Positions 1-64,000 of a stretch of 64,000 nucleotides of DNA are shown one piece after another. The stretch lies in the NCBI GenBank assembly GCA_032622095.1, contig CP136066.1, forward strand, positions 67,154,278-67,218,277, in the 5' to 3' direction. The DNA comes from Siphonodentalium dalli (taxonomy: Eukaryota > Mollusca > Scaphopoda > Gadilida > Siphonodentaliidae). The stretch's first letter is position 1. The number at the start of each line of letters is the position of its first letter. The notes beneath the pieces were generated by a model. It saw only the letters and a program-made list of their open reading frames with translations, searched no databases and was not told the DNA's origin. A program made the translations under genes and the position numbers.

Positions 1-56
1 GGGACGAAACTTGGTACGTGTGTGTAGTTTGACCAGGCGGTGAACGTTGTCGTATT

Positions 57-545
57 GGCGAGCCCGTGCGGCGCCCGCTTCGCGCATGCGCAGACGAGAT
101 CTCGGAAACGGGTGGAGCTATCGACTTGAAATTTGCTATGTGAATGTATCTTGCCCCGGATACGAATTTTATCGGGTCGCCGAGCCCGTGCGACACCAGC
201 TTCGCGCATGCGCAGACGAGATCTCGGAAACGGGTGGAGCTATCGACTTGAAATTTGCTACGTGAATGTATCTTGCCCCGGATACGAATTTTATCGGGTC
301 GCCGAGCCCGTGCGACGCCAGCTTCGCGCATGCGCAGACCAGATCTCGGAAACGGGTAGAGCTATCGACTTGAAATCGTCGGGCTGGGTAGAGCTATCGA
401 CTTGAAATTTGAAATTTGCTACGTGAATGTATCTTGCCCCGGATGCGAATTTTATCGGGTCGTCGAGCCCGTGCGACGCCAGTTTCGCGCATGCGCAGAA
501 CATATCTCGGAAACGGGTAGAGCTAGGTATCGACTTGAAATTTTG
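57..545. repeat. 122-bp tandem repeat, four copies
   Basis: Four copies of a GC-richer unit carry the landmarks AGCCCGTGCG and CGCGCATGCGCAGA. The AGCCCG landmarks are at about 61, 183, 305 and 466. The last spacing is 161 instead of 122 bp because a short internal piece (GAGCTATCGACTTGAAA) is repeated between copies three and four. Open frames run through the unit, but they only reflect its lack of stop codons and match no family I know. Confidence 0.85.
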
Positions 546-560
546 TTTTTGAATAGCCCG

Positions 561-2264
561 GACAACGTCGGGCTCATCGGCTAGTATATATATATATGAT
601 GAATACGTATAACTGTTCAAGACAGTTGGATGATATAATGTCAGAATAATTTATGTCACATAACGTTGCATTGTGGTGATTTACTCGAAAATAACACGAG
701 GTGGATTATGTGTCGGCTTCTTACCGACTTGTGGTACCGACTGCCTGCACGAAATATTTGCCATCATGTTGGTACTGGGCTGCCAGTACCGGCCGCTGCC
801 GACAAACTGTTGGCATGCCGGTGACAGCACTGTCGGTATGAACCGGAATGCGGTCGGTACCGACCGGCACCGGAATGTTTACCATGCTTAAGTAACACGA
901 AAACGATCACAGAAGCTCATACATGTAATTGTGAACGAACTTAATCGTCTATCGATTTTGGGTGACATAAGCACGCATGGTGCTCCTTGTAGTAGACTGT
1001 CAGTGGAATGTTTCTTACAGAGTGACAATAATTCAAAACGTTTTAAAACTTCATGCTTTGAGACTCGAAATCTAGTTATCAAAACTAAATAAACGGATGG
1101 CGTTCGCGGTGGTTATTTATGTTAAAATAATCATATTTATTAAAACCGCCAATGTTTATATATAATTGCGAAATACAATGTAGCGTGTCATTGTCAAGAT
1201 CGTCTACGCTGTGCTATGTATAAACTAAAGAGAACTCCTGTTACAGAAAGTTCGACGAAGATCATATCCATGCCGGCATGGACAGCAGTCTCATTCAAAT
1301 CATATCAAGTCTAATTTTAATTGACCCATACTACCCGTTGTCAGTTCAAAATCCAGCTAATACAATGTATACGTCACTTCATCATTGGGGAATGATCACA
1401 CAGCTAATACAATGTACACGTCACTTCATCATTGGGGGATGATCACACAGCTAATACAATGTATACGTCACTTCATCATTGGGGGATGATCACACATATA
1501 TATCGTGTATCGTGTATACGTCACTTCATCATTGGGGAATGATCACACACAGAAATCGTGTACCATGTATACGTCACTTCATCATTGGGGAATGATCACA
1601 CATAGAAATCGTATACCATTGATCGTATATAATTGTTTTTGCAAAGAGATTAAATTGTATTAATCCAGTTCGTTTTTTCCTAGCATATATAGTTACGTCA
1701 CACGCCAAATAAGGATTTTTACTACGATAGTATATGTAGTATATTGCGCGAGCAATGAGTATTTAGTATAGAAAGGGTTAACCTGTGCCCGTATGTCTTC
1801 TTCTGATGAGCTTTTGGTAATTTTACGGTTTCCAATGGTATATACCTAGTAATTGTAATATTTTCGTTTGGAATATATATCATATGCGTCTGCAATTAAA
1901 GGCCCACTTAAATTTCGACCCCCAGATCACATTATATAAAATATATGCGACATTATGTACCATTTCAAAGAGGAAGCTGCAATACATTTTATTATCAACT
2001 TATCCGGTGTAATAAACTGTGAACATGTTGATTGTTTTTTGAGGTACCGACGTGTTACTGTACTTAAGTTTCATCTGGACTGGACTGCAAAGTCTCTTAT
2101 TTTCATTGGAAGGGGAATAACTCCATATAGCCGTTCCAAATGGTGATGAATTATAGTATTTTAATCAGATTTTATGTCAGATTTTTTACTAAAATCGTAT
2201 ATCAAGGCACTATAAAAAATAATCGGCGACTCGAAAATTAAATGGGTCTTTAACTGACATTCAG
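561..2264. other. Upstream intron sequence, no exon recognised
   Basis: This is probably intron of the SRCR gene, because the exon at 2265 begins in the middle of an SRCR domain. No first-half SRCR exon (the GRVEV...WG..C..WD signature) is visible here, so that exon should lie upstream of the window. The stretch 690-870 is rich in GGTACCG and CGGTACC palindromes. The stretch 1353-1607 is a separate tandem repeat. Confidence 0.6.
1353..1607. repeat. About 47-bp tandem repeat, five copies
   Basis: The core CACTTCATCATTGGGG followed by ATGATCACACA recurs five times with a spacing of about 47-55 bp. The first three copies are joined by AGCTAATACAATGTA. The last two have a variable AT-rich joint. 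Confidence 0.85.
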
Positions 2265-2428
2265 AGGTGGCCTTGCCGTGAAGGAGGCGGGTTTCGGGGC
2301 GGGCAGCGGTCAAATCTGGCTGGATGATGTGCAGTGTGTCGGGGAAGAGACTGATATTCTGGAGTGCCCCGCCGCGCCCGTCGGTCACAGTGACTGTGAG
2401 CATAAGGAGGACGCTGGGGTCATATGCG
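2265..2428 (+). CDS. SRCR1 second-half exon
   Basis: The exon starts after a CAG acceptor in phase 2 and ends at a GTGAGT donor in phase 1 (164 nt). It encodes 54 residues with the second-half SRCR signature: IWLDDVQC, a central LEC, SDC, and EDAGVIC. It has the four cysteines expected for this half of a group A domain. Its partner first-half exon is not in the window, so the gene is 5'-truncated here. Confidence 0.9.
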
Positions 2429-2650
2429 GTGAGTATGCACCCTTAAGTGTATATACAGTTTTTATATGTGTACACTTGCCAACAGTTTTCGTATTGCACT
2501 CATTGCCACTTCGCAACAGGCCATATAAATTACAGTATTCCATTCTGCATTACATTCGCATAAATTAGTGCAACAGTTAAGATGTCAGCACGAGATATAC
2601 ACAATGACGTGAATCTCTACTCTTTAGCTACGAGTCAGAGCTGGTATGGT

Positions 2651-2750
2651 TCTCTAATCCGAAGATTCTCTATTTCAAAGGTTCATTATTCCGAAGGTTC
2701 GCTAATCCGAAGGTTCGCTATTCCGAAGGTTCGTTATTCCGATGGTTTTT
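2651..2750. repeat. Short tandem CCGAAGGTTCG repeats in intron
   Basis: Five or six imperfect copies of a 16-bp unit built on ATTCCGAAGGTTCG. An inverted copy (GAATAGCGAACCTTCGGAA) sits at about 4081-4099, 1.35 kb downstream. The pair could mark the ends of a decayed element, but I cannot define its borders. Confidence 0.6.
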
Positions 2751-3226
2751 CGATTCTGGGCGTATTTAGCCAGAAGTTAATCAAAATTTATATCCCCCGC
2801 ACAATAAGTACACGAGGAATGAAAAATACTATTCCGCTAGTATTCACATATATAGTATAATTATTCATTCTAATTTCCAAATTGTACGAGATGTCGGTCA
2901 TTAATAGCAGGAAGATAGTATCAGTTTATCGTTTATAATGGAAAGTTGAAATAACGATGACTGCATGACTGAAATAAAATGCATGTACCGTACACAAATA
3001 TCTCGTTTTATTTATGCATTCTGTGTTATCTGCTACCCGTAACATAGTCTTATTCTCGCCGGTTATTTCGAACTTTATAGATAATGGAAATCTGGTGACC
3101 TTATTCTACGAAGCAGATAATATAGAAACCAATAATATTTGAGTAGAGTCTCCCTTTCGTGGAAAATTTAATTCAGCCATTTCTATAATATACATGTAAC
3201 ATATTTACAACGCACATATGTTTTGA

Positions 3227-3802
3227 AATAACTAGACAACAGTGTCGTTTACATTATTAATAACTAGACAACAGAGTCGTTTACATTATTAATAACTAGA
3301 CAACAGTGTCGTTTACATTATTAATAACTAGACAACAGTGTCGTTTACATTATTAATAACTAGACAACAGTGTCGTTTACATTATTAATAACTATACAAC
3401 AGTGTCGTTTACATTATTAATAACTAGACAACAGTGTCGTTTACATTATTAATAACTAGACAACAGTGTCGTTTACATTATTAATAACTAGACAACAGTG
3501 TCGTTTACATTATTAATAACTAGACAACAGTGTCGTTTACATTATTAATAACTAGATAACAGTGTCGTTTACATTATTAATAACTAGATAACAGTGTCGT
3601 TTACATTATTAATAACTAGACAACAGTGTCGTTTACATTATTAATAACTAGACAACAGTGTCGTTTACATTATTAATAACTAGACAACAGTGTCGTTTAC
3701 ATTATTAATAACTAGATAACAGTGTCGTTTACATTATTAATAACTAGATAACAGTGTCGTTTACATTATTAATAACTAGACAACAGTGTCGTTTACATTA
3801 TT
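3227..3802. repeat. 32-bp minisatellite, 18 copies
   Basis: The unit AATAACTAGACAACAGTGTC plus GTTTACATTATT repeats exactly 18 times (576 bp). The only changes are scattered single-base variants such as GATAAC for GACAAC. It lies in the intron between the exons ending at 2428 and starting at 4508. Confidence 0.97.
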
Positions 3803-4494
3803 CATGTGATGCATTATTATGTACCGTATTGCATGTTTATTTATATATTTATCTATTATATGTATTATTTATCTCGTTTATTGAATATATTTATATTATA
3901 TTGCGTGACGTAAATTATTGAGAATTACATTAAATCTTAAGGAAACCCGCGAAAACTAAAATAAAATCACAGGATTTGTTTTAATGTTTTAAGTTATTTC
4001 CTTCATAAAAAGAGTCTTCGGGATAAAAAAAAAAAAAAATTTAGAATATAGAACTAACCTTTAAAATAACAAAACATACGGAATAGCGAACCTTCGGAAC
4101 AGAGACATGTCCCCGTAGTCAGAGTAGATATTCATGCATGATCCACACGAGATTATCCCAGATAAGGCAGACAGACACATTTGTCACCAATAATTGTGAC
4201 TGCATGCCTCTGATATCAATTATTTATGAATATAGCATTCTAATTATTGTTTTATTTATAGCAATTATCATTTATCATTTGATTAGTCTCGCGCAAAATG
4301 ACATTTATCTCTAATTTAATTGAGGTACAATTTGGATTGATCTGACCAAATGTTTGCGAACGGATTTCCTTACAGTTGTAAATCTTAATTGTCTATATAT
4401 AGTCCATGTGATTTCAAATTCGAAAAAATAACTTAAACACCCCAACAAGGACTTCCCTGATAGTTTCCCTAACCACATGGCCATATATTTTTGA

Positions 4495-5775
<1,281 letters not shown>

Positions 5776-6280
5776 TTAACCCTTTCGTGACTGGAGCTTC
5801 CTGAATTTTTGCGAAAATCCTGTGTCAATTCATTCTCTTATATATACGCGAGTCGACCACACGTCGCCTCGCATATATAAGAGAATGCATTGGCTTAACA
5901 AATTTTATACTATTTTTTTATAATTGTTAAAGAATGTCAGAAAAAAATGAAAAACATAATGATAAACAAATTGTTACAGAATGTAAGAAACAATGATACA
6001 AAATGATAACAATTGTCAAAGAATGTAAGACAAAATTATCAAAAATTATCAAAAATGTTTAAAGAATGTAAGAAAAAATTATCAAAAATGGTTAAAGAAT
6101 CTAAGAAAAAATGATAACAAATGATAAAATTGTTAAGGAGTATAAAAAAAAATGATAACAAATGTTATAGAATGTAAGAAAATATTATAAAAAATGATAA
6201 AAATTGTTGATGAAAGAGAATGCATTTGGCACAGAGTCTTTAATGTTGCGCCAGCTCAGCTCCAGTCTTGAAATGGTTAA
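5776..6280. mobile_element. piggyBac-like nonautonomous element (TTAA ends)
   Basis: The element is bounded by TTAA (5776-5779 and 6277-6280) with inverted ends. The left end is CCCTTTCGTGACTGGAGC. The right end, read inward, is CCATTTCAAGACTGGAGC. It carries the CATTCTCTTATATA hairpin module (about 5830-5890) and an AT-rich core of repeated GTTAAAGAATGTAAGA-like strings. TTAA targets and CCCT-type ends are the hallmark of the piggyBac superfamily. There is no transposase. Confidence 0.75.
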
Positions 6281-6419
6281 CAGCGGGTGAGACCATCGTG
6301 TTTCGATTAAACGACGGCGCTTGGCACCAACGAGTCCAGTAATGTGACTAAAGCTGGTCGCTCTGCCAAGGGAGTCAATGAAGTGGGTTCATGCGAAATA
6401 AAATATAAAGGTCTGTAAA

Positions 6420-7027
6420 GGCCCCCGCACACTTGAGCAATCGAGCTAAGTCTGCGGGGTGATTTTGCTGAGCAATATGTCTCGTGAGCAATCGGCCTCT
6501 TACATCAAACATGTTTGATCTTTTGTCGTGTCGCGAGCCCTATTGCTGAGGTCTGCGGGGTTCGCGAGCAATATTGCTCAGCAAAGCAGGATGGAAAAGT
6601 GTGTCTCAATTGTGTCTCTATATACAACCAGTTTGTGTTGACACAATTGTTCTCGTTCAAATGGTGATGTCTATATACAACTCAATATGGAATAAACCAA
6701 GAATATATCAATCGGTTCGGAATGTGACTGATATTTATGCCATTATTTTGAATATCTGTATTTGTTGTCATCTAAGCAGTTAATGAAGGCATATATAGAC
6801 ACATTGGACCCTGCCCATTATTGAAAATAAACCTGGCAAGGTGGGTGTGTACTGGGGAGGGGGCAGGTATCACTTTCTTTGTTTCTGGTGATAGAAAATT
6901 ACGCGATAGCGACCTGGAACCAAAGAGTGCTGAACCGAATTGCTCAAGTCTGCGGGCAACACGAGTCGCGAGCAATCGGGCTCCCGACGCCGCTTGCTCA
7001 GCTCGACTGCTGAAGTGTGCGGGGGCC
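6420..7027. mobile_element. 608-bp terminal inverted repeat element
   Basis: The ends are inverted copies over about 30 bp: GGCCCCCGCACACTTGAG on the left, matched by AAGTGTGCGGGGGCC on the right. The flanks are GTAAA on both sides (6415-6419 and 7028-7032). The same flanks can be read as TAA duplications if one more base per end is counted, as in PIF/Harbinger. Internal AGCAAT/ATTGCT motifs repeat near both ends. No transposase is present and the superfamily is not settled. Confidence 0.8.
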
Positions 7028-7415
7028 GTAAAACTGTATACCTTGAACAAATATACATGACAGAATAGATTGACATATTTCCATGATTAATTACTCCCAA
7101 ATAACGAGATTTCGCATGTAAAAACATTGTTATGTAAACAGTACAGTTACAGTGTAGTTGCGGATAAAAGTTCAATTAGTCGAATAAGAAGCCAAAGTAT
7201 AATCATATATAGCTTGATGGTAAACAATGGAAAAGGTCAAAGCATTGAAAATTATTCTGAAATAATAATCAGACAAAAATATTTGAAATTACTATAAGGT
7301 TAGCTATGTTTGTTTGCAAATCACTGTAACAGTTTTGTTTACATAACACTCGTTTCAAACGATTTAAATTTGTTTTATTGATGGACTATATCAATAATTA
7401 ATATAAGAACAAAGT

Positions 7416-7905
7416 TTATCTATGTATCCATGGTATTATTAGTGGTTATCTTATCTATGTATCCATGGTATTATTAGTGGTTATCTTATCTATGTATCCA
7501 TGGTATTATTAGTGGTTATCTTATCTATGTATCCATGGTATTATTAGTGGTTATCTTATCTATGTATCCATGGTATTATTAGTGGTTATCTTATCTATGT
7601 ATCCATGGTATTATTAGTGGTTATCTTATCTATGTATCCATGGTATTATTAGTGGTTATCTTATCTATGTATCCATGGTATTATTAGTGGTTATCTTATC
7701 TATGTATCCATGGTATTATTAGTGGTTATCTTATCTATGTATCCATGGTATTATTAGTGGTTATCTTATCTATGTATCCATGGTATTATTAGTGGTTATC
7801 TTATCTATGTATCCATGGTATTATTAGTGGTTATCTTATCTATGTATCCATGGTATTATTAGTGGTTATCTTATCTATGTATCCATGGTATTATTAGTGG
7901 TTATC
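7416..7905. repeat. 35-bp minisatellite, 14 identical copies
   Basis: The unit TTATCTATGTATCCATGGTA plus TTATTAGTGGTTATC repeats 14 times over 490 bp, with no variation that I can see. Such homogeneity means recent expansion, or assembly collapse or expansion. It is intronic. Confidence 0.97.
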
Positions 7906-8432
7906 TTTTTACTGACTTTTTACCCAGAGCGAATGCACTGAATCCCTTTAACAATTTTATACCTGAATGGATCCCCCCATTCAGTTACAAATATATACAA
8001 ATAAATAGTATATTATTCCTTTGTAGTTTTTTATGTTGGTAATTTGGTAATACATAATTATGCAAGTGCATGGCATCGGTTTCCTATTAAGGCATAGGAG
8101 GGAATGTATTATTTGAAAGCGCTAATATCTCACATCTAAAACATGGACTTTTTACTGACAACTGACTAAAACCGGGATTGACTATTTGTGGTAACAGGAA
8201 CGGAACCAGGAACAGGAACAACTTCCGAGTACGCTTAGTTCTCAAAAGTAGTTTTAATTGTTGCAATAGTCACGTAGGGGAGATGCTATGCTTTCGACCG
8301 ATGTATAATAGACATTGTTTCATTGCGTAAGACGCGAAAACATTTACCTTACATATCTGTCCCTCATACCTGTTACTCGGAAAAAAATACGTTTTGCTAA
8401 TTTCCGATTATACGCATTCTCAAAAGTAGTGT

Positions 8433-8810
8433 TTAAAGAAATGTGAAACACTCCGGTAGGATGATCAAATAGAAATGGAGAATAATCGTGTTCAAAGTAG
8501 TTATTTTTACAAATATTATATCTAAATTTACAACACTCACCGTCTTCTTATATATTAATTAAATGCAGTGACTACCGATGACGAAATCGTTTTTGTTAGT
8601 TTATCGCCAATATAGAAGCGTCCCGATTCGAGTAGTAAATATTTATAATTTAGCGTAGTTCAGGCAATATTTTCTGTGGAGTGGTTCGGTCGATTTGCTT
8701 GAGATTTTCGGTGATGTTAGTAGAATGCTACATTCCTCCAGTTGGCGTATCACCTGAATACTAACTTATCAGTTTCATGCACCCGAACAAGTACATAATA
8801 TGTGATTAAA
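8433..8810 (+). mobile_element. TTAA-flanked MITE family A, copy 1
   Basis: Starts TTAAAG..ATGTGAAACACTCCGG and ends ACAAGT.CATAATATGTG.TTAA. Related copies are at 19773-20146, 52663-53022 and 58075-58254 (truncated), and in reverse at 63012-63232. There is no coding capacity. TTAA at both borders suggests piggyBac-type mobilisation. Confidence 0.75.
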
Positions 8811-8854
8811 TGTTGCGATATTCATGAAAGGGAGCTTATATATCTGTCCTTATA

Positions 8855-8925
8855 TGTTACTCCAAATAGTCAATCTGTTACTCCAAATAGTCAATATGTT
8901 ACTCCAAATAGTCAATCTGTTACTC
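8855..8925. repeat. 21-bp tandem repeat TGTTACTCCAAATAGTCAAT
   Basis: Three full copies and a partial copy of a 21-bp unit, just downstream of the family A element. A 65-codon open frame through it (VTPNSQ repeats) is a product of the repeat and not a gene. Confidence 0.85.
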
Positions 8926-9126
8926 GGAAGCTGTTCCTGTTTCTGGTCCTGTTACTCCAAACAGTCATAAACAGTCATAAACAGTCAATCCCCTAAAAAC
9001 AAACGAGCTATTAATCTGTGTGGTGTTCAATAACGCACGCAGTTCATACACGTAATTACCCACAACTGTGTTAAAATTATTAACTTCCATGTACTTAATA
9101 TGTCTCGTTGAATTTTCACTTCACAG

Positions 9127-9290
9127 GGGTGGTGAATCTCTACCTTTTGCTTATTTCCAAGAAGGACAAGACGATATTTGGCTAAGCAATGTTGGTTGCA
9201 CCGGGAATGAAAGTCGGGTACAAGAATGTACAAACATTAACTGGGGTCAACATAACTGCACACATGCGCAGGACGCTGGTGTCAGATGTG
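9127..9290 (+). CDS. SRCR2 second-half exon
   Basis: Acceptor TTCACAG, donor GTATGT; 164 nt, phase 2 in and phase 1 out. It encodes GGESLPFAYF, DDIWLSNVGCTGNES, VQEC, HNCTH and DAGVRC. The four cysteines complete the six of a group A SRCR domain together with exon 4508-4649. NES and NCT are potential N-glycosylation sites. Confidence 0.95.
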
Positions 9291-10214
9291 GTATGTACAT
9301 CGTGTGTATCCCATTACACTCGTGTTTAAAATACACGTATTTAAACATCTCGTGGTAATTTGTTTCCACATGAGAAAACCTCATATATTAATTGACTGTC
9401 AGTTCTCTTTTGGATAAATTGAATAATAGATTTACGAAGAATGTTTTGTGACAAGAAAGTGATTCCTTATAACTACCGCATGGTGAATTAAAACAACTGA
9501 GTACGATTGGCATGGCACAGTACTGCCTCACTTGTGAGCTCATTCGTGGTGGAACGTCGGTCCCATGCGTTATAATATATGTTATACCATTCTACCATTA
9601 CGATTACTGGTGATCTATCTCTTCCCATCAACATTGCCAGCAGCATTTCGAACATGATACGTTATTGTTATATCCTTTAAAAATAGACTCAAAAGACCAT
9701 ATTTTATCTACTTATATATCTATTTAATATATAAACCATACATAATTGCACATTAATGAAAAAAAAAGGGGAAAGAAGAGCCAGTGAAAATAAATATGTT
9801 GGACGCTTTTGCGACACGAAGTTTATTCTACATGTACATATCTGAATCTATACAGAAACATAGGGAAGAGATACACCATCATTATCTATAAAACATTAAT
9901 TATTCTTCATGCCTATACACAATTACATAATGCCATTACCTGACGTACCTACACCCACCCCACCTCGCGAGAGTAATAATCGGCTACATGGAACGACAGT
10001 AATATCTGGATTACGGAATGTATATCGTACGACACAACATTATATAAATCAGACAGTCGCTCTCTCGCTGGGTGGGATGGACAAAAACTGATTCCCGGAA
10101 ACGACTCACATAAGCACACACGCTTGATGTCGAATCCGGTCCATGATGTTATATTCTGATATGTTGTAATTTATGTTGTATTGTTCATGGAATAAATACT
10201 GTTTAAACTATAAT
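9291..10214. other. Intron; possible 3' end of an old retroelement or gene at 9909-10205
   Basis: A 60-codon open frame (9909-10091) is followed by a tail with AATAAATACTG at about 10190. This resembles the 3' end of a transcribed unit, perhaps a LINE fragment. I recognise no domain in it. The rest is unremarkable AT-rich intron. Confidence 0.35.
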
Positions 10215-10532
10215 ATATGTTATTATAAGTGGTTGTTTCCATATTGGCCGAGTTATGAGGACGAGGTCTGTCGTATTGGCATGAGGCCGCAGGCCGAACG
10301 CTAATACGACAGAACGAGGCCTCATAACTCGGTCAATGTGGAACCAACCAATTAATAAGTATTTTATTAATTAGCAACATTGGCAATACTTATTAATTGG
10401 TTGGTTCCACATTGACCGAGGTATGAGGCCTCGGTCTGTCGTATATGCGTTCAGCATGCGGCCTCAGGTCAATATGGCAGACCTCGTCCTCATAACTCGG
10501 CCAATATGGAAACAACCAATTAATAACATATA
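10215..10532. repeat. Fold-back element, nested palindromes
   Basis: The outer arms (GGTTGTTTCCATATTGGCCG on the left, its complement on the right) face each other across 300 bp. Each half also folds on itself through GAGGACGAGGTCTGTCGTAT-type arms. The palindrome extends into flanking ATATGTTATTA. This is typical of invertebrate fold-back MITEs; there is no coding sequence. Confidence 0.85.
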
Positions 10533-10713
10533 GTCATATACCATTGTGTCAGCTCGGGAACAATTATGGCTTATATATCAGATCAACTGGCCGAATTAAC
10601 AAGCTTTGCGATATCATGCTAAGGCATAAACATAATAATGAATATAGTCTTGACGAGTTTACAATTTATTAAAGGATATGATCTTACATTTGACCGGTAT
10701 CCCATGATTATAG

Positions 10714-10855
10714 ATTCCATCGTCCGTTTGACGGGGAGTCAGTATCCATTGGAGGGACGGCTTGAGGTGTTGTGGAATGATGCGTGGGGCGCTGTGTGTG
10801 ACACACAATGGAACACTCTCGGTGCCAGGGTCGTATGCAAAATGCTCGGATTCAC
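10714..10855 (+). CDS. SRCR3 first-half exon
   Basis: Acceptor ATTATAG, donor GTAAGT; 142 nt, phase 1 to 2. It encodes DSIVRLTG, EGRLEVLWNDAWGAVCDTQW and RVVCKMLGFT. Open sequence continues upstream of the acceptor, but the SRCR homology begins at the splice site. The length is identical to the SRCR2 first-half exon. Confidence 0.93.
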
Positions 10856-11058
10856 GTAAGTTATATTACCAATCTCAAACAGAGCGCACAGTCATACTTC
10901 CTTTCTGGTTTTCTATATTTAGCCCGGGGGTTTCCAGCCAAAATGGCGAAACAGATCGCCCCAAAGTCAAACTTCCCTCTCTGTTTTGAGAACAATTCCA
11001 TCGCTAAAAACTTATCAACAGAATGGAGAATTAGAGCTAATCTTGTTGCTACTCAGCA

Positions 11059-11083
11059 ACTTCGGCCCGTCTAACTTGACTAT
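11059..11083 (+). repeat. 25-bp copy of SRCR3 second-half exon sequence inside the intron
   Basis: ACTTCGG.CCGT.AACTTGACTAT matches exon bases 11237-11261 with two mismatches in 25. It lies 122 bp upstream of that exon's acceptor and has no splice signals of its own. It is a partial exon duplication. Confidence 0.75.
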
Positions 11084-11204
11084 GAGGTCCCAAGAGGTGA
11101 ATTGGATGATGCTAACCCGCTACCAGATGTTCTTTGCGTCTCATATTCGACTATAAGCACATGATGGTATTACATTTACATGTGTATATTTTGATATATT
11201 GCAG

Positions 11205-11374
11205 GGGTGGAATTTCGCTCTCCATGGTCCACCGATACTTCGGGCCGTCCAACTTGACTATATGGATGGACCGTGTGCAATGCGCCGGGAACGAGAACAC
11301 AATATTTCACTGCCGTCATAATAGTTTTGGCAGTGACGATTGCGGAGAAAATGATCACGCCGGTGTTAGGTGTG
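11205..11374 (+). CDS. SRCR3 second-half exon
   Basis: Acceptor ATTGCAG, donor GTAAGT; 170 nt, phase 2 to 1. It encodes GGISLSMVHRYFGPSNLT, IWMDRVQCAGNE, FHC, DDC and HAGVRC, with four cysteines. It has two codons more than its counterpart in SRCR2, in the loop before IWMD. Confidence 0.95.
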
Positions 11375-11396
11375 GTAAGTTGTAAACGCCAATCAC

Positions 11397-11754
11397 TTAA
11401 AGATGCATAATCCGAATTAACGCTCCAAAATAACTATTTCTTTGGCTTCGGAGGTCAAAAATATTTGATTTGAGTCGAGGAACCCACCCACCAAATCTCA
11501 GAGTTATCAGATTTGTAAAATCTGTTAATTTTCACCACTTGGAATATTTGGTGGCCTGACAAATATTCAACGAATACCGACCAATTTGTGTTGAACAAAC
11601 TGTTGATATATATATAACATTTTTTTGTGCAATTTTATACTATAGTTGACAGTGGTTAGCATTTTTTTGGCAATTAAGCGATTTTGATAACTGAAGCGGC
11701 ATTTAAAGAAATGTTGCTGTTGTTGGACAATCGAATCGGATTGTGTACCTTTAA
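11397..11754 (+). mobile_element. TTAA-flanked MITE family C, copy 1
   Basis: Starts TTAAAGATGCATAATCCG and ends GTACCTTTAA. It contains the landmark TATTTCTTTGGCTTCGG. Other copies are at 14561-14806 and 23168-23607 (both reversed), 32886-33332 and 33448-34215. This copy keeps an uninterrupted GAATTAACGCTCC, which is the empty target of the insertion seen in the last copy. Confidence 0.8.
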
Positions 11755-12049
11755 CATCTACTATTACCACGCACCAATCACGATGATCCGATGCACACTG
11801 ATACCACCCCTCATTCCACAACCTTTATACCGCCATGTGCAATCGGTATTTTCAGAATAAATTAGTCGGGTGTGTTCTTCATGTATGTACATTTATATGG
11901 TCTTCGTCGCTCATTTAGTTAAATACAGCCCCGCCCACAGCATGGCGACAGATTTGTCATGACTTCATCCGTGGACATGTTCCAAATTATACACATGTAC
12001 ATGACCCGCACATAAGAAAATAGTTTACATTATAAATATCAAAGTTTTA

Positions 12050-12495
12050 TTAAAGCCACATGGCGGTTTGCGCTCCAAAATACAAATAATATTATTCACT
12101 TTTAATTTTTCCCGCTATCGAAATAGGTTGATAAATATCTTAACTACTTTTCTGCGAGCATTCTGTAACCCAAAATGACGCATTAAAGTAATGAAAAATG
12201 CAACTGTGAACACGTTGTTTTGGTTCCAAACAAAAAAACAACCATTTGCACGACCTGGAACAGGAAAGAGCGTTCCGTGTTATTCTATTCCTGATATGGT
12301 AGCAATAAAGAGCGTTTGTCTGACTTCGGGCGAAAAATTGCAAACGGCTGGAAAATGTCTGTGACTTTGGCAAGTGTTTTTCAAAGCAAATGAAGCCGGC
12401 ATATCGATATTTCGGGTATTTATCGACCTATAGTATACATTCCCCCAAATTACGTAAACAAAAATTGGAGGGTTGAATGAGCCATGCCCGTTTAA
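12050..12495 (+). mobile_element. TTAA-flanked MITE family B, copy 1, containing an exon
   Basis: Starts TTAAAGCCACATGGCGG and ends GAGCCATGCCCGTTTAA. The ends are weakly inverted around ACATGGC. Copies: 13526-13966, 34498-35564 (interrupted), 36478-36537 (fragment, reversed) and 53595-53932 (reversed, truncated). The linker exon begins 90 bp beyond its right border. Confidence 0.8.
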
Positions 12496-12584
12496 ACTGA
12501 GCATCACTATACTACATTTGTATTATAAACGTGAACGCACGTATGTTGTTCTACTTCTGCTGATATCATGTTGTTTAATTGCAG

Positions 12585-12611
12585 GCCCACGACCAGACCA
12601 ACACATCGCAG
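12585..12611 (+). CDS. Linker microexon before SRCR4 (27 nt)
   Basis: Acceptor TAATTGCAG, donor GTGAGT, phase 1 to 1. It encodes GPRPDQHIA between SRCR3 and SRCR4. Its place and Pro content are like the SRCR-interspersed domains of DMBT1. It is called from the strong splice sites and exact phase fit, because its sequence alone is too short to prove. Confidence 0.75.
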
Positions 12612-13525
12612 GTGAGTCCGCTATCGTTGCTTATCCTACCCGAAAGTATAGTGTATATATATCACAGCCTATAGCATATATGCACCACTGGAAACTCAAA
12701 AAAATAGATACAGTCAGGATATCTGATAAAAGTACGACGGGTTGTTGTCGTCCTTTCAATGAGTGGCTTAAAACATTATGGACTAGCTTTCATTTCCGTA
12801 ATGTATATATACACTACATCATACTATGCGGCTGTGCGCACTGTATTGGGAAAAGGGCTGGGTCAAATATTATATGGACCTTTGACGCGATAATAACGAC
12901 TGGAAGTCACATGTTTAAGACAGTGTGTTAACGTATAGGCGGAACTGGTAGACAATGTTCATGAAACATTAGTTCAATTAAAGATGGATTATCTCTTCAT
13001 ATAACAATTTTAAAAATAGTTTCGTGGATATACAATAATAAATATGAATTGAAGACCCATGTCCAGAAACGCTTCTATCAATTAATATTTATTTTATTTC
13101 GAATATTTTATAATACATGTAAAATGAGATGATTTAATGTTCTATTTTTAGAACAGACCATTTAGGTGATACAATATAGCGATAGAGATCATTAGATTGT
13201 TCCCATAGCTATACGTTCCGAGTCTAATTAACGTTTATATGTGACAAAATTACGGAATAAAATTACTGGTCTCTGTTAACAGTAACCAATATTGTTCGTT
13301 AGCTAATCAACGACACGTTTTAAGACCAGAAAATATTCGAAATATAATGAATATTAATCGATAGAAGCATTTCCGGACAGGGGTCTTAGATTCACATCTA
13401 ATAGTTTATACCCCGGTACCTATATACCATATGTTTACAAAGAGATAGACAATCTTTAACAAAGTGTTAATACAAATATTAACTTTGACGAAAATTGTTC
13501 TGCTATATATGATTTTTTAAATGTG

Positions 13526-13966
13526 TTAAAGCCACACGGCGGTTTGCGCTCCAAAATACACATAATGTTATTCGGTTTTGAATGTTTCTCAGTATCGAAA
13601 TAGGTTGATAAATATACGAACTACATTTCTACGAGCATTATGTAACGCAAAAAGACGCAATGAAGTAATGAAAAATACAACTGTGAATACGGTGTTCGTG
13701 TCCCAAACCCAAAACAGCCATTTGCACGACATGGAACAGAAAAGAGCGTTGATTCTATTCCTTATATGGTAGCAATAAAGAGCGTTTGTCTGACCTTTGG
13801 CGAAAAGTTGAAAACGGCTGAAAAATGGCTGTGACTTTGACAAGTATTTTTTAGAGCACATCAAGCCGGTATATCAATAGTTCGTTTATTTATCGACCTA
13901 TCGTATCCGTCGCTCCAAATTACGCAGGGAAAGAAATGTAGGTTCGAATGAGCCATGTCCGTTTAA
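13526..13966 (+). mobile_element. TTAA-flanked MITE family B, copy 2
   Basis: Same layout as 12050-12495, TTAA at both ends, 441 bp. Inside are AAAGAGCGTTTGTCTGAC and CAAATTACG landmarks shared by all family members. No coding sequence. Confidence 0.85.
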
Positions 13967-14000
13967 TATACCCATGCCGTACCTTCGAAGATCACGTTCT

Positions 14001-14095
14001 CGCAAACTGTCCATACATGTCTTTCGTTGTTGATACCTTGTCAGTCGCAAACTGCATGTCCATACATGTCTTTCGTTGTAGATACTGTGTCAGTC
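14001..14095 (+). repeat. Tandem duplication of the SRCR4 splice-acceptor region
   Basis: Two adjacent copies (14001-14045 and 14046-14095) of a 45-50-bp block: CGCAAACTG, CCATACATGTCTTTCGTTG and TGTCAGT. The second copy holds the true acceptor (GTTGTAG) and the first codons of the exon. In the first copy the AG is replaced (GTTGTTG), so it cannot splice there. Confidence 0.85.
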
Positions 14096-14226
14096 CGACT
14101 AAGAGAGGGCGAACATCCATGGGAGGGTCGTGTGGAGGTATTGTGGAACAACACCTGGGGTACAATCTGTAACAATCTCTGGGATGAACACGACGCTCAT
14201 GTCGTGTGTAAGATGATAGGATACCC
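14082..14226 (+). CDS. SRCR4 first-half exon
   Basis: Acceptor GTTGTAG, donor GTGAGT; 145 nt, phase 1 to 2. It encodes DTVSVRLREGEHPWEGRVEV, then LWNNTWGTICNNLWD and HVVCKMIGYP. Two cysteines. It ends CC, and the split proline codon is completed by the next exon. Confidence 0.95.
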
Positions 14227-14560
14227 GTGAGTAATGGTCAAATTATGCTAAACAGTCTATTAATATACCAACATATCATCGTGAAAATAGGTTCATGTCA
14301 GACACAAATATTCACATAGGTTCTTGTGGAACTTATTTGATTCTAAAATAAGCACATGTGGGACTTATAGCCGGTATTTCATTGAATGGTGCGGGCCACA
14401 GTGAAAACACATGTATGTGGTGCATGGAATAAGAACCGTTTATCCAAATAGTGTAGCCTTTGGTGTGGGAGCGAATTCCTGATATATATATATATATATA
14501 TATACCTTGTATCCGCCCATCACATTCGTTCAATTATAGATCCAATAGAACTATGATGCA
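14227..14560. repeat. Intron with a fragment of MITE family E
   Basis: Bases about 14280-14430 (GGGACTTATAGCCGGTATTTC and GCGGGCCACAGTGAAAACAC) match 35955-36090 in the same direction and 31900-32150 in reverse. A (TA)n run occurs at about 14482-14502. Confidence 0.6.
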
Positions 14561-14806
14561 ATGGATTTTAGAGTTATCCATCTTCATCCGCAAATTTGTC
14601 CGAGACCTCCGTTTGACCACGTGTTTCTGGGTCACAAGTTATTGCAGATCTCGAAAAATAACAAACTTCAAAATTCGACATATGATCACTCTGAGCTTTG
14701 ATGGGTGCCATTGGATGGGTTCCTCGACTCGAATCAAATAATTTTTTACCCCCGAAGCCAAAGAAATAGAAATTTAGAAGCATTAATTCGGATAATGCAT
14801 CTTTAA
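14561..14806 (-). mobile_element. MITE family C, reversed, truncated
   Basis: Reverse copy with CCGAAGCCAAAGAAATAG and the TTAA end at 14803. The far end is missing. It ends 44 bp upstream of the SRCR4 second-half exon. Confidence 0.8.
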
Positions 14807-14850
14807 CGTGTGAGTGCATGAATAAAATAATATTAACTTTGAAATTGCAG

Positions 14851-15017
14851 CACCGGTGTTCCAATTCCCATAGACCGTATCGGATGGAAGGATGACGAAC
14901 CTATATTCCTAGACGGCGTGAGATGCAGTGGGAACGAGGATAACATATATTACTGTAGTAATAAAGGATGGGGTGTCTACAGCTGTCTGCCACACGAGGT
15001 GGCCGCAGTCAGATGCT
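14851..15017 (+). CDS. SRCR4 second-half exon
   Basis: Acceptor AAATTGCAG, donor GTGAGT; 167 nt, phase 2 to 1. It encodes TGVPIPIDRIGWKDDEPIFL, then DGVRCSGNE, YYC, YSC and AAVRC. It keeps all four cysteines but is the most divergent second half: it lacks the usual GG start and has PHEVAAVRC where the others have (E/Q/H)DAGVRC-like ends. Confidence 0.93.
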
Positions 15018-16461
15018 GTGAGTAAACTGAATCCTCATACCTGGAAAATTATAAACGGACAAGGTCGTGATATGGCCTATCGCCTAAAAAGACAATAAAC
15101 CTCATTATTAATTAGTATCACATTTTTGCCTTGAGCGTCCTATTATCGACCTCGGCTGATATAACTCCAAACTCGGCTGATAACCCACTAAACTCGGCTG
15201 ATAACCCACTAAACTCGGCTGAAGTCAGTTGTGATGTCCCAGAGCGAAGCGAAGTGTTCACATCTAACGTAACAGCCATTCGGAGATACAGTCACAGTAC
15301 TATAGGCCGGTATCACGACAATTCCGTATAATAGACTTGAAGTAATGGCGTTTCATGGTGTGTTTCATGTCATTTATAACTGGTATAATTATACTCGGAC
15401 ATAGCACGTGTGTGGTTATACACAAATTTTCAACTCTTCAACATCGAATTTAAGAAGTAAATTCAAATTCAAATTTTAAGTTTATGTTTACTCCATAATA
15501 CCTTTGATCTGATTACTAGTGAGGTCATTACTTAATTGTTAGTTGGACATCGGCCGAGAAATATCAGCCCTCGGTAACTTCATATCAGCATTCGGCCTTC
15601 GGTCTCAGGCTGATATGAAGTTAACTCTGGCCGATATCTCGGCCGATATCTAACTAACCAAGTTATAACCGCTAAATACACAACAGGGCCAGCAGAAAGA
15701 CAGCCTTTTCTGGTTATTCCGTCCCTAGATAACTCATTGTTTGTATATATATTATATATATAGTCATTGTTATACACCAAAACGGAAAAGAAAATACATT
15801 TTGAAGGGATATGGCTAATTTACACATCCAAATTTGGAATGAGAGATAGCATAGCTCGACAAATAGACCAAATGCCGATATAAGTACTTATTTTAACTAT
15901 GTTGATTTCCGGAACTGGGACCAAGATTTAACAGGAGTAAGCCCAATTTCAGGTTTCAAGGCGTCACAGGGTTTATGATTTTCTTTTGGATATATAATTG
16001 GCACCTTGCGTGGTTTTAGCAGCTCACTGGTAAAACAATAAACACCTTACCGGGGTGGTTCTCAAATCATCCAGTCCATTGCAATCAGAAACTAGTGTTA
16101 GTATTGCAAATCACTTAATCAACCAACGTTTCTTTTCAACAAATTAAATAAATCGCTCTTCAAAAGATTTCGGCCTTAGGCCTTCTTCAGTTGATATTAT
16201 TCAGACAAAATGACATGATGGCATTCAGATAAATATACAAATAACAATGGCCATTAAGCGCCCATTTCCAACTTTATTCTACTTTCTTTTTAACGGCTGT
16301 TGTTGATGAAGCCACAAAACAAGAACAGTGCAACTATATGGCATCATATTATTACACAGCCTTTGTCGCGGATACAGCTTGTATTTGAGTTAGAGACTTT
16401 CCAGGAAGACTCCGTTCAACCTCTTTTATAATGACATTGTGTATTATTTCTATTTTTGCAG
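15018..16461. other. Intron with short tandem and palindromic repeats
   Basis: It contains three and a half copies of a 21-bp CTCGGCTGATAACCCACTAAA unit (15151-15225) and a fold-back palindrome at 15539-15657 whose arms share the CGGC(C/T)GA motif. Nothing coding is recognised. Confidence 0.6.
15539..15657. repeat. Fold-back palindrome
   Basis: The arms TTAGTTGGACATCGGCCGAG and its imperfect complement (CTCGGCCGATATCTAACTAA) enclose a second stem made of CTTCATATCAGC/GCTGATATGAAG. It is a small fold-back MITE. Confidence 0.8.
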
Positions 16462-16491
16462 TCGATCCAGATACCTTGACAACTCCATCGC
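16462..16491 (+). CDS. Linker microexon before SRCR5 (30 nt)
   Basis: Acceptor TTTTTGCAG, donor GTGAGT, phase 1 to 1. With split codons it encodes F-DPDTLTTPS-P, a Thr/Pro linker. It resembles the next linker (DPANTTPYQ), which suggests the linker plus SRCR module was duplicated as a unit. Confidence 0.75.
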
Positions 16492-17085
16492 GTGAGTATT
16501 AGAATAATGGAACCTGGACTTATGCGGCATTGCACATAGTTCTACAGGTTCATTGTTCTTAAAATAGAAACAAAGGTTGTTGGAATATACACACCCTGTT
16601 GAAATAAAACCAGATTGTGCATGGCTATTTTTATATATTGACACTATAGTCAGCGTGTGTTACACAAAATCATGTTCGGTGATTGACCAATTTTCAATCG
16701 GGTCATGCGTTTTATATCCAAATAAAACACACAATAACACGAACCGACGTCAAATATTACTGACCTACGCGATTAAAAGCGGTAGCTAGACTAACTGTGT
16801 GTGGTTTTGTGTAATTTGGTCTCTGTTAACAGGCCTTACATGGTTTGCTAAGGTCGTTCATAGCTAAATTCTTCGCTGCGTTTAGTTGCAGGAGGTAGAT
16901 ATGTCAACAAATATTCAACAACACCCATACACATGCTTTTCTTCGGCTATACTCCCTTGAACACTTCAATAGTATTCAGAAGTTAGGTGTTTTAGAAACT
17001 AGATAATTAATTGTGCCCCAGTTTATGATTGCACGCGAATTAGAGGTTGATGGAAGTTGGCCACATATTACTATTATAGCGTTGT

Positions 17086-17148
17086 CGACGACGATGATGA
17101 TGATGATGATGATGATGATGACGGTGATGATGATGATGATGATGACGG

Positions 17149-17197
<49 letters not shown>

Positions 17198-17239
17198 GAT
17201 GAGATGATGATGATGATGATGATGACGGTGATGGTGATG
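17086..17239. repeat. (TGA)n trinucleotide microsatellite
   Basis: About 150 bp of GAT/TGA repeats interrupted by GACGG. Open frames of poly-Met, poly-Asp or poly-Ile here are artefacts of the repeat. Confidence 0.95.
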
Positions 17240-17548
17240 CTTATGAATCACTTATGTTTTACTTATACTATATGGGATATAGTGGAGCAGCTTTTGGGTC
17301 GCAATACACCAACTTAACCGTCATTGTGGCACATTTGTATATACATGTAGCTTGCTTTGTATATATGTTCATCTGTGTATATATTGTACTCTAATTTAGT
17401 ACTTTGTTTTTCTATCGATTAATACAATCTGAACAACAATAGAACAAAATCTGAATCTGACGAAATGTCATGACGAGAGTGAACTCGTCGGTCCCTTCTG
17501 TCTATAATACATGTACTATAATCGAAGGGAAATGTCATTGTTTTGCAG

Positions 17549-17693
17549 CCGATTTCGAGATCCGTTTGATCGACGGTGATGCGCCCACATCTGGTCGCGT
17601 AGAGGTTTACCACAATGGCGAATGGGGGACTATTTGTGACGATCTCTGGGATACGAATGACGCTAGGGTCGTCTGTCACATGCTGGGATACGT
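17549..17693 (+). CDS. SRCR5 first-half exon
   Basis: Acceptor TTTTGCAG, donor GTGAGT; 145 nt, phase 1 to 2. It encodes [20 protein letters not shown], then [14 protein letters not shown] and [10 protein letters not shown], a close match to the SRCR consensus with two cysteines. Confidence 0.96.
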
Positions 17694-17779
17694 GTGAGTA
17701 TGGGTGAATTCAGAACAACACGTCAGTATCTGACACGAACATGGCTAGAGGATCCCGATTGGGGATGTCCACCTTCGAA

Positions 17780-17905
17780 TTTTCAACTACACCCCTTAAA
17801 GAAAACCGACATTTCCAAGTTCGAGAAATTCCTTTCGCACCCCCATGTGTTGGAATTTTCCATCTGGGACCTAAAATTTTCCAACTGTTGGAAATTCCAA
17901 CATCT
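17780..17905. repeat. TTGGAAATTTCCAAC-type repeat
   Basis: Dispersed palindromic repeat rich in TTCCAA and TTGGAA. Relatives are at about 29225-29330, 32803-32880 and 56340-56760. The exact borders are unclear. Confidence 0.55.
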
Positions 17906-18489
17906 CACCCCTACATATGGTTGGAAAACTTATTGGCATTAATTTCTGTCCAAAAAATTGCCCGAAACTATGGAAATATTCTACTTTTAGTCTAAAACGA
18001 CATATTTTAGACTAAATACTGGTTGAAATATCAATAAATTTAATATTCTTTTGGTCTGCAATTTTCAATGTTGTGTCAGGCACGTAATGGTCAAAACTTG
18101 AATATTTTTACCAAAGTTGGTGAGTCACCACGTGACTTTCAGTTCATGCGCATCCATGTCAGTGTTTAGAAACCGGAAGCCACATAACTTGTCGTCGTTG
18201 AATACCATTGGTGAGCTACGGGGTAAGATGTCACCGTTGTGGTGTCTCGAGCTCCAGAATTTAGTAGTCGGAAGCCATGCAATAGAAAAAAATCACTGTC
18301 GTTGTTAATCGTGGGTGAGTTCAAAGCGAGATGACAACCAGATCAGAGGTCACAGAAGAAGAATTTGGCATAGTCGATTGTCATTGAGCGCCCGTTTCAG
18401 CTAGTGTTGGGCCCCGTGAGATATAGCCCATACTCAACAATCCTGGTTGCATTATGACAAACACTGATAACAAGTCTGATTACAGCGTA

Positions 18490-18612
18490 TCTGTCATTTG
18501 CAGAATGAGGTCCACAACGTATGCATTTAGTGACGCTATCTCGCATAGCGGGCTAGTATCACCAAATTCACCCTCTAGGGACCCCATTCTGCTTACGCCT
18601 CATAATAAACTC
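18490..18612. repeat. Fold-back repeat family D, copy beside an exon
   Basis: The arms are CATTTGCAGAATGAGGTCC and its complement (GGACCCCATTCTGCTTACG). Relatives are at 19335-19444, 19572-19668, 41203-41292, about 41500-41560 and 53470-53573. This copy ends about 20 bp before the SRCR5 second-half acceptor. Confidence 0.75.
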
Positions 18613-18631
18613 ATTACGATTATATTTTAAG

Positions 18632-18798
18632 GGGTGGTTATGCCGTAACGCTGAACCGGTTTGGTCATACCAACTTGACCACAATTTGGATGGATGACGT
18701 CAGATGTACAGGAGAGGAGGAAAGTCTTTATTACTGCGATCATGCGGGATTCGGGACGCATAACTGTGGCCATCAAGAGGACGCCGGGGTATCATGCT
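18632..18798 (+). CDS. SRCR5 second-half exon
   Basis: Acceptor ATTTTAAG, donor GTGAGT; 167 nt, phase 2 to 1. It encodes GGYAVTLNRFGHTNLTTIWM, then DDVRCTGEEE, YYC, HNC and EDAGVSC, with four cysteines. Its polypyrimidine tract is short because a family D repeat lies directly upstream. Confidence 0.95.
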
Positions 18799-19334
18799 GT
18801 GAGTATCTATAATTTGTTTTTAAGTCATACGCCAATATCCAACCTATATTATATAAATCCCAGCCTGTTATCATGAAAATAAGAACATATTAAACTTATT
18901 TCAAAAACACAAATAAGCCAATATCAGCATTATTTGAATCTGGATGGTTCACATCCTCATTAAGCGGGGATAAATTGAGTGACATGCATATGTGTGCATA
19001 TACGCCATTATCTTACCAGAAAGTGGTTACATCGGTGACGTTTGATTTTAGCGAGTTTGTAATCTAAGTTTAAGATGGAAGTGATTCGACCTATTTGAAA
19101 ACAATGAGCCGGGCATGTAAACCGATTTTTCGGTCAATGAGTTCTTTCTGAAAATGAATGCCTAAAACGCACAGTTAACCAAATGGTCAGTATGGGCGCA
19201 GACGTTATCAAATCAAAGCGATACACTTCGACAATAAAACATCGTCTTTTGTTGTAAATCTTTTGACCGGATGGACCATTCATGTTACACTCTCTACTAT
19301 CTAGTTTTTTTGCTCAAGCTTGAGTTTAGTGTGC

Positions 19335-19668
19335 CTGTCATTTGCAGAAGGAGGTCCACAGAGGGTGACTTTAGTGACGCTATCTCGCATAGTGGGTGAG
19401 CACCATCAACTTCACCCTCTGTAGACATCATTCTTTATGCCTCATCTGCTTTGGGAGACCTCGATTATGTCGTCTGCGATTATAGACAAACTAAACTGAA
19501 AAAGAAATAGAATCTATGTGAAGAAGTTTCTATAGATATTTGATAATAAAGAAATTTTCCAGAGAAGATGATGCCTAAGCAGAATGAGGTCCCCAGATGG
19601 TAGACAGTGTCACTAAATTCACCCTCTGGGGACCTCAGTTTGCAAATGACAAGCACTCTAAATTCAGA
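19335..19668. repeat. Two family D fold-back repeats
   Basis: Copies at 19335-19444 (CATTTGCAGAAGGAGGTCC to GTAGACATCATTCTTTATG) and 19572-19668 (AGCAGAATGAGGTCCCCAG to GGGGACCTCAGTTTGCAAA). Both carry the central TTCACCCTCT motif. Confidence 0.7.
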
Positions 19669-19731
19669 CTTGTTTTTGCTCACAGGTGTGTAATTGGCTA
19701 TTATAAAATATAACTTCACTTTAACTTTCAG

Positions 19732-19764
19732 TGGACCCAGCAAACACCACGCCGTATCAAGTAG
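19732..19764 (+). CDS. Linker microexon before SRCR6 (33 nt)
   Basis: Acceptor CTTTCAG, donor GTGAGT, phase 1 to 1. It encodes DPANTTPYQV after a split codon. A family A element begins 8 nt after the exon end, immediately behind the donor consensus. Confidence 0.75.
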   Translation, partial: WTQQTPRRIK

Positions 19765-19772
19765 GTGAGTGT

Positions 19773-20146
19773 TTAAAGTGATGTGAAACACCCCGATATG
19801 GTTTTAAAATATAAATGGAGAATATTCTTGTTCAAAGTAGTAATTTTTAGAAATATTGTATCAAATAGACAACTCATCCAGTCATCATTATATATTAATT
19901 AAATACAGTAACTCTCGGTGGCAAAATCAGTTTCGTTAGTTTAACGCCGAGAGACGAGTCCCGAATCGAGTTGTAAATATTTACAAATGAGCATTGTTCA
20001 AACAATATTTTCTATGAAGTGGTATGGTCGATTTGCGTCTGATTTTCGCCGAAGTTAGTAGAATGTTACATTCCTCCAGTTGTCTAAGCGCCCGAATACT
20101 AACTGATCAGTTACACGCACACGAACAAGTCCATAATATGTCTTTA
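19773..20146 (+). mobile_element. TTAA-flanked MITE family A, copy 2
   Basis: Left border GTTTAAAGTGATGTGAAACA, right border CATAATATGTCTTTAG, where the terminal TTAA has mutated. It lies directly behind the GTGAGT donor of the preceding microexon. Confidence 0.8.
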
Positions 20147-21875
20147 GTTGTTCCCAGGTTGTTCAAAAGAAGGCCATATGTTTTACTTCTCATCCAATGT
20201 CCAACAGTTTTGAGGTGTTCATTAACTATATCCGAGCCGAAATAAATATCAGGTATAATATTTCTCGAAAACATGACCATATTGAATAGAGTGGATATTT
20301 ATATGAAGTTAGCTACATGTATGAACAAAGTGCCATGATGGCGTATATACTTCACGTTATAAGTTACAATGCAGTTTATTTTCAATTTAGTGAATGTAAT
20401 TTGTTCCGTATATTATACAGTTATCGCATTGTTTCGAGGTTGACACAAGGAATTTTCAACCCGAGGAAGTCAATATTCACCAAGGCCGTAGGCCGAGGTG
20501 AATATTGACATCCAAGGGCTGACAATTCCTCGTGTCAACCAAGAAACAATGCGATAACTGTTTTATTATATGAAACGCGATTTGATTGGACAAGACGTTG
20601 TGACGTTGAACGTCGCTGGGAAAATCCTATCTATTTTCAGGTCTGATAATAAGTTATGTTAACCCCAGAAGTATCTGACGTCACTTATAACTGTTATTAA
20701 CATCTTGTTTGATTAATGAGGTGAACATCGTTTGATATCTCGATTTTTTCGTTACGTTTTAACATAGGAATTGGGAAAGAAACTTATGATCATATAATAA
20801 ATGGATATGTTGAATCTGTTATGTAAATATTATTTGTTTTGTGTGTTATGTGTATGCTTGTATTCTTGTTAAGGCATTGTTGCAACTTAACTGTTGACTA
20901 TGCAAATAAAGAACTCAATGAAATGACTGCCGAATGAGCAGCACAATATGCATGCAAACCATATTGGGCGCATATAAAACACAAAGAGACGTGATCACCA
21001 GTTTGGAATATTCTTACAGTAGGGTCCGGGTTGAATCATTCCGACGACGGCATACACGTACAACCACGAAACAAATGGACCGAATCGCGCGTTTGTCCTC
21101 TACGTGTGACTTGGTTTGTTGCGCGACACTTACAATACTACGTCATCAAATGGGTGCCTGTACACAAGGAATGTCGGAATGTCACATGTGGTATTAATGA
21201 AATCGGGCCACCATGTTCAGGAATTTGTCGCATTTGTCACAAACAAATCATGTGTGGGTCTCAACCCCTCTATGAATACCTGTTATATCGACAGGCTATG
21301 GTGGCGTACTTACATTGTATTTCGGCATATTATATAAGGCATTTTATTTTTCTGTTACTTGGTTTACGGATTTTGTTTAGCTCAAAGGCAGTGGACGTGG
21401 GAGGAAATAATAAAAATAATAAAACAAGTATAATTGTTTTAGGGGTGTTTCTGTTGGCGTTATCATTGCTCCATTTCTATCGACACTTCACTTTCATTTC
21501 ACTTCAGATAGCCTTCTTCCTTGTGTATTTACATACTATTACTATAGATCTGTAGTGTATGTATCATAATCATAGCCAAGCTTCACTGTTGGATTGATTA
21601 TGTTGTATATTTTATGCAAACTTAAACTTTTGATATAATTTATATATGTTTTGTAAGTCTAGATTAATATTCCCATTGGCAGGAATAAAACAAAAAAATA
21701 ATGTTTTTTTTTACAAACAGCATTTTTTATAGTGAGATCCATAAGCCAAGTAATAAAACATAAAATGCCCAATGTTTGGCCCGTGGGCAACTTCACGGTT
21801 AGATATGTACAAGTCCTGGGCTAAGGCTGTGACATTGTATTTGATTTTTAGCCTCTACTCACATTTAACCCTCAG
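20147..21875. other. Intron with fold-back element and a long unassigned frame
   Basis: A palindrome at 20417-20561 has arms ACAGTTATCGCATTGTTTCG and complement. A stretch ending AATAAAGAACTCAATGAAATG at about 20903-20923 looks like a retroelement 3' tail. A 174-codon frame (21031-21555) has a Cys-rich middle and hydrophobic end but no recognisable domain or splice context. Confidence 0.5.
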
Positions 21876-22026
21876 GCGACTTCGCGATTAGACTGGTGGA
21901 TGGTGATGGTTATAATGTCGGACGAGTTGAAGTGCTGCATAACGGATTCTGGGGTTCGATTTGTGATGACAGCTGGGATGCACTTGACGCCGCCGTGGCT
22001 TGCAGGGAACTAGGCTTCACTGGCAA
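21876..22026 (+). CDS. SRCR6 first-half exon
   Basis: Acceptor AACCCTCAG, donor GTAAGT; 151 nt, phase 1 to 2. It encodes [20 protein letters not shown], then [23 protein letters not shown] and TGK. It runs two codons longer at the 3' end than its siblings because the donor lies slightly downstream. Confidence 0.95.
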
Positions 22027-23167
22027 GTAAGTGCCGTATGCATAGTGTACACTTACTGGGTTAGTGGTTATATGTTAGTGTGAATGTTTTCATAGACCAT
22101 ACTGCAACCGTTTGCGTGCTCAACTACATTCCGCAGACTCAGAAGCATAACACAATTTTCAAGATCGAATTTTGTGTTTTGAATAATTGGTAGATACATG
22201 TATGACATAAAAATCGAGAGCGACATGAACTTTATGTCTTCATACTTTGTCCAGTTTTAGCTAGTGCCATAATCGATCAAAGCATAATTTCTTTGTATTA
22301 TCACACCACAAAATTAAAATAACCCATGCATGTTAGTTGAAATTTGAAAACAGTGATTCATCTGCGGAATTACTTAAAGTTATAGGAAACGCCATTGCCA
22401 ACAGGTGTGACCTTGTTGATAAACAAAGATGGACCCCATACAATTTGATATGTATACATCATACATTATCTCTACATAAAAGAGTAGGATCTGTCTATCT
22501 GTCTGTCTGTTCGTGATGTTTCTCCCAGACATCTGGACCAATTTAAATCAATTTAGTTGTGGTGAGTCGCGGTTCTCCGGCGGATGTTGTAAGTTTAATT
22601 TTAAAAAAGCCCCAAATTTAATTAACAAAAAAAAAACAAACAAATTGTTGCTAAATTGAGCATGTTGAACCTACCAATATATAAACGAAATTTTAATAAA
22701 AATGTTTTAACGATCAAAATATGCGCGAAGCACACAAAGTGGCCGCTTAAATGTCTAGGACCTAATGTGCGCAGGTCCCTCCGACGCTTCCTGTTTCTGC
22801 TAATATCAACATATAACATAACAACCTTCTGCTTTGTATACATGCGAATCATTCATTATATACTCATGTATACACTTATAAATTTGTCTTTCATAATTAT
22901 GATTATACATTACGATGCCTATATAAATTGTATAAGTTGTGCCTCAATCACTTGCATTAATTAGATGCGTTCACCCGAATAACGCGATCGTTGTGACCGC
23001 ACCTACACGTTCTTTCGGTTAATAAGTGGCTGCGTCCATCGTGTATAGGAAGTGTTCAGCAAATAGAAAAACTTAATCATGCAAGACAAGAGAGGACTTG
23101 AAACAGAATAACCTGCCGTGTGGGTTGTTCAGCGCCCGATGTTATATTGGTGAACCGAAAGATTTAA
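22027..23167. other. Intron, no exon seen
   Basis: AT-rich. CTGTCTATCTGTCTGTCTGT at about 22490-22510 is a short CTGT repeat of a kind often found in invertebrate dispersed repeats. No exon, RNA gene or clear element border was recognised. Confidence 0.5.
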
Positions 23168-23607
23168 TTAAAGGTACTTAATCCGATCAGCCGGTCCCGA
23201 TACCACCAAGGTACGCTTTAGTAATCAGAATCGATTTATTGCAACAAAATAATGCTAACCACTGTCAACGATGGTATCAAATTTCCTAAAACTTGCTATT
23301 TATCAACATTTTGTTCAACAAAATATGGCCGTATTATTACTCAAGTATCACGAAATTTGACCGTATTACCACTTGATTTTAGAGTTATCCATCTTCATCC
23401 GTAATTTTGTCCGAGACCCTCCGTTTGACCACGTGTTTCTGGGCCACATATTATTACACATCTCGAGAAATAACAAACTTCAAAAATCGATATCTGATCA
23501 CTCTCGAGCTTTGGTGGGTGGGTTCCTCGACTCGAATCAAAAATGTTTAACCCCGAAGCCAAAGAAATAGTAATTTAGGAGCGTCTGTTCGGATTGAGAA
23601 ACTTTAA
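23168..23607 (-). mobile_element. TTAA-flanked MITE family C, reversed, full length
   Basis: TTAATTAAAGGTAC at the left and GAAACTTTAA at the right. It contains CCCGAAGCCAAAGAAATAG, and is 440 bp between TTAA borders. Confidence 0.8.
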
Positions 23608-24034
23608 AGCCAATACTTGCCAGTAGCATTCCGTAACGGGAATATTCGACTGTGTGTGGTGTTTTTTTGCTTTTGTAGTGAACTGTTTCTGTGCATATTT
23701 TTGTTGGTTATATCTTTTTACACCGACTGTGCTACATTTCTTTCTAAATGCATTGTTATTTTGATTTGTTCTGTTAAAATCCAGCATGACCAAACAGATG
23801 GCGCGGCGGAACAAATTGGCCACAGTGTGTACATTGTATGTGTAGACAAATAGCAGCCAGATGCTTTCGTCATTTTTGGATCGAATAAATAAACTGGAAG
23901 CTATGTCTATACGAACATTACATTAAATAAAAAAAACTTTTCGGTGCCGATCACATGGTAACCTCGTGCAGCCCCACGTGCTACCGGTATCTGCCCACTA
24001 GACTGGGTTATGATGATACATGTTCTCATTTTAG

Positions 24035-24210
24035 TGGCAGCAGTCATTTCACAGCATACTACAGAGGGTACCCCATCGCTTCTCACGGCCTGACCATATG
24101 GATGGACGAGGTTAATTGTACCGGCACGGAGCAGTCGCTTGCGGATTGTGATAGTTTCGGATGGGGGCGCCATGACTGTTCCCATTGGGAAGACGCAGCC
24201 GTCCAGTGCG
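24035..24210 (+). CDS. SRCR6 second-half exon
   Basis: Acceptor CATTTTAG, donor GTGGGT; 176 nt, phase 2 to 1. It encodes [20 protein letters not shown], then [23 protein letters not shown] and EDAAVQC. Four cysteines give the full group A set with exon 21876-22026. Confidence 0.95.
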
Positions 24211-24458
24211 GTGGGTGAACGAGTCTAAATATTTGCGATCAATATCAGATGACGCGTCCAAGGAAATCATCTTGTGAACTAAATAACCCCAGTCAATTAA
24301 GCATATGAACTTAAACATTCTGCAGTTCGTTCCCATAACTCTTCTTATACATTAATGAATGCAAATTATATTGAGTATGTGATAACCGTCAACATAAGTG
24401 TCTGCAACTAGACACTGCTTTTTTCATTTGCGTTGTCATGGAAACACTGCACCCTAGT

Positions 24459-25270
24459 CAGGGTTGGGGTAATCGTAATCAGTAATCGTAATCAAAGTAA
24501 TCGATTACAAAATTTGGAGTAATCAAGTAATCGTAATCGATTACTTTTAAATGTACCTGTAATCATGATTACATTTTGATTACTTTTTGATTACTTTTTG
24601 ATTACTTTCACTAAAATATCCATATGGATGGATACTCATCATCTCATACTGTAGTACTGTGGAGTGTGCAAAGATACAAACAACATATTAGAAAGTTAGT
24701 ACAATTTTGTTATGTGTTATGTTAGTGGTACAGTTTGTATGTACATTCTGATAGTGGACACAGATAACAACACACAATTTTTGAATACAGCATGAATGGC
24801 AATAAACTTGTGATACAGACAATGAAATGTTCTAATATGAATAAATAGGCTAGCCAACTTCAATTAGGATTAAATTGAATTGGGACCGCTGCAGACAATG
24901 GCTGTAGAGTCCCACTGGTACAAATTACAATATGGCTAATTAACTGAACAAAGCAGGTGTGATGTACATCGGTAGAGTGTAGACCTAATTAGCTGGTTTG
25001 TTATTTACTGCACTCATGGAGTTAAGCCTCAGTTAATCGTCATCAGGATTAACAACGGATGATCATCAAATAAATCTTAGTGTTATCTTAATTGTGTTGG
25101 GTATTGAATCTAACAGAACATGCAAATAATTAACCAAAAGTAATCGATTACATTTACTAAAGTAATTGTAATCGTATTGGAAACAAATGTAATCAGTAAT
25201 CGTAATCATGTAAATCAAAAGTAATTGTAATCGTAATCGATTACATTGTCATGTAATCGCCCCAACCCTG
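24459..25270. mobile_element. hAT-like nonautonomous element
   Basis: Inverted ends CAGGGTTGGGG and CCCCAACCCTG; flanks ACCCTAGT (24451-24458) and TCCCTAGT (25273-25280, offset by two bases). The subterminal regions are dense in TAATCG and GTAATCGATTAC strings on both sides. CAGGG ends and 8-bp duplications suit the hAT superfamily. No transposase frame. Confidence 0.7.
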
Positions 25271-25453
25271 GGTCCCTAGTGTAACCAGATGATTTCGATC
25301 CACATGCTATGAACTAGTTTGGTGCGACTAGCAAAACAAACAAATATAAAAGTATTCATGCAAATCTTGTTCAACCTATAGTAAGATATTGTGTTCAGTC
25401 GTAACAAGGACATGAGTCAAACCGTGCGATGAGAGCAGTGCTAGAATGATAAC

Positions 25454-25890
25454 CAGTAGTGAATGATACCCTATACAGAGGATTTATTTTACCCTGTGCC
25501 AATGCATTCTCTTGTATATGCGAGTCGACCATAGGTCGCCTCGCATATATAAGAGAATGCATTGGCCTAACAATTTTTTATCATGTTTTTTAAATAAATG
25601 TTTCTTGGACATAAAATAAAAAACATCCATTACCCTGCAGGGAGCCCCACACATATATAGAAGCATATAGAAGAGTGTCGTCTGCTCATGTTTGTCTGGG
25701 GCTCTGTATGGGTGAAATTATAAAATTGTTAAAGAATACAAGAACAAATTATTAAAATTGTTAAAAATTGTTAGGCCAATCAAACGGATTGGCCCTTAGC
25801 TCGTTTAAACATCCAAATTATGTATACACAAATACGCAATTTGACAGAAGGGAAAATATAGGTCAGTAGTGAATGATGCCATATACAGAG
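25454..25890. repeat. Hairpin-module element between 27-bp direct repeats
   Basis: CAGTAGTGAATGAT.CC at 25454-25480 recurs at 25864-25890 (two mismatches). Between them are ACCCTGTGCCAATGCATTC, the hairpin module (about 25499-25566) and a core with CCTGCAGGGAGCCCCAC. The same core lies in 39232-39689, but here the right-hand hairpin is missing. Confidence 0.75.
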
Positions 25891-26585
25891 CTATCAAATA
25901 TACAAAGCGAATTTCTGAAGCAGATGCACATTCACTCATTCATACCGCAGGTATATCCAGCAATGAAATTGTCATCCCTGACCATAAATCAGTCTGTCGG
26001 TTCTCCCAAATTGAATGAAATGGTGTACAATACTTCAACTCGCAAACATATCATACAGTGCCATTGAAATCAAATAAATGAAAGCCACATACAAACATTT
26101 GAGACCGATGTTTTCAATGATGACAACTTTGATATAAGATGCGTAAAAACATTTTTGAGGAGATATGAATGAAGAGCTGTATATTTGAGTGAAAGCCAAA
26201 AATTCATATTGTTTATATGTTTGTTATTTTGACATTTGTCTAAGTTTTTATTTCATTAAACTGTTAGTGTTACGTTATATAATACACATTTTTAGATTCA
26301 TCCATTGTTTAACCCCATGATGATGATCGTCCATTAGTGTATAATTATTCGGGAGAGAATTGTCATATCAGTGGCCCGCACTGGTTCTTCAATCCAGTTG
26401 CCAATTTATTTTTATATATCTATCTATCTATGCCAAAATCCCAAAATGTAATACATGCCGCAATGATGTACATATTGCCGTGTCGCGCTCCGTAACCTTG
26501 TCGCATTGTGGTGGTAGAACTAAAGTTACGGACGCCTAATAGTTGCGATAATCGGTTATGACGGGACCTACACCGTACACACCCT

Positions 26586-26695
26586 TGGTCAAGTGGCCCT
26601 GCTAATGTGCTATGATGCGGTTGGTCCTGCTGAATTGCCATGATGATGTTATGGGAAACTGATGCTGTTAACAAAAAGTACCGTTATATTTTTTA
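26586..26695. repeat. Sequence resembling the intron after the SRCR2 first-half exon
   Basis: CAAGTGGCCCTGCTAATGTG, GCTGAATTGCCATGATGA and ACTGATGCTGTTAACA align with 4700-4800. It may be a dispersed, possibly tRNA-derived repeat (AAGTGG resembles box A), or a trace of a lost SRCR module between SRCR6 and CUB. Confidence 0.45.
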
Positions 26696-27339
26696 TATGT
26701 CTTTTTCGCGGTGTTCCAATAATCTGAACATATCTATGAAGAGTGTTACAACGAATAACGTTGGTGTCTCAAATAACGAACAATAAAACAAATGGCAACG
26801 GTTGTTACAAATGTGTCACTGTAATTGGCGAAAGGTCATCTGACCGCGACATGACATCAACAGTCATGATGATATGTTATAGTCAAATGATAGAGACATA
26901 TATGCGCTATACTTGCCTCCACATATGCTTGTTCTGGCTTATCGCTACATTTTTACATGTTGTACAAAACTGAAAGGTGAAGATAGTCCTGAAGATGAAA
27001 CAAACTTGAGACAAATTTATTCGTGATGCTATCACATACAATAAAAAAGGACAGTGAAACAACAGGTGGTTAATATACATATCTCACGAAAATGCAAATG
27101 GAACAGCTCTATGAACTCCGCATAGAACTGAAAAGGAAACAGAAAGTTTACCTTTCTAGGAAATTCCGCTTGGAAGGTAATCGACTAGTGGAACATTTCC
27201 TTTGAAATAGTGCACTCCAGTGTACTATTGTGATGTCGAAATTGTAAATGTATATTATTATTAACGGGACTATATAAGAGTCAAACAGACTCGATCTCAA
27301 ATAAAGATGTGGATGATGTACAGTCATCTTATTTTACAG

Positions 27340-27390
27340 GTGCTGAGGTCATGCCGTTTACTTCTCCTCCGCCACCAACAACACCAGTAT
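27340..27390 (+). CDS. Pro/Thr-rich linker exon before the CUB domain (51 nt)
   Basis: Acceptor ATTTTACAG, donor GTGAGT, phase 1 to 1. It encodes AEVMPFTSPPPPTTPV, a proline-threonine spacer likely to be O-glycosylated. It separates the SRCR array from the CUB-ZP end. Confidence 0.82.
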
Positions 27391-28120
27391 GTGAGTATAG
27401 TGTCGCCTGATTTTTCTGGTGTATTCAATTGTGCTTATCGAGTGAATTGAAGACATAGTATTGACTTACGTCAGTGAATAAAATTCACAAGTTAGTACCC
27501 TAACACTAACTCCATTCGACGAATGTGGCAATATTGTCGAACATTCCAATGACCCCAACCGTGCCATGTCAGAGAACACAACATCTGACCTGGAAATTCT
27601 CATTTATTCGTGACGATTATTGGCTGAAATACATAAGGCAATAATTTCCACGAACAATATTCGTTACATTAACTTCGTTTATAACAATGATGCTGTGTCC
27701 TGCTTATTTGTAAATTATTTTATTGAAAATAACTTATTTGGGCACGGTTTTTTTCTACTCCGTTCTGGATGATCCAGCAGAGTGTTCCACATCACTTTAC
27801 AGACTCACGTGACGATTGCGCACCACATTATTTATGTTCAAGTCGACAACTAAGTTATTATATACGTGAGCAAGCATATACATATACATGTATATTCCGA
27901 GTGGAGGCTTGTCTCACGTCTGTGCTGAAATGAAAACATCTGATAAATGTCTTTGACTTCTGGAAGTCATTAACGCACCATTAGCCTGGGTCACCATTGT
28001 CTGCTTATCGGGCACCGACTGCGCCTAAAACTAAACTTTAGCGGTCGAGACACCATGATGCCTTCCACATTAGTAACATATCGTATATATATTCACATCC
28101 ATGTGCACTGACATTTTCAG
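27391..28120. other. Intron, nothing recognised
   Basis: AT-rich intron. I see no exon, element border or repeat here. Confidence 0.5.
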
Positions 28121-28299
28121 ATAACCGCTACGAAGAATACACAACCAGTACAGGAAACATATACTCGCCAGGATTTCAAGAGGGTTCCAACTACAACAAC
28201 AATATCAGGAAGGAATACGTGATCACCCCGTCCGTCGATGGACTGTATGAACTGGCGATAGAGTCTTTTAACCTCGAGAGCTTCTACGACACTGTCGAG
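28121..28299 (+). CDS. CUB domain, first exon
   Basis: Acceptor CATTTTCAG, donor GTTTGT; 179 nt, phase 1 to 0. It encodes the first half of a CUB domain: TGNIYSPGFQEGSNYNNN, KEYVITPS, YELAIESFNLES and FYDTVE. The acidic residues of the calcium site (NLE, YD) are kept, but the usual cysteines are absent, and the loop that carries the third cysteine is shortened. Confidence 0.92.
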
Positions 28300-29934
28300 G
28301 TTTGTCTTCCCACCTTGTGGTGATACGTCAACATTTCCTCGTTTAAAACTGAGCAAAAATAGAACGACTCATGAGTTTAAACCAAACCACAGGGAAACAA
28401 GAATGCTAATGTCGACGAGTTACATATATACGTTGCGGAAGGTTGGACAGAATATTAGGCTTGTAAGACTATAATTGACATGCGGGCAACTACATGTAAT
28501 CCATTACCGATATGTATGACATAATTAGATAGTAAGTGTCTCAATACCCATGTAATTTTGAGTGAAGAGAATAAACAAATTGAATTGAGAAATCATGGTA
28601 AAATCATTGATGTTGAAATACTTGTAAGAAATACCGACTGAAGATGTATGAAAGCACGTCGCACTATTCACAATGCTGGACTGACAACATGACCAAACAG
28701 TCTGAGTTAGTTAATATGTCAACACAACCCACAGCCAAGTTTTTTTTATGTTTTCTTATGAAAGTTTTCTATACGCTGTTGCGGTTTTACAATATCAGAA
28801 TAATTATTTGGATTAAATTATACACGACGTAAAGCCATCGTGATGGTGTTTAATATGCACTTGTATCTTCATTGACGATTACGATCTGAAACTGTCATCA
28901 AATCCATTTACGAAAATATTTTTATTAGTTTTGAATTCGCGCAGCTAGGTGCTACATCAAATTCGGTAGTACGCCAATTCAACGAACACGGTTTAGAATT
29001 GTTCAATTCTAGCCAACTCAATACATGTTATCTCTCACTAGAATGATCGGCCCAAGTAACCCATTTCCAGTTTAAACCCCAATATATAAGATCTAAATTG
29101 AGACATCTCATGGTCTCGAAAGTATCTTGTGATATTTACGAGACCATGACAGTTTGAGTATATATGTCTCTTCTTGTGATACCATGTACTGTTGGTACAA
29201 ATTTTGGTCTGAAATGACCGTCATTCGAAATTTCCAACGTTAGGGGGGGGGGGTGTGTCAGGTTGGAAAATTCCAACAGTTGAAAAGCTTGAGGTACCAG
29301 TTGGAAAGTTCCAACCGAAATGGGAGGGCGCATATAGAATTCTGTAAACCCGGTTCAAGTGAGAGTGGAGTTGTAAATTTCAAGGCGGACACCCCGAGTG
29401 GGCAACGGGGACCACATAGCCAAGTATCAGATCGTCATTTTGTTCCAACAAAAACCTTCGGACATGGACGAAAACCATTTGACTACGAGACATCTGACCA
29501 CAGAACACATTGTAGTTGACTCACCGCGCTGTGTTAGAATTTGAGTGAAGGTTTGGTGGAAAATAATTGAAATAGATGTTTGCCTATGAACATACGAATA
29601 ACGAGTTTTATTCTATGCTATTCTTTAGTCGATAAGACATGAGATAAGATGTTACTGGTGCGATGTGCATTATTTACAAAGTGCTAAGTTCAATATATAT
29701 ACACATTTAGATAAAAGAAGCAATTGCGATAGTCTCACCATTATTCATATTCAGTCCTCAGACATTTTCATATTCATAATAATAAATCATTTTCAGTAAT
29801 ATATATTTTGGATGATGTCATAATAATACTAACACATGCAACGCCAAGCGTGGCATATGCCCCGACGCTCAGTTCGGAGAGTGGGCAATACTAATTATTT
29901 ATGGATGGAGGATTGTTTTTATTTTCTGAACCCA
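28300..29934. other. Intron, no exon seen
   Basis: It contains a TTGGAA/TTCCAA-type repeat (29225-29330) next to a run of ten G (about 29245), and an AATAAACAAATTGAATTG tail-like string at about 28570. No coding exon is seen. Confidence 0.5.
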
Positions 29935-30590
29935 AGAAATGGGTATCTTTCCCCCTTTCAACTCGGCTATCAATGCACCAAAGCACAACCAAATCCAATT
30001 ATCCAAGCCCATGTTACAACTGAAATGTTCACACGGATACAAAATTCAGAAAATCCCAAGCCAAACAAGGGCTTCAAACTATTTTACGTCAAGTAAGGGT
30101 CGTAAATTTGGTGAAAATGAATAGACGAAACCTCTAGTAAGTCGGTGTCCTTTCCATGAGCTGTGCTATCACCATTCCAAAGTACAACGAAATCCGATAG
30201 TTAATACCTGAGTTAAAAGTTGATATGTTCAGACGGACAAAAATTTCACAAATTTCAAAGAAGGGGCTTAACTCTGGTAAAAGGTAATGGACGAAACCTG
30301 TAGTATGTGGGTATAATTTTTCCCCAACCGCTGCTATCACCATGCCAAGGGACAACACAATCGATCCTTAACACCCAAGTCAGAAGGTGATATCTTCGGA
30401 CGGACACAAATTTCCAAGTCAAACAAGGACCGTAACTCTGGTAAATATTAATTGACGAAACCAGTAGTATGTGGGTATCCTTTCCTCCAATCTGTGCTAT
30501 CACCATGACAAAGGACAACGAAATCTGATAATTAACACCTGAGTTACAAGGTGGTATGTTCGGACGGACATACATACGGAGCCCTCGGCT
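29935..30590. repeat. About 165-bp tandem repeat, four diverged copies
   Basis: The landmarks GACGAAACC (30124, 30292 and 30453), GCTATCACCAT and CGGACGGACA recur every 160-168 bp. The array ends CATACGGAGCCCTCGGC..ATGCCCC, about 70 bp before the second CUB exon. Such CGGACGGACATAC...GCCCC tails are frequent in invertebrate dispersed repeats. Confidence 0.8.
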
Positions 30591-30664
30591 ATATGCCCCG
30601 AAGGTTGGGGCGTAATAATAGTACCACTAACAACCTAAAACAACACCATTATGTTATTTCGCAG

Positions 30665-30809
30665 ATTCGAGAAGGTCGTAATGGGACGTTGCTCGGTCGG
30701 TTTTCGGGCCATGTCATGCCGCCAACTAAAGTCTCTGGGAGAGAGTTTCTGGTGACATTCAGGTCAGACTACTCCGTAAATCGCGAAGGATTCAACATGT
30801 CATGGTCTC
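30665..30809 (+). CDS. CUB domain, second exon
   Basis: Acceptor ATTTCGCAG, donor GTAAGT; 145 nt, phase 0 to 1. It encodes IREGRNGTLLGRFSGHVMPP, REFLVTFRSD and NREGFNMSWS. SGHVMPP has Ser where CUB domains have the fourth cysteine (FCG). The SD of the calcium site is present. Confidence 0.94.
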
Positions 30810-31007
30810 GTAAGTATCATAAAAAGAGACATATTCAACATGGCGTGGTCTCTTATGCATCACCGTCATCATCATCATTTACTCCGTAAATAGGGAATAA
30901 TTCAACATGTCATGGTATCGTACGCATCAATATCGTCATCACTTACAACGTAAATAGTAGAGGATTCAACATATCATGGTCTCGTTTGTATCATCATCAT
31001 CATCTCG
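30765..31007 (+). repeat. Tandem copies of the CUB exon tail and donor site
   Basis: The last 45 nt of the exon with its donor are followed by three decayed copies. These carry ATTCAACATGGCGTGGTCT (about 30834), ATTCAACATGTCATGGTAT (about 30900) and GATTCAACATATCATGGTCT (about 30963), each followed by a TCATCATC run. In-frame stops (AATAG) show that they are not coding. Confidence 0.85.
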
Positions 31008-32214
31008 CAAGTTTCCAACAGAAGATAAATGTTTAACGATGAAAACCCGACTGGTAAGACGAGATTGAGGGTCTGTAGATAAATAATAAGTGGTTATCGA
31101 TTGAAGCCATATTTAAAAATAGTCAAAATTTCGATGTAAAACAGATCTTCACCAAATTGCGGATTAACAGTCACATACTATAGAAATAAGCAAATATTTA
31201 TGTAGACGATATAATTTGCGGGAAGGGTGGGTTGGAAACGGAAATCTAGGAGCCTTTATTTTAAGTTGTCCTATTTACAAAAGCCTTCGAACGCCATCTA
31301 TATATAATATATAAAGTGGGTCGCAACATCTGTAACATATGGTCCGTATCTTTTTCCACAAAAGGTGTGAAACACCAGATTCTCAGAAACACAAATGTTA
31401 ATGTTTAATGATTTCAACTATAACGTAGTTATTGTTTTAGATATGTATTTGAGTATTTGTGTGGTGGCATCGGCACCGCGTGGGTGTAATTGTCAATCCG
31501 CGGATTACTATAAACAAGACCACATGCAATGTTCGGAGAAAGTATTCTAATTTCATAGTAGACACCATAGACATCTCGGGAAATGAACGTACTGAACAAA
31601 CCTATACCACAAAATATATTTATACCCCTTAACAGACCAGCAATTGATTTATTGTTTGGGGAATTGCTTGAAAGATTCGCCTGCTTTGAAGTCGGTCCCT
31701 GACCCTGGGTTTATCATCTGGTTGAATTTTCGAATCACTTTCACAAATTCTCTACGAAATTACATGTTCTACATTCCCAAAGACTGAGATGTGTTGCATG
31801 ATCGTTGCGAGTCAATCCTACTGAACTGTTCCTAGATATAGTGACAATTATAATCTATTATGACTGTCATTCCGCCTTAGCCATTATGTGGCAGCCTGTT
31901 CTCCCGTAAATAAGCTCATGTAGGGATTATTTGAATCTGAATTAATATAAGCCCTATATGAACCTAAATGGGACACAATCAAAACAGTCGTATATGAGCT
32001 TATTTTAATTAGACCTACCACATGAACGCTCGTTATAGTGTGTTTCACTGCGGCCCGCGCCATTCAAGGAAATAACTGGCAAAGTGAGAATCAAATAAGT
32101 TCCATATGAGCCTATGTCAATATTTAGGTCCCATGTGAACCTATTTGCACGAGGATGTGTTGCATGATTGTGTAAACCATTTTGACTAACCAAAACTCAT
32201 TTTTATCATTTTAG
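31008..32214. other. Intron with MITE family E copy
   Basis: Bases about 31900-32150 hold repeated ATAAGCTCATGTAGG / CCTA.ATGAACCTA strings and GCGGCCCGCGCCATT, the reverse of the family seen at 14280-14430 and 35955-36090. No exon seen elsewhere. Confidence 0.55.
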
Positions 32215-32417
32215 CGATCGCCTCCCTGGATGGAGCCATAGAAACGATATGCACGCCGAGCGAGATTAACATCCGGGTTAATGTATCGGTGGTGGCCATC
32301 ATATTCCCGGATACCAATGAGGAGAACATTGACGTAGGAGATTCATGCGTGGGACAGATGGAGGGCGGCCTGTTACAGATCCACTCATGCTACGGGTGCT
32401 GCTACACCGCCGTACAG
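32215..32417 (+). CDS. ZP domain, first exon (start of ZP-N)
   Basis: Acceptor CATTTTAG, donor GTAGTG; 203 nt, phase 1 to 0. It encodes ETICTPSEINIRVNVSVVAI, then IDVGDSCVGQ and HSCYGCCYTAVQ. The spacing of C, DSC and HSC fits cysteines 1 to 3 of ZP-N. An extra adjacent pair, CC, is unusual. There was no start codon, so the exon was found from homology and splice sites only. Confidence 0.9.
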
Positions 32418-32885
32418 GTAGTGAGATGTGTTCATTTAGACACAAAGTCGCACTGAAATGACCACAATAGACACCCCAAACCAGCCCATTGTAACAATTT
32501 TAACTAAAATTTATCAAATAAAGGTAAATAGCACAACCACTAATATTTTATCAATATCATTATTATTATAGGAGAAAAAAAATAGTAATTGTATTACTCG
32601 ATAAATAAAAAATTTAACTGTTACAACTTACAGTTAGGTATTTTAATTAGGATAACTTATTTAAACTTGGATCAAAATTTATATGATAATGTGTTTGTGG
32701 TTATTTTTGTTTTACAGTCGGTCAAAATCTCTTCAGATCTTGTGTTTAATGTTTTTACCTCTGACTTTTAAATAAAATGTATCTTATCTATCTTATCTTA
32801 TATCAGTTGGAAAATCTTAGGTGCATCAGGTTGGACATTTCCAAAAGTTAGAAAGTTTGAGGTACCATTATGAAAGCTTGAAGAA

Positions 32886-33332
32886 TCTTTATCCGATTAA
32901 ACACACCTAAATTACTATTTCTTTGGCTTCGGGGATAAAAAATATTTGATTCGAGTCGAGGGACCGACTCATCAAATCTCAGAGTGATCAGATATAGATT
33001 TTTGAAATCTGTTATTTCTCGAGATAGATACTTGTTTGCACCTGGAAAATATTCGTCACACCGACCAAATTGCGGATGAAGATGGATAACTCTAATATCA
33101 AGTCGTAATGTGGCCAAATTTTGTGATAATCAAGTAATTAACGGCCACATTTCGTTGAACAACATGTTGATAAATAACATGTTTTGGGACACTTTATACT
33201 ATGGTTGACAGTGGTTAGCATTATTTTGTAGTAATTAATCGATTCTGATAACAAAAGCGTATTTTGAAGAAATGTTGTTGTTGATGTAACTTGATGATAT
33301 GTGGACCGTCTGATCACATTGAGTACATTTAA
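32886..33332 (+). mobile_element. MITE family C, 5' truncated copy
   Basis: Begins near ATCCGATTAAACACACC and keeps TATTTCTTTGGCTTCGGGG. It ends at TTAA (33329-33332). Confidence 0.75.
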
Positions 33333-33447
33333 AACCAATGTGTGCAAACAGAATTTCAAAAATTTGGGAATTTGGTCAGGTTCAAGGGGCTGCAGTTGGA
33401 AACCCCGTCAACGGAGATCCTCTGGCCACGTCCTTGGTAGCTCATAT

Positions 33448-34215
33448 TTAAAGATGCATAATCCACATTAACCCTTTACCCAACAAACCGGCCAAAAACG
33501 CCCAAATAAAGCTTCAACAGCCTAAAATATCTTCGGTCTGTCTCAATAACACCATACAAATATGGATATAATTGGAACCGGTTCATTGACCACATTGTGA
33601 TGGTTACAGTTATGCCCTGTGCCAATGCATTCTGTTATATATGCGAGTCGACCATAGGTCGCCTCGCATATATAAGAGAATGCATTGGCCTAAAAAAATC
33701 TTTTTTAACACTTTTTACCATTTTTTCTTACATTCTTTAACAATTTTATAATTTTTTCTTACATTTTTTAACAATTTTTATAATATTTTTCTACATTCTT
33801 TGACAATTTTATCATTTTTAATATGTGTTAAGGCTTAAGCCAATGCATTCTCTTATATATGCGAGGCGACCTATGATCGACTCGCATATATAAGAGAATG
33901 CATTGGTACAGGGTCGTTCTGTTGGGTAAAGGGTTAACGCTCCCAAATTACTATTTCTTTGGCTTCGTGGCAAACAATAATGTATTAGAGTCGAGGAACC
34001 CACCCATCAAAGCTCAGAGTGATCAGATATGGATTTTTGAAATTTGTTATTTTTCGAGATGTGTAGTTATTGGTGGCCTGGTAAAAAGTCGTCAAACCGA
34101 CGGTCTCGGACCAAATTGCGGATGAAGATGTATAACTCTAAAACCAAATGGCTTCGGCGTTAGATATATTGACAATCCCGCCATATTTCGTTGAACAAAA
34201 TGTTTAGCCCTTTCT
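33448..34215 (+). mobile_element. MITE family C copy interrupted by a TTAA element
   Basis: TTAAAGATGCATAATCC at 33448, then the insertion 33468-33937, then CGCTCCCAAATTACTATTTC resumes. Compared with 11397-11754, the family sequence continues exactly across the duplicated TTAA. The 3' end has decayed. Confidence 0.8.
33468..33937. mobile_element. piggyBac-like nonautonomous element nested in MITE C
   Basis: TTAA (33468-33471) then CCCTTTACCCAAC; right end GTTGGGTAAAGGG then TTAA (33934-33937). It carries two copies of the CATTCTCTTATATATGCGAG hairpin module (about 33619-33688 and 33840-33907) facing each other around an AT-rich core. No transposase. Confidence 0.88.
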
Positions 34216-34289
34216 ATACTAAATGGATTCTCCCACTGATTTATAAAATTATACACTGCACTAGTTTATTGTTCGTCAGTCCTATATAT

Positions 34290-34339
34290 GTTCAGATAAT
34301 AAGTACACCATGGTCGTTTGGTGAACTTATTATCTGAAC
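34290..34339. repeat. Short hairpin GTTCAGATAATAAGT
   Basis: Arms GTTCAGATAATAAGT and ACTTATTATCTGAAC around a CACCATGG...GGTG loop. Confidence 0.8.
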
Positions 34340-34497
34340 GTTTAATAAAGAAACTACTCGTCAATGAGTATTCAGTATAAGTTAAAGCGACTAGTAATTT
34401 TGCATCATCAGCTTATAAATAGCAATGTCTTTGGTCACGTCCCGATGGTCACAGTAGGTCGTTAATAAATGATTGGAAAATGTCAGGTGGCTACACT

Positions 34498-35564
34498 TTA
34501 AAGCTACATAATAACATAATAATAATCGCTTTTGAATTGTTCCCGGTATCAAAATAGGTCGACATATACTTGAACTGCATTTCTGCGGGCATTATATTAT
34601 ACTAGCAGGTGGACCCGACTTCGTCCGGGCTGTTTCCCCTCTGCTTTTCGGCGAATTGCGCGATTTGACCTTGAATTGTCCATTCCCCTCTGCTTTTCTG
34701 CGAATTGCGCGATTTGACCTTGAATTGTCCATTTTGAAGGTCAAGGTCAGGTGGAGCCACGATTTGACCCGTCCAAAACACTGCCCGGACAAATTTACCC
34801 GACAAAAGTACCCGTCGAAATCAATCCGGTTTTACCCGATTTGACATCGAATTGATCATTTTGAAGATCAAGGTCAGGTCGGGGTCACGATTTGATCCGT
34901 CCAAAACACTCAGTGGACAAAAGTAACCCTATGTATCAAATTTCGTGGAAATCCCATCAAAATTCGCGATTTGACCTTGAATTGACCCGATTTCAAGGTC
35001 AAGGTCACGTCGCACGGGCAAATGAATAGGCTTATAAGACTCCCCATACGAAAGAATCCCTAGACACTAATTTTCATCGAAATCACGGGCGTTTGACCTT
35101 GAAATGACCCGATTTCAAGGTCAAGGTCACGTCGCACGGGCAAGTTAATATGCCTATGCCAGTCCCCGGCCGAACATATCCCCACATACCAAGTTTCATC
35201 GAAATCGGCTCGGCCGTTTTGGAGTTCATCGTGATCACACAGACACACACACAGATCTTCCAAAATATATAATAGAAGATAGATATCATATACAGCTGTC
35301 ATATATATTATATAAACAGACGCATTGAAGTCATAAAAATACAACGTTGACGTTATAGTAGAAATAAAGAGCGTTTATTTCGCTTATGTGCGAAAAACTG
35401 AACACAACTGGAAAATGGCTGTGGGCATGGCAAGTATTTTCCAGAGCATATGAAGCCAGTATATCAATATTTCGTGTATTTGTTAACATATTTTATCATC
35501 CTTCCAAATTACGTAGACACAATTTAGAAGCTCGAATGAGCCATGTCCGTTTGAAATTATATCA
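34498..35564 (+). mobile_element. MITE family B copy carrying a nested insertion
   Basis: The left part (34498-34592) and right part (about 35319-35564) match family B. In between lies about 720 bp of another dispersed repeat with recurring ATTTGACCTTGAATTG and TTCAAGGTCAAGGTCA units. It ends ATCGAAATCGGCTCGGCCG and a (CA)n string, a tail style common in invertebrate retroposon-like repeats. The class of the insert is not certain. Confidence 0.7.
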
Positions 35565-36642
35565 GACTGTTTCTTGGTATATAATTATATGTGCACACAG
35601 GTTTATATACTTTTCTTCCACGTACATGTACCGTGTGTGGCGCGGAATCGATGTCATTGCGACGAGGAGATGACCACACGGGTGCATACGTACCCGTCAT
35701 GGCGTCCAGTAACTATCGGATGTACACACCACCGTGCTACAATCCAAGGGCAACCACATACATAAAGAAATGACACTCTTTAGATTAACGATTATGATTT
35801 ACGCTTTTGAACATAGACAACGAACCGAATATTTATTTATGAAATGCACGTACGAGTGCCGATGATTTACAATGTAGTCCAAATTAATAATATATCACTT
35901 AATTGAAATGTCGATACTGCGGACTAAACGGACTCTATCACAACATATCCTCGCACAAATAGGTTCATATTCGGCCTATAATACTCGTATAGGTTCATAT
36001 AGGATTACTTTATTCTGAAATAAGCACATAGTGGACTTATATCCGTAATACCGTTTTATGGCGCGGGCCACAATAAAAACACAAAGGGTGTACATCTGGT
36101 TGTGAGTTGGTTTATTCGTGTTATTGTCCACCCTCAATTAACCTATAAGTTATTATGAGTCGATAATGCATGCCACTAAAATACTCTCATTTTCAGTTCG
36201 TTATGGACTCAAAATGAGGCAATTCTACGCCGATTATGAACCTAAAACAGATCATATTATAAGTCGACAACGTGCTGATTTTCGTGAGAACAGACTGACT
36301 ATCAAGTCGATTCGATGTCAAGATCTGAACAACGACTCGGTGTTCCTGAAAGCCCATGGCGGTTTGAAACATGAAATTGTGTTAACTTTTTTTTGACATG
36401 CCGGTGACGGGGATCAAAATAGTTTGCAAGATACGTCAACTACTCATATACGAACTGTATGCCTGGATATAACGTGAACAATTCAAAAGCGAACAATATT
36501 ATTCGTATTTTGGAGCACAAACCGCCATGTGGCTTCAAGATGAATACCATGAAAACAATTCCAGTGTAAACATTAACAATTTAATAAAGAACAGGTACAT
36601 TCAGTAATCTAATCTCAAATATTGTGTATATTACTTCCACAG
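35565..36642. other. Intron with fragments of families E and B
   Basis: Family E lies at 35955-36090 and a reversed family B end at 36478-36537 (CACAAACCGCCATGTGGCTT). An open frame at 36166-36396 follows an AG but is out of phase with the flanking ZP exons and is not ZP-like. Confidence 0.55.
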
Positions 36643-37034
36643 GTGACAAACGATACGATGGTGTTCAGAAATTTCGTTAGTTATCATGAGGGGTCACGTG
36701 ACGATGAAGTTTTGGCTGGCGATCGCTGGAGAATCCACTTTGAGTGTCAGGTTTCAACCACAGGCACAGGTTCGGCCGTCGTTAAACCTGGCGAGGTGGT
36801 CGAACACACCATAGTAAACCAAGGCCACCACTTCGGACCTTTCATCGGGTTTTATGAAGATCCCGATTACACTAATATTATATCAGGGAACCCGCTGAAA
36901 ATAATAACTGGAGAACAGGTATACACAAGGCTATATATATCCAACGACACTGATGTAAAGATGGTGGTACATCGATGCTATGCTGTCCCAGACTTCGTCC
37001 ACAACGCAACACAGTACAACCTCATTATGAACGG
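36643..37034 (+). CDS. ZP domain, second exon (ZP-N end to ZP-C start)
   Basis: Acceptor CTTCCACAG, donor GTGAGT; 392 nt, phase 0 to 2. It encodes VTNDTMVFRNFVSY, WRIHFECQVST (fourth ZP-N cysteine), a long linker and VHRCYAVPDFVHNATQYNLI with MNG. The last matches the CYATP...Y.LI.NGC signature that opens ZP-C. NAT is a potential N-glycosylation site. Confidence 0.95.
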
Positions 37035-39231
37035 GTGAGTTTGATACTATGATATTGAGAGCAACTAAATATATTCTAAACAGAGAATTATACCACAACT
37101 GATGGGGCAGGTTTTTTTTATTACGAAACATACATACGGCGTAATCGATCCGAGGTTTCGTTGTTTAGCACGGAGGATTCGATGGGATGCCAACGAGGGT
37201 TCGAGCATTTTTGGTGCATTTTTTGTGTGTTATTAAAATGTGGTAATTCATGAAATGAGGTTCACTGCTGGATACTAAACATGTAAATGCTAACATTTGG
37301 TAGTTTGTCGAGTGGGGAAACCCTTATTACACATGTATATGCCGTCGACTGGGTGTAGATGGTGCCGGGTATGAAAATATCTTGTTCACTAGTCAGGTAT
37401 ACTGTCAACGGGAATAAAATCAGTGCACATAATAAAACCCTCGGTAGTTCTAACTCAATGTTCACAGTTTTGCATTGCCTAAGATATGCGACGATATCTT
37501 GTCAACTCGCACTGTGATTTTCAGCTCACAACACGTTGGAATATCCGATATAATTAAGAAGTGAGGCGGGGTATAAACAAAAATGTCAACGTGATTGTCA
37601 ACGAGGGTTCGCTATGCAGACATTACAATAAATATACCAGGGATGACCGACACTGTGGCCTGTTGGCGTCTCATGAAGGTCACTGGAGCTTTTAGCCATT
37701 GGCCATGGCTCATTGTGTGTGGAAAACAAAACACCACCGATGAATATATTTGTATTTAGTATACACAAACTGACTAACCTGGTTTTAAATAACGAGAATG
37801 ATTATATACATTGCGTTTCCAGAAGTCAATGTATATACTGACATATTATCCTTTGATTGGATGAAGAACCATCACATGTCATCACCTATCAAAGTATCGC
37901 CTGGCTAGTCTTTAAACTATTATGTTTTGTACATGTATTACCTTCCTTTGAATTAGGAGAACCCCATCATAAACGGGTCGATAAAAAATAATTATTGCGA
38001 TATGTGCTTAAAATACTTGTTAAAATATATAGGAGCATAAACACGAGGACTTGTTAGCTTCGTGAGTTAAAGGTCAGGGTTTTTGTTTTTGTTTTGTTTT
38101 GTTATTTATTTATTATTTATTTATTTACATGACCGGTTATTGGTCTTGGAGGGCCGTACAACTCTTATACATTGCTTACGTGTATGTTAGCTATGAGTTC
38201 AGCTGTTGTTTCAGGGTGTAAGTGCGTCGTGCGTGAACGGAATATAAGTTGTCACGCGCATACATTTCAATTCGTTTATTGATGCTGATATCAAGTGGTT
38301 TAATGATTTAAAGTTTGGTACAGTGTGTCGCTATTTGTGTCAAGAGTTCATGGTTATTGTTCAGTGTTGTTTTGTCCAGGATATCAGGATATTCATATTT
38401 TATTGATGAATCCACATCTGTGTTTGGCGAATGGCTCACATATTCATATAAAGTAAATAGGTCTTTGTTGCCTGTATTGCTTATTTGACATACTGCGTTT
38501 GTCGCTGTATATAAAACTGTCTTCATTCTATCCTTCTTTTGTACATACTGTATTTTCTCAATTTCCTGAGAATATAGCATATATATAAATCAAATTTGAT
38601 CTGAATAGTTTTCTATTCGTGTGTAGCAAGAATATGTTTGTCATGATCAATACCTTGATTATAGCCTTTTTGCAGGCGGCGGACGAGTTTTTAGTTGTGG
38701 CCCAAACGATATGAGGTATATTTCCAGTCATTTTGCAGTTTCATATTTAATTAACTTTTGTTGTTAAATAATCATGCCATTCATCGGAAAGCTCTCAATG
38801 AGAGCTTTCCGATGAATGGCAACAAGCCTTATTTCCGACTAAATCCTGAACATTTACCCATAATTCTCCTGTTGTTAAGGAGTCAATTATGTAGGGCATT
38901 ACTGTAGTCTAATGTACCCTAAATATAGTTAGTGTTTCTATATTCCGCTTCGCGCTTAAGTCTGTAAGATGTATTTGGTGTTATTAATATCGTGTAAACA
39001 TTCTTGCTTGATTGCACCATAATGCATAACACACCTTTACGTTGGGGAAAATAGTCAGTCAAGACTTGAATTAATGTTATTTATTGGAATACTTGAGGGA
39101 CATTTAAAATGACAGAAAACATTTGTTTGATAATTTTATGACCTGTAAAAATGTGTTGACTCTGATTCTAGTGAAAATGTTCAGCGACACAAATCTACTG
39201 GCCTTGTCAGAAATAGACATTATAAATGATA
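37035..39231. other. Intron, no exon seen
   Basis: AT-rich, with a poly-T/TTTATT run at about 38080-38130 and a perfect short palindrome at 38776-38820. Confidence 0.5.
38776..38820. repeat. Perfect 45-bp palindrome
   Basis: GCCATTCATCGGAAAGCTCT-CA and its exact complement are separated by one base. The flanks show no further symmetry, so it is not obviously part of a larger element. Confidence 0.9.
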
Positions 39232-39689
39232 TGTGACCCGCCATATCAAATCCAGTCGTAAGTCGGGATTTCTTTACCCTGTGCCAATGCATTCTCTTAT
39301 ATATGCGAGTCGACCATAGGTCGCCTCGCATATACAAGAGAATGCATTGGCCTAACAATTTTTTATCATTTTTTAAAATAAATGTTTCTTCCTTTTTTTA
39401 GGACATAAAATAAAAAAAACATCCATTACCCTGCAGGGAGCCCCACTCATATATAGAAGCATATAGAAGAGTGTCGTCTGCTCATGTTTGTCTGGGGCTC
39501 TGTATGGGTGAAATTATAAAATTGTTAAAGAATACAAGAAAAAATTATTAAAATTGTAAAAAATTGTTAGGCCAATTCATTCTCTTATATATGCGAGGCG
39601 ACATATGGTCGACTCGCATATATAAGAGAATGCATTGGTACAGGGTAAAAAATCCCGACTTACGACTGGATTTGATATGGCGGGTCACA
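39232..39689. mobile_element. Fold-back element with TA target duplication and hairpin modules
   Basis: Ends TGTGACCCGCCATATC and GATATGGCGGGTCACA, flanked by TA on both sides. The inverted arms run through GTCGTAAGTCGGGATTT, then CCCTGTGCCAATGCATTC, then a hairpin module. The core (CCTGCAGGGAGCCCCAC) is shared with 25454-25890. TA flanks suggest Tc1/mariner-type mobilisation. Confidence 0.85.
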
Positions 39690-39974
39690 TATTGGTGCAG
39701 TAGCTAGAGGTATCTAACCTTGAATACATCTTTAAATTCATCCGCCATCCATTATGTTTATATATCTTCACTCAGGGGCAGCAGGAAGACTACCAACCAT
39801 GAGCATGCTGCTTATGTACAAACATATCATATACTTGTCCATAATTGTGTTGTTATATATTATGTGTCATAGTACAAATAAAAAATCAATAAAAAAAAAA
39901 ACGTGTACAATTCTAACTCCGAATTAATTGAAGCCGATATATAATTATGGCGATACTGTCGTTGTCCATTTCAG

Positions 39975-40254
39975 ATGCGCCGCGGAACCCACTCTCAACA
40001 TTACATATGTGTCCGACTCCGAGTTCCTGTTCCACTTCATCGGTTTTCATTTCACACATTATGCTGACTCGATATCTATCAAATGTGATGTCAACTTCTG
40101 CGAACGGAATGATTTCGGCGGACCATGTTCCACTCGATGTCACAATTCGAATGGGTTCAATGGCGGCGGAAGGGGAAGGAGGTCAGCGAAAACGATAGAT
40201 ATCTCAAACAGGAAAATTAGAAGCGAATCATTGGTGATTTATGACAAGAAATAA
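39975..40254 (+). CDS. Final exon: ZP-C end, furin-like site, stop
   Basis: Acceptor CATTTCAG, phase 2 in, 280 nt including TAA. It encodes CAAEPTLNITYVSD, FLFHFIGFHFTHYADSISIK, then CDVNFC and GGPCSTRC, completing ZP-C. A basic GRGRRSAK site follows, as in the cleavage site of many ZP proteins. A 23-residue tail ends LVIYDKK. No transmembrane segment follows, so the product should be secreted unless another 3' exon is used. Confidence 0.95.
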
Positions 40255-40309
40255 CATTTGACGTAAGTGCATCAACCTGTCTATCAAATTTATTTTACAA
40301 TGGATACAT

Positions 40310-40326
40310 AATAAAAATTAAATAAA
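40310..40326 (+). terminator. Polyadenylation signals of the SRCR-CUB-ZP gene
   Basis: Two AATAAA hexamers at 40310-40315 and 40321-40326, 56-72 bases after the stop codon. They fit a short 3' untranslated region. Confidence 0.7.
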
Positions 40327-43300
40327 CCTATCAACAATTTAGATAATTGAGATTGAACTTTGGATTATCTTGGATTATCTCTGAGTTGAAAGTTGGCACG
40401 TATACGTGCTATCGCATGTTTCCCAAACAATAAGCACAATCAATCGAATGGAATATTTTCAGTGTAACCTTATTTAAATATAATTATGTTTTAAATCGTT
40501 TCACTCGAACAAACATAAATGATTTATAGAATAACAATTACGAATTGTAGAAACAAAACCATGTAAACGTATATTGCTTCAGTGTGAATATCATGCAGCA
40601 TATTACAATAGTCAATATCTATAATTCATGTATAATGCACCTAATTATATATAGAACATGAACCATCATGTATTTTATCATGCTTCCTCTCGGATATACA
40701 TCCATATAAATCCCTACTCAAATTAGATTGTCATGGAGATTTCAATGTCACTAGACAAATCTTTCGCTGTCAAATTTTATTATATGCAGACATTTTCTGC
40801 GTCATTGATGGGCAGGAGGGCACAAGCTTTCGAAGCTGAACTTAGAATGATAGATAAATCTACCCTCTCTCGCCACAATAATTGATCAGTCCGTGCTCAA
40901 TCCATTCGACCAATACAAATGATTATCACGCCTTATCATCCTCTGCCAAACACCCGACTGCCCCATGAATACAGCAACTTATGTTAACTCCTTTTATGCC
41001 GAAATAAATTATTCGTTGAACTTCAATAAAGTAATTTAAGAGTACCGGTGAACTATATATTTTGCGACTGCCCCCTATATCCCGTGCAGCAATGTGGATA
41101 GCCTGAATTGGATTAATTTTCTGAGCCGAATCTTTTCACAGTACATCCGAGTAAAACTTGCTTCTATTTCGTCCATAAAAGCCTTGCATGGAATAGCGTG
41201 TCTGACATTTACAGAAGAGGTCCCCATATGCTATCTCGTAACGTGCGCTAGCATCGACAAATTCACCCCTTGTGGACCTCATTCTGCTTATGTATCGTCT
41301 CGGGGAAGTATCTATAGTCTCAAATTAATTTTCTTTTTAGTTACTTTTTCCCTTCTGTTCAGTTCACATGTCCGCTAATTGGCAGAAATTAAAATGCATT
41401 AACAAGTGGCTAATGGGTGAACATCACCAACTTCAACTGGGGAACTTCAATCTGATCCCCGGTCTCCCATAGCAGTTAAGGCCTAAGCGCTGTGAGGTTC
41501 ACAGAGCGTCACTATATTCACCATATAAGGACCCCAGTCTACAAATGTTAGACACACTATTTCACAGCTTGCTTCTAACTTTTTTTCAGATAGATGCAAC
41601 CGCTGCTCAATGTCGGACAGAAAGATAAATATTTTCAGATTGCAATAATTACACCTCTTAGAACCTACTCTGACTCGATTCGTTCTTTCGCCCCGACCAG
41701 TTACAGGGCCGTGATAATATATAAATGTCTACCTCCAGTTCCACAAATTAGTGGACGGAGATAATAAAGAATTGAATTGAATTGATTGGGAATCTACGTC
41801 ATAAAATGCTAAAAAAAAATGGCGGTAATTTCTCTCACATCGGAGTTAGTATACCTCGTTGTTTTGGCTTATAATAAAACAAGACTCAACCAAACAAGTT
41901 AGCGAATGAGCTACCAATTGTTGCTAGCTCACTTTGAATCCCCATATAAAACGGTTATTAGATATTAGTTTTCAACATTTTTCGAGGCATGCAATTTGAA
42001 CTTCAAGATCTTATTAAAAGCAAATATGATCGACATCCGGATTTTGCAGTATCCGAGATGAGTTGATAGCACAGCTCATTCGTCTAATAACTTGCCGATG
42101 TATTTTGAAAATATTGAAAAAAGAATGTTGAGGTTACATGGCGTGATATTTTGTCACCATATTCGAGCAAATTATGACGTAGATTTTCGGCCCTGTGTTA
42201 ATCCTATTCCGCCAAGTGCCAGTTTTTCACGGCGATATTTATTAGTTCAGATATCCCGTGTGCAGAAAAAACTTACTTGACAGTTGACAACATTGAGAAA
42301 TTTGAGATACTTGCCCTTAACAAGTCGCCCCAAAATGAGATAAAATCAATTGGGTCAAGGAAAACCGTGATATTGTTTTAACATATGCACCCATTTAGCT
42401 TGTCGAATGGCATGATGCGATGTGTCTAATTTGACCAGTAGCTATGTGGGATCATTGAGTATAAAGAAAGAAAGAGCAATATTTTAAGATGGCCATAATT
42501 ACACCCCTTTGATTGTTTCGAACCTACTAAGATTCGAATCCCTAATTTGCCCCGACCTACATGTTAGAAGGCACTAAATAAGTAGAATTACATCCCTTTC
42601 GTTTTTACTCGAATACGGGTTAAAAAACATTCTGGCACGCGAATGGCGTATAATATTTCAAATAAATTTAATATAATAACCATCGCATGCACAAATATGG
42701 GGTTTCCCAAGTTTGTAATGTGCTCGTGTCCAAACAAACAATGGCGGGAGATTGTAGCTGGTTATTGGTTTTCGTCAGCCTTTCAAATTTTGTCCAAAAA
42801 GTGGGGTAGTGTGGAAAGGTATATTGACAATTTGTAAAAAGGCTTGGTTCGTCTGAATGGTTGTTCTTCACGTGCATCGTACACGTCGAAACTCGCGAAT
42901 TTAGCGTGGGCGTGGCCAAACGTTAACACTGAGGCCTGTGAAAAAACATTTAGTTCCTTTCAACCCACAGCGATCCCACTTCTGAGAATATTATAACGAG
43001 AGAAAATGAAAATGAGTCATAGAACTACATCTATTTTTCTAAAGTGAATTTCTTCATGAAAGTAACAACGTGGCGTCGTTTGCGTTTGTGAGTAGCCGGA
43101 CAGTGTGGGCGGGTGGTCAATGTTGAAGGCATGCTACTCTTGACGATTCAATGCCTCGACTTTACGGTTTGTTTCTCTGAAATAATAATGGATGCCTTTC
43201 GCACAACGAACTGCTACTGATAATAATTAAACAAGAAATTCAATTAATTGAGGAAAAACACACACTGTCCTGAGTGGTATTGATAAGCTATTGGAGGGTC

Positions 43301-43977
43301 ATCAGGAATGGCAGTATAAATGTCAATTCAACTAAAGAATGAGTATATTTACCCCAGAAGTATAGTATAATGATAGGAACATAGTATGAATGCGATACCA
43401 CCCACAAAACAGTGTGAACTGAACGTTTGTTTATATAGAGCACGTAAATCGTGAGAGATAAGCAATTTTACACCGTGGCGATTTTTTAAGAGAGTGATTC
43501 GCTGTGATCCATTCAACACCGAAATGTTGAGAGGCGAGGATTAGCAAATGATAAGAACCTTTATGTTTTAAACAACTTGGTGGCATTTCTAACCAATGTT
43601 CAGTTAGTGGGGGGTTTCCTCGGTGTTGAGTGTGTTGCTTATTGCATAGTATTTCCGTAATGTTTGTTTACATAGCACACAGTACTAGTACTAACACCAC
43701 AGTAACATGACAATAACATGCAATTCATGCGATATTTATAATTGGAATAAGAACAGAATTTGTCTATAAATTGATAATATTTCTGTTTATGGCAGTTCTA
43801 ACGGAATATCCTTATTGGCAATATTGCGTTTTAGCGCAATTAGTCACACTACAGTACACGTACATAAACTCCCTACAATTCAAGTGGTGTAGTCCATCTC
43901 CATGGTACAATTATAACAAATAGGTGGAACAAATATAGGATAATTCTACTATTTGCAGAAGGGTGATCTTATGAGGG
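40327..43977. other. Intergenic, no gene recognised
   Basis: Contains family D fold-back repeats (41203-41292 and about 41500-41560) and a string ending AATAAAGAATTGAATTGA at 41763-41780 that looks like a retroelement tail. Two stretches (about 41635-41705 and 42480-42570) share AATTACACC and CGAACCTACT-like motifs. Short open frames show no domain. Confidence 0.55.
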
Positions 43978-44255
43978 AGATATTAACTGCGCTTAAGTGC
44001 AATAAGGATGTCATTGCACTTTAGCGTAAGAAGGAATGTCTCATTGCGCTTAAATGCAATAAGAATATGCCTTATTGCACAGGAATATCTTATTGTATTT
44101 AAGCGCAATAAGTTATCTCTAATTGCGAATAAGCACAATAACTTAAGGAATATTCTTATTGCGCTTAAACGCAATGAGAAATATTTTTATTTCGCTTAAG
44201 AAGTTAAGTTAAGCGCAATTAGAGATTTCTTAAGTTATTGTACTTAAGCGAAATT
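43978..44255. repeat. Cluster of TTATTGCGCTTAA motifs in both orientations
   Basis: TTGCGCTTAA, GCAATAAG, ATTGCACTTTAG and their complements recur about every 25-40 bp. Adjacent motifs face each other and could pair into many small hairpins. Confidence 0.75.
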
Positions 44256-44299
44256 GTCCATTTAATGTCAATTTGGCTTACCATAGAGATCATCAACAA

Positions 44300-45200
44300 T
44301 GTCTATGCGCAACGCCAATCTTCTCTTTTTGGATTCCAACTGTTGGCTTATTATGAACTTCTATAGTGGTACAATGCAAATTAGAATCAAATGATAAAAA
44401 ATATGTATGTATTGTAACACAACTATACCGATGAAAAGAAAAATAATAATTTGGGCCGGGATTAGATGTTGGGTTGGTTATATGGAGAAAAAGTGGGTTC
44501 ATATCGATGAACTGACAAAAATTAGTAGAGCGTTAGCGACCAATGTTGCCATGTAATGATGTAATGCATCGCGACTGTACTGTAGCCGCAATGATATAAA
44601 ATGGGGGGGGGGGGGGGTCAGAAATTTTCTGTATTTCTATAAATGGCACCAGAATTATATAGAAAGGAATAGCAATCGATATACGTATACGGTATAGTAA
44701 TAGCATAGATATACATGTAAGTATCAAATGATTAAATATGTACGTAACGCGACTATACCGATGAAAAAAAAAAATTGGGCTGGGATTAGAGGTTGGGTGG
44801 ATTATATATGTGGATATGGGGTTCATACCGATGAACCGATATAAATTAGTAGAGCAATAAAGACCAATGTTGACACAAAATTCAAAGCGACTATACTGTC
44901 GCGATAAAACTATAAAATGGGGGGGGGGGGTGTCTGAAACTATCTCCATTTCTATAGATGGTGCCATAATTTTATAGTAAGGAATAGCAAATGATGTAAG
45001 TATATAGTGATATACCATAGAAATTAGTATCACATGATAACATATACACATAATGGCTAATGCGACTACACTGATGAAAAATTAATTGGGGGGGGGGGGT
45101 CTGACAGGTTATATGGAGGAAATATGGGTTGGTACCGATAGACTAAAATAAATTTGTCGAGTGATAATGACCAATGTTGACGTATAAAGTAACGCGACTA
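44300..45200. repeat. About 320-bp tandem repeat with poly-G tracts, three diverged copies
   Basis: The landmarks GCGACTATAC, GATGAAC/GATGAAAA, AATTAGTAGAGC and a run of 10-14 G recur at spacings of about 310-325 bp. G runs are at about 44605, 44921 and 45088. Confidence 0.75.
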
Positions 45201-45483
45201 TACTGTCGCACAATTTGCCAAAACGGCGAAAGATTAATGAATATTACGAGACATGCATGTCATGTGTCAAAAGTTACTCAAAACTGTACTATATCACGAT
45301 TATACATGTTGTGTTAGGCTGTGGGTCAAAAGTGAGTAGGTGACCAACTAGAAGTCCCAAAAGCAAAAGATATCAGGTAGAACTGGACAGCTGGTAAAGT
45401 ATGGACCCTGGTGCCCAATATGGAGAAGCGCAGAAAACACTCGCAGAGCCCTAAAATTGATTAACAACAATGTCAACATACAT

Positions 45484-45965
45484 GTACATGTAGGATTTCC
45501 CATTAAAATCGATTTATGTCGATAAAACTCTTATTTTTCAAAATTTTAAGCTGAGACTTCGTATGCATATCTAGAATACTTACATAATCTTAATTTAACT
45601 AATTTTAACAAGTGATAGTCTTTTAGACTTGAGAAATAATTTTTTATTAAACATCGATTTAAAAAAAAAGTTAGGTATAATTAAACAATTGTTAATAAAA
45701 CGACTAATATCCAATTTATGAAGTTCGGACTTTGAATGCATGTGTAATATACTTATCCTATCTTAAAATAACTGGATTGTGTAAGAAATAAGCTTTCAGA
45801 CTCGAGAAATTGATTTTTTTTAAACATGAAAAAAAAACCGTAAAAAGAGACATGAAATTTAACATAGGATTTCCCCATTCAAATTGATTTATGTCGATAA
45901 AACTCTTATTTTTCAAAATTTTAAGAGGAGACTTCGTGTGTCCGCGTGTAATACTTATATTTTCT
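45484..45965. repeat. Direct repeat pair of about 105 bp
   Basis: ATAAAACTCTTATTTTTCAA with GACTTCGT context occurs at 45484-45590 and 45858-45965. A weaker related piece lies between them. No gene. Confidence 0.7.
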
Positions 45966-47670
45966 TAAAATGATAAAGCCCAACACGTAATTATGATTTA
46001 GATGGAAGAAATTGAATTTTTTCGACGAGTCGAGAATTCGGAGAATAGCTGTCCTCGCTTGAAGTTGAACTCCGCGTCGGCGGGAATCGAGGATCTAAAT
46101 TTCACTCCACTTCAACATCCGAGAATTCCTGCAAGTCGTCATAGAAGCTCGCATGTAAACACATCAATATATGCATACATACAACTAAGAATATTGAAAT
46201 TTAAATCCCAGCACAAAGTAAAACTCTTCCGAGCCGAATTCACTGATCTTCAAGCGAGCCTGAGTCGTGAACGATTTAGATTTTAGGCACCTTGTTTACG
46301 ATGACGTCACGGTCATTTCGCGGTCAATCTAGTTACCCAATTGGCAGAAATATTTAGCCGTACCTCTTAGTTTTATCAGTTAGAACTCTAATTTTATTGG
46401 CGATTTGAGATCAACATCATGGTATGAAACTGTTTATGGCGGTGTTATCCAAGTGTGTGCTTTGATAATGATTAAAATTTTATTTTGCGATCAAACGTCA
46501 GTGCAGCTCAGCAGAAATGCATGGGCACTAGTTCAGTTCAGCAGAAATGCATGAGTCCTACGATTATAGTACATCCACTGGACGCGGCTTCGCCGCGTCG
46601 ACCAGTGGGTGAAAAAAGAATACTTTGTCACTAGAATTTGTGTTCTTTTCATCATGTGTCATTTTGCCATACCAGTAGTTACTATTACGGGTTCGTGAAA
46701 CCAGTCACGGGTACCCGAGCTTTGCGTGCGATCACAGAGTCTACCACTGACTATGAACTGACAACAAACTAATTAAATACAAAATAATCACCGAAAACAA
46801 AACTATATCACTTTACTGTGAGAGGCAACAAGTTTGAACGGCACTATTTTCTCACAAACGGAGCCGAATAAATGTCAATTCTGCGAATGCTTTTGGGACT
46901 TTCCGAAACATTTGCGACTACTCCCTATCCCTGACTCAAATCCAAGATGGCCACTGGCACCCATGTTTTAAACAAAATTTGGAAACATTTGATGATTCCC
47001 ATTTAGTAGTCACCCCACAGATCCATATGAAGTTTGGTGATCGGATGAGGAATGTGGTTTGTTGGGTGTACCGAAGGATTTAGTCACCAAAGAGTAAGAA
47101 ACAAGATGGCTGCCAGCGGCTATGTTTTTCATTGAAAATTGTTAAACTTTGATAGCTCTCATCTAGAGGTGATCCTAAAAATGCCTGTAATTTTTTAAAG
47201 CAGTTCTCCAATAATTGTGGGCTATATTGATATAAAATATAAATATTAAACCTAATAGATATTCACCATACTATCATGCTAGGGGGAGAGGATTCACAAC
47301 TCTGAAAAAAAATTACTCGATGAAAATTAGTAATACTACATTTTTTCCCAATAACTCCGAATAACTTTGATGTCACTTATCAGCTCAAATCGCAATTCTT
47401 ATCAGCGCTAGTTAATTATGCGAAATTTGTCACATGTCTCTATTACCTGTTCCACGGTGGGGAATACCGAGTTGATGAGTATCACGCATTCAAAATGGCC
47501 GAGGCGATCGAAAACGCCACCAGAAGCGAGGAAAATGTAATAAACTAAGATATGACATATTTTAAAGTTATTATACAATGTTGTGTACAGCACTGACATA
47601 GCTTTATTGAATCGAAGGTCAAAATGGTGAGAGTTTACCTGTATTAAAAAAAAAAAACAATAAGCATTCT
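45966..47670. other. Intergenic, no gene recognised
   Basis: A 94-codon frame at 46002-46286 has no domain and contains inverted pieces (CTCGCTTGAAG and its relatives). A small hairpin, CCACTGGACGCGGC to GACCAGTGG, is at about 46575-46608. The remainder looks like decayed dispersed repeat. Confidence 0.45.
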
Positions 47671-50531
47671 ACTTCTGAGGAAAGTTTCAGTGTTTCACCA
47701 AAGAAACAAAGTCGCGAAGAGAAGCAATCTCGTGATAGTGGGTCGTCTGAGAGAAGGTTACTGTCAGATGAAAGTGCATTATCAAAGAAACTTTATTGTG
47801 GAGATAAACTATCTGATGATATCGGGTCGTCTGAGAGAAGGTTGCTGTCAGGAAAGTGCATTATCAAAGAAACTATGTTGTGGAGATAAACTATCTGATG
47901 ATATCGGATCGTCTGAGAGAAGGTTACTGTCAGGAAAGTACATTATCAAAGAAACTTTGTTGTGGAGATAAACTATCTGATGATATCGGATCGTCTGAGA
48001 GAAGGTTACTGTCAGGAAAGTGCATTATCAAAGAAATTATGTTGTGGAGAAAAGCTATCTGATGATATCGGGTCGTCTGAGAGAAGGTTACTGTCAGCAG
48101 AGTGCATTATCAAAGACACTTTGTTGTGGAGATAAACTATCTGATGATATCGGGTCGTCTGAGAGAAGGTTACTGTCAGGAAAGTGCATTATCACAGAAA
48201 CTTTGTTGTGGAGATAAACTATCTGATGATATCAGATCGTCTGAGAGAAGGTTACTGTCAGGAAAGTGCATTATCAAAGACACTTTGTTGTGGAGATAAA
48301 CTATCTGATATCGGATCGTCTGAGAGAATGTTACTGTCAGGAATGTACATTATCAAAGAAACTTTGTTGTGGAGATAAACTATCTGATTATATCGGATCG
48401 TCTGAGAGAAGGTTACTGTCAGGAAAGTGCATTATCAAAGACTCTTTGTTGTGGAGATAAACTATCGGATGATATCGGGTCGTCTGAGAGAAGGTTACTG
48501 TCAGGAAAGTACATTATCAAAGACTCTTTGTTGTGGAGATAAACTATCGGATGATATCGGGTCGTCTGAGAGAAGGTTACTGTCAGGAAAGTGCATTATC
48601 ACAGAAACTTTGTTGTGGAGATAAACTATCTGATGATATCGGATCGTCTGAGAGAAGGTTACTGTCAGGAAAGTACATTATCAAAGACTCTTTGTTGTGG
48701 AGATAAACTATCGGATGATATCGGGTCGTCTGAGAGAAGGTTACTGTCAGGAAAGTGCATTATCACAGAAACTTTGTTGTGGAGATAAACTATCTGATGA
48801 TATCGGATCGTCTGAGAGAAGGTTACTGTCAGGAAAGTGCATTATCAAAGACACTTTGTTGTGGAGATAAACTATCTGATGATATCGGATCGTCTGAGAG
48901 AAGGTTACTGTCAGGAAAGTACATTATCAAAGAAACTCTGTTGTGGAGATAAACTATCTGATGATATCGGATCGTCTGAGAGAAGGTTACTGTCAGGAAA
49001 GTGCATTATCAAAGACACTTTGTTGTGGAGATAAACTATCTGATGATATCGGGTCGTCTGAGAGAAGGTTACTGTCAGGAAAGTGCATTATCAAAGACAC
49101 TTTGTTGTGGAGATAAACTATCTGGTGATATCGGGTCGTCTGAGGGAAGGTTACTGTCAGGAAAGTGCATTATCAAAGAAAATTTGTTGTGGAGATAAAC
49201 TATCTGATGATATCGGGTCGTCTGAGAGAAGGTTACTGTCAGGAAAGTGCATTATCAAATAAACGTTGTTGTGGAGATAAACTATCTGGTGATATCGGGT
49301 CGTCTGAGAGAAGGTTACTGTCAGGAAAGTGCATTATCAAATAAACGTTGTTGTGGAGATAAACTATCTGGTGATATCGGGTCGTCTGAGAGAAGGTTAC
49401 TGTCAGGAAAGTGCATTGTCAAAGAAACTTTGTTGTGGAGATAAACTATCTGATGATATCGGATCTTCTAAGAGAAATGTTCATTCAAATGAACAGTCAT
49501 CACCCAAGACAAACTTTAATTCTTCTGCTGATCCCATATCTGGTGTACGTGGTGACTATCTTCCCGACCTCGATTCACTCAGACTCAGCGACTCAAATGA
49601 TTTTGAAGATCTTTTGCAGTTTTCGATCAGGGAATCATCGCTTCCTCTAAACAGCACAGTTGAATTTGGCAGAAGAGAGGGTAACGGTGACTTAGCTGAG
49701 CTTGAGGAAACTCTACCAGTGTTGCATTTCCATAGACTTCCTCCACTTAAAAACAAATTTCCAACAGAAATATGATTGCACAGCTCACGTGTTCAACGAG
49801 ACTTAATAATGCTAAGAAAATGAGATTATAAATACAAGTACAAATGATATGTCTGTAACAATGGTTCTGCCAAATGGAACTGAGGAGACAGGCCAGGATA
49901 CTGGATGTGTTCTAAAGGATGCTCTGACAGTACTGGAACACTTTTTACAGCAAAGGGACAAGTGGAAGATTGTCAAAGGTACCATTCATAAGACATGATA
50001 CGAGACAAGAGTGGCTGTGCTCATGGTAGTTGGCTTCAATGTCGTTAAGTAATTACCCGTGAGAATTGCGCCAGTATTTCTCCAACATGTTTTGGGAAAT
50101 TCAATAAGTGCCGAGTGCATCATCTAATGCTACAAAGACTTTATTCCTGAACAAGAAAAAGAATTAATAATGAACCCAATTGAAGATTTCAACGATGAAG
50201 ACTATTGGGGCTTCCTGAGCAACCATGATGTGAAATCATTAGTTAATTCTTCCAACTGGTCGAAAATTGTAATTGAAATTGCACATAAAGAACTCAGGAA
50301 CCGGTATACTTGGGAGATTGTTGGTCTGTTGTATTACAAAATTTGCCCAACAATTACCAAATGAAATTGATGATCTGAGAACAGGATTGACTCCAAGGCC
50401 GAAGCACGTACTGGCAATGTTGGTATTTGACGGTATGAATGATGATGACCGCAAAGTGGCTGATTATCTGAACAAAATTGTCAAAAAGAGTGATGTTGAG
50501 AGATTGAGAAAGTTCTTGAGGTTTTGTACAG
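47671..50531 (+). pseudogene. HECT-like (G2E3-type) gene, broken
   Basis: It begins with a Ser/acid-rich segment (TSEESFSVSPKKQSREEKQS) and continues through the 21-unit repeat into another Ser/acidic stretch (49470-49775). It then resumes at 49861 with MVLPNGTEETGQDTGCVLKD. This matches the region before the HECT-like fold in a multicopy animal family (DG.EE.G.D.GGV.RD). Later parts match too: LIMNPIEDF, IVIEIAHKEL, LTPRPKHVLAML and LRKFLRFCTG. In-frame stops lie at 49996, 50050 and 50125. A frameshift lies between about 50300 and 50345. A GTATGT donor follows base 50531, so it is not a processed copy. No catalytic Cys region is visible. Family assignment is from memory. Confidence 0.7.
47740..49460 (+). 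repeat. 21-unit coding-derived tandem repeat, 82 bp (first unit 84 bp)
   Basis: Units start at 47740, 47824, 47906 and then every 82 bp (one of 79 bp from 48234) until 49379; a degenerate unit starts at 49461. Unit 1 is 84 bp and reads in frame as a 28-residue block (GSSERRLLSDESALSKKLYC...DDI). All later units lack AT in TCAGATGAAAG (TCAGGAAAG), which shifts the frame in every copy. Each frame meets the TGGAGATAA stop once per three units, producing many nested 65-codon frames that are not genes. Confidence 0.93.
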
Positions 50532-52283
50532 GTATGTTAAAGACATATTGTGTGCTCATTAATATGTTTCAAACTGATAACTGAATATTCATGTAGTATT
50601 ATGGTTCCTAGAAGATTTAAATTAACAATATTCATTCAGAAAAATTTAGTCACATCAGATTCAGTTGTATCGTTTCAGAAAATGCAAGTTATCACTTTTC
50701 TGTCAATCCAATGCAACTAAAATATATGTGTATTCAAAACATATAGTTCAAGTTGGAGTCAAAGTTTTATGATTTATTATTATCCACCCCTTTACTAACA
50801 CTATTTCTGATTGGGCAAAAGCCGTTACATGATAATTCGGGAAAAAGTCACATTGGACTCCCGTAAGTTTGTGACGTCATGGAGTTCCGATAAAAAAGTC
50901 ATATTGGACTCGATTGTGTCCAATATGACTTTTTTTATCGGGACTCCGTGACGTCACGAATTTGACACACACTCACCAAAAGTATGCAAAAGTCGGACCT
51001 CTTCGCCGTGTAACATAGTCAGATGCATGGTGACGTATCTGGATATAACCAATTTAAAGACCACCTTTGAGAAATCGATTATAGGGAACAATTTCCGATA
51101 GGTTGCCAAAGGGCACACTTTATTTGGCTTCTCCTGAGAGCGATTCGTATTTGATGTAGGCATTACTCCCAAGTGCATCCATAATAAAATATTCCATCTC
51201 ATTTCTAAATGAATACATGGACGTACATTAAATATTTACACTTCCTATTTGGCTTATCAATTTGACAATCGTGAGATACATGGTCCTGTCTTCATTTTTA
51301 AATTTCATAGGCGCCAAACAAGCCATACATAATGCTGTGTGTATTATATTGAAGAGTGAAAAACTGAATTTGTTCTTGATTTCCATGCATCACCGTGTGA
51401 TGTTTCCATGTGTTTTTGTCCGACTGACAAATTGGTAAAGGTAATTCGATAAGTTATATTGTTCAAGTATTTGCATTATGTTACAATCATAGTTTTTGGA
51501 ACAAGGTGAACTAGTGCGTGTATTCATACATTCCGTTAAGGAAAACTTGCGTAATAGTGTTGTTGTTACATTCGACATTGCACAAGGCTGGTGATAGTGA
51601 CATTTTATTTTTATTTATGTAGAATTCTATTGAATGAATTCTAGGTAAGCCAAGAGCGATATCGGTCCGGGTCCTGAATTCGAATGCCTGTATCGCTTTT
51701 AGACAAAATGTATGAGGACTCTCTAATTTAAGAATTTTATTTTGGGTTAAATTCCATAATAGCTCCGTGCCGAACACTGCTTTGTCAAAACGACTGACGT
51801 ATATATGAATGAGGAACTCAGAGGAGTTAGACCTTCAGCATATAAGCCAGAATTTGACAGCATAAGAAAATTGCTTCTCAGTTTGTCACATACATGTGCG
51901 ATAAAATGGTTTATTTTTTTATACTTAGCAATTGATATTCCCAGACGAACTCTACTGTCCACTTCTTAAAGGTGTTCAGACCCCTTGATCCATTCGCGTT
52001 TACACTTATTAGCTTGTCTCTTTGTCTCACTATTGTTATCAGTTCGTATGAATTCGATCGCGAAGTTAAATCTTTGTTCACTTCGAAGACTTGTTACTAT
52101 AATTCAGGTTTGTCGTGGGCAGATTGTGTTTAATTTAATCGAAGCTTTGCATCTTTAGAGCATTTAAGAAAAGATCGACAAGTTTCAATCGATGCCGGGG
52201 GCACGGGAACACAACAAATAAACTCACCATTTGCGTAGTCATTTAAGTCAATAGTAATACTACTTGCTGAGACGCGACAGAAC
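50532..52283. other. Intergenic with one strong palindrome
   Basis: A fold-back palindrome at 50871-50957 has arms GTGACGTCATGGAGTTCCG... with AAAGTCATATTGGAC. A decayed outer copy of the same strings (GTCACATTGGACTC) is at about 50848. No exon seen; bases near 52200-52283 precede the PAN gene start and should hold its promoter, but no clear TATA box stands out. Confidence 0.5.
50871..50957. repeat. Fold-back palindrome GTGACGTCAT...GTGACGTCAC
   Basis: The stems GATAAAAAAGTCATATTGGAC and GTCCAATATGACTTTTTTTATC surround a short loop. The outer stem is GTGACGTCA.GGAGT.CC. Confidence 0.88.
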
Positions 52284-52610
52284 ATGGCTGCATTATGTGG
52301 GTTTCTAGCTCTGGTTCTCCTTGCTGCTTACCAGAACGTTCAAGTTAGTTCGAGTCACCTCGGTTCTTGTACGGGTAGAGGAAAATCTTTTAATCGTTGT
52401 ACGAACTGTGATGAAATTCGGAGGGTGTGGGCCCGTTCGAAGATTGAATGCGCTTCGAAATGCCTGCGGGACGAGGATTGCAGATCGGTGAATTTTGACA
52501 AAAGCAGCGGCGTGCAGCTTCCATGCGCACTGCTCGCATGCAGTGTGGCTAATTTAGACGGCAATGCCTTGCAGGATGACAGCAACTTCTTATTCATTGA
52601 CATGATACAG
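52284..52610 (+). CDS. First exon of a secreted PAN/apple-domain protein
   Basis: ATG in a good context (GAACATGG), 109 codons, then a GTGAGG donor in phase 0. Residues 1-24 are a signal peptide (ALCGFLALVLLAA core). The rest is a PAN/apple-like module: GSCTGRGKSFNRCTNC, then RSKIECASKCLRDEDCRSVN, FDKSSG, LPCALLAC and FLFIDMIQ. PAN modules mediate protein or carbohydrate binding in secreted invertebrate proteins. The frame stays open 21 codons past the donor, so a short intron-reading form is possible. Downstream exons were not identified; they may lie beyond the window. Confidence 0.82.
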
Positions 52611-52662
52611 GTGAGGATTGATACGCAACTAATGCGCGCACGATCAGATAGCGCAAAAATAC

Positions 52663-53022
52663 TTAAAGTGATGTGAAACACTCCGGCAGAGTGATAAAAT
52701 AGAAATGGAGAATAATTTAGCTCAAAGTAGTTATATTTACAAATATTATATCCAAATTGACAACACACGACGTCATTCTTACCTATTAATTAAATGCAGT
52801 GACTCTCGATGGCCAAATAGTTTTCGTTAGTTTATCTCCGATAGTTTTGTCCCGAATCGAGAAGTAAATATTTACACTAGTTCGGACGATGTTTTCTATG
52901 ACGTGGTACGATTGATTTGCTTGAGATTTTCGGCGCTGTTAGTAGAATCCTGAATTGGCATAGCGCCTGACAACTAACTTATCAGTTTCACGCACCCGAA
53001 CAAGTCCATAATATGTCTTTAA
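52663..53022 (+). mobile_element. TTAA-flanked MITE family A, copy 3
   Basis: Intact borders, TTAAAGTGATGTGAAACACT and ATAATATGTCTTTAA, 360 bp. It lies 52 bp inside the first intron of the PAN gene. Confidence 0.88.
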
Positions 53023-53469
53023 TCTGGGTTCACGGTTAAATAGGGATTGATTTTCAAACGCCGAAACAGTTGCCGAGGTTAGGATTACATTTCGAAACAA
53101 GTATCCTGAATTAATTGGAAGGGTGATAACTCTAAATAGAACGTACTTTGACGAAGTAACTGAAATTTATATGCAAGAATTTACAACACCACAATTGATC
53201 AACTTTGGTAAAATATAAGTCAAATTCTCCTATTTGGTTTTGAGCCTGTTTTATATTACGAGAACTTTCTTGAAAGGGACTTTTTAAAATGGCTCCGTAA
53301 TTTCGTCAATAATCTCAGTCTCAATCCTAACCTCGCGTGCCACGTGTTATTGCGATTTAATACCAATCCCTATCTAATCATGAAACCAGATTAATATTTC
53401 TCTCTATCCAATCGTGTGCGTATTGGCTGGTTCGCTCGTATGTTTGGTGTGCAGTCAAGTCTGGACATA

Positions 53470-53932
53470 GTGTGTCTGACATATGGGGATGATTTTAGGG
53501 ACGCTATTCCACATGGCGGGCTGGAATAACAAAATTCACCCTATCAGGGACCTCATTTTGCTTATGCCTCATCTTCTGGGAACTTTTTATATATAGGTCG
53601 ATAAATAAACGAAATATTGATATACCGGCTGCATAAGTTCTGAAAAACACTTTCCAAGGTCACAGCCATTTCCATTTATCGCCAGAAGTCACACAAACGC
53701 TCTTTATTTCTACCATATCAGGAATAAACTAACACGGAACGCTCTTTTCTGCTCCATGTCGTGCAAATGGCTGTTCTTTTGAATTGCGACACATAGTTGA
53801 ATGCGTCTCGTCGGGTTGTAGAATGCTCGTGGAATGGTAGTTGAGATAGACATCGACCTATATCGATACCGGGAAACATTCAAAAGTTAATAATATGTGT
53901 AATTTGGAACGCAAACAGCCATGTGGTTTTAA
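53470..53932. mobile_element. Family D fold-back repeat and reversed MITE family B
   Basis: Family D occupies 53470-53573 (TTCACCCTATCAGGGACCTC). A reversed family B copy occupies 53595-53932 and ends at CCATGTGGTTTTAA. Both are intronic to the PAN gene if that gene continues downstream. Confidence 0.75.
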
Positions 53933-54844
53933 ATTGTCATTTTTGATTTGAGATTGCATAATTTATCGGACTCGTTTTCCATTGCTCGCGACTGTCGCTC
54001 TTTAATTTCGGTAAATTACTCCAAAGCGGATATAATCCGAGTTATTCGTAAAATAATGAGATCACACTTTCAAGATTCAAGCTCTCACGGGATATTGACC
54101 ATTTTTATTCTAATGGAATCTCCAATTAAATTATAAAAATATATAATCGCCTGCCAATGAACATCAGGCGCTGTCACTCTGTAGAAAGTTTTTAAAAGTT
54201 GCTGAAAACATATCTGATTCGTCAATGTTTTCAGTTGCTCAATTGACATTATTCGCACTTATTTTGGATTCACTGATATTTCATATATTCTCGATTCGTG
54301 ATTTGTTACTTTTTAGCTGTGTACGTAGCTGTTTTTAGGTAGTATTTTAATGCTCCCAGGCCTCTTTTAAACTCACATATCTTTTAGTATCCATATTGTG
54401 TTATCTCTTTGTTTTAAACTGTATTTCTATTGTGAAGCGCATTGAAACTAATTTACTGTCTAATGCGTTTTTAAATGTAAATATAATATGTTCAGGCAGG
54501 ACGTGGTGACTGTGTTGTCTAACCCCACACAGTTTGGTAAACAGTTGGAATTGTTCTCATTGTTTGATTTTCCAACTCATGACCTTTGATGATTTTAGAC
54601 AAACAGTAGCATATTTTTCTACTTTGGGTCAATTTGCAGTTGGTGAGGAATTTGTTGCTTTTAGACCAACAGTATAGAACTGTTTACATCAACGCTAAAA
54701 TGTATAGTAATACAATACCGTTGTACATATTAGTGTTCAATCCAAACAGTTTGAGTGCACATGTTCCGGGCATATAATCGATCATAACACGAAAGTACCC
54801 AATATACAGTACAAGGCCCGTGGTTTTTTACATGTCCACGGAAG
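53933..54844. other. AT-rich, nothing recognised
   Basis: No exon with SRCR, PAN, CUB or lectin-like signature was found here on either strand. Confidence 0.5.
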
Positions 54845-55135
54845 ACCCCGCGCGATTTTTCCGTGTTCAAAATCTAAACTCGCCAAGAACACGGTCTGGG
54901 TAAACGTGTTCAATCGTGTTCAGATTTTGAACACGCTCTGATCACGTTTGAACACGCTCTGATCACGTTTGAACACGGAACATCCACGCTATGATCACGG
55001 TACGACGAACGGGTGACCACGGCCAAATGATCACGTTTGAACACGGAAATCCACGCTATGACCACGGGTGACCACGGCCATACCACAGGTGACCGCGACA
55101 TGAACACGGAGGAACATGGCTGAACACGGAAACAT
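54845..55135. repeat. Cluster of GAACACG / GATCACG / GACCACG heptamers
   Basis: Roughly twenty occurrences of G(AA/AT/AC)CACG, often as CGTTTGAACACG, GTGACCACGG or ATCCACGCTATGA, in irregular order over 290 bp. It is more GC-rich than its surroundings. Confidence 0.8.
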
Positions 55136-55170
55136 CGCTGGCGGCCGGAGCTTGGCAAGCCGCGGTGGCA

Positions 55171-56032
55171 GAGCTCGCGGTGTCCGTTACGTAATTAATT
55201 ATCACCTCCCTAGTCCAAAATATATTCTCGAAATTGCTGCTCAAATTGGCAAATGAGCAGCATCATTTTATTTAACCGAAATTTTATCGAAATTCAACCC
55301 GTCGATTGTAAAAATTGGCCAAGAGAAAGTAAAGCTACCAATATACCGCGATTACTCATAAAAAATAACTAATATATGGGAGTCGGAGGGAGTCGGAATG
55401 GTACCGATACACATGCATTATTTCAAGAAGGGTGCTAACTTAATACTAAACTCTAATATTTTGACAGGAACATATGACTATATATATTTATTGAATCTTA
55501 TAGATTTACATCTTCCTGTTGTTAGATCGAAAATATCTTGACGGGACCTTTGATAAATGTTCAATTTAGTTTCAATTTAGAATTTGTCTGGTATCAATGT
55601 CCGTTTAGTTTTAAACAAACCTTCGAACGTTGTGTCGGATTAGAACCTTTCTCCAATATATTTACACGAACATATGAATATTTAATATGTATTAAAATAA
55701 TAATATATTCTGACCTGATATAATTCGCTTCATAGAAACTATTTCGATGGATGGATGGCTTCGTTTTGCTAATTATTATAATCGATATCCGTAAACAGCG
55801 CAGAGGGTTTCAGCTCAAAATGTCCCTATTTTAAATTTGATTTTACTGCAATATTTTGTTTACAGAAATATCTTATTATGTTTTATATATATTAAACGAC
55901 TAAAATATTCAAACTGATAATCGGTCGTTTCAAGCATGGCAATTATGTCCACGGAAACTTATTTATTGTCAGTTTTGTTAACCTACATGATGTGGGTGGG
56001 GTTAGGGTATTTACTGTTATTGATGACCATAA
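55171..56032 (+). repeat. Segmental repeat R, copy 1
   Basis: Starts GAGCTCGCGGTG..CGTTACGTAATTAATT. It is repeated at 57784-58072 (truncated) and 60246-60650 (with an internal deletion of about 450 bp). No domain is recognised. It is interrupted at its right end by the TAA-flanked element. Confidence 0.8.
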
Positions 56033-57013
56033 GGCTGCGTTTATACTGCTGTAGAAATGTATACAGATCTGTATGAAGTCACGTGTCGCGCATTACTGTG
56101 ATCACAACATGATTACTAATATTGAACGCTCGCTGATCAGTACTCTGGTAATTGACAATTCACTGCGAGTCGTGTCAGTTTAGGCCAGACATAAACATGT
56201 ATCAACTATCAGCAGATAACAGCGATTTGGTATGTGCCGCATGTATTTAAAGTGTACCCTTATACCACTTGATAATGGTTCGAAGAAAGAATGAAAATCA
56301 TGCAGTTACCCTACAACACCCTTTATTTGACCAAATGTAGTAAAATTTCCAACTGATGACAATTCCAATGACAATGTTGACCAATTTAGGACAATATTGT
56401 TTTCTTAAATTACATGCAGTTTTTATATATAGCTGTTAGACAATAAATATGATGATGATGACTGGCCACGGGGAGGGACCAGGACGCAATCTTTCCAAGT
56501 GTTGGACATTTTCAACATGACACCCGCCCCTATGATAAGGTTGGAAAATTTCCAGCTGATGGCCATTCCAGCCCAAAATTTTGATAAAAAGTAGGAAATT
56601 ATGCAAATATTGGTCCGAAAACAATACCCCCCCCCCCCCCCCCCAAATAAAATGTTTGAAAATCAAACTACAAGATCATTTTCAATCTATTGTTGGTTTG
56701 GAAATTACAACTAATGTTGTGTAAGGTATGAAATTTCCAACCGTTGAACAAGTTGCCACGTCCCTGTCCGTGTTCAATATTCGAAATACACGGGTTGAAA
56801 TGACAACGAAAACATTCGCCAAGCCCGAGTAACAATTAATCAAAACTGATTTGCCTGTCGCAATGCTTCGGCGTTTACCGTGACGTTAGCGGACACGATT
56901 TTTGCTCACACGAACTAATACCGTTTTCTTTCTGTGGGAATTTCTATATCAACCTGTTTACACTAGTCTGCGTGTAGATCTGTGTACATTTCTATAGCAA
57001 TGTAAATGCACCC
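56033..57013. mobile_element. PIF/Harbinger-like nonautonomous element
   Basis: TAA duplications at 56030-56032 and 57014-57016. The inverted ends match over about 40 bp: GGCTGCGTTTATACTGCTGT on the left and, read inward, GGGTGCATTTACATTGCTAT on the right, both continuing AGAAATGTA.ACAGATCT. A 3-bp TAA target and GG..GC.TTTA.A.TG ends fit PIF/Harbinger. A run of C (about 56629-56644) and a TTGGAA repeat lie inside. No transposase. Confidence 0.82.
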
Positions 57014-58074
57014 TAACCTGCGTGTGTACATTCGACCTAATGTCAAGTGCCCTCCCATAAGTTTTACGATAATATTTATTTTTATATACTTTATTGAAAT
57101 TAATTAACGTATGGGTCAATTCAAGTTTCAACTTTTAAAACACAGTGGCCAGTGATTAGTTGGTCAGCTGATTATGAAACACCAGTGTTTTGAAAACACA
57201 TTGGCTTCTTCATAGCATTATGATATAACACCATGCAGACACCATCGAAAACAAAGAGGTCAGCTAAATTAAGTACAATTAGACAAATAGTGTAGATAAG
57301 GTTCGTATTGTGGCTTAGTGTGGTATTGCAAAATTTAGTTTTTTTAATTTAAATTTAAATTTTTTTAAATGATTTTTCACCAATGCAAATGAAATAGTCC
57401 TGGTAAATTCAAAAAAGAGACTAAAATTAAATTTTATTTTTTGGAAAGTTATATACATCAATACAACTATAACGGTAAGTAAAACAAGATCAGTAGGAAG
57501 ACGACCAATCCTGGCCATACTGGCCCTGTACAAAACAAATTCTCCACTTGTTAAAAGGGTGCCATTTCCTGCTATGCGTTTCAAAAAGCGGCGATGGGTG
57601 AAGTCAGCGAAAAGGAAACCGCCGATTTTTTTTATATGAGATATGGACATTTGTACTAAATTAACTCATTCGATGTCAGGTTCGGTCGTACCAAGAAGAG
57701 GATTGTTCCCCGCCTGTGCATTGGGTATGTGGCATCACAACCACCCGCGCTTACAATGAAATATATATTTTTATTGGAGGAGGAGCTCGTGGTGTGTGCG
57801 TTACGTAATTAATTATCACCTCCATAGTCCAAATTATATTCTCGAAATTGCTGCTCAAATGGCAAATGAGCAGCAACATTTTATTTAACGGAAATTTCAT
57901 CGAAATTCAACCCGTCGATTGTGAAAATTGGCCCAGAAAAAGTAAAGACACCACCACACCGCGATTATTCATAAAAAATAACTTATATATGGGAGTCGGA
58001 ATGGTACCGATACACGTTCATTATTTCAAGAAGGGTGCTAACTTAATACTAAATAAATCGAATATATGGTACCG
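57014..58074 (+). repeat. Segmental repeat S followed by R, copy 2
   Basis: S (57017-57780) begins CCTGCGTGTGTACATTCGAC and R' (57784-58072) follows. The pair is repeated at 59246-60650. An 82-codon frame over R' (57848-58096) is interrupted in the other R copies, so it is unlikely to be conserved. Confidence 0.82.
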
Positions 58075-58254
58075 AGATGTAAATATTTACAATTGAGCGT
58101 AGTTCAGACGATGTTTTCTATATAGTGTTACGGTCGATTTGATTCAGATTTTCGGTGATGTTAGTATAATGTTACATTCATCCAGTTGACATAGCACCTG
58201 AATGCTAACTTATCAGTTTAACGCCCCCGAAAGTTGTCCATAATATGTCTTTAA
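58075..58254 (+). mobile_element. MITE family A, 5' truncated copy
   Basis: Joins R' directly (AAATATTTACAATTGAGCGT) and ends CATAATATGTCTTTAA. Only the 3' half is present. Confidence 0.75.
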
Positions 58255-59200
58255 CGGTATCGTCTCGGGGCATCAAAAATATGACATACTAACGAAGTAC
58301 TTGAGCGCTATGGCATAAATGAACGGTTCGCACTTCAGTAACCTTCCTCGTTTTGTTATAGACGCGGGTGTTCAGCGCGTGTTAATTGAAATGCGAATAT
58401 CCATATAACCAAAGTTATTAAAAAACATTTGTTTCCATTCCTTAGTTTTCAGTGCCTGATCACGTCAATACTATTGATATGTGATAAGATACATTGAAGA
58501 CAATGACAAACATGTCACGGTCCAATATAACACGAGAAAGAGTCCGATGAATGTATCCGGTTCAATCGAAACGATGTTTAGTAAAACGATCGACCATACT
58601 CAGAAAGAACATTACAGATGTCGATGTATTGGCTGCGGACACACGTACCACAGTAGCGATGGCATAGTAGGTGTGACAATTTGTGATGGTGGAATTTTGT
58701 GACAATTGGTTCGTCATAATTCTGTGCCATAGCTATCCATGCATGTCGCCCGCTGATTTTCCTCACAATGAGTCGACTGGGCCAATTGACCATTGCTTTT
58801 CGCAAAGGTTGATATCTACTCATTAAGTTTTGCTAAATTGTATTCACGATGCTATATATAATTGCACGATATATCGTCCAGAATTGTGTTTGACCGTGGC
58901 CTGGTTGTAAATCCTCATTGACTCACATATCATTATTGTGGTAAGTTTTTTTTATATGATCTCAATGCATGCATGTTTATCTACTTATATTAATTTCATT
59001 AGTAAGAACAATCATGGCTGTTGAGATGGGTTATTCATTAAGTTATCAAGTGGACTTGTGTCTTAACATGTAAAATATAACACTGCGTGTTGAGTAAAGA
59101 TCAACACTGACAAGACATTCACAGGTAGATACATCCTTGAGAGATCGAACGTCGCTGGTAGAGCTTGGTAGACTCATTGTTCGAATGTGCAGAGGGCGAC
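58255..59200. other. Unassigned spacer between segmental copies
   Basis: A TTTTCAG acceptor-like site at 58447-58453 precedes a Cys/His-containing frame (58481-58702, CRCIGCGHTYH). The frame has stops between the site and its ATG. I could not join it to the PAN exon in phase. Confidence 0.35.
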
Positions 59201-60650
59201 ATGTAGATCTGTGTACATTTATGTAGCAATGTAAATGCACCCTAACCTGCGTGTGTACATTCGACCTCATGTCAAGTGCCCTCCCATAAGTTTTACGATA
59301 ATATTTATTTTGATATACTTTATTGAAATTAATTAACGTATGGGTCAATTCAAGTTTCAACTTTTAAAACACAGTGGCCAGTGATTAGTTGGTCAGCTGA
59401 TTATGAAACACCAGTGTTTTGCAGACACCATCGAAAACAAAGAGGTCAGCTAAATTAAGTACAATTAGACAAATAGTGTAGATAAGGTTAGTTTTGGGGC
59501 TTAGTGTGGTATTGCAAAATTTAGTTTTTTTAATTTAAATTAAAAAATTTTAAAATGATTTTTCACCAATGCAAATGAAATAGTCCTGGTAAATTCAATA
59601 AAGAGACTAAAATTAAATTTTATTTTTTGGAAAGTTATACACATCAATACAACTATAATGGTAAGTAAAACAAGATCAGTAGGAATACGACCAATCCTGG
59701 CCATACTGGCCCTGTACAAAACAAATTCTCCACTTGTTATCTCTGTTGTGCAATCGTCCGTATCCCCCGATTAGAAACTGTACTCTGTAACCGATGTCCC
59801 ATATCCGTAAACTGTGTGAAATTGTCTCTCCGATATACAATGCATCAAGTATGTATGGGCGTAGGACGTGGAGTCTATGTTTTGTACAAATCATGCAATG
59901 CATGTAGCCCTGTTCAGTTATCACTGTTATTATATATTCCTCAGGCACCCGGAAATTAATAACGGACGGACAAAAATGAGACAATGGGCTAATCAAGCCA
60001 TTGTCTAGAGATTATCAAAAGGGTGCCATTTCCTGCTATGCGTTTCAAAAAGCGGCGATGGGTGAAGTCAGTGAAAAGGAAACCGTCGATTTTTTTTATA
60101 TGAGATATGGACATTTGCACTAAATTAACTCATTCGATGTCAGGTTCGGTCGTACCAAGAAGGGGATTGTTCCCCGCCTGTCCATTGGGTATGTGGCATC
60201 AAAACCACCCTCGCGTACAATGAAATATATATTTATATTGGAAGAGGAGCTCGTGGTGTGTGCGTTACGTAATTAATTATCACCTCCATAGTCCAAATTA
60301 TATTCTCGAAATTGCTGCTAAAATTGGCAAATGAGCAGCAACATTTTATTTAACGGAAATTTCATCGAAATTCAACCCGTCGATTGTGAAAATTGGCCCA
60401 GAAAAAGTAAAGATACCACCACACCGCGATTATTCATAAAAATAACTTATATATGGGAGTCGCAATGGTACCGATACACGTGCATTATTTCAAGAAGATT
60501 GCTAACTTAATACTAAATAAATCGAATATTTTGACAGGAACATATGACTATATATATTTATTGAATCTTGTAGATTTACATCTTCCTGTTGTTAGATCGA
60601 AAATATCTTGACGGGACATTTAGGGTATTTACTGTTATTGATGACCATAA
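59201..60650 (+). repeat. Segmental repeat S followed by R, copy 3
   Basis: Begins inside the right end of the Harbinger-like element (ATGTAGATCTGTGTACATTT, then TAA at 59243). S' runs to about 60243 and R'' to 60650. Relative to copy 2 it has a 40-bp deletion near 59420. It also has a 275-bp insertion, about 59740-60016, bordered by TTATC. Near its right end that insert has a stem AGACAATGG/CCATTGTCT followed by CTAG. Confidence 0.82.
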
Positions 60651-61380
60651 CATGGGTGTGTCTTTTTACCGGATTCCGGATCCCGGGTATGAATTTCATG
60701 CTTGTTTTATCACACATTTAACCCATTAAAAGCCGTTTGACACGCGGAAACTGGTTAGGAGGTGAGATTAAACCAAAATAGGGCTGTCGTGCTCATTAAA
60801 ACCCGATTAATCGTATTTAAAGGTGCATATCGTGCCCGGATCAGCATACTTCTTATATTTTCATATAGACACGGTGGTTGGGTTGATTTTACGTGACCAT
60901 GATGGCATTTAAGGGAACACACCATATCCGGATCCGAATTAATTATCTCGTAATTATTGATCATATTTAAAGGTAGATATCATGTCCGGATCCGGTTTTT
61001 TTTTCTCTCTCTTTTTTTTCTATATAAATTATCGTCATTTTGATATATTAAATGTCACGTGGAACAAAGTTATAAGTTGATTTTGAGACGTTATACTAGG
61101 CTGTTGGATTGATTTCACGGAATAATTATCGCATTTAAAGGTACACACCATGTGCGGAACCGACTTAATTTCCACGTATTTACTGATAATATTTAAAGGT
61201 ACAGATTATGCCCGGGTCAGGATTTTTCTTCTTATAAAGTAATGCTTATTTAATACAAAAAATGTAAACTGAGTCGCGTGGAACTAGGTTATAGATGTTG
61301 ATGTTTAGATCAGATCATTCCCGGATTCGGATACGAATAGTCCGTTGGGGTACTGTTGGAACCGGAATTAAATTCTCTAC
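60651..61380. repeat. Degenerate repeats around ATTTAAAGGTACA...CCCGGATC
   Basis: Five cores at about 60816, 60907, 60961, 61130 and 61188 share TTTAA(A/G)GG followed after 10-15 bases by (G/C)CGGA(T/A)C(C)G. The spacing is irregular (50-170 bp). Confidence 0.65.
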
Positions 61381-63011
61381 AGGATGATCGCAACACCGAA
61401 GCGATATATCGAACAATAATACCGTAAACCACAGTTATTTATTGTCCGAAGTACGCGAAAGCGAGGTGTGTTAAGAACTGACATGTTCCATCTGCTTTCG
61501 TGCACATTGGGGACCGGAACCATAGTGGTCAATAACGCATGTGGACATAATTTTTTAGTACCATCTTGTTCTATTTCAATATTGACAATGTCTGAATCAT
61601 TCTTTGTATATAAGTCTTCTTGCCACATGGAACAATATGGATGTAAAATATGTTCGAAGCCGACACCATATCATATTTAAACCGTATAGACAGTATCTGC
61701 TTGCAATAATTAACCCTCATACAACTTTTTTTGCGATGAACTAATTCGATATCCGGGTAGCTGTAGTGCTCAATATAACTTCTCTTAGTTTTCTACCACA
61801 TGCCAGGAGTTTTTTTTGTTGTGTGGTAAGATAGAACCACAACATACCGAAAACAATAGTTGTCTGCAAAACGATCCCGAATCATCATTTCGATTACCTT
61901 TATTCCCTTTCAAACTATAGTTCTTTCACGGTAAAACGAATCCGATAGATGTTAAAAGACAATGGTATTTCACTAATCGACACTAATCATTACTTGAAGG
62001 TTACTTGAAGAACGTGTTAATTGCTGGTTGATATATCGGGTCATTTAATTGACGGGGAAATTGTCGTCTTTTTGAGTGGCATTTATCGATCCATCCATCT
62101 ATTGATGAACTACAAAAATATAGGCTATCACCGACGTCATATGCGACAACAAGACAATGGCTGAACTCCGAGCGTGAAATTTTGTCCTTTTGTCTCGATC
62201 AGTGCATGCATTAAATATTTATCGATATGGGTTTTTAATGGCGTGGTGCTACTTCAGTCTGAAATGAAACGCATCAAACGGTACGTTATCTTTAACACCT
62301 TCTATAGATTCAGTTTGCATAGTAGCCAATACACATGGCTGAAACACTAAGAACACACAACGAATGAACTTAATATAGATCTAGATTGGTTGTACCGACC
62401 TCACCTCTTTGTTGCTTCATGGAATGCTAGAACGTTCAGCAACCTGTTATAGTGTGGTATATACGATTGACACTTAAATATAAGTATTGTCATCGCGATG
62501 GGTGTTGCTCTTTTAAAATGTGGCATCGGTTAAGACCGCCATAAACAGAACGAATATAAATTTATAGACATATTGTGTAAAATCATAAATAGCATGTTAT
62601 TGTCAAGACCGTACGGTTTGTTAATAAACAAAAATCCATATTATGATACAGTAGAGTGAGTAAAGTGTGCTATACGCAAAGCACTCAACACAGAGGAGTC
62701 CCCGATAAGTTTACTTTAACAAGACTTCTGCGTTGAATTAAATTCTCGGTTCACACAAAGTGTTTTGTGGGTAATATCACTTTCATATTATCATTATACT
62801 ATACTTTTAGTATATTCTTGATAAAATTCATAATTAGGTAACTTTTATTTTATTTTCAATATTGTGACCTTTGACGAAACTGCAGAACATTTAAGTCATT
62901 TTAAGAGTTATTGTTCATTTAGCATGGTTAAGAATGTTCTAGATCACTGTTAAAGCAATGATAACCGATCTCAAACTACAAATATGATATCTTGTTAGCG
63001 GTGGCACAGGC
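61381..63011. other. No gene recognised
   Basis: A minus-strand 83-codon frame (61377-61628) reads as a plausible protein but matches no domain I know and has no supporting splice context. The rest is AT-rich and unremarkable. Confidence 0.45.
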
Positions 63012-63232
63012 TAACTTATATTATGGACTTGTTCTGTTGCGTATAACCTGATAAGTCAGTATTCAGGTGCTATGCCAACTGGGGAAATGTAGCATCGCCG
63101 AAAATCTCAAACAAATCAAAAGTACCGTCTAAACTAAGCTCAATTGTAATTAATTACTTCTCAATTCGGGACGCAACTGTCTACGGTAAACTAACGAAAC
63201 CGGTTTCACATTCGAGAATATCTGCATTTAAT
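63012..63232 (-). mobile_element. MITE family A, reversed, partial
   Basis: TTATATTATGGACTTGTTCT at the left; it ends near CTGCATTTAATC. Several blocks match family A in reverse with many substitutions. Confidence 0.65.
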
Positions 63233-64000
63233 CTACTTTATATTTTAGGACTTCTGTTTGTTTGTTTGTTGTTTGTCTGTTAGCTATGGCCGGGAAAACT
63301 GCCGGGCGGATTTAGCCCAAACTTGCTATCTGAGGGTAAAAACCGCGGGAATGGTCATCGGACCGCTTCTGAGAACGTCAGAGCACTCATTCTCCAACCC
63401 CCCGCCACCGCAATGGGAATTCATGGGTTAATTGCGTGATAGTTAAAGAGCGTTCGTATCCGCAGTGTCGTTGATAAAGAGCGTGTATGTGTCCAGACAT
63501 GAGCGTGCTGTGCCTGTGTACAGACATGAGCGTGTTGTGTGATTCTTAAGTCTGTGTTCGTACTTAGGGGTTCCTGGGAAATTGGGGAGATTTTCATCGG
63601 GTCAGTTTTTCCGCCCGAGGTGACCTTCACCTTGAAACAGGTACCCACAAATGATCTAATATATAGTTTGGGACTTCTGTTTGTTTGTCTGTCTGTTAGC
63701 TATGGCCGGGAAACACAAGAAAATATTAATGCCAACTAAAATAAAATGCGACAACAAAACATGACACGGATATAAAGGCCATTGACACGGATTAACAAAT
63801 ATGCATATATATATATATAATTCAATATATGAAATTGTTTTTTATTATAAAAGATTTTATCTGACAATTCTTTATTCATTGACGAAATCAATCCGGGCCA
63901 AATATACCCGAAAAAATCCTACCGCAAGTAATACTGCGGCAACTCTTTGATGTCGCGGATTATTCACACCTCCCGCACTGTCCCTGACTGGGATGCAGAC
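63233..64000. repeat. Dispersed repeat fragments at the window end
   Basis: GGACTTCTGTTTGTTTG followed by GTTAGCTATGGCCGGGAAA occurs at 63248-63300 and 63670-63715. A 27-bp unit with CAGACATGAGCGTG occurs twice at 63493-63538. The last 100 bp is GC-richer and unassigned. Confidence 0.6.

Follow-up and report, generated by a model that had tools for sequence, protein, structure and literature searches.

The tandem array and the probable coding relic downstream

The window is the whole 64,000-nt stretch of Siphonodentalium dalli DNA analysed here. Tandem Repeats Finder (TRF) detects an array at positions 47733-49476 of the window, with a period of 82, 21.3 copies and 94% matches. When phased by the codon-aligned start TCGTCTGAG, i.e., the TCG codon in the frame of unit 1, the array consists of 21 units at 47743-49463. 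A previous reading, made from the letters without database searches (the sequence-only reading), had placed the array at 47740..49460; the array itself was correctly recognized, but its end coordinate leaves out the final 3 bases of u21. The array is real and neatly ordered, and in kind it is an ordinary minisatellite, i.e., a head-to-tail array of units of ~10-100 bp with high identity.

The first unit (u01, 47743..47826, + strand) has 84 bp, or 28 codons, and the translated peptide SSERRLLSDESALSKKLYCGDKLSDDIG. Alignment and translation bear out the proposal of the sequence-only reading that this 84-bp unit is in frame with the upstream sequence. The unit is the only near-consensus one that has the two bases AT, at 47768-47769; in the alignment of the units, the corresponding columns 26-27 are filled in 1/21 units (u01) and empty in 20/20 others. 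The string TGTCAGATGAAAG, with one mismatch allowed, has one occurrence in the window vs 0.17 expected by chance. All other units had been described as lacking the same AT and as 82 bp long. The first part stands, as none of units 2-21 (47827..49463, + strand) has the AT, but the length holds for only 19/20 of these (u02-u06 and u08-u21), with u07 having 79 bp after an additional 3-bp loss.

A unit of 82 bp represents 27 codons plus one base, and the reading frame therefore moves at each unit. The frame shift by each copy, previously pointed out, is apparent from the translations, in which every frame across the array carries stops (26, 25 and 27 in the three frames). The longest open run within the array is 75 aa, and a 107-aa open run (47648-47968) enters the array from the left flank. 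Of the ORFs of at least 150 aa, four are found in the whole window and none at the array locus. A living coding repeat has a unit that is a multiple of three and is open throughout; here stops are found in all frames and only u01 has 84 bp. When the ancestral half-frames are taken apart, there are no stops in any of the 21 units, and no further frame-changing indels were seen in the 20 AT-less units. Repeated translational frame-shifting, whereby a +1 shift per unit restores the frame, was dismissed, since 20 consecutive shifts would be needed. Folding of u06, one of the 21 units, gave an unremarkable z of -1.05.

Downstream of the array, a probable coding relic is found at 49849..50361 (+ strand). 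Its translated aa sequence is in one frame with three stops (MSVTMVLPNG... to ...YYKICPTITK), and it displays no Pfam or NCBIfam family; a PDB search with the piece at 50128-50361 gave no chain with an E of 1 or lower. In another frame, at 50423..50536 (+ strand), there is a weak match to the HECT domain (PF00632), which covers profile positions 204-241 of 306. The match has an E of 0.0034 and 17.5 bits vs a Pfam cut-off of 23.9, with an E of 0.008 in the longer reading. It is one fragment only and does not reach the curated Pfam score for a HECT domain. The frame that carries it ends at 50581, and the match itself does not extend beyond position 241 of the 306 in the profile, with no second stretch appearing in the longer reading. 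The only PDB match of the HECT-like piece was to MK0293, an uncharacterized protein, at E 1.3, and no HECT ligase was returned. Thus the description of the locus as a HECT-like gene has one PF00632 match in its favor, but this match lies below the Pfam cut-off and the PDB search gives no HECT ligase. The pieces at 49849-50581 may resemble a family of HECT genes that is present in many copies in aquatic animals. We infer that the array, the relic at 49849..50361 and the HECT-like stretch are parts of a single gene. The stops in the relic and the change of frame would fit a dead gene copy.

Two stretches that may fold back were noted in the vicinity. Just past the relic, at 50865-50963, there is an inverted repeat of ~99 bp that is like a small foldback element, with 33-nt arms that are 88% complementary and an inner perfect pair of 18 nt. 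At 46575-46608, upstream of the array, a hairpin-like stretch ccactgg...cgcggcttcgccgcg...ccagtgg was found by eye. An element with terminal inverted repeats around the gene was searched for at 44000-54500; the 25 pairs listed, of 33 in total, include no convincing candidate.

Worn units at the array edges and divergence among units

Both edges of the array are bordered by degenerate sequences that align with u01. On the upstream side, the degenerate unit u00 (47672..47742, + strand) has no stop in the frame of u01, and its translated peptide ends in ...SEESFSVSPKKQSREEKQSRDSG. The gapped score of 47655-47742 with u01 is 17.0, which was reached by 0/2000 shuffles and by 0/3072 control stretches of the window. 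In the ungapped comparison, the last 39 bases of u00 match u01 at 25, and 0/123,424 controls are as good; five lengths were tried, each with 0 or 1 control as good. The state of u00 at the two-base site is ambiguous, since the aligner opens a gap there. By eye it had first been counted as further evidence for the two bases, and it was dropped as such because of this gap.

On the downstream side, the degenerate unit u22 (49464..49547, + strand) is in register with the array and lies in the ancestral frame. It retains the two bases (TCAAATGAA), and its translated peptide is SSKRNVHSNEQSSPKTNFNSSADPISGV. In the ungapped comparison with u01, 31/48 of its first 48 bases are identical, and 0/123,406 control positions on both strands of the window are as good. 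Five lengths were compared, and at 36, 39, 45 and 48 bases no control did as well; at the full 84 bases there are 38 identities, a value reached by 22/123,334 controls. The gapped score of 49464-49559 is 19.0, which none of the 2000 shuffles or 3072 control stretches attains. Following u22, the same frame remains open at 49548..49772 (+ strand), with a Ser/acid-rich translation; it should be noted that the window has 28 open runs of at least 103 aa over the six frames, so that the length of this run is not rare.

With a unit length of 84 bp, a single frame is shared by the left flank, u01, the rear of the last unit and the right flank. This agreement in frame between u01 and both flanks, together with the two bases retained in u22, leads us to take 84 bp as the ancestral unit length and loss of the AT as the derived state. 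An ancestral unit of 82 bp with a later two-base gain in u01 was ruled out by the bases in u22 and by the flank frames, which fit 84. The differences between u01 and u22, as read by eye, are mostly replacements. Thus the older repeat is likewise without clear signs of purifying selection.

The units of the array themselves are closely similar. With column 84 ignored, and with one mismatch in u07 that stems from gap placement counted, u01 and u21 each differ from the consensus at one site, vs a mean of 2.3 for u02-u21. Pairwise differences average 3.8 between u01 and the other units, and 4.5 among the others. Since u01 is no more diverged than the other units, little time seems to have separated the founding duplication (u01 vs the founder), the deletion and the expansion. 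Three pairs of near neighbors are identical (u10=u12, u11=u13 and u19=u20, at a lag of 1-2), and three such pairs were obtained in 149/20,000 permutations. The mean distance between neighbors is not unusually low, as 4472/20,000 permutations are as low. The identical pairs represent local duplication turnover of the type found within minisatellites, and the array appears to have kept changing through block duplication.

Units u02-u21 display 24 distinct substitution events, a count that omits one artefact of the u07 gap. In the ancestral frame, 8 of these are silent, 16 are replacements and none produces a stop; by codon positions 1, 2 and 3 they number 9, 4 and 11. Simulated neutral means are 6.1 silent, 16.4 replacement and 1.5 stop events, with P(>=8 silent) of 0.26 and P(no stop) of 0.21. 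With a neutral expectation of only 1.5 stops, the absence of stops carries small power. Purifying selection on the units, which the sequence-only reading had proposed as a check, is not apparent in the silent fraction (8/24), and the pattern looks consistent with neutrality and loss of coding, at low power. The events are unevenly spread. Unit columns 43-51 hold 9/24 events within 9 bases (422/20,000 random placements are as clustered), and the first 25 bases hold 3/24 (738/20,000 random placements have as few). This uneven spread could stem from mutation bias or from constraint.

Proposed order of events at the locus

The locus is likely to represent a neutral minisatellite that has grown inside a repeat coding for Ser/acid-rich sequence, in an animal gene that is decaying and probably HECT-like. 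This reading builds on the common deletion, the ancestral length of 84 bp, the stops in all frames, substitutions that do not depart from neutral and the local duplications. The putative series of events starts with an old in-frame repeat of 28 codons, the worn copies of which would now flank the array. A fresh duplication of one 84-bp unit would then have produced u01 and a sister unit, and the AT would have been lost from the sister. Multiplication of the 82-bp unit to ~20 copies may have followed by slippage or unequal exchange, the copying mechanism that we infer, with local block duplications arising later. The gene would presumably have been dead already, and its HECT identity is likewise presumptive.

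The alignment supports the descent of all 20 present AT-less units from one mutant unit. Twenty independent deletions at one site were rejected, there being only one other indel among the 20 units. For the present copies, it is also well supported that growth came after the loss of frame. The proposal that the mutation came first and that the array then grew from the mutant unit thus holds in part: the present copies stem from one deleted unit (20/20), but the array need not have been small before the deletion, as an older array of 84-bp units, once homogenized, would look nearly alike.

That the loss of frame was itself the cause of the growth, and not only its forerunner, is a reading that we consider unlikely. 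If it were true, coding selection on protein length or sequence would previously have held the copy number to one or a few, the two-base loss would have removed this brake and about twenty copies would have been produced fast, and the locus would be a natural experiment on coding constraint vs minisatellites. The event order is readable here from a single sequence by means of three features: the frame-breaking indel common to the units, the intact unit at the edge and the worn outer unit that gives polarity. If relatives confirm this order, the locus would illustrate, on a small scale and cleanly, how a repeat expanded only after coding had ended; taken alone, it is more of a curiosity than a surprise.

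Among the alternatives, the one that survives best, although rather unlikely, is that of an older, long coding array of 84-bp units, through which the deletion was swept by unequal exchange or gene conversion that spared u01 at the edge. Frame loss would then have come after the main expansion. Such a process would leave a single intact edge unit as the expected remnant, and the block duplications show that turnover continued; in addition, a fixed deletion implies descent from one mutant anyway, and the present copies are silent on any earlier copy number. However the edges of the array are not worn, with u01 and u21 both closer to the consensus than the mean unit, and just one near-identical 84-bp unit is left, the next units outward being strongly diverged.

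The missing AT may also be viewed as the junction of the founding duplication, whereby a segment of 82 bp, from column 28 to column 25 of the next unit, was duplicated without a separate deletion. The junction of a tandem array can lie at any phase, and the apparent simultaneity of deletion and growth would be explained. This reading predicts the presence of AT in the last near-consensus unit, but u21 is without it, and u22 is diverged from near its start; we regard it as very unlikely.

A gene that still works, with the array spliced out as an intron or with the frame shifts tolerated, and with non-coding 82-bp units, is highly improbable given the three in-frame stops of the probable relic downstream, the HECT-like stretch in another frame and substitutions that do not depart from neutral. 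The ancestral half-frames, which are free of stops in each of the 21 units, would agree with such a gene, as would an ATG in a seemingly good context at 47495 with possible splice sites nearby, which were noted by eye. An assembly or base-calling artefact is the least probable reading, close to negligible: arrays are hard to assemble and the copy number may be wrong, but the deletion lies outside a homopolymer, many units have private differences, and an exon with an SRCR domain elsewhere in the window reads cleanly (see below).

The favored minisatellite reading can be compared with known systems. In MUC1, a small indel in one repeat unit breaks the frame; the gene is a living one, in which the shifted unit occurs as a rare disease variant. 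The repeat concerned is a coding VNTR with a 60-bp unit, described for ADTKD-MUC1 (PMC5843638). The array described here is similar in being a coding tandem repeat with its frame broken by a small unit indel, but here the shifted unit became the entire array, and the gene around it is probably a relic.

Ordinary neutral minisatellites and satellite arrays evolve by unequal exchange. The present array is like neutral minisatellites in its near-identical units, local block duplications and a pattern of silent and replacement changes that does not depart from neutral; it is unlike them in that a former coding unit can be recognized as its founder and that the deletion gives an order of events. 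Tandem repeats are also found within protein-coding regions (PMC1273636). The 28-codon unit and the low-complexity Ser/acid-rich region are shared with these, whereas the units here are no longer a multiple of three. Among the literature matches listed, neither the titles nor the openings of the abstracts point to this locus or to the amplification of a frame-broken unit.

Other features of the window and searches for relatives

Prokaryote, plasmid and viral collections yielded no relatives, an outcome to be expected of animal DNA and hence of little weight. The first 412 array bases (47743-48154) gave no plasmid match, and an exact 21-base unit string gave none in viral contigs. Patterns from the protein pieces gave 4 and 11 matches in viral contigs and 528 in genome contigs, none of which was confirmed by tblastn. 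Within the window, a blastn search with 46500-47742 and 49464-51500 (E 0.01) returned only these sequences themselves and one self-inverted stretch, and a tblastn search with three protein pieces returned only the pieces themselves and one chance row (E 0.46). No Rfam matches were found in the window, and ARAGORN, with the bacterial code, gave no predictions there.

The Pfam scan took in 9 of the 123 stop-to-stop pieces and one piece of 61 aa. An SRCR domain is found at 23931-24215 (Pfam E 2.2e-12) and a piece of a ZP domain at 36613-37035 (Pfam E 1.5e-6); PAN and CUB are each represented by one weak match below the cut-off. These domains are the ground on which the window was taken for animal DNA. 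Two matches were set aside as chance, one of the PAN piece with a viral family (E 0.14, below the cut-off) and one with purH (10.7 bits vs 528). SRCR-like exons are repeated on the + strand at several places in 2254-24215, one confirmed by Pfam and the others seen by eye.

Tandem arrays are also present elsewhere in the window, for which TRF gives 33 rows in total, some of them overlapping. Two of these arrays are 3227-3802, with 18 copies of 32 bp (98%), and 7416-7907, with 14 copies of 35 bp (100%). Thus long arrays of this type are common here. In addition, a run of GAT triplets is found at 17093-17239, with ~49 copies and 87% matches.
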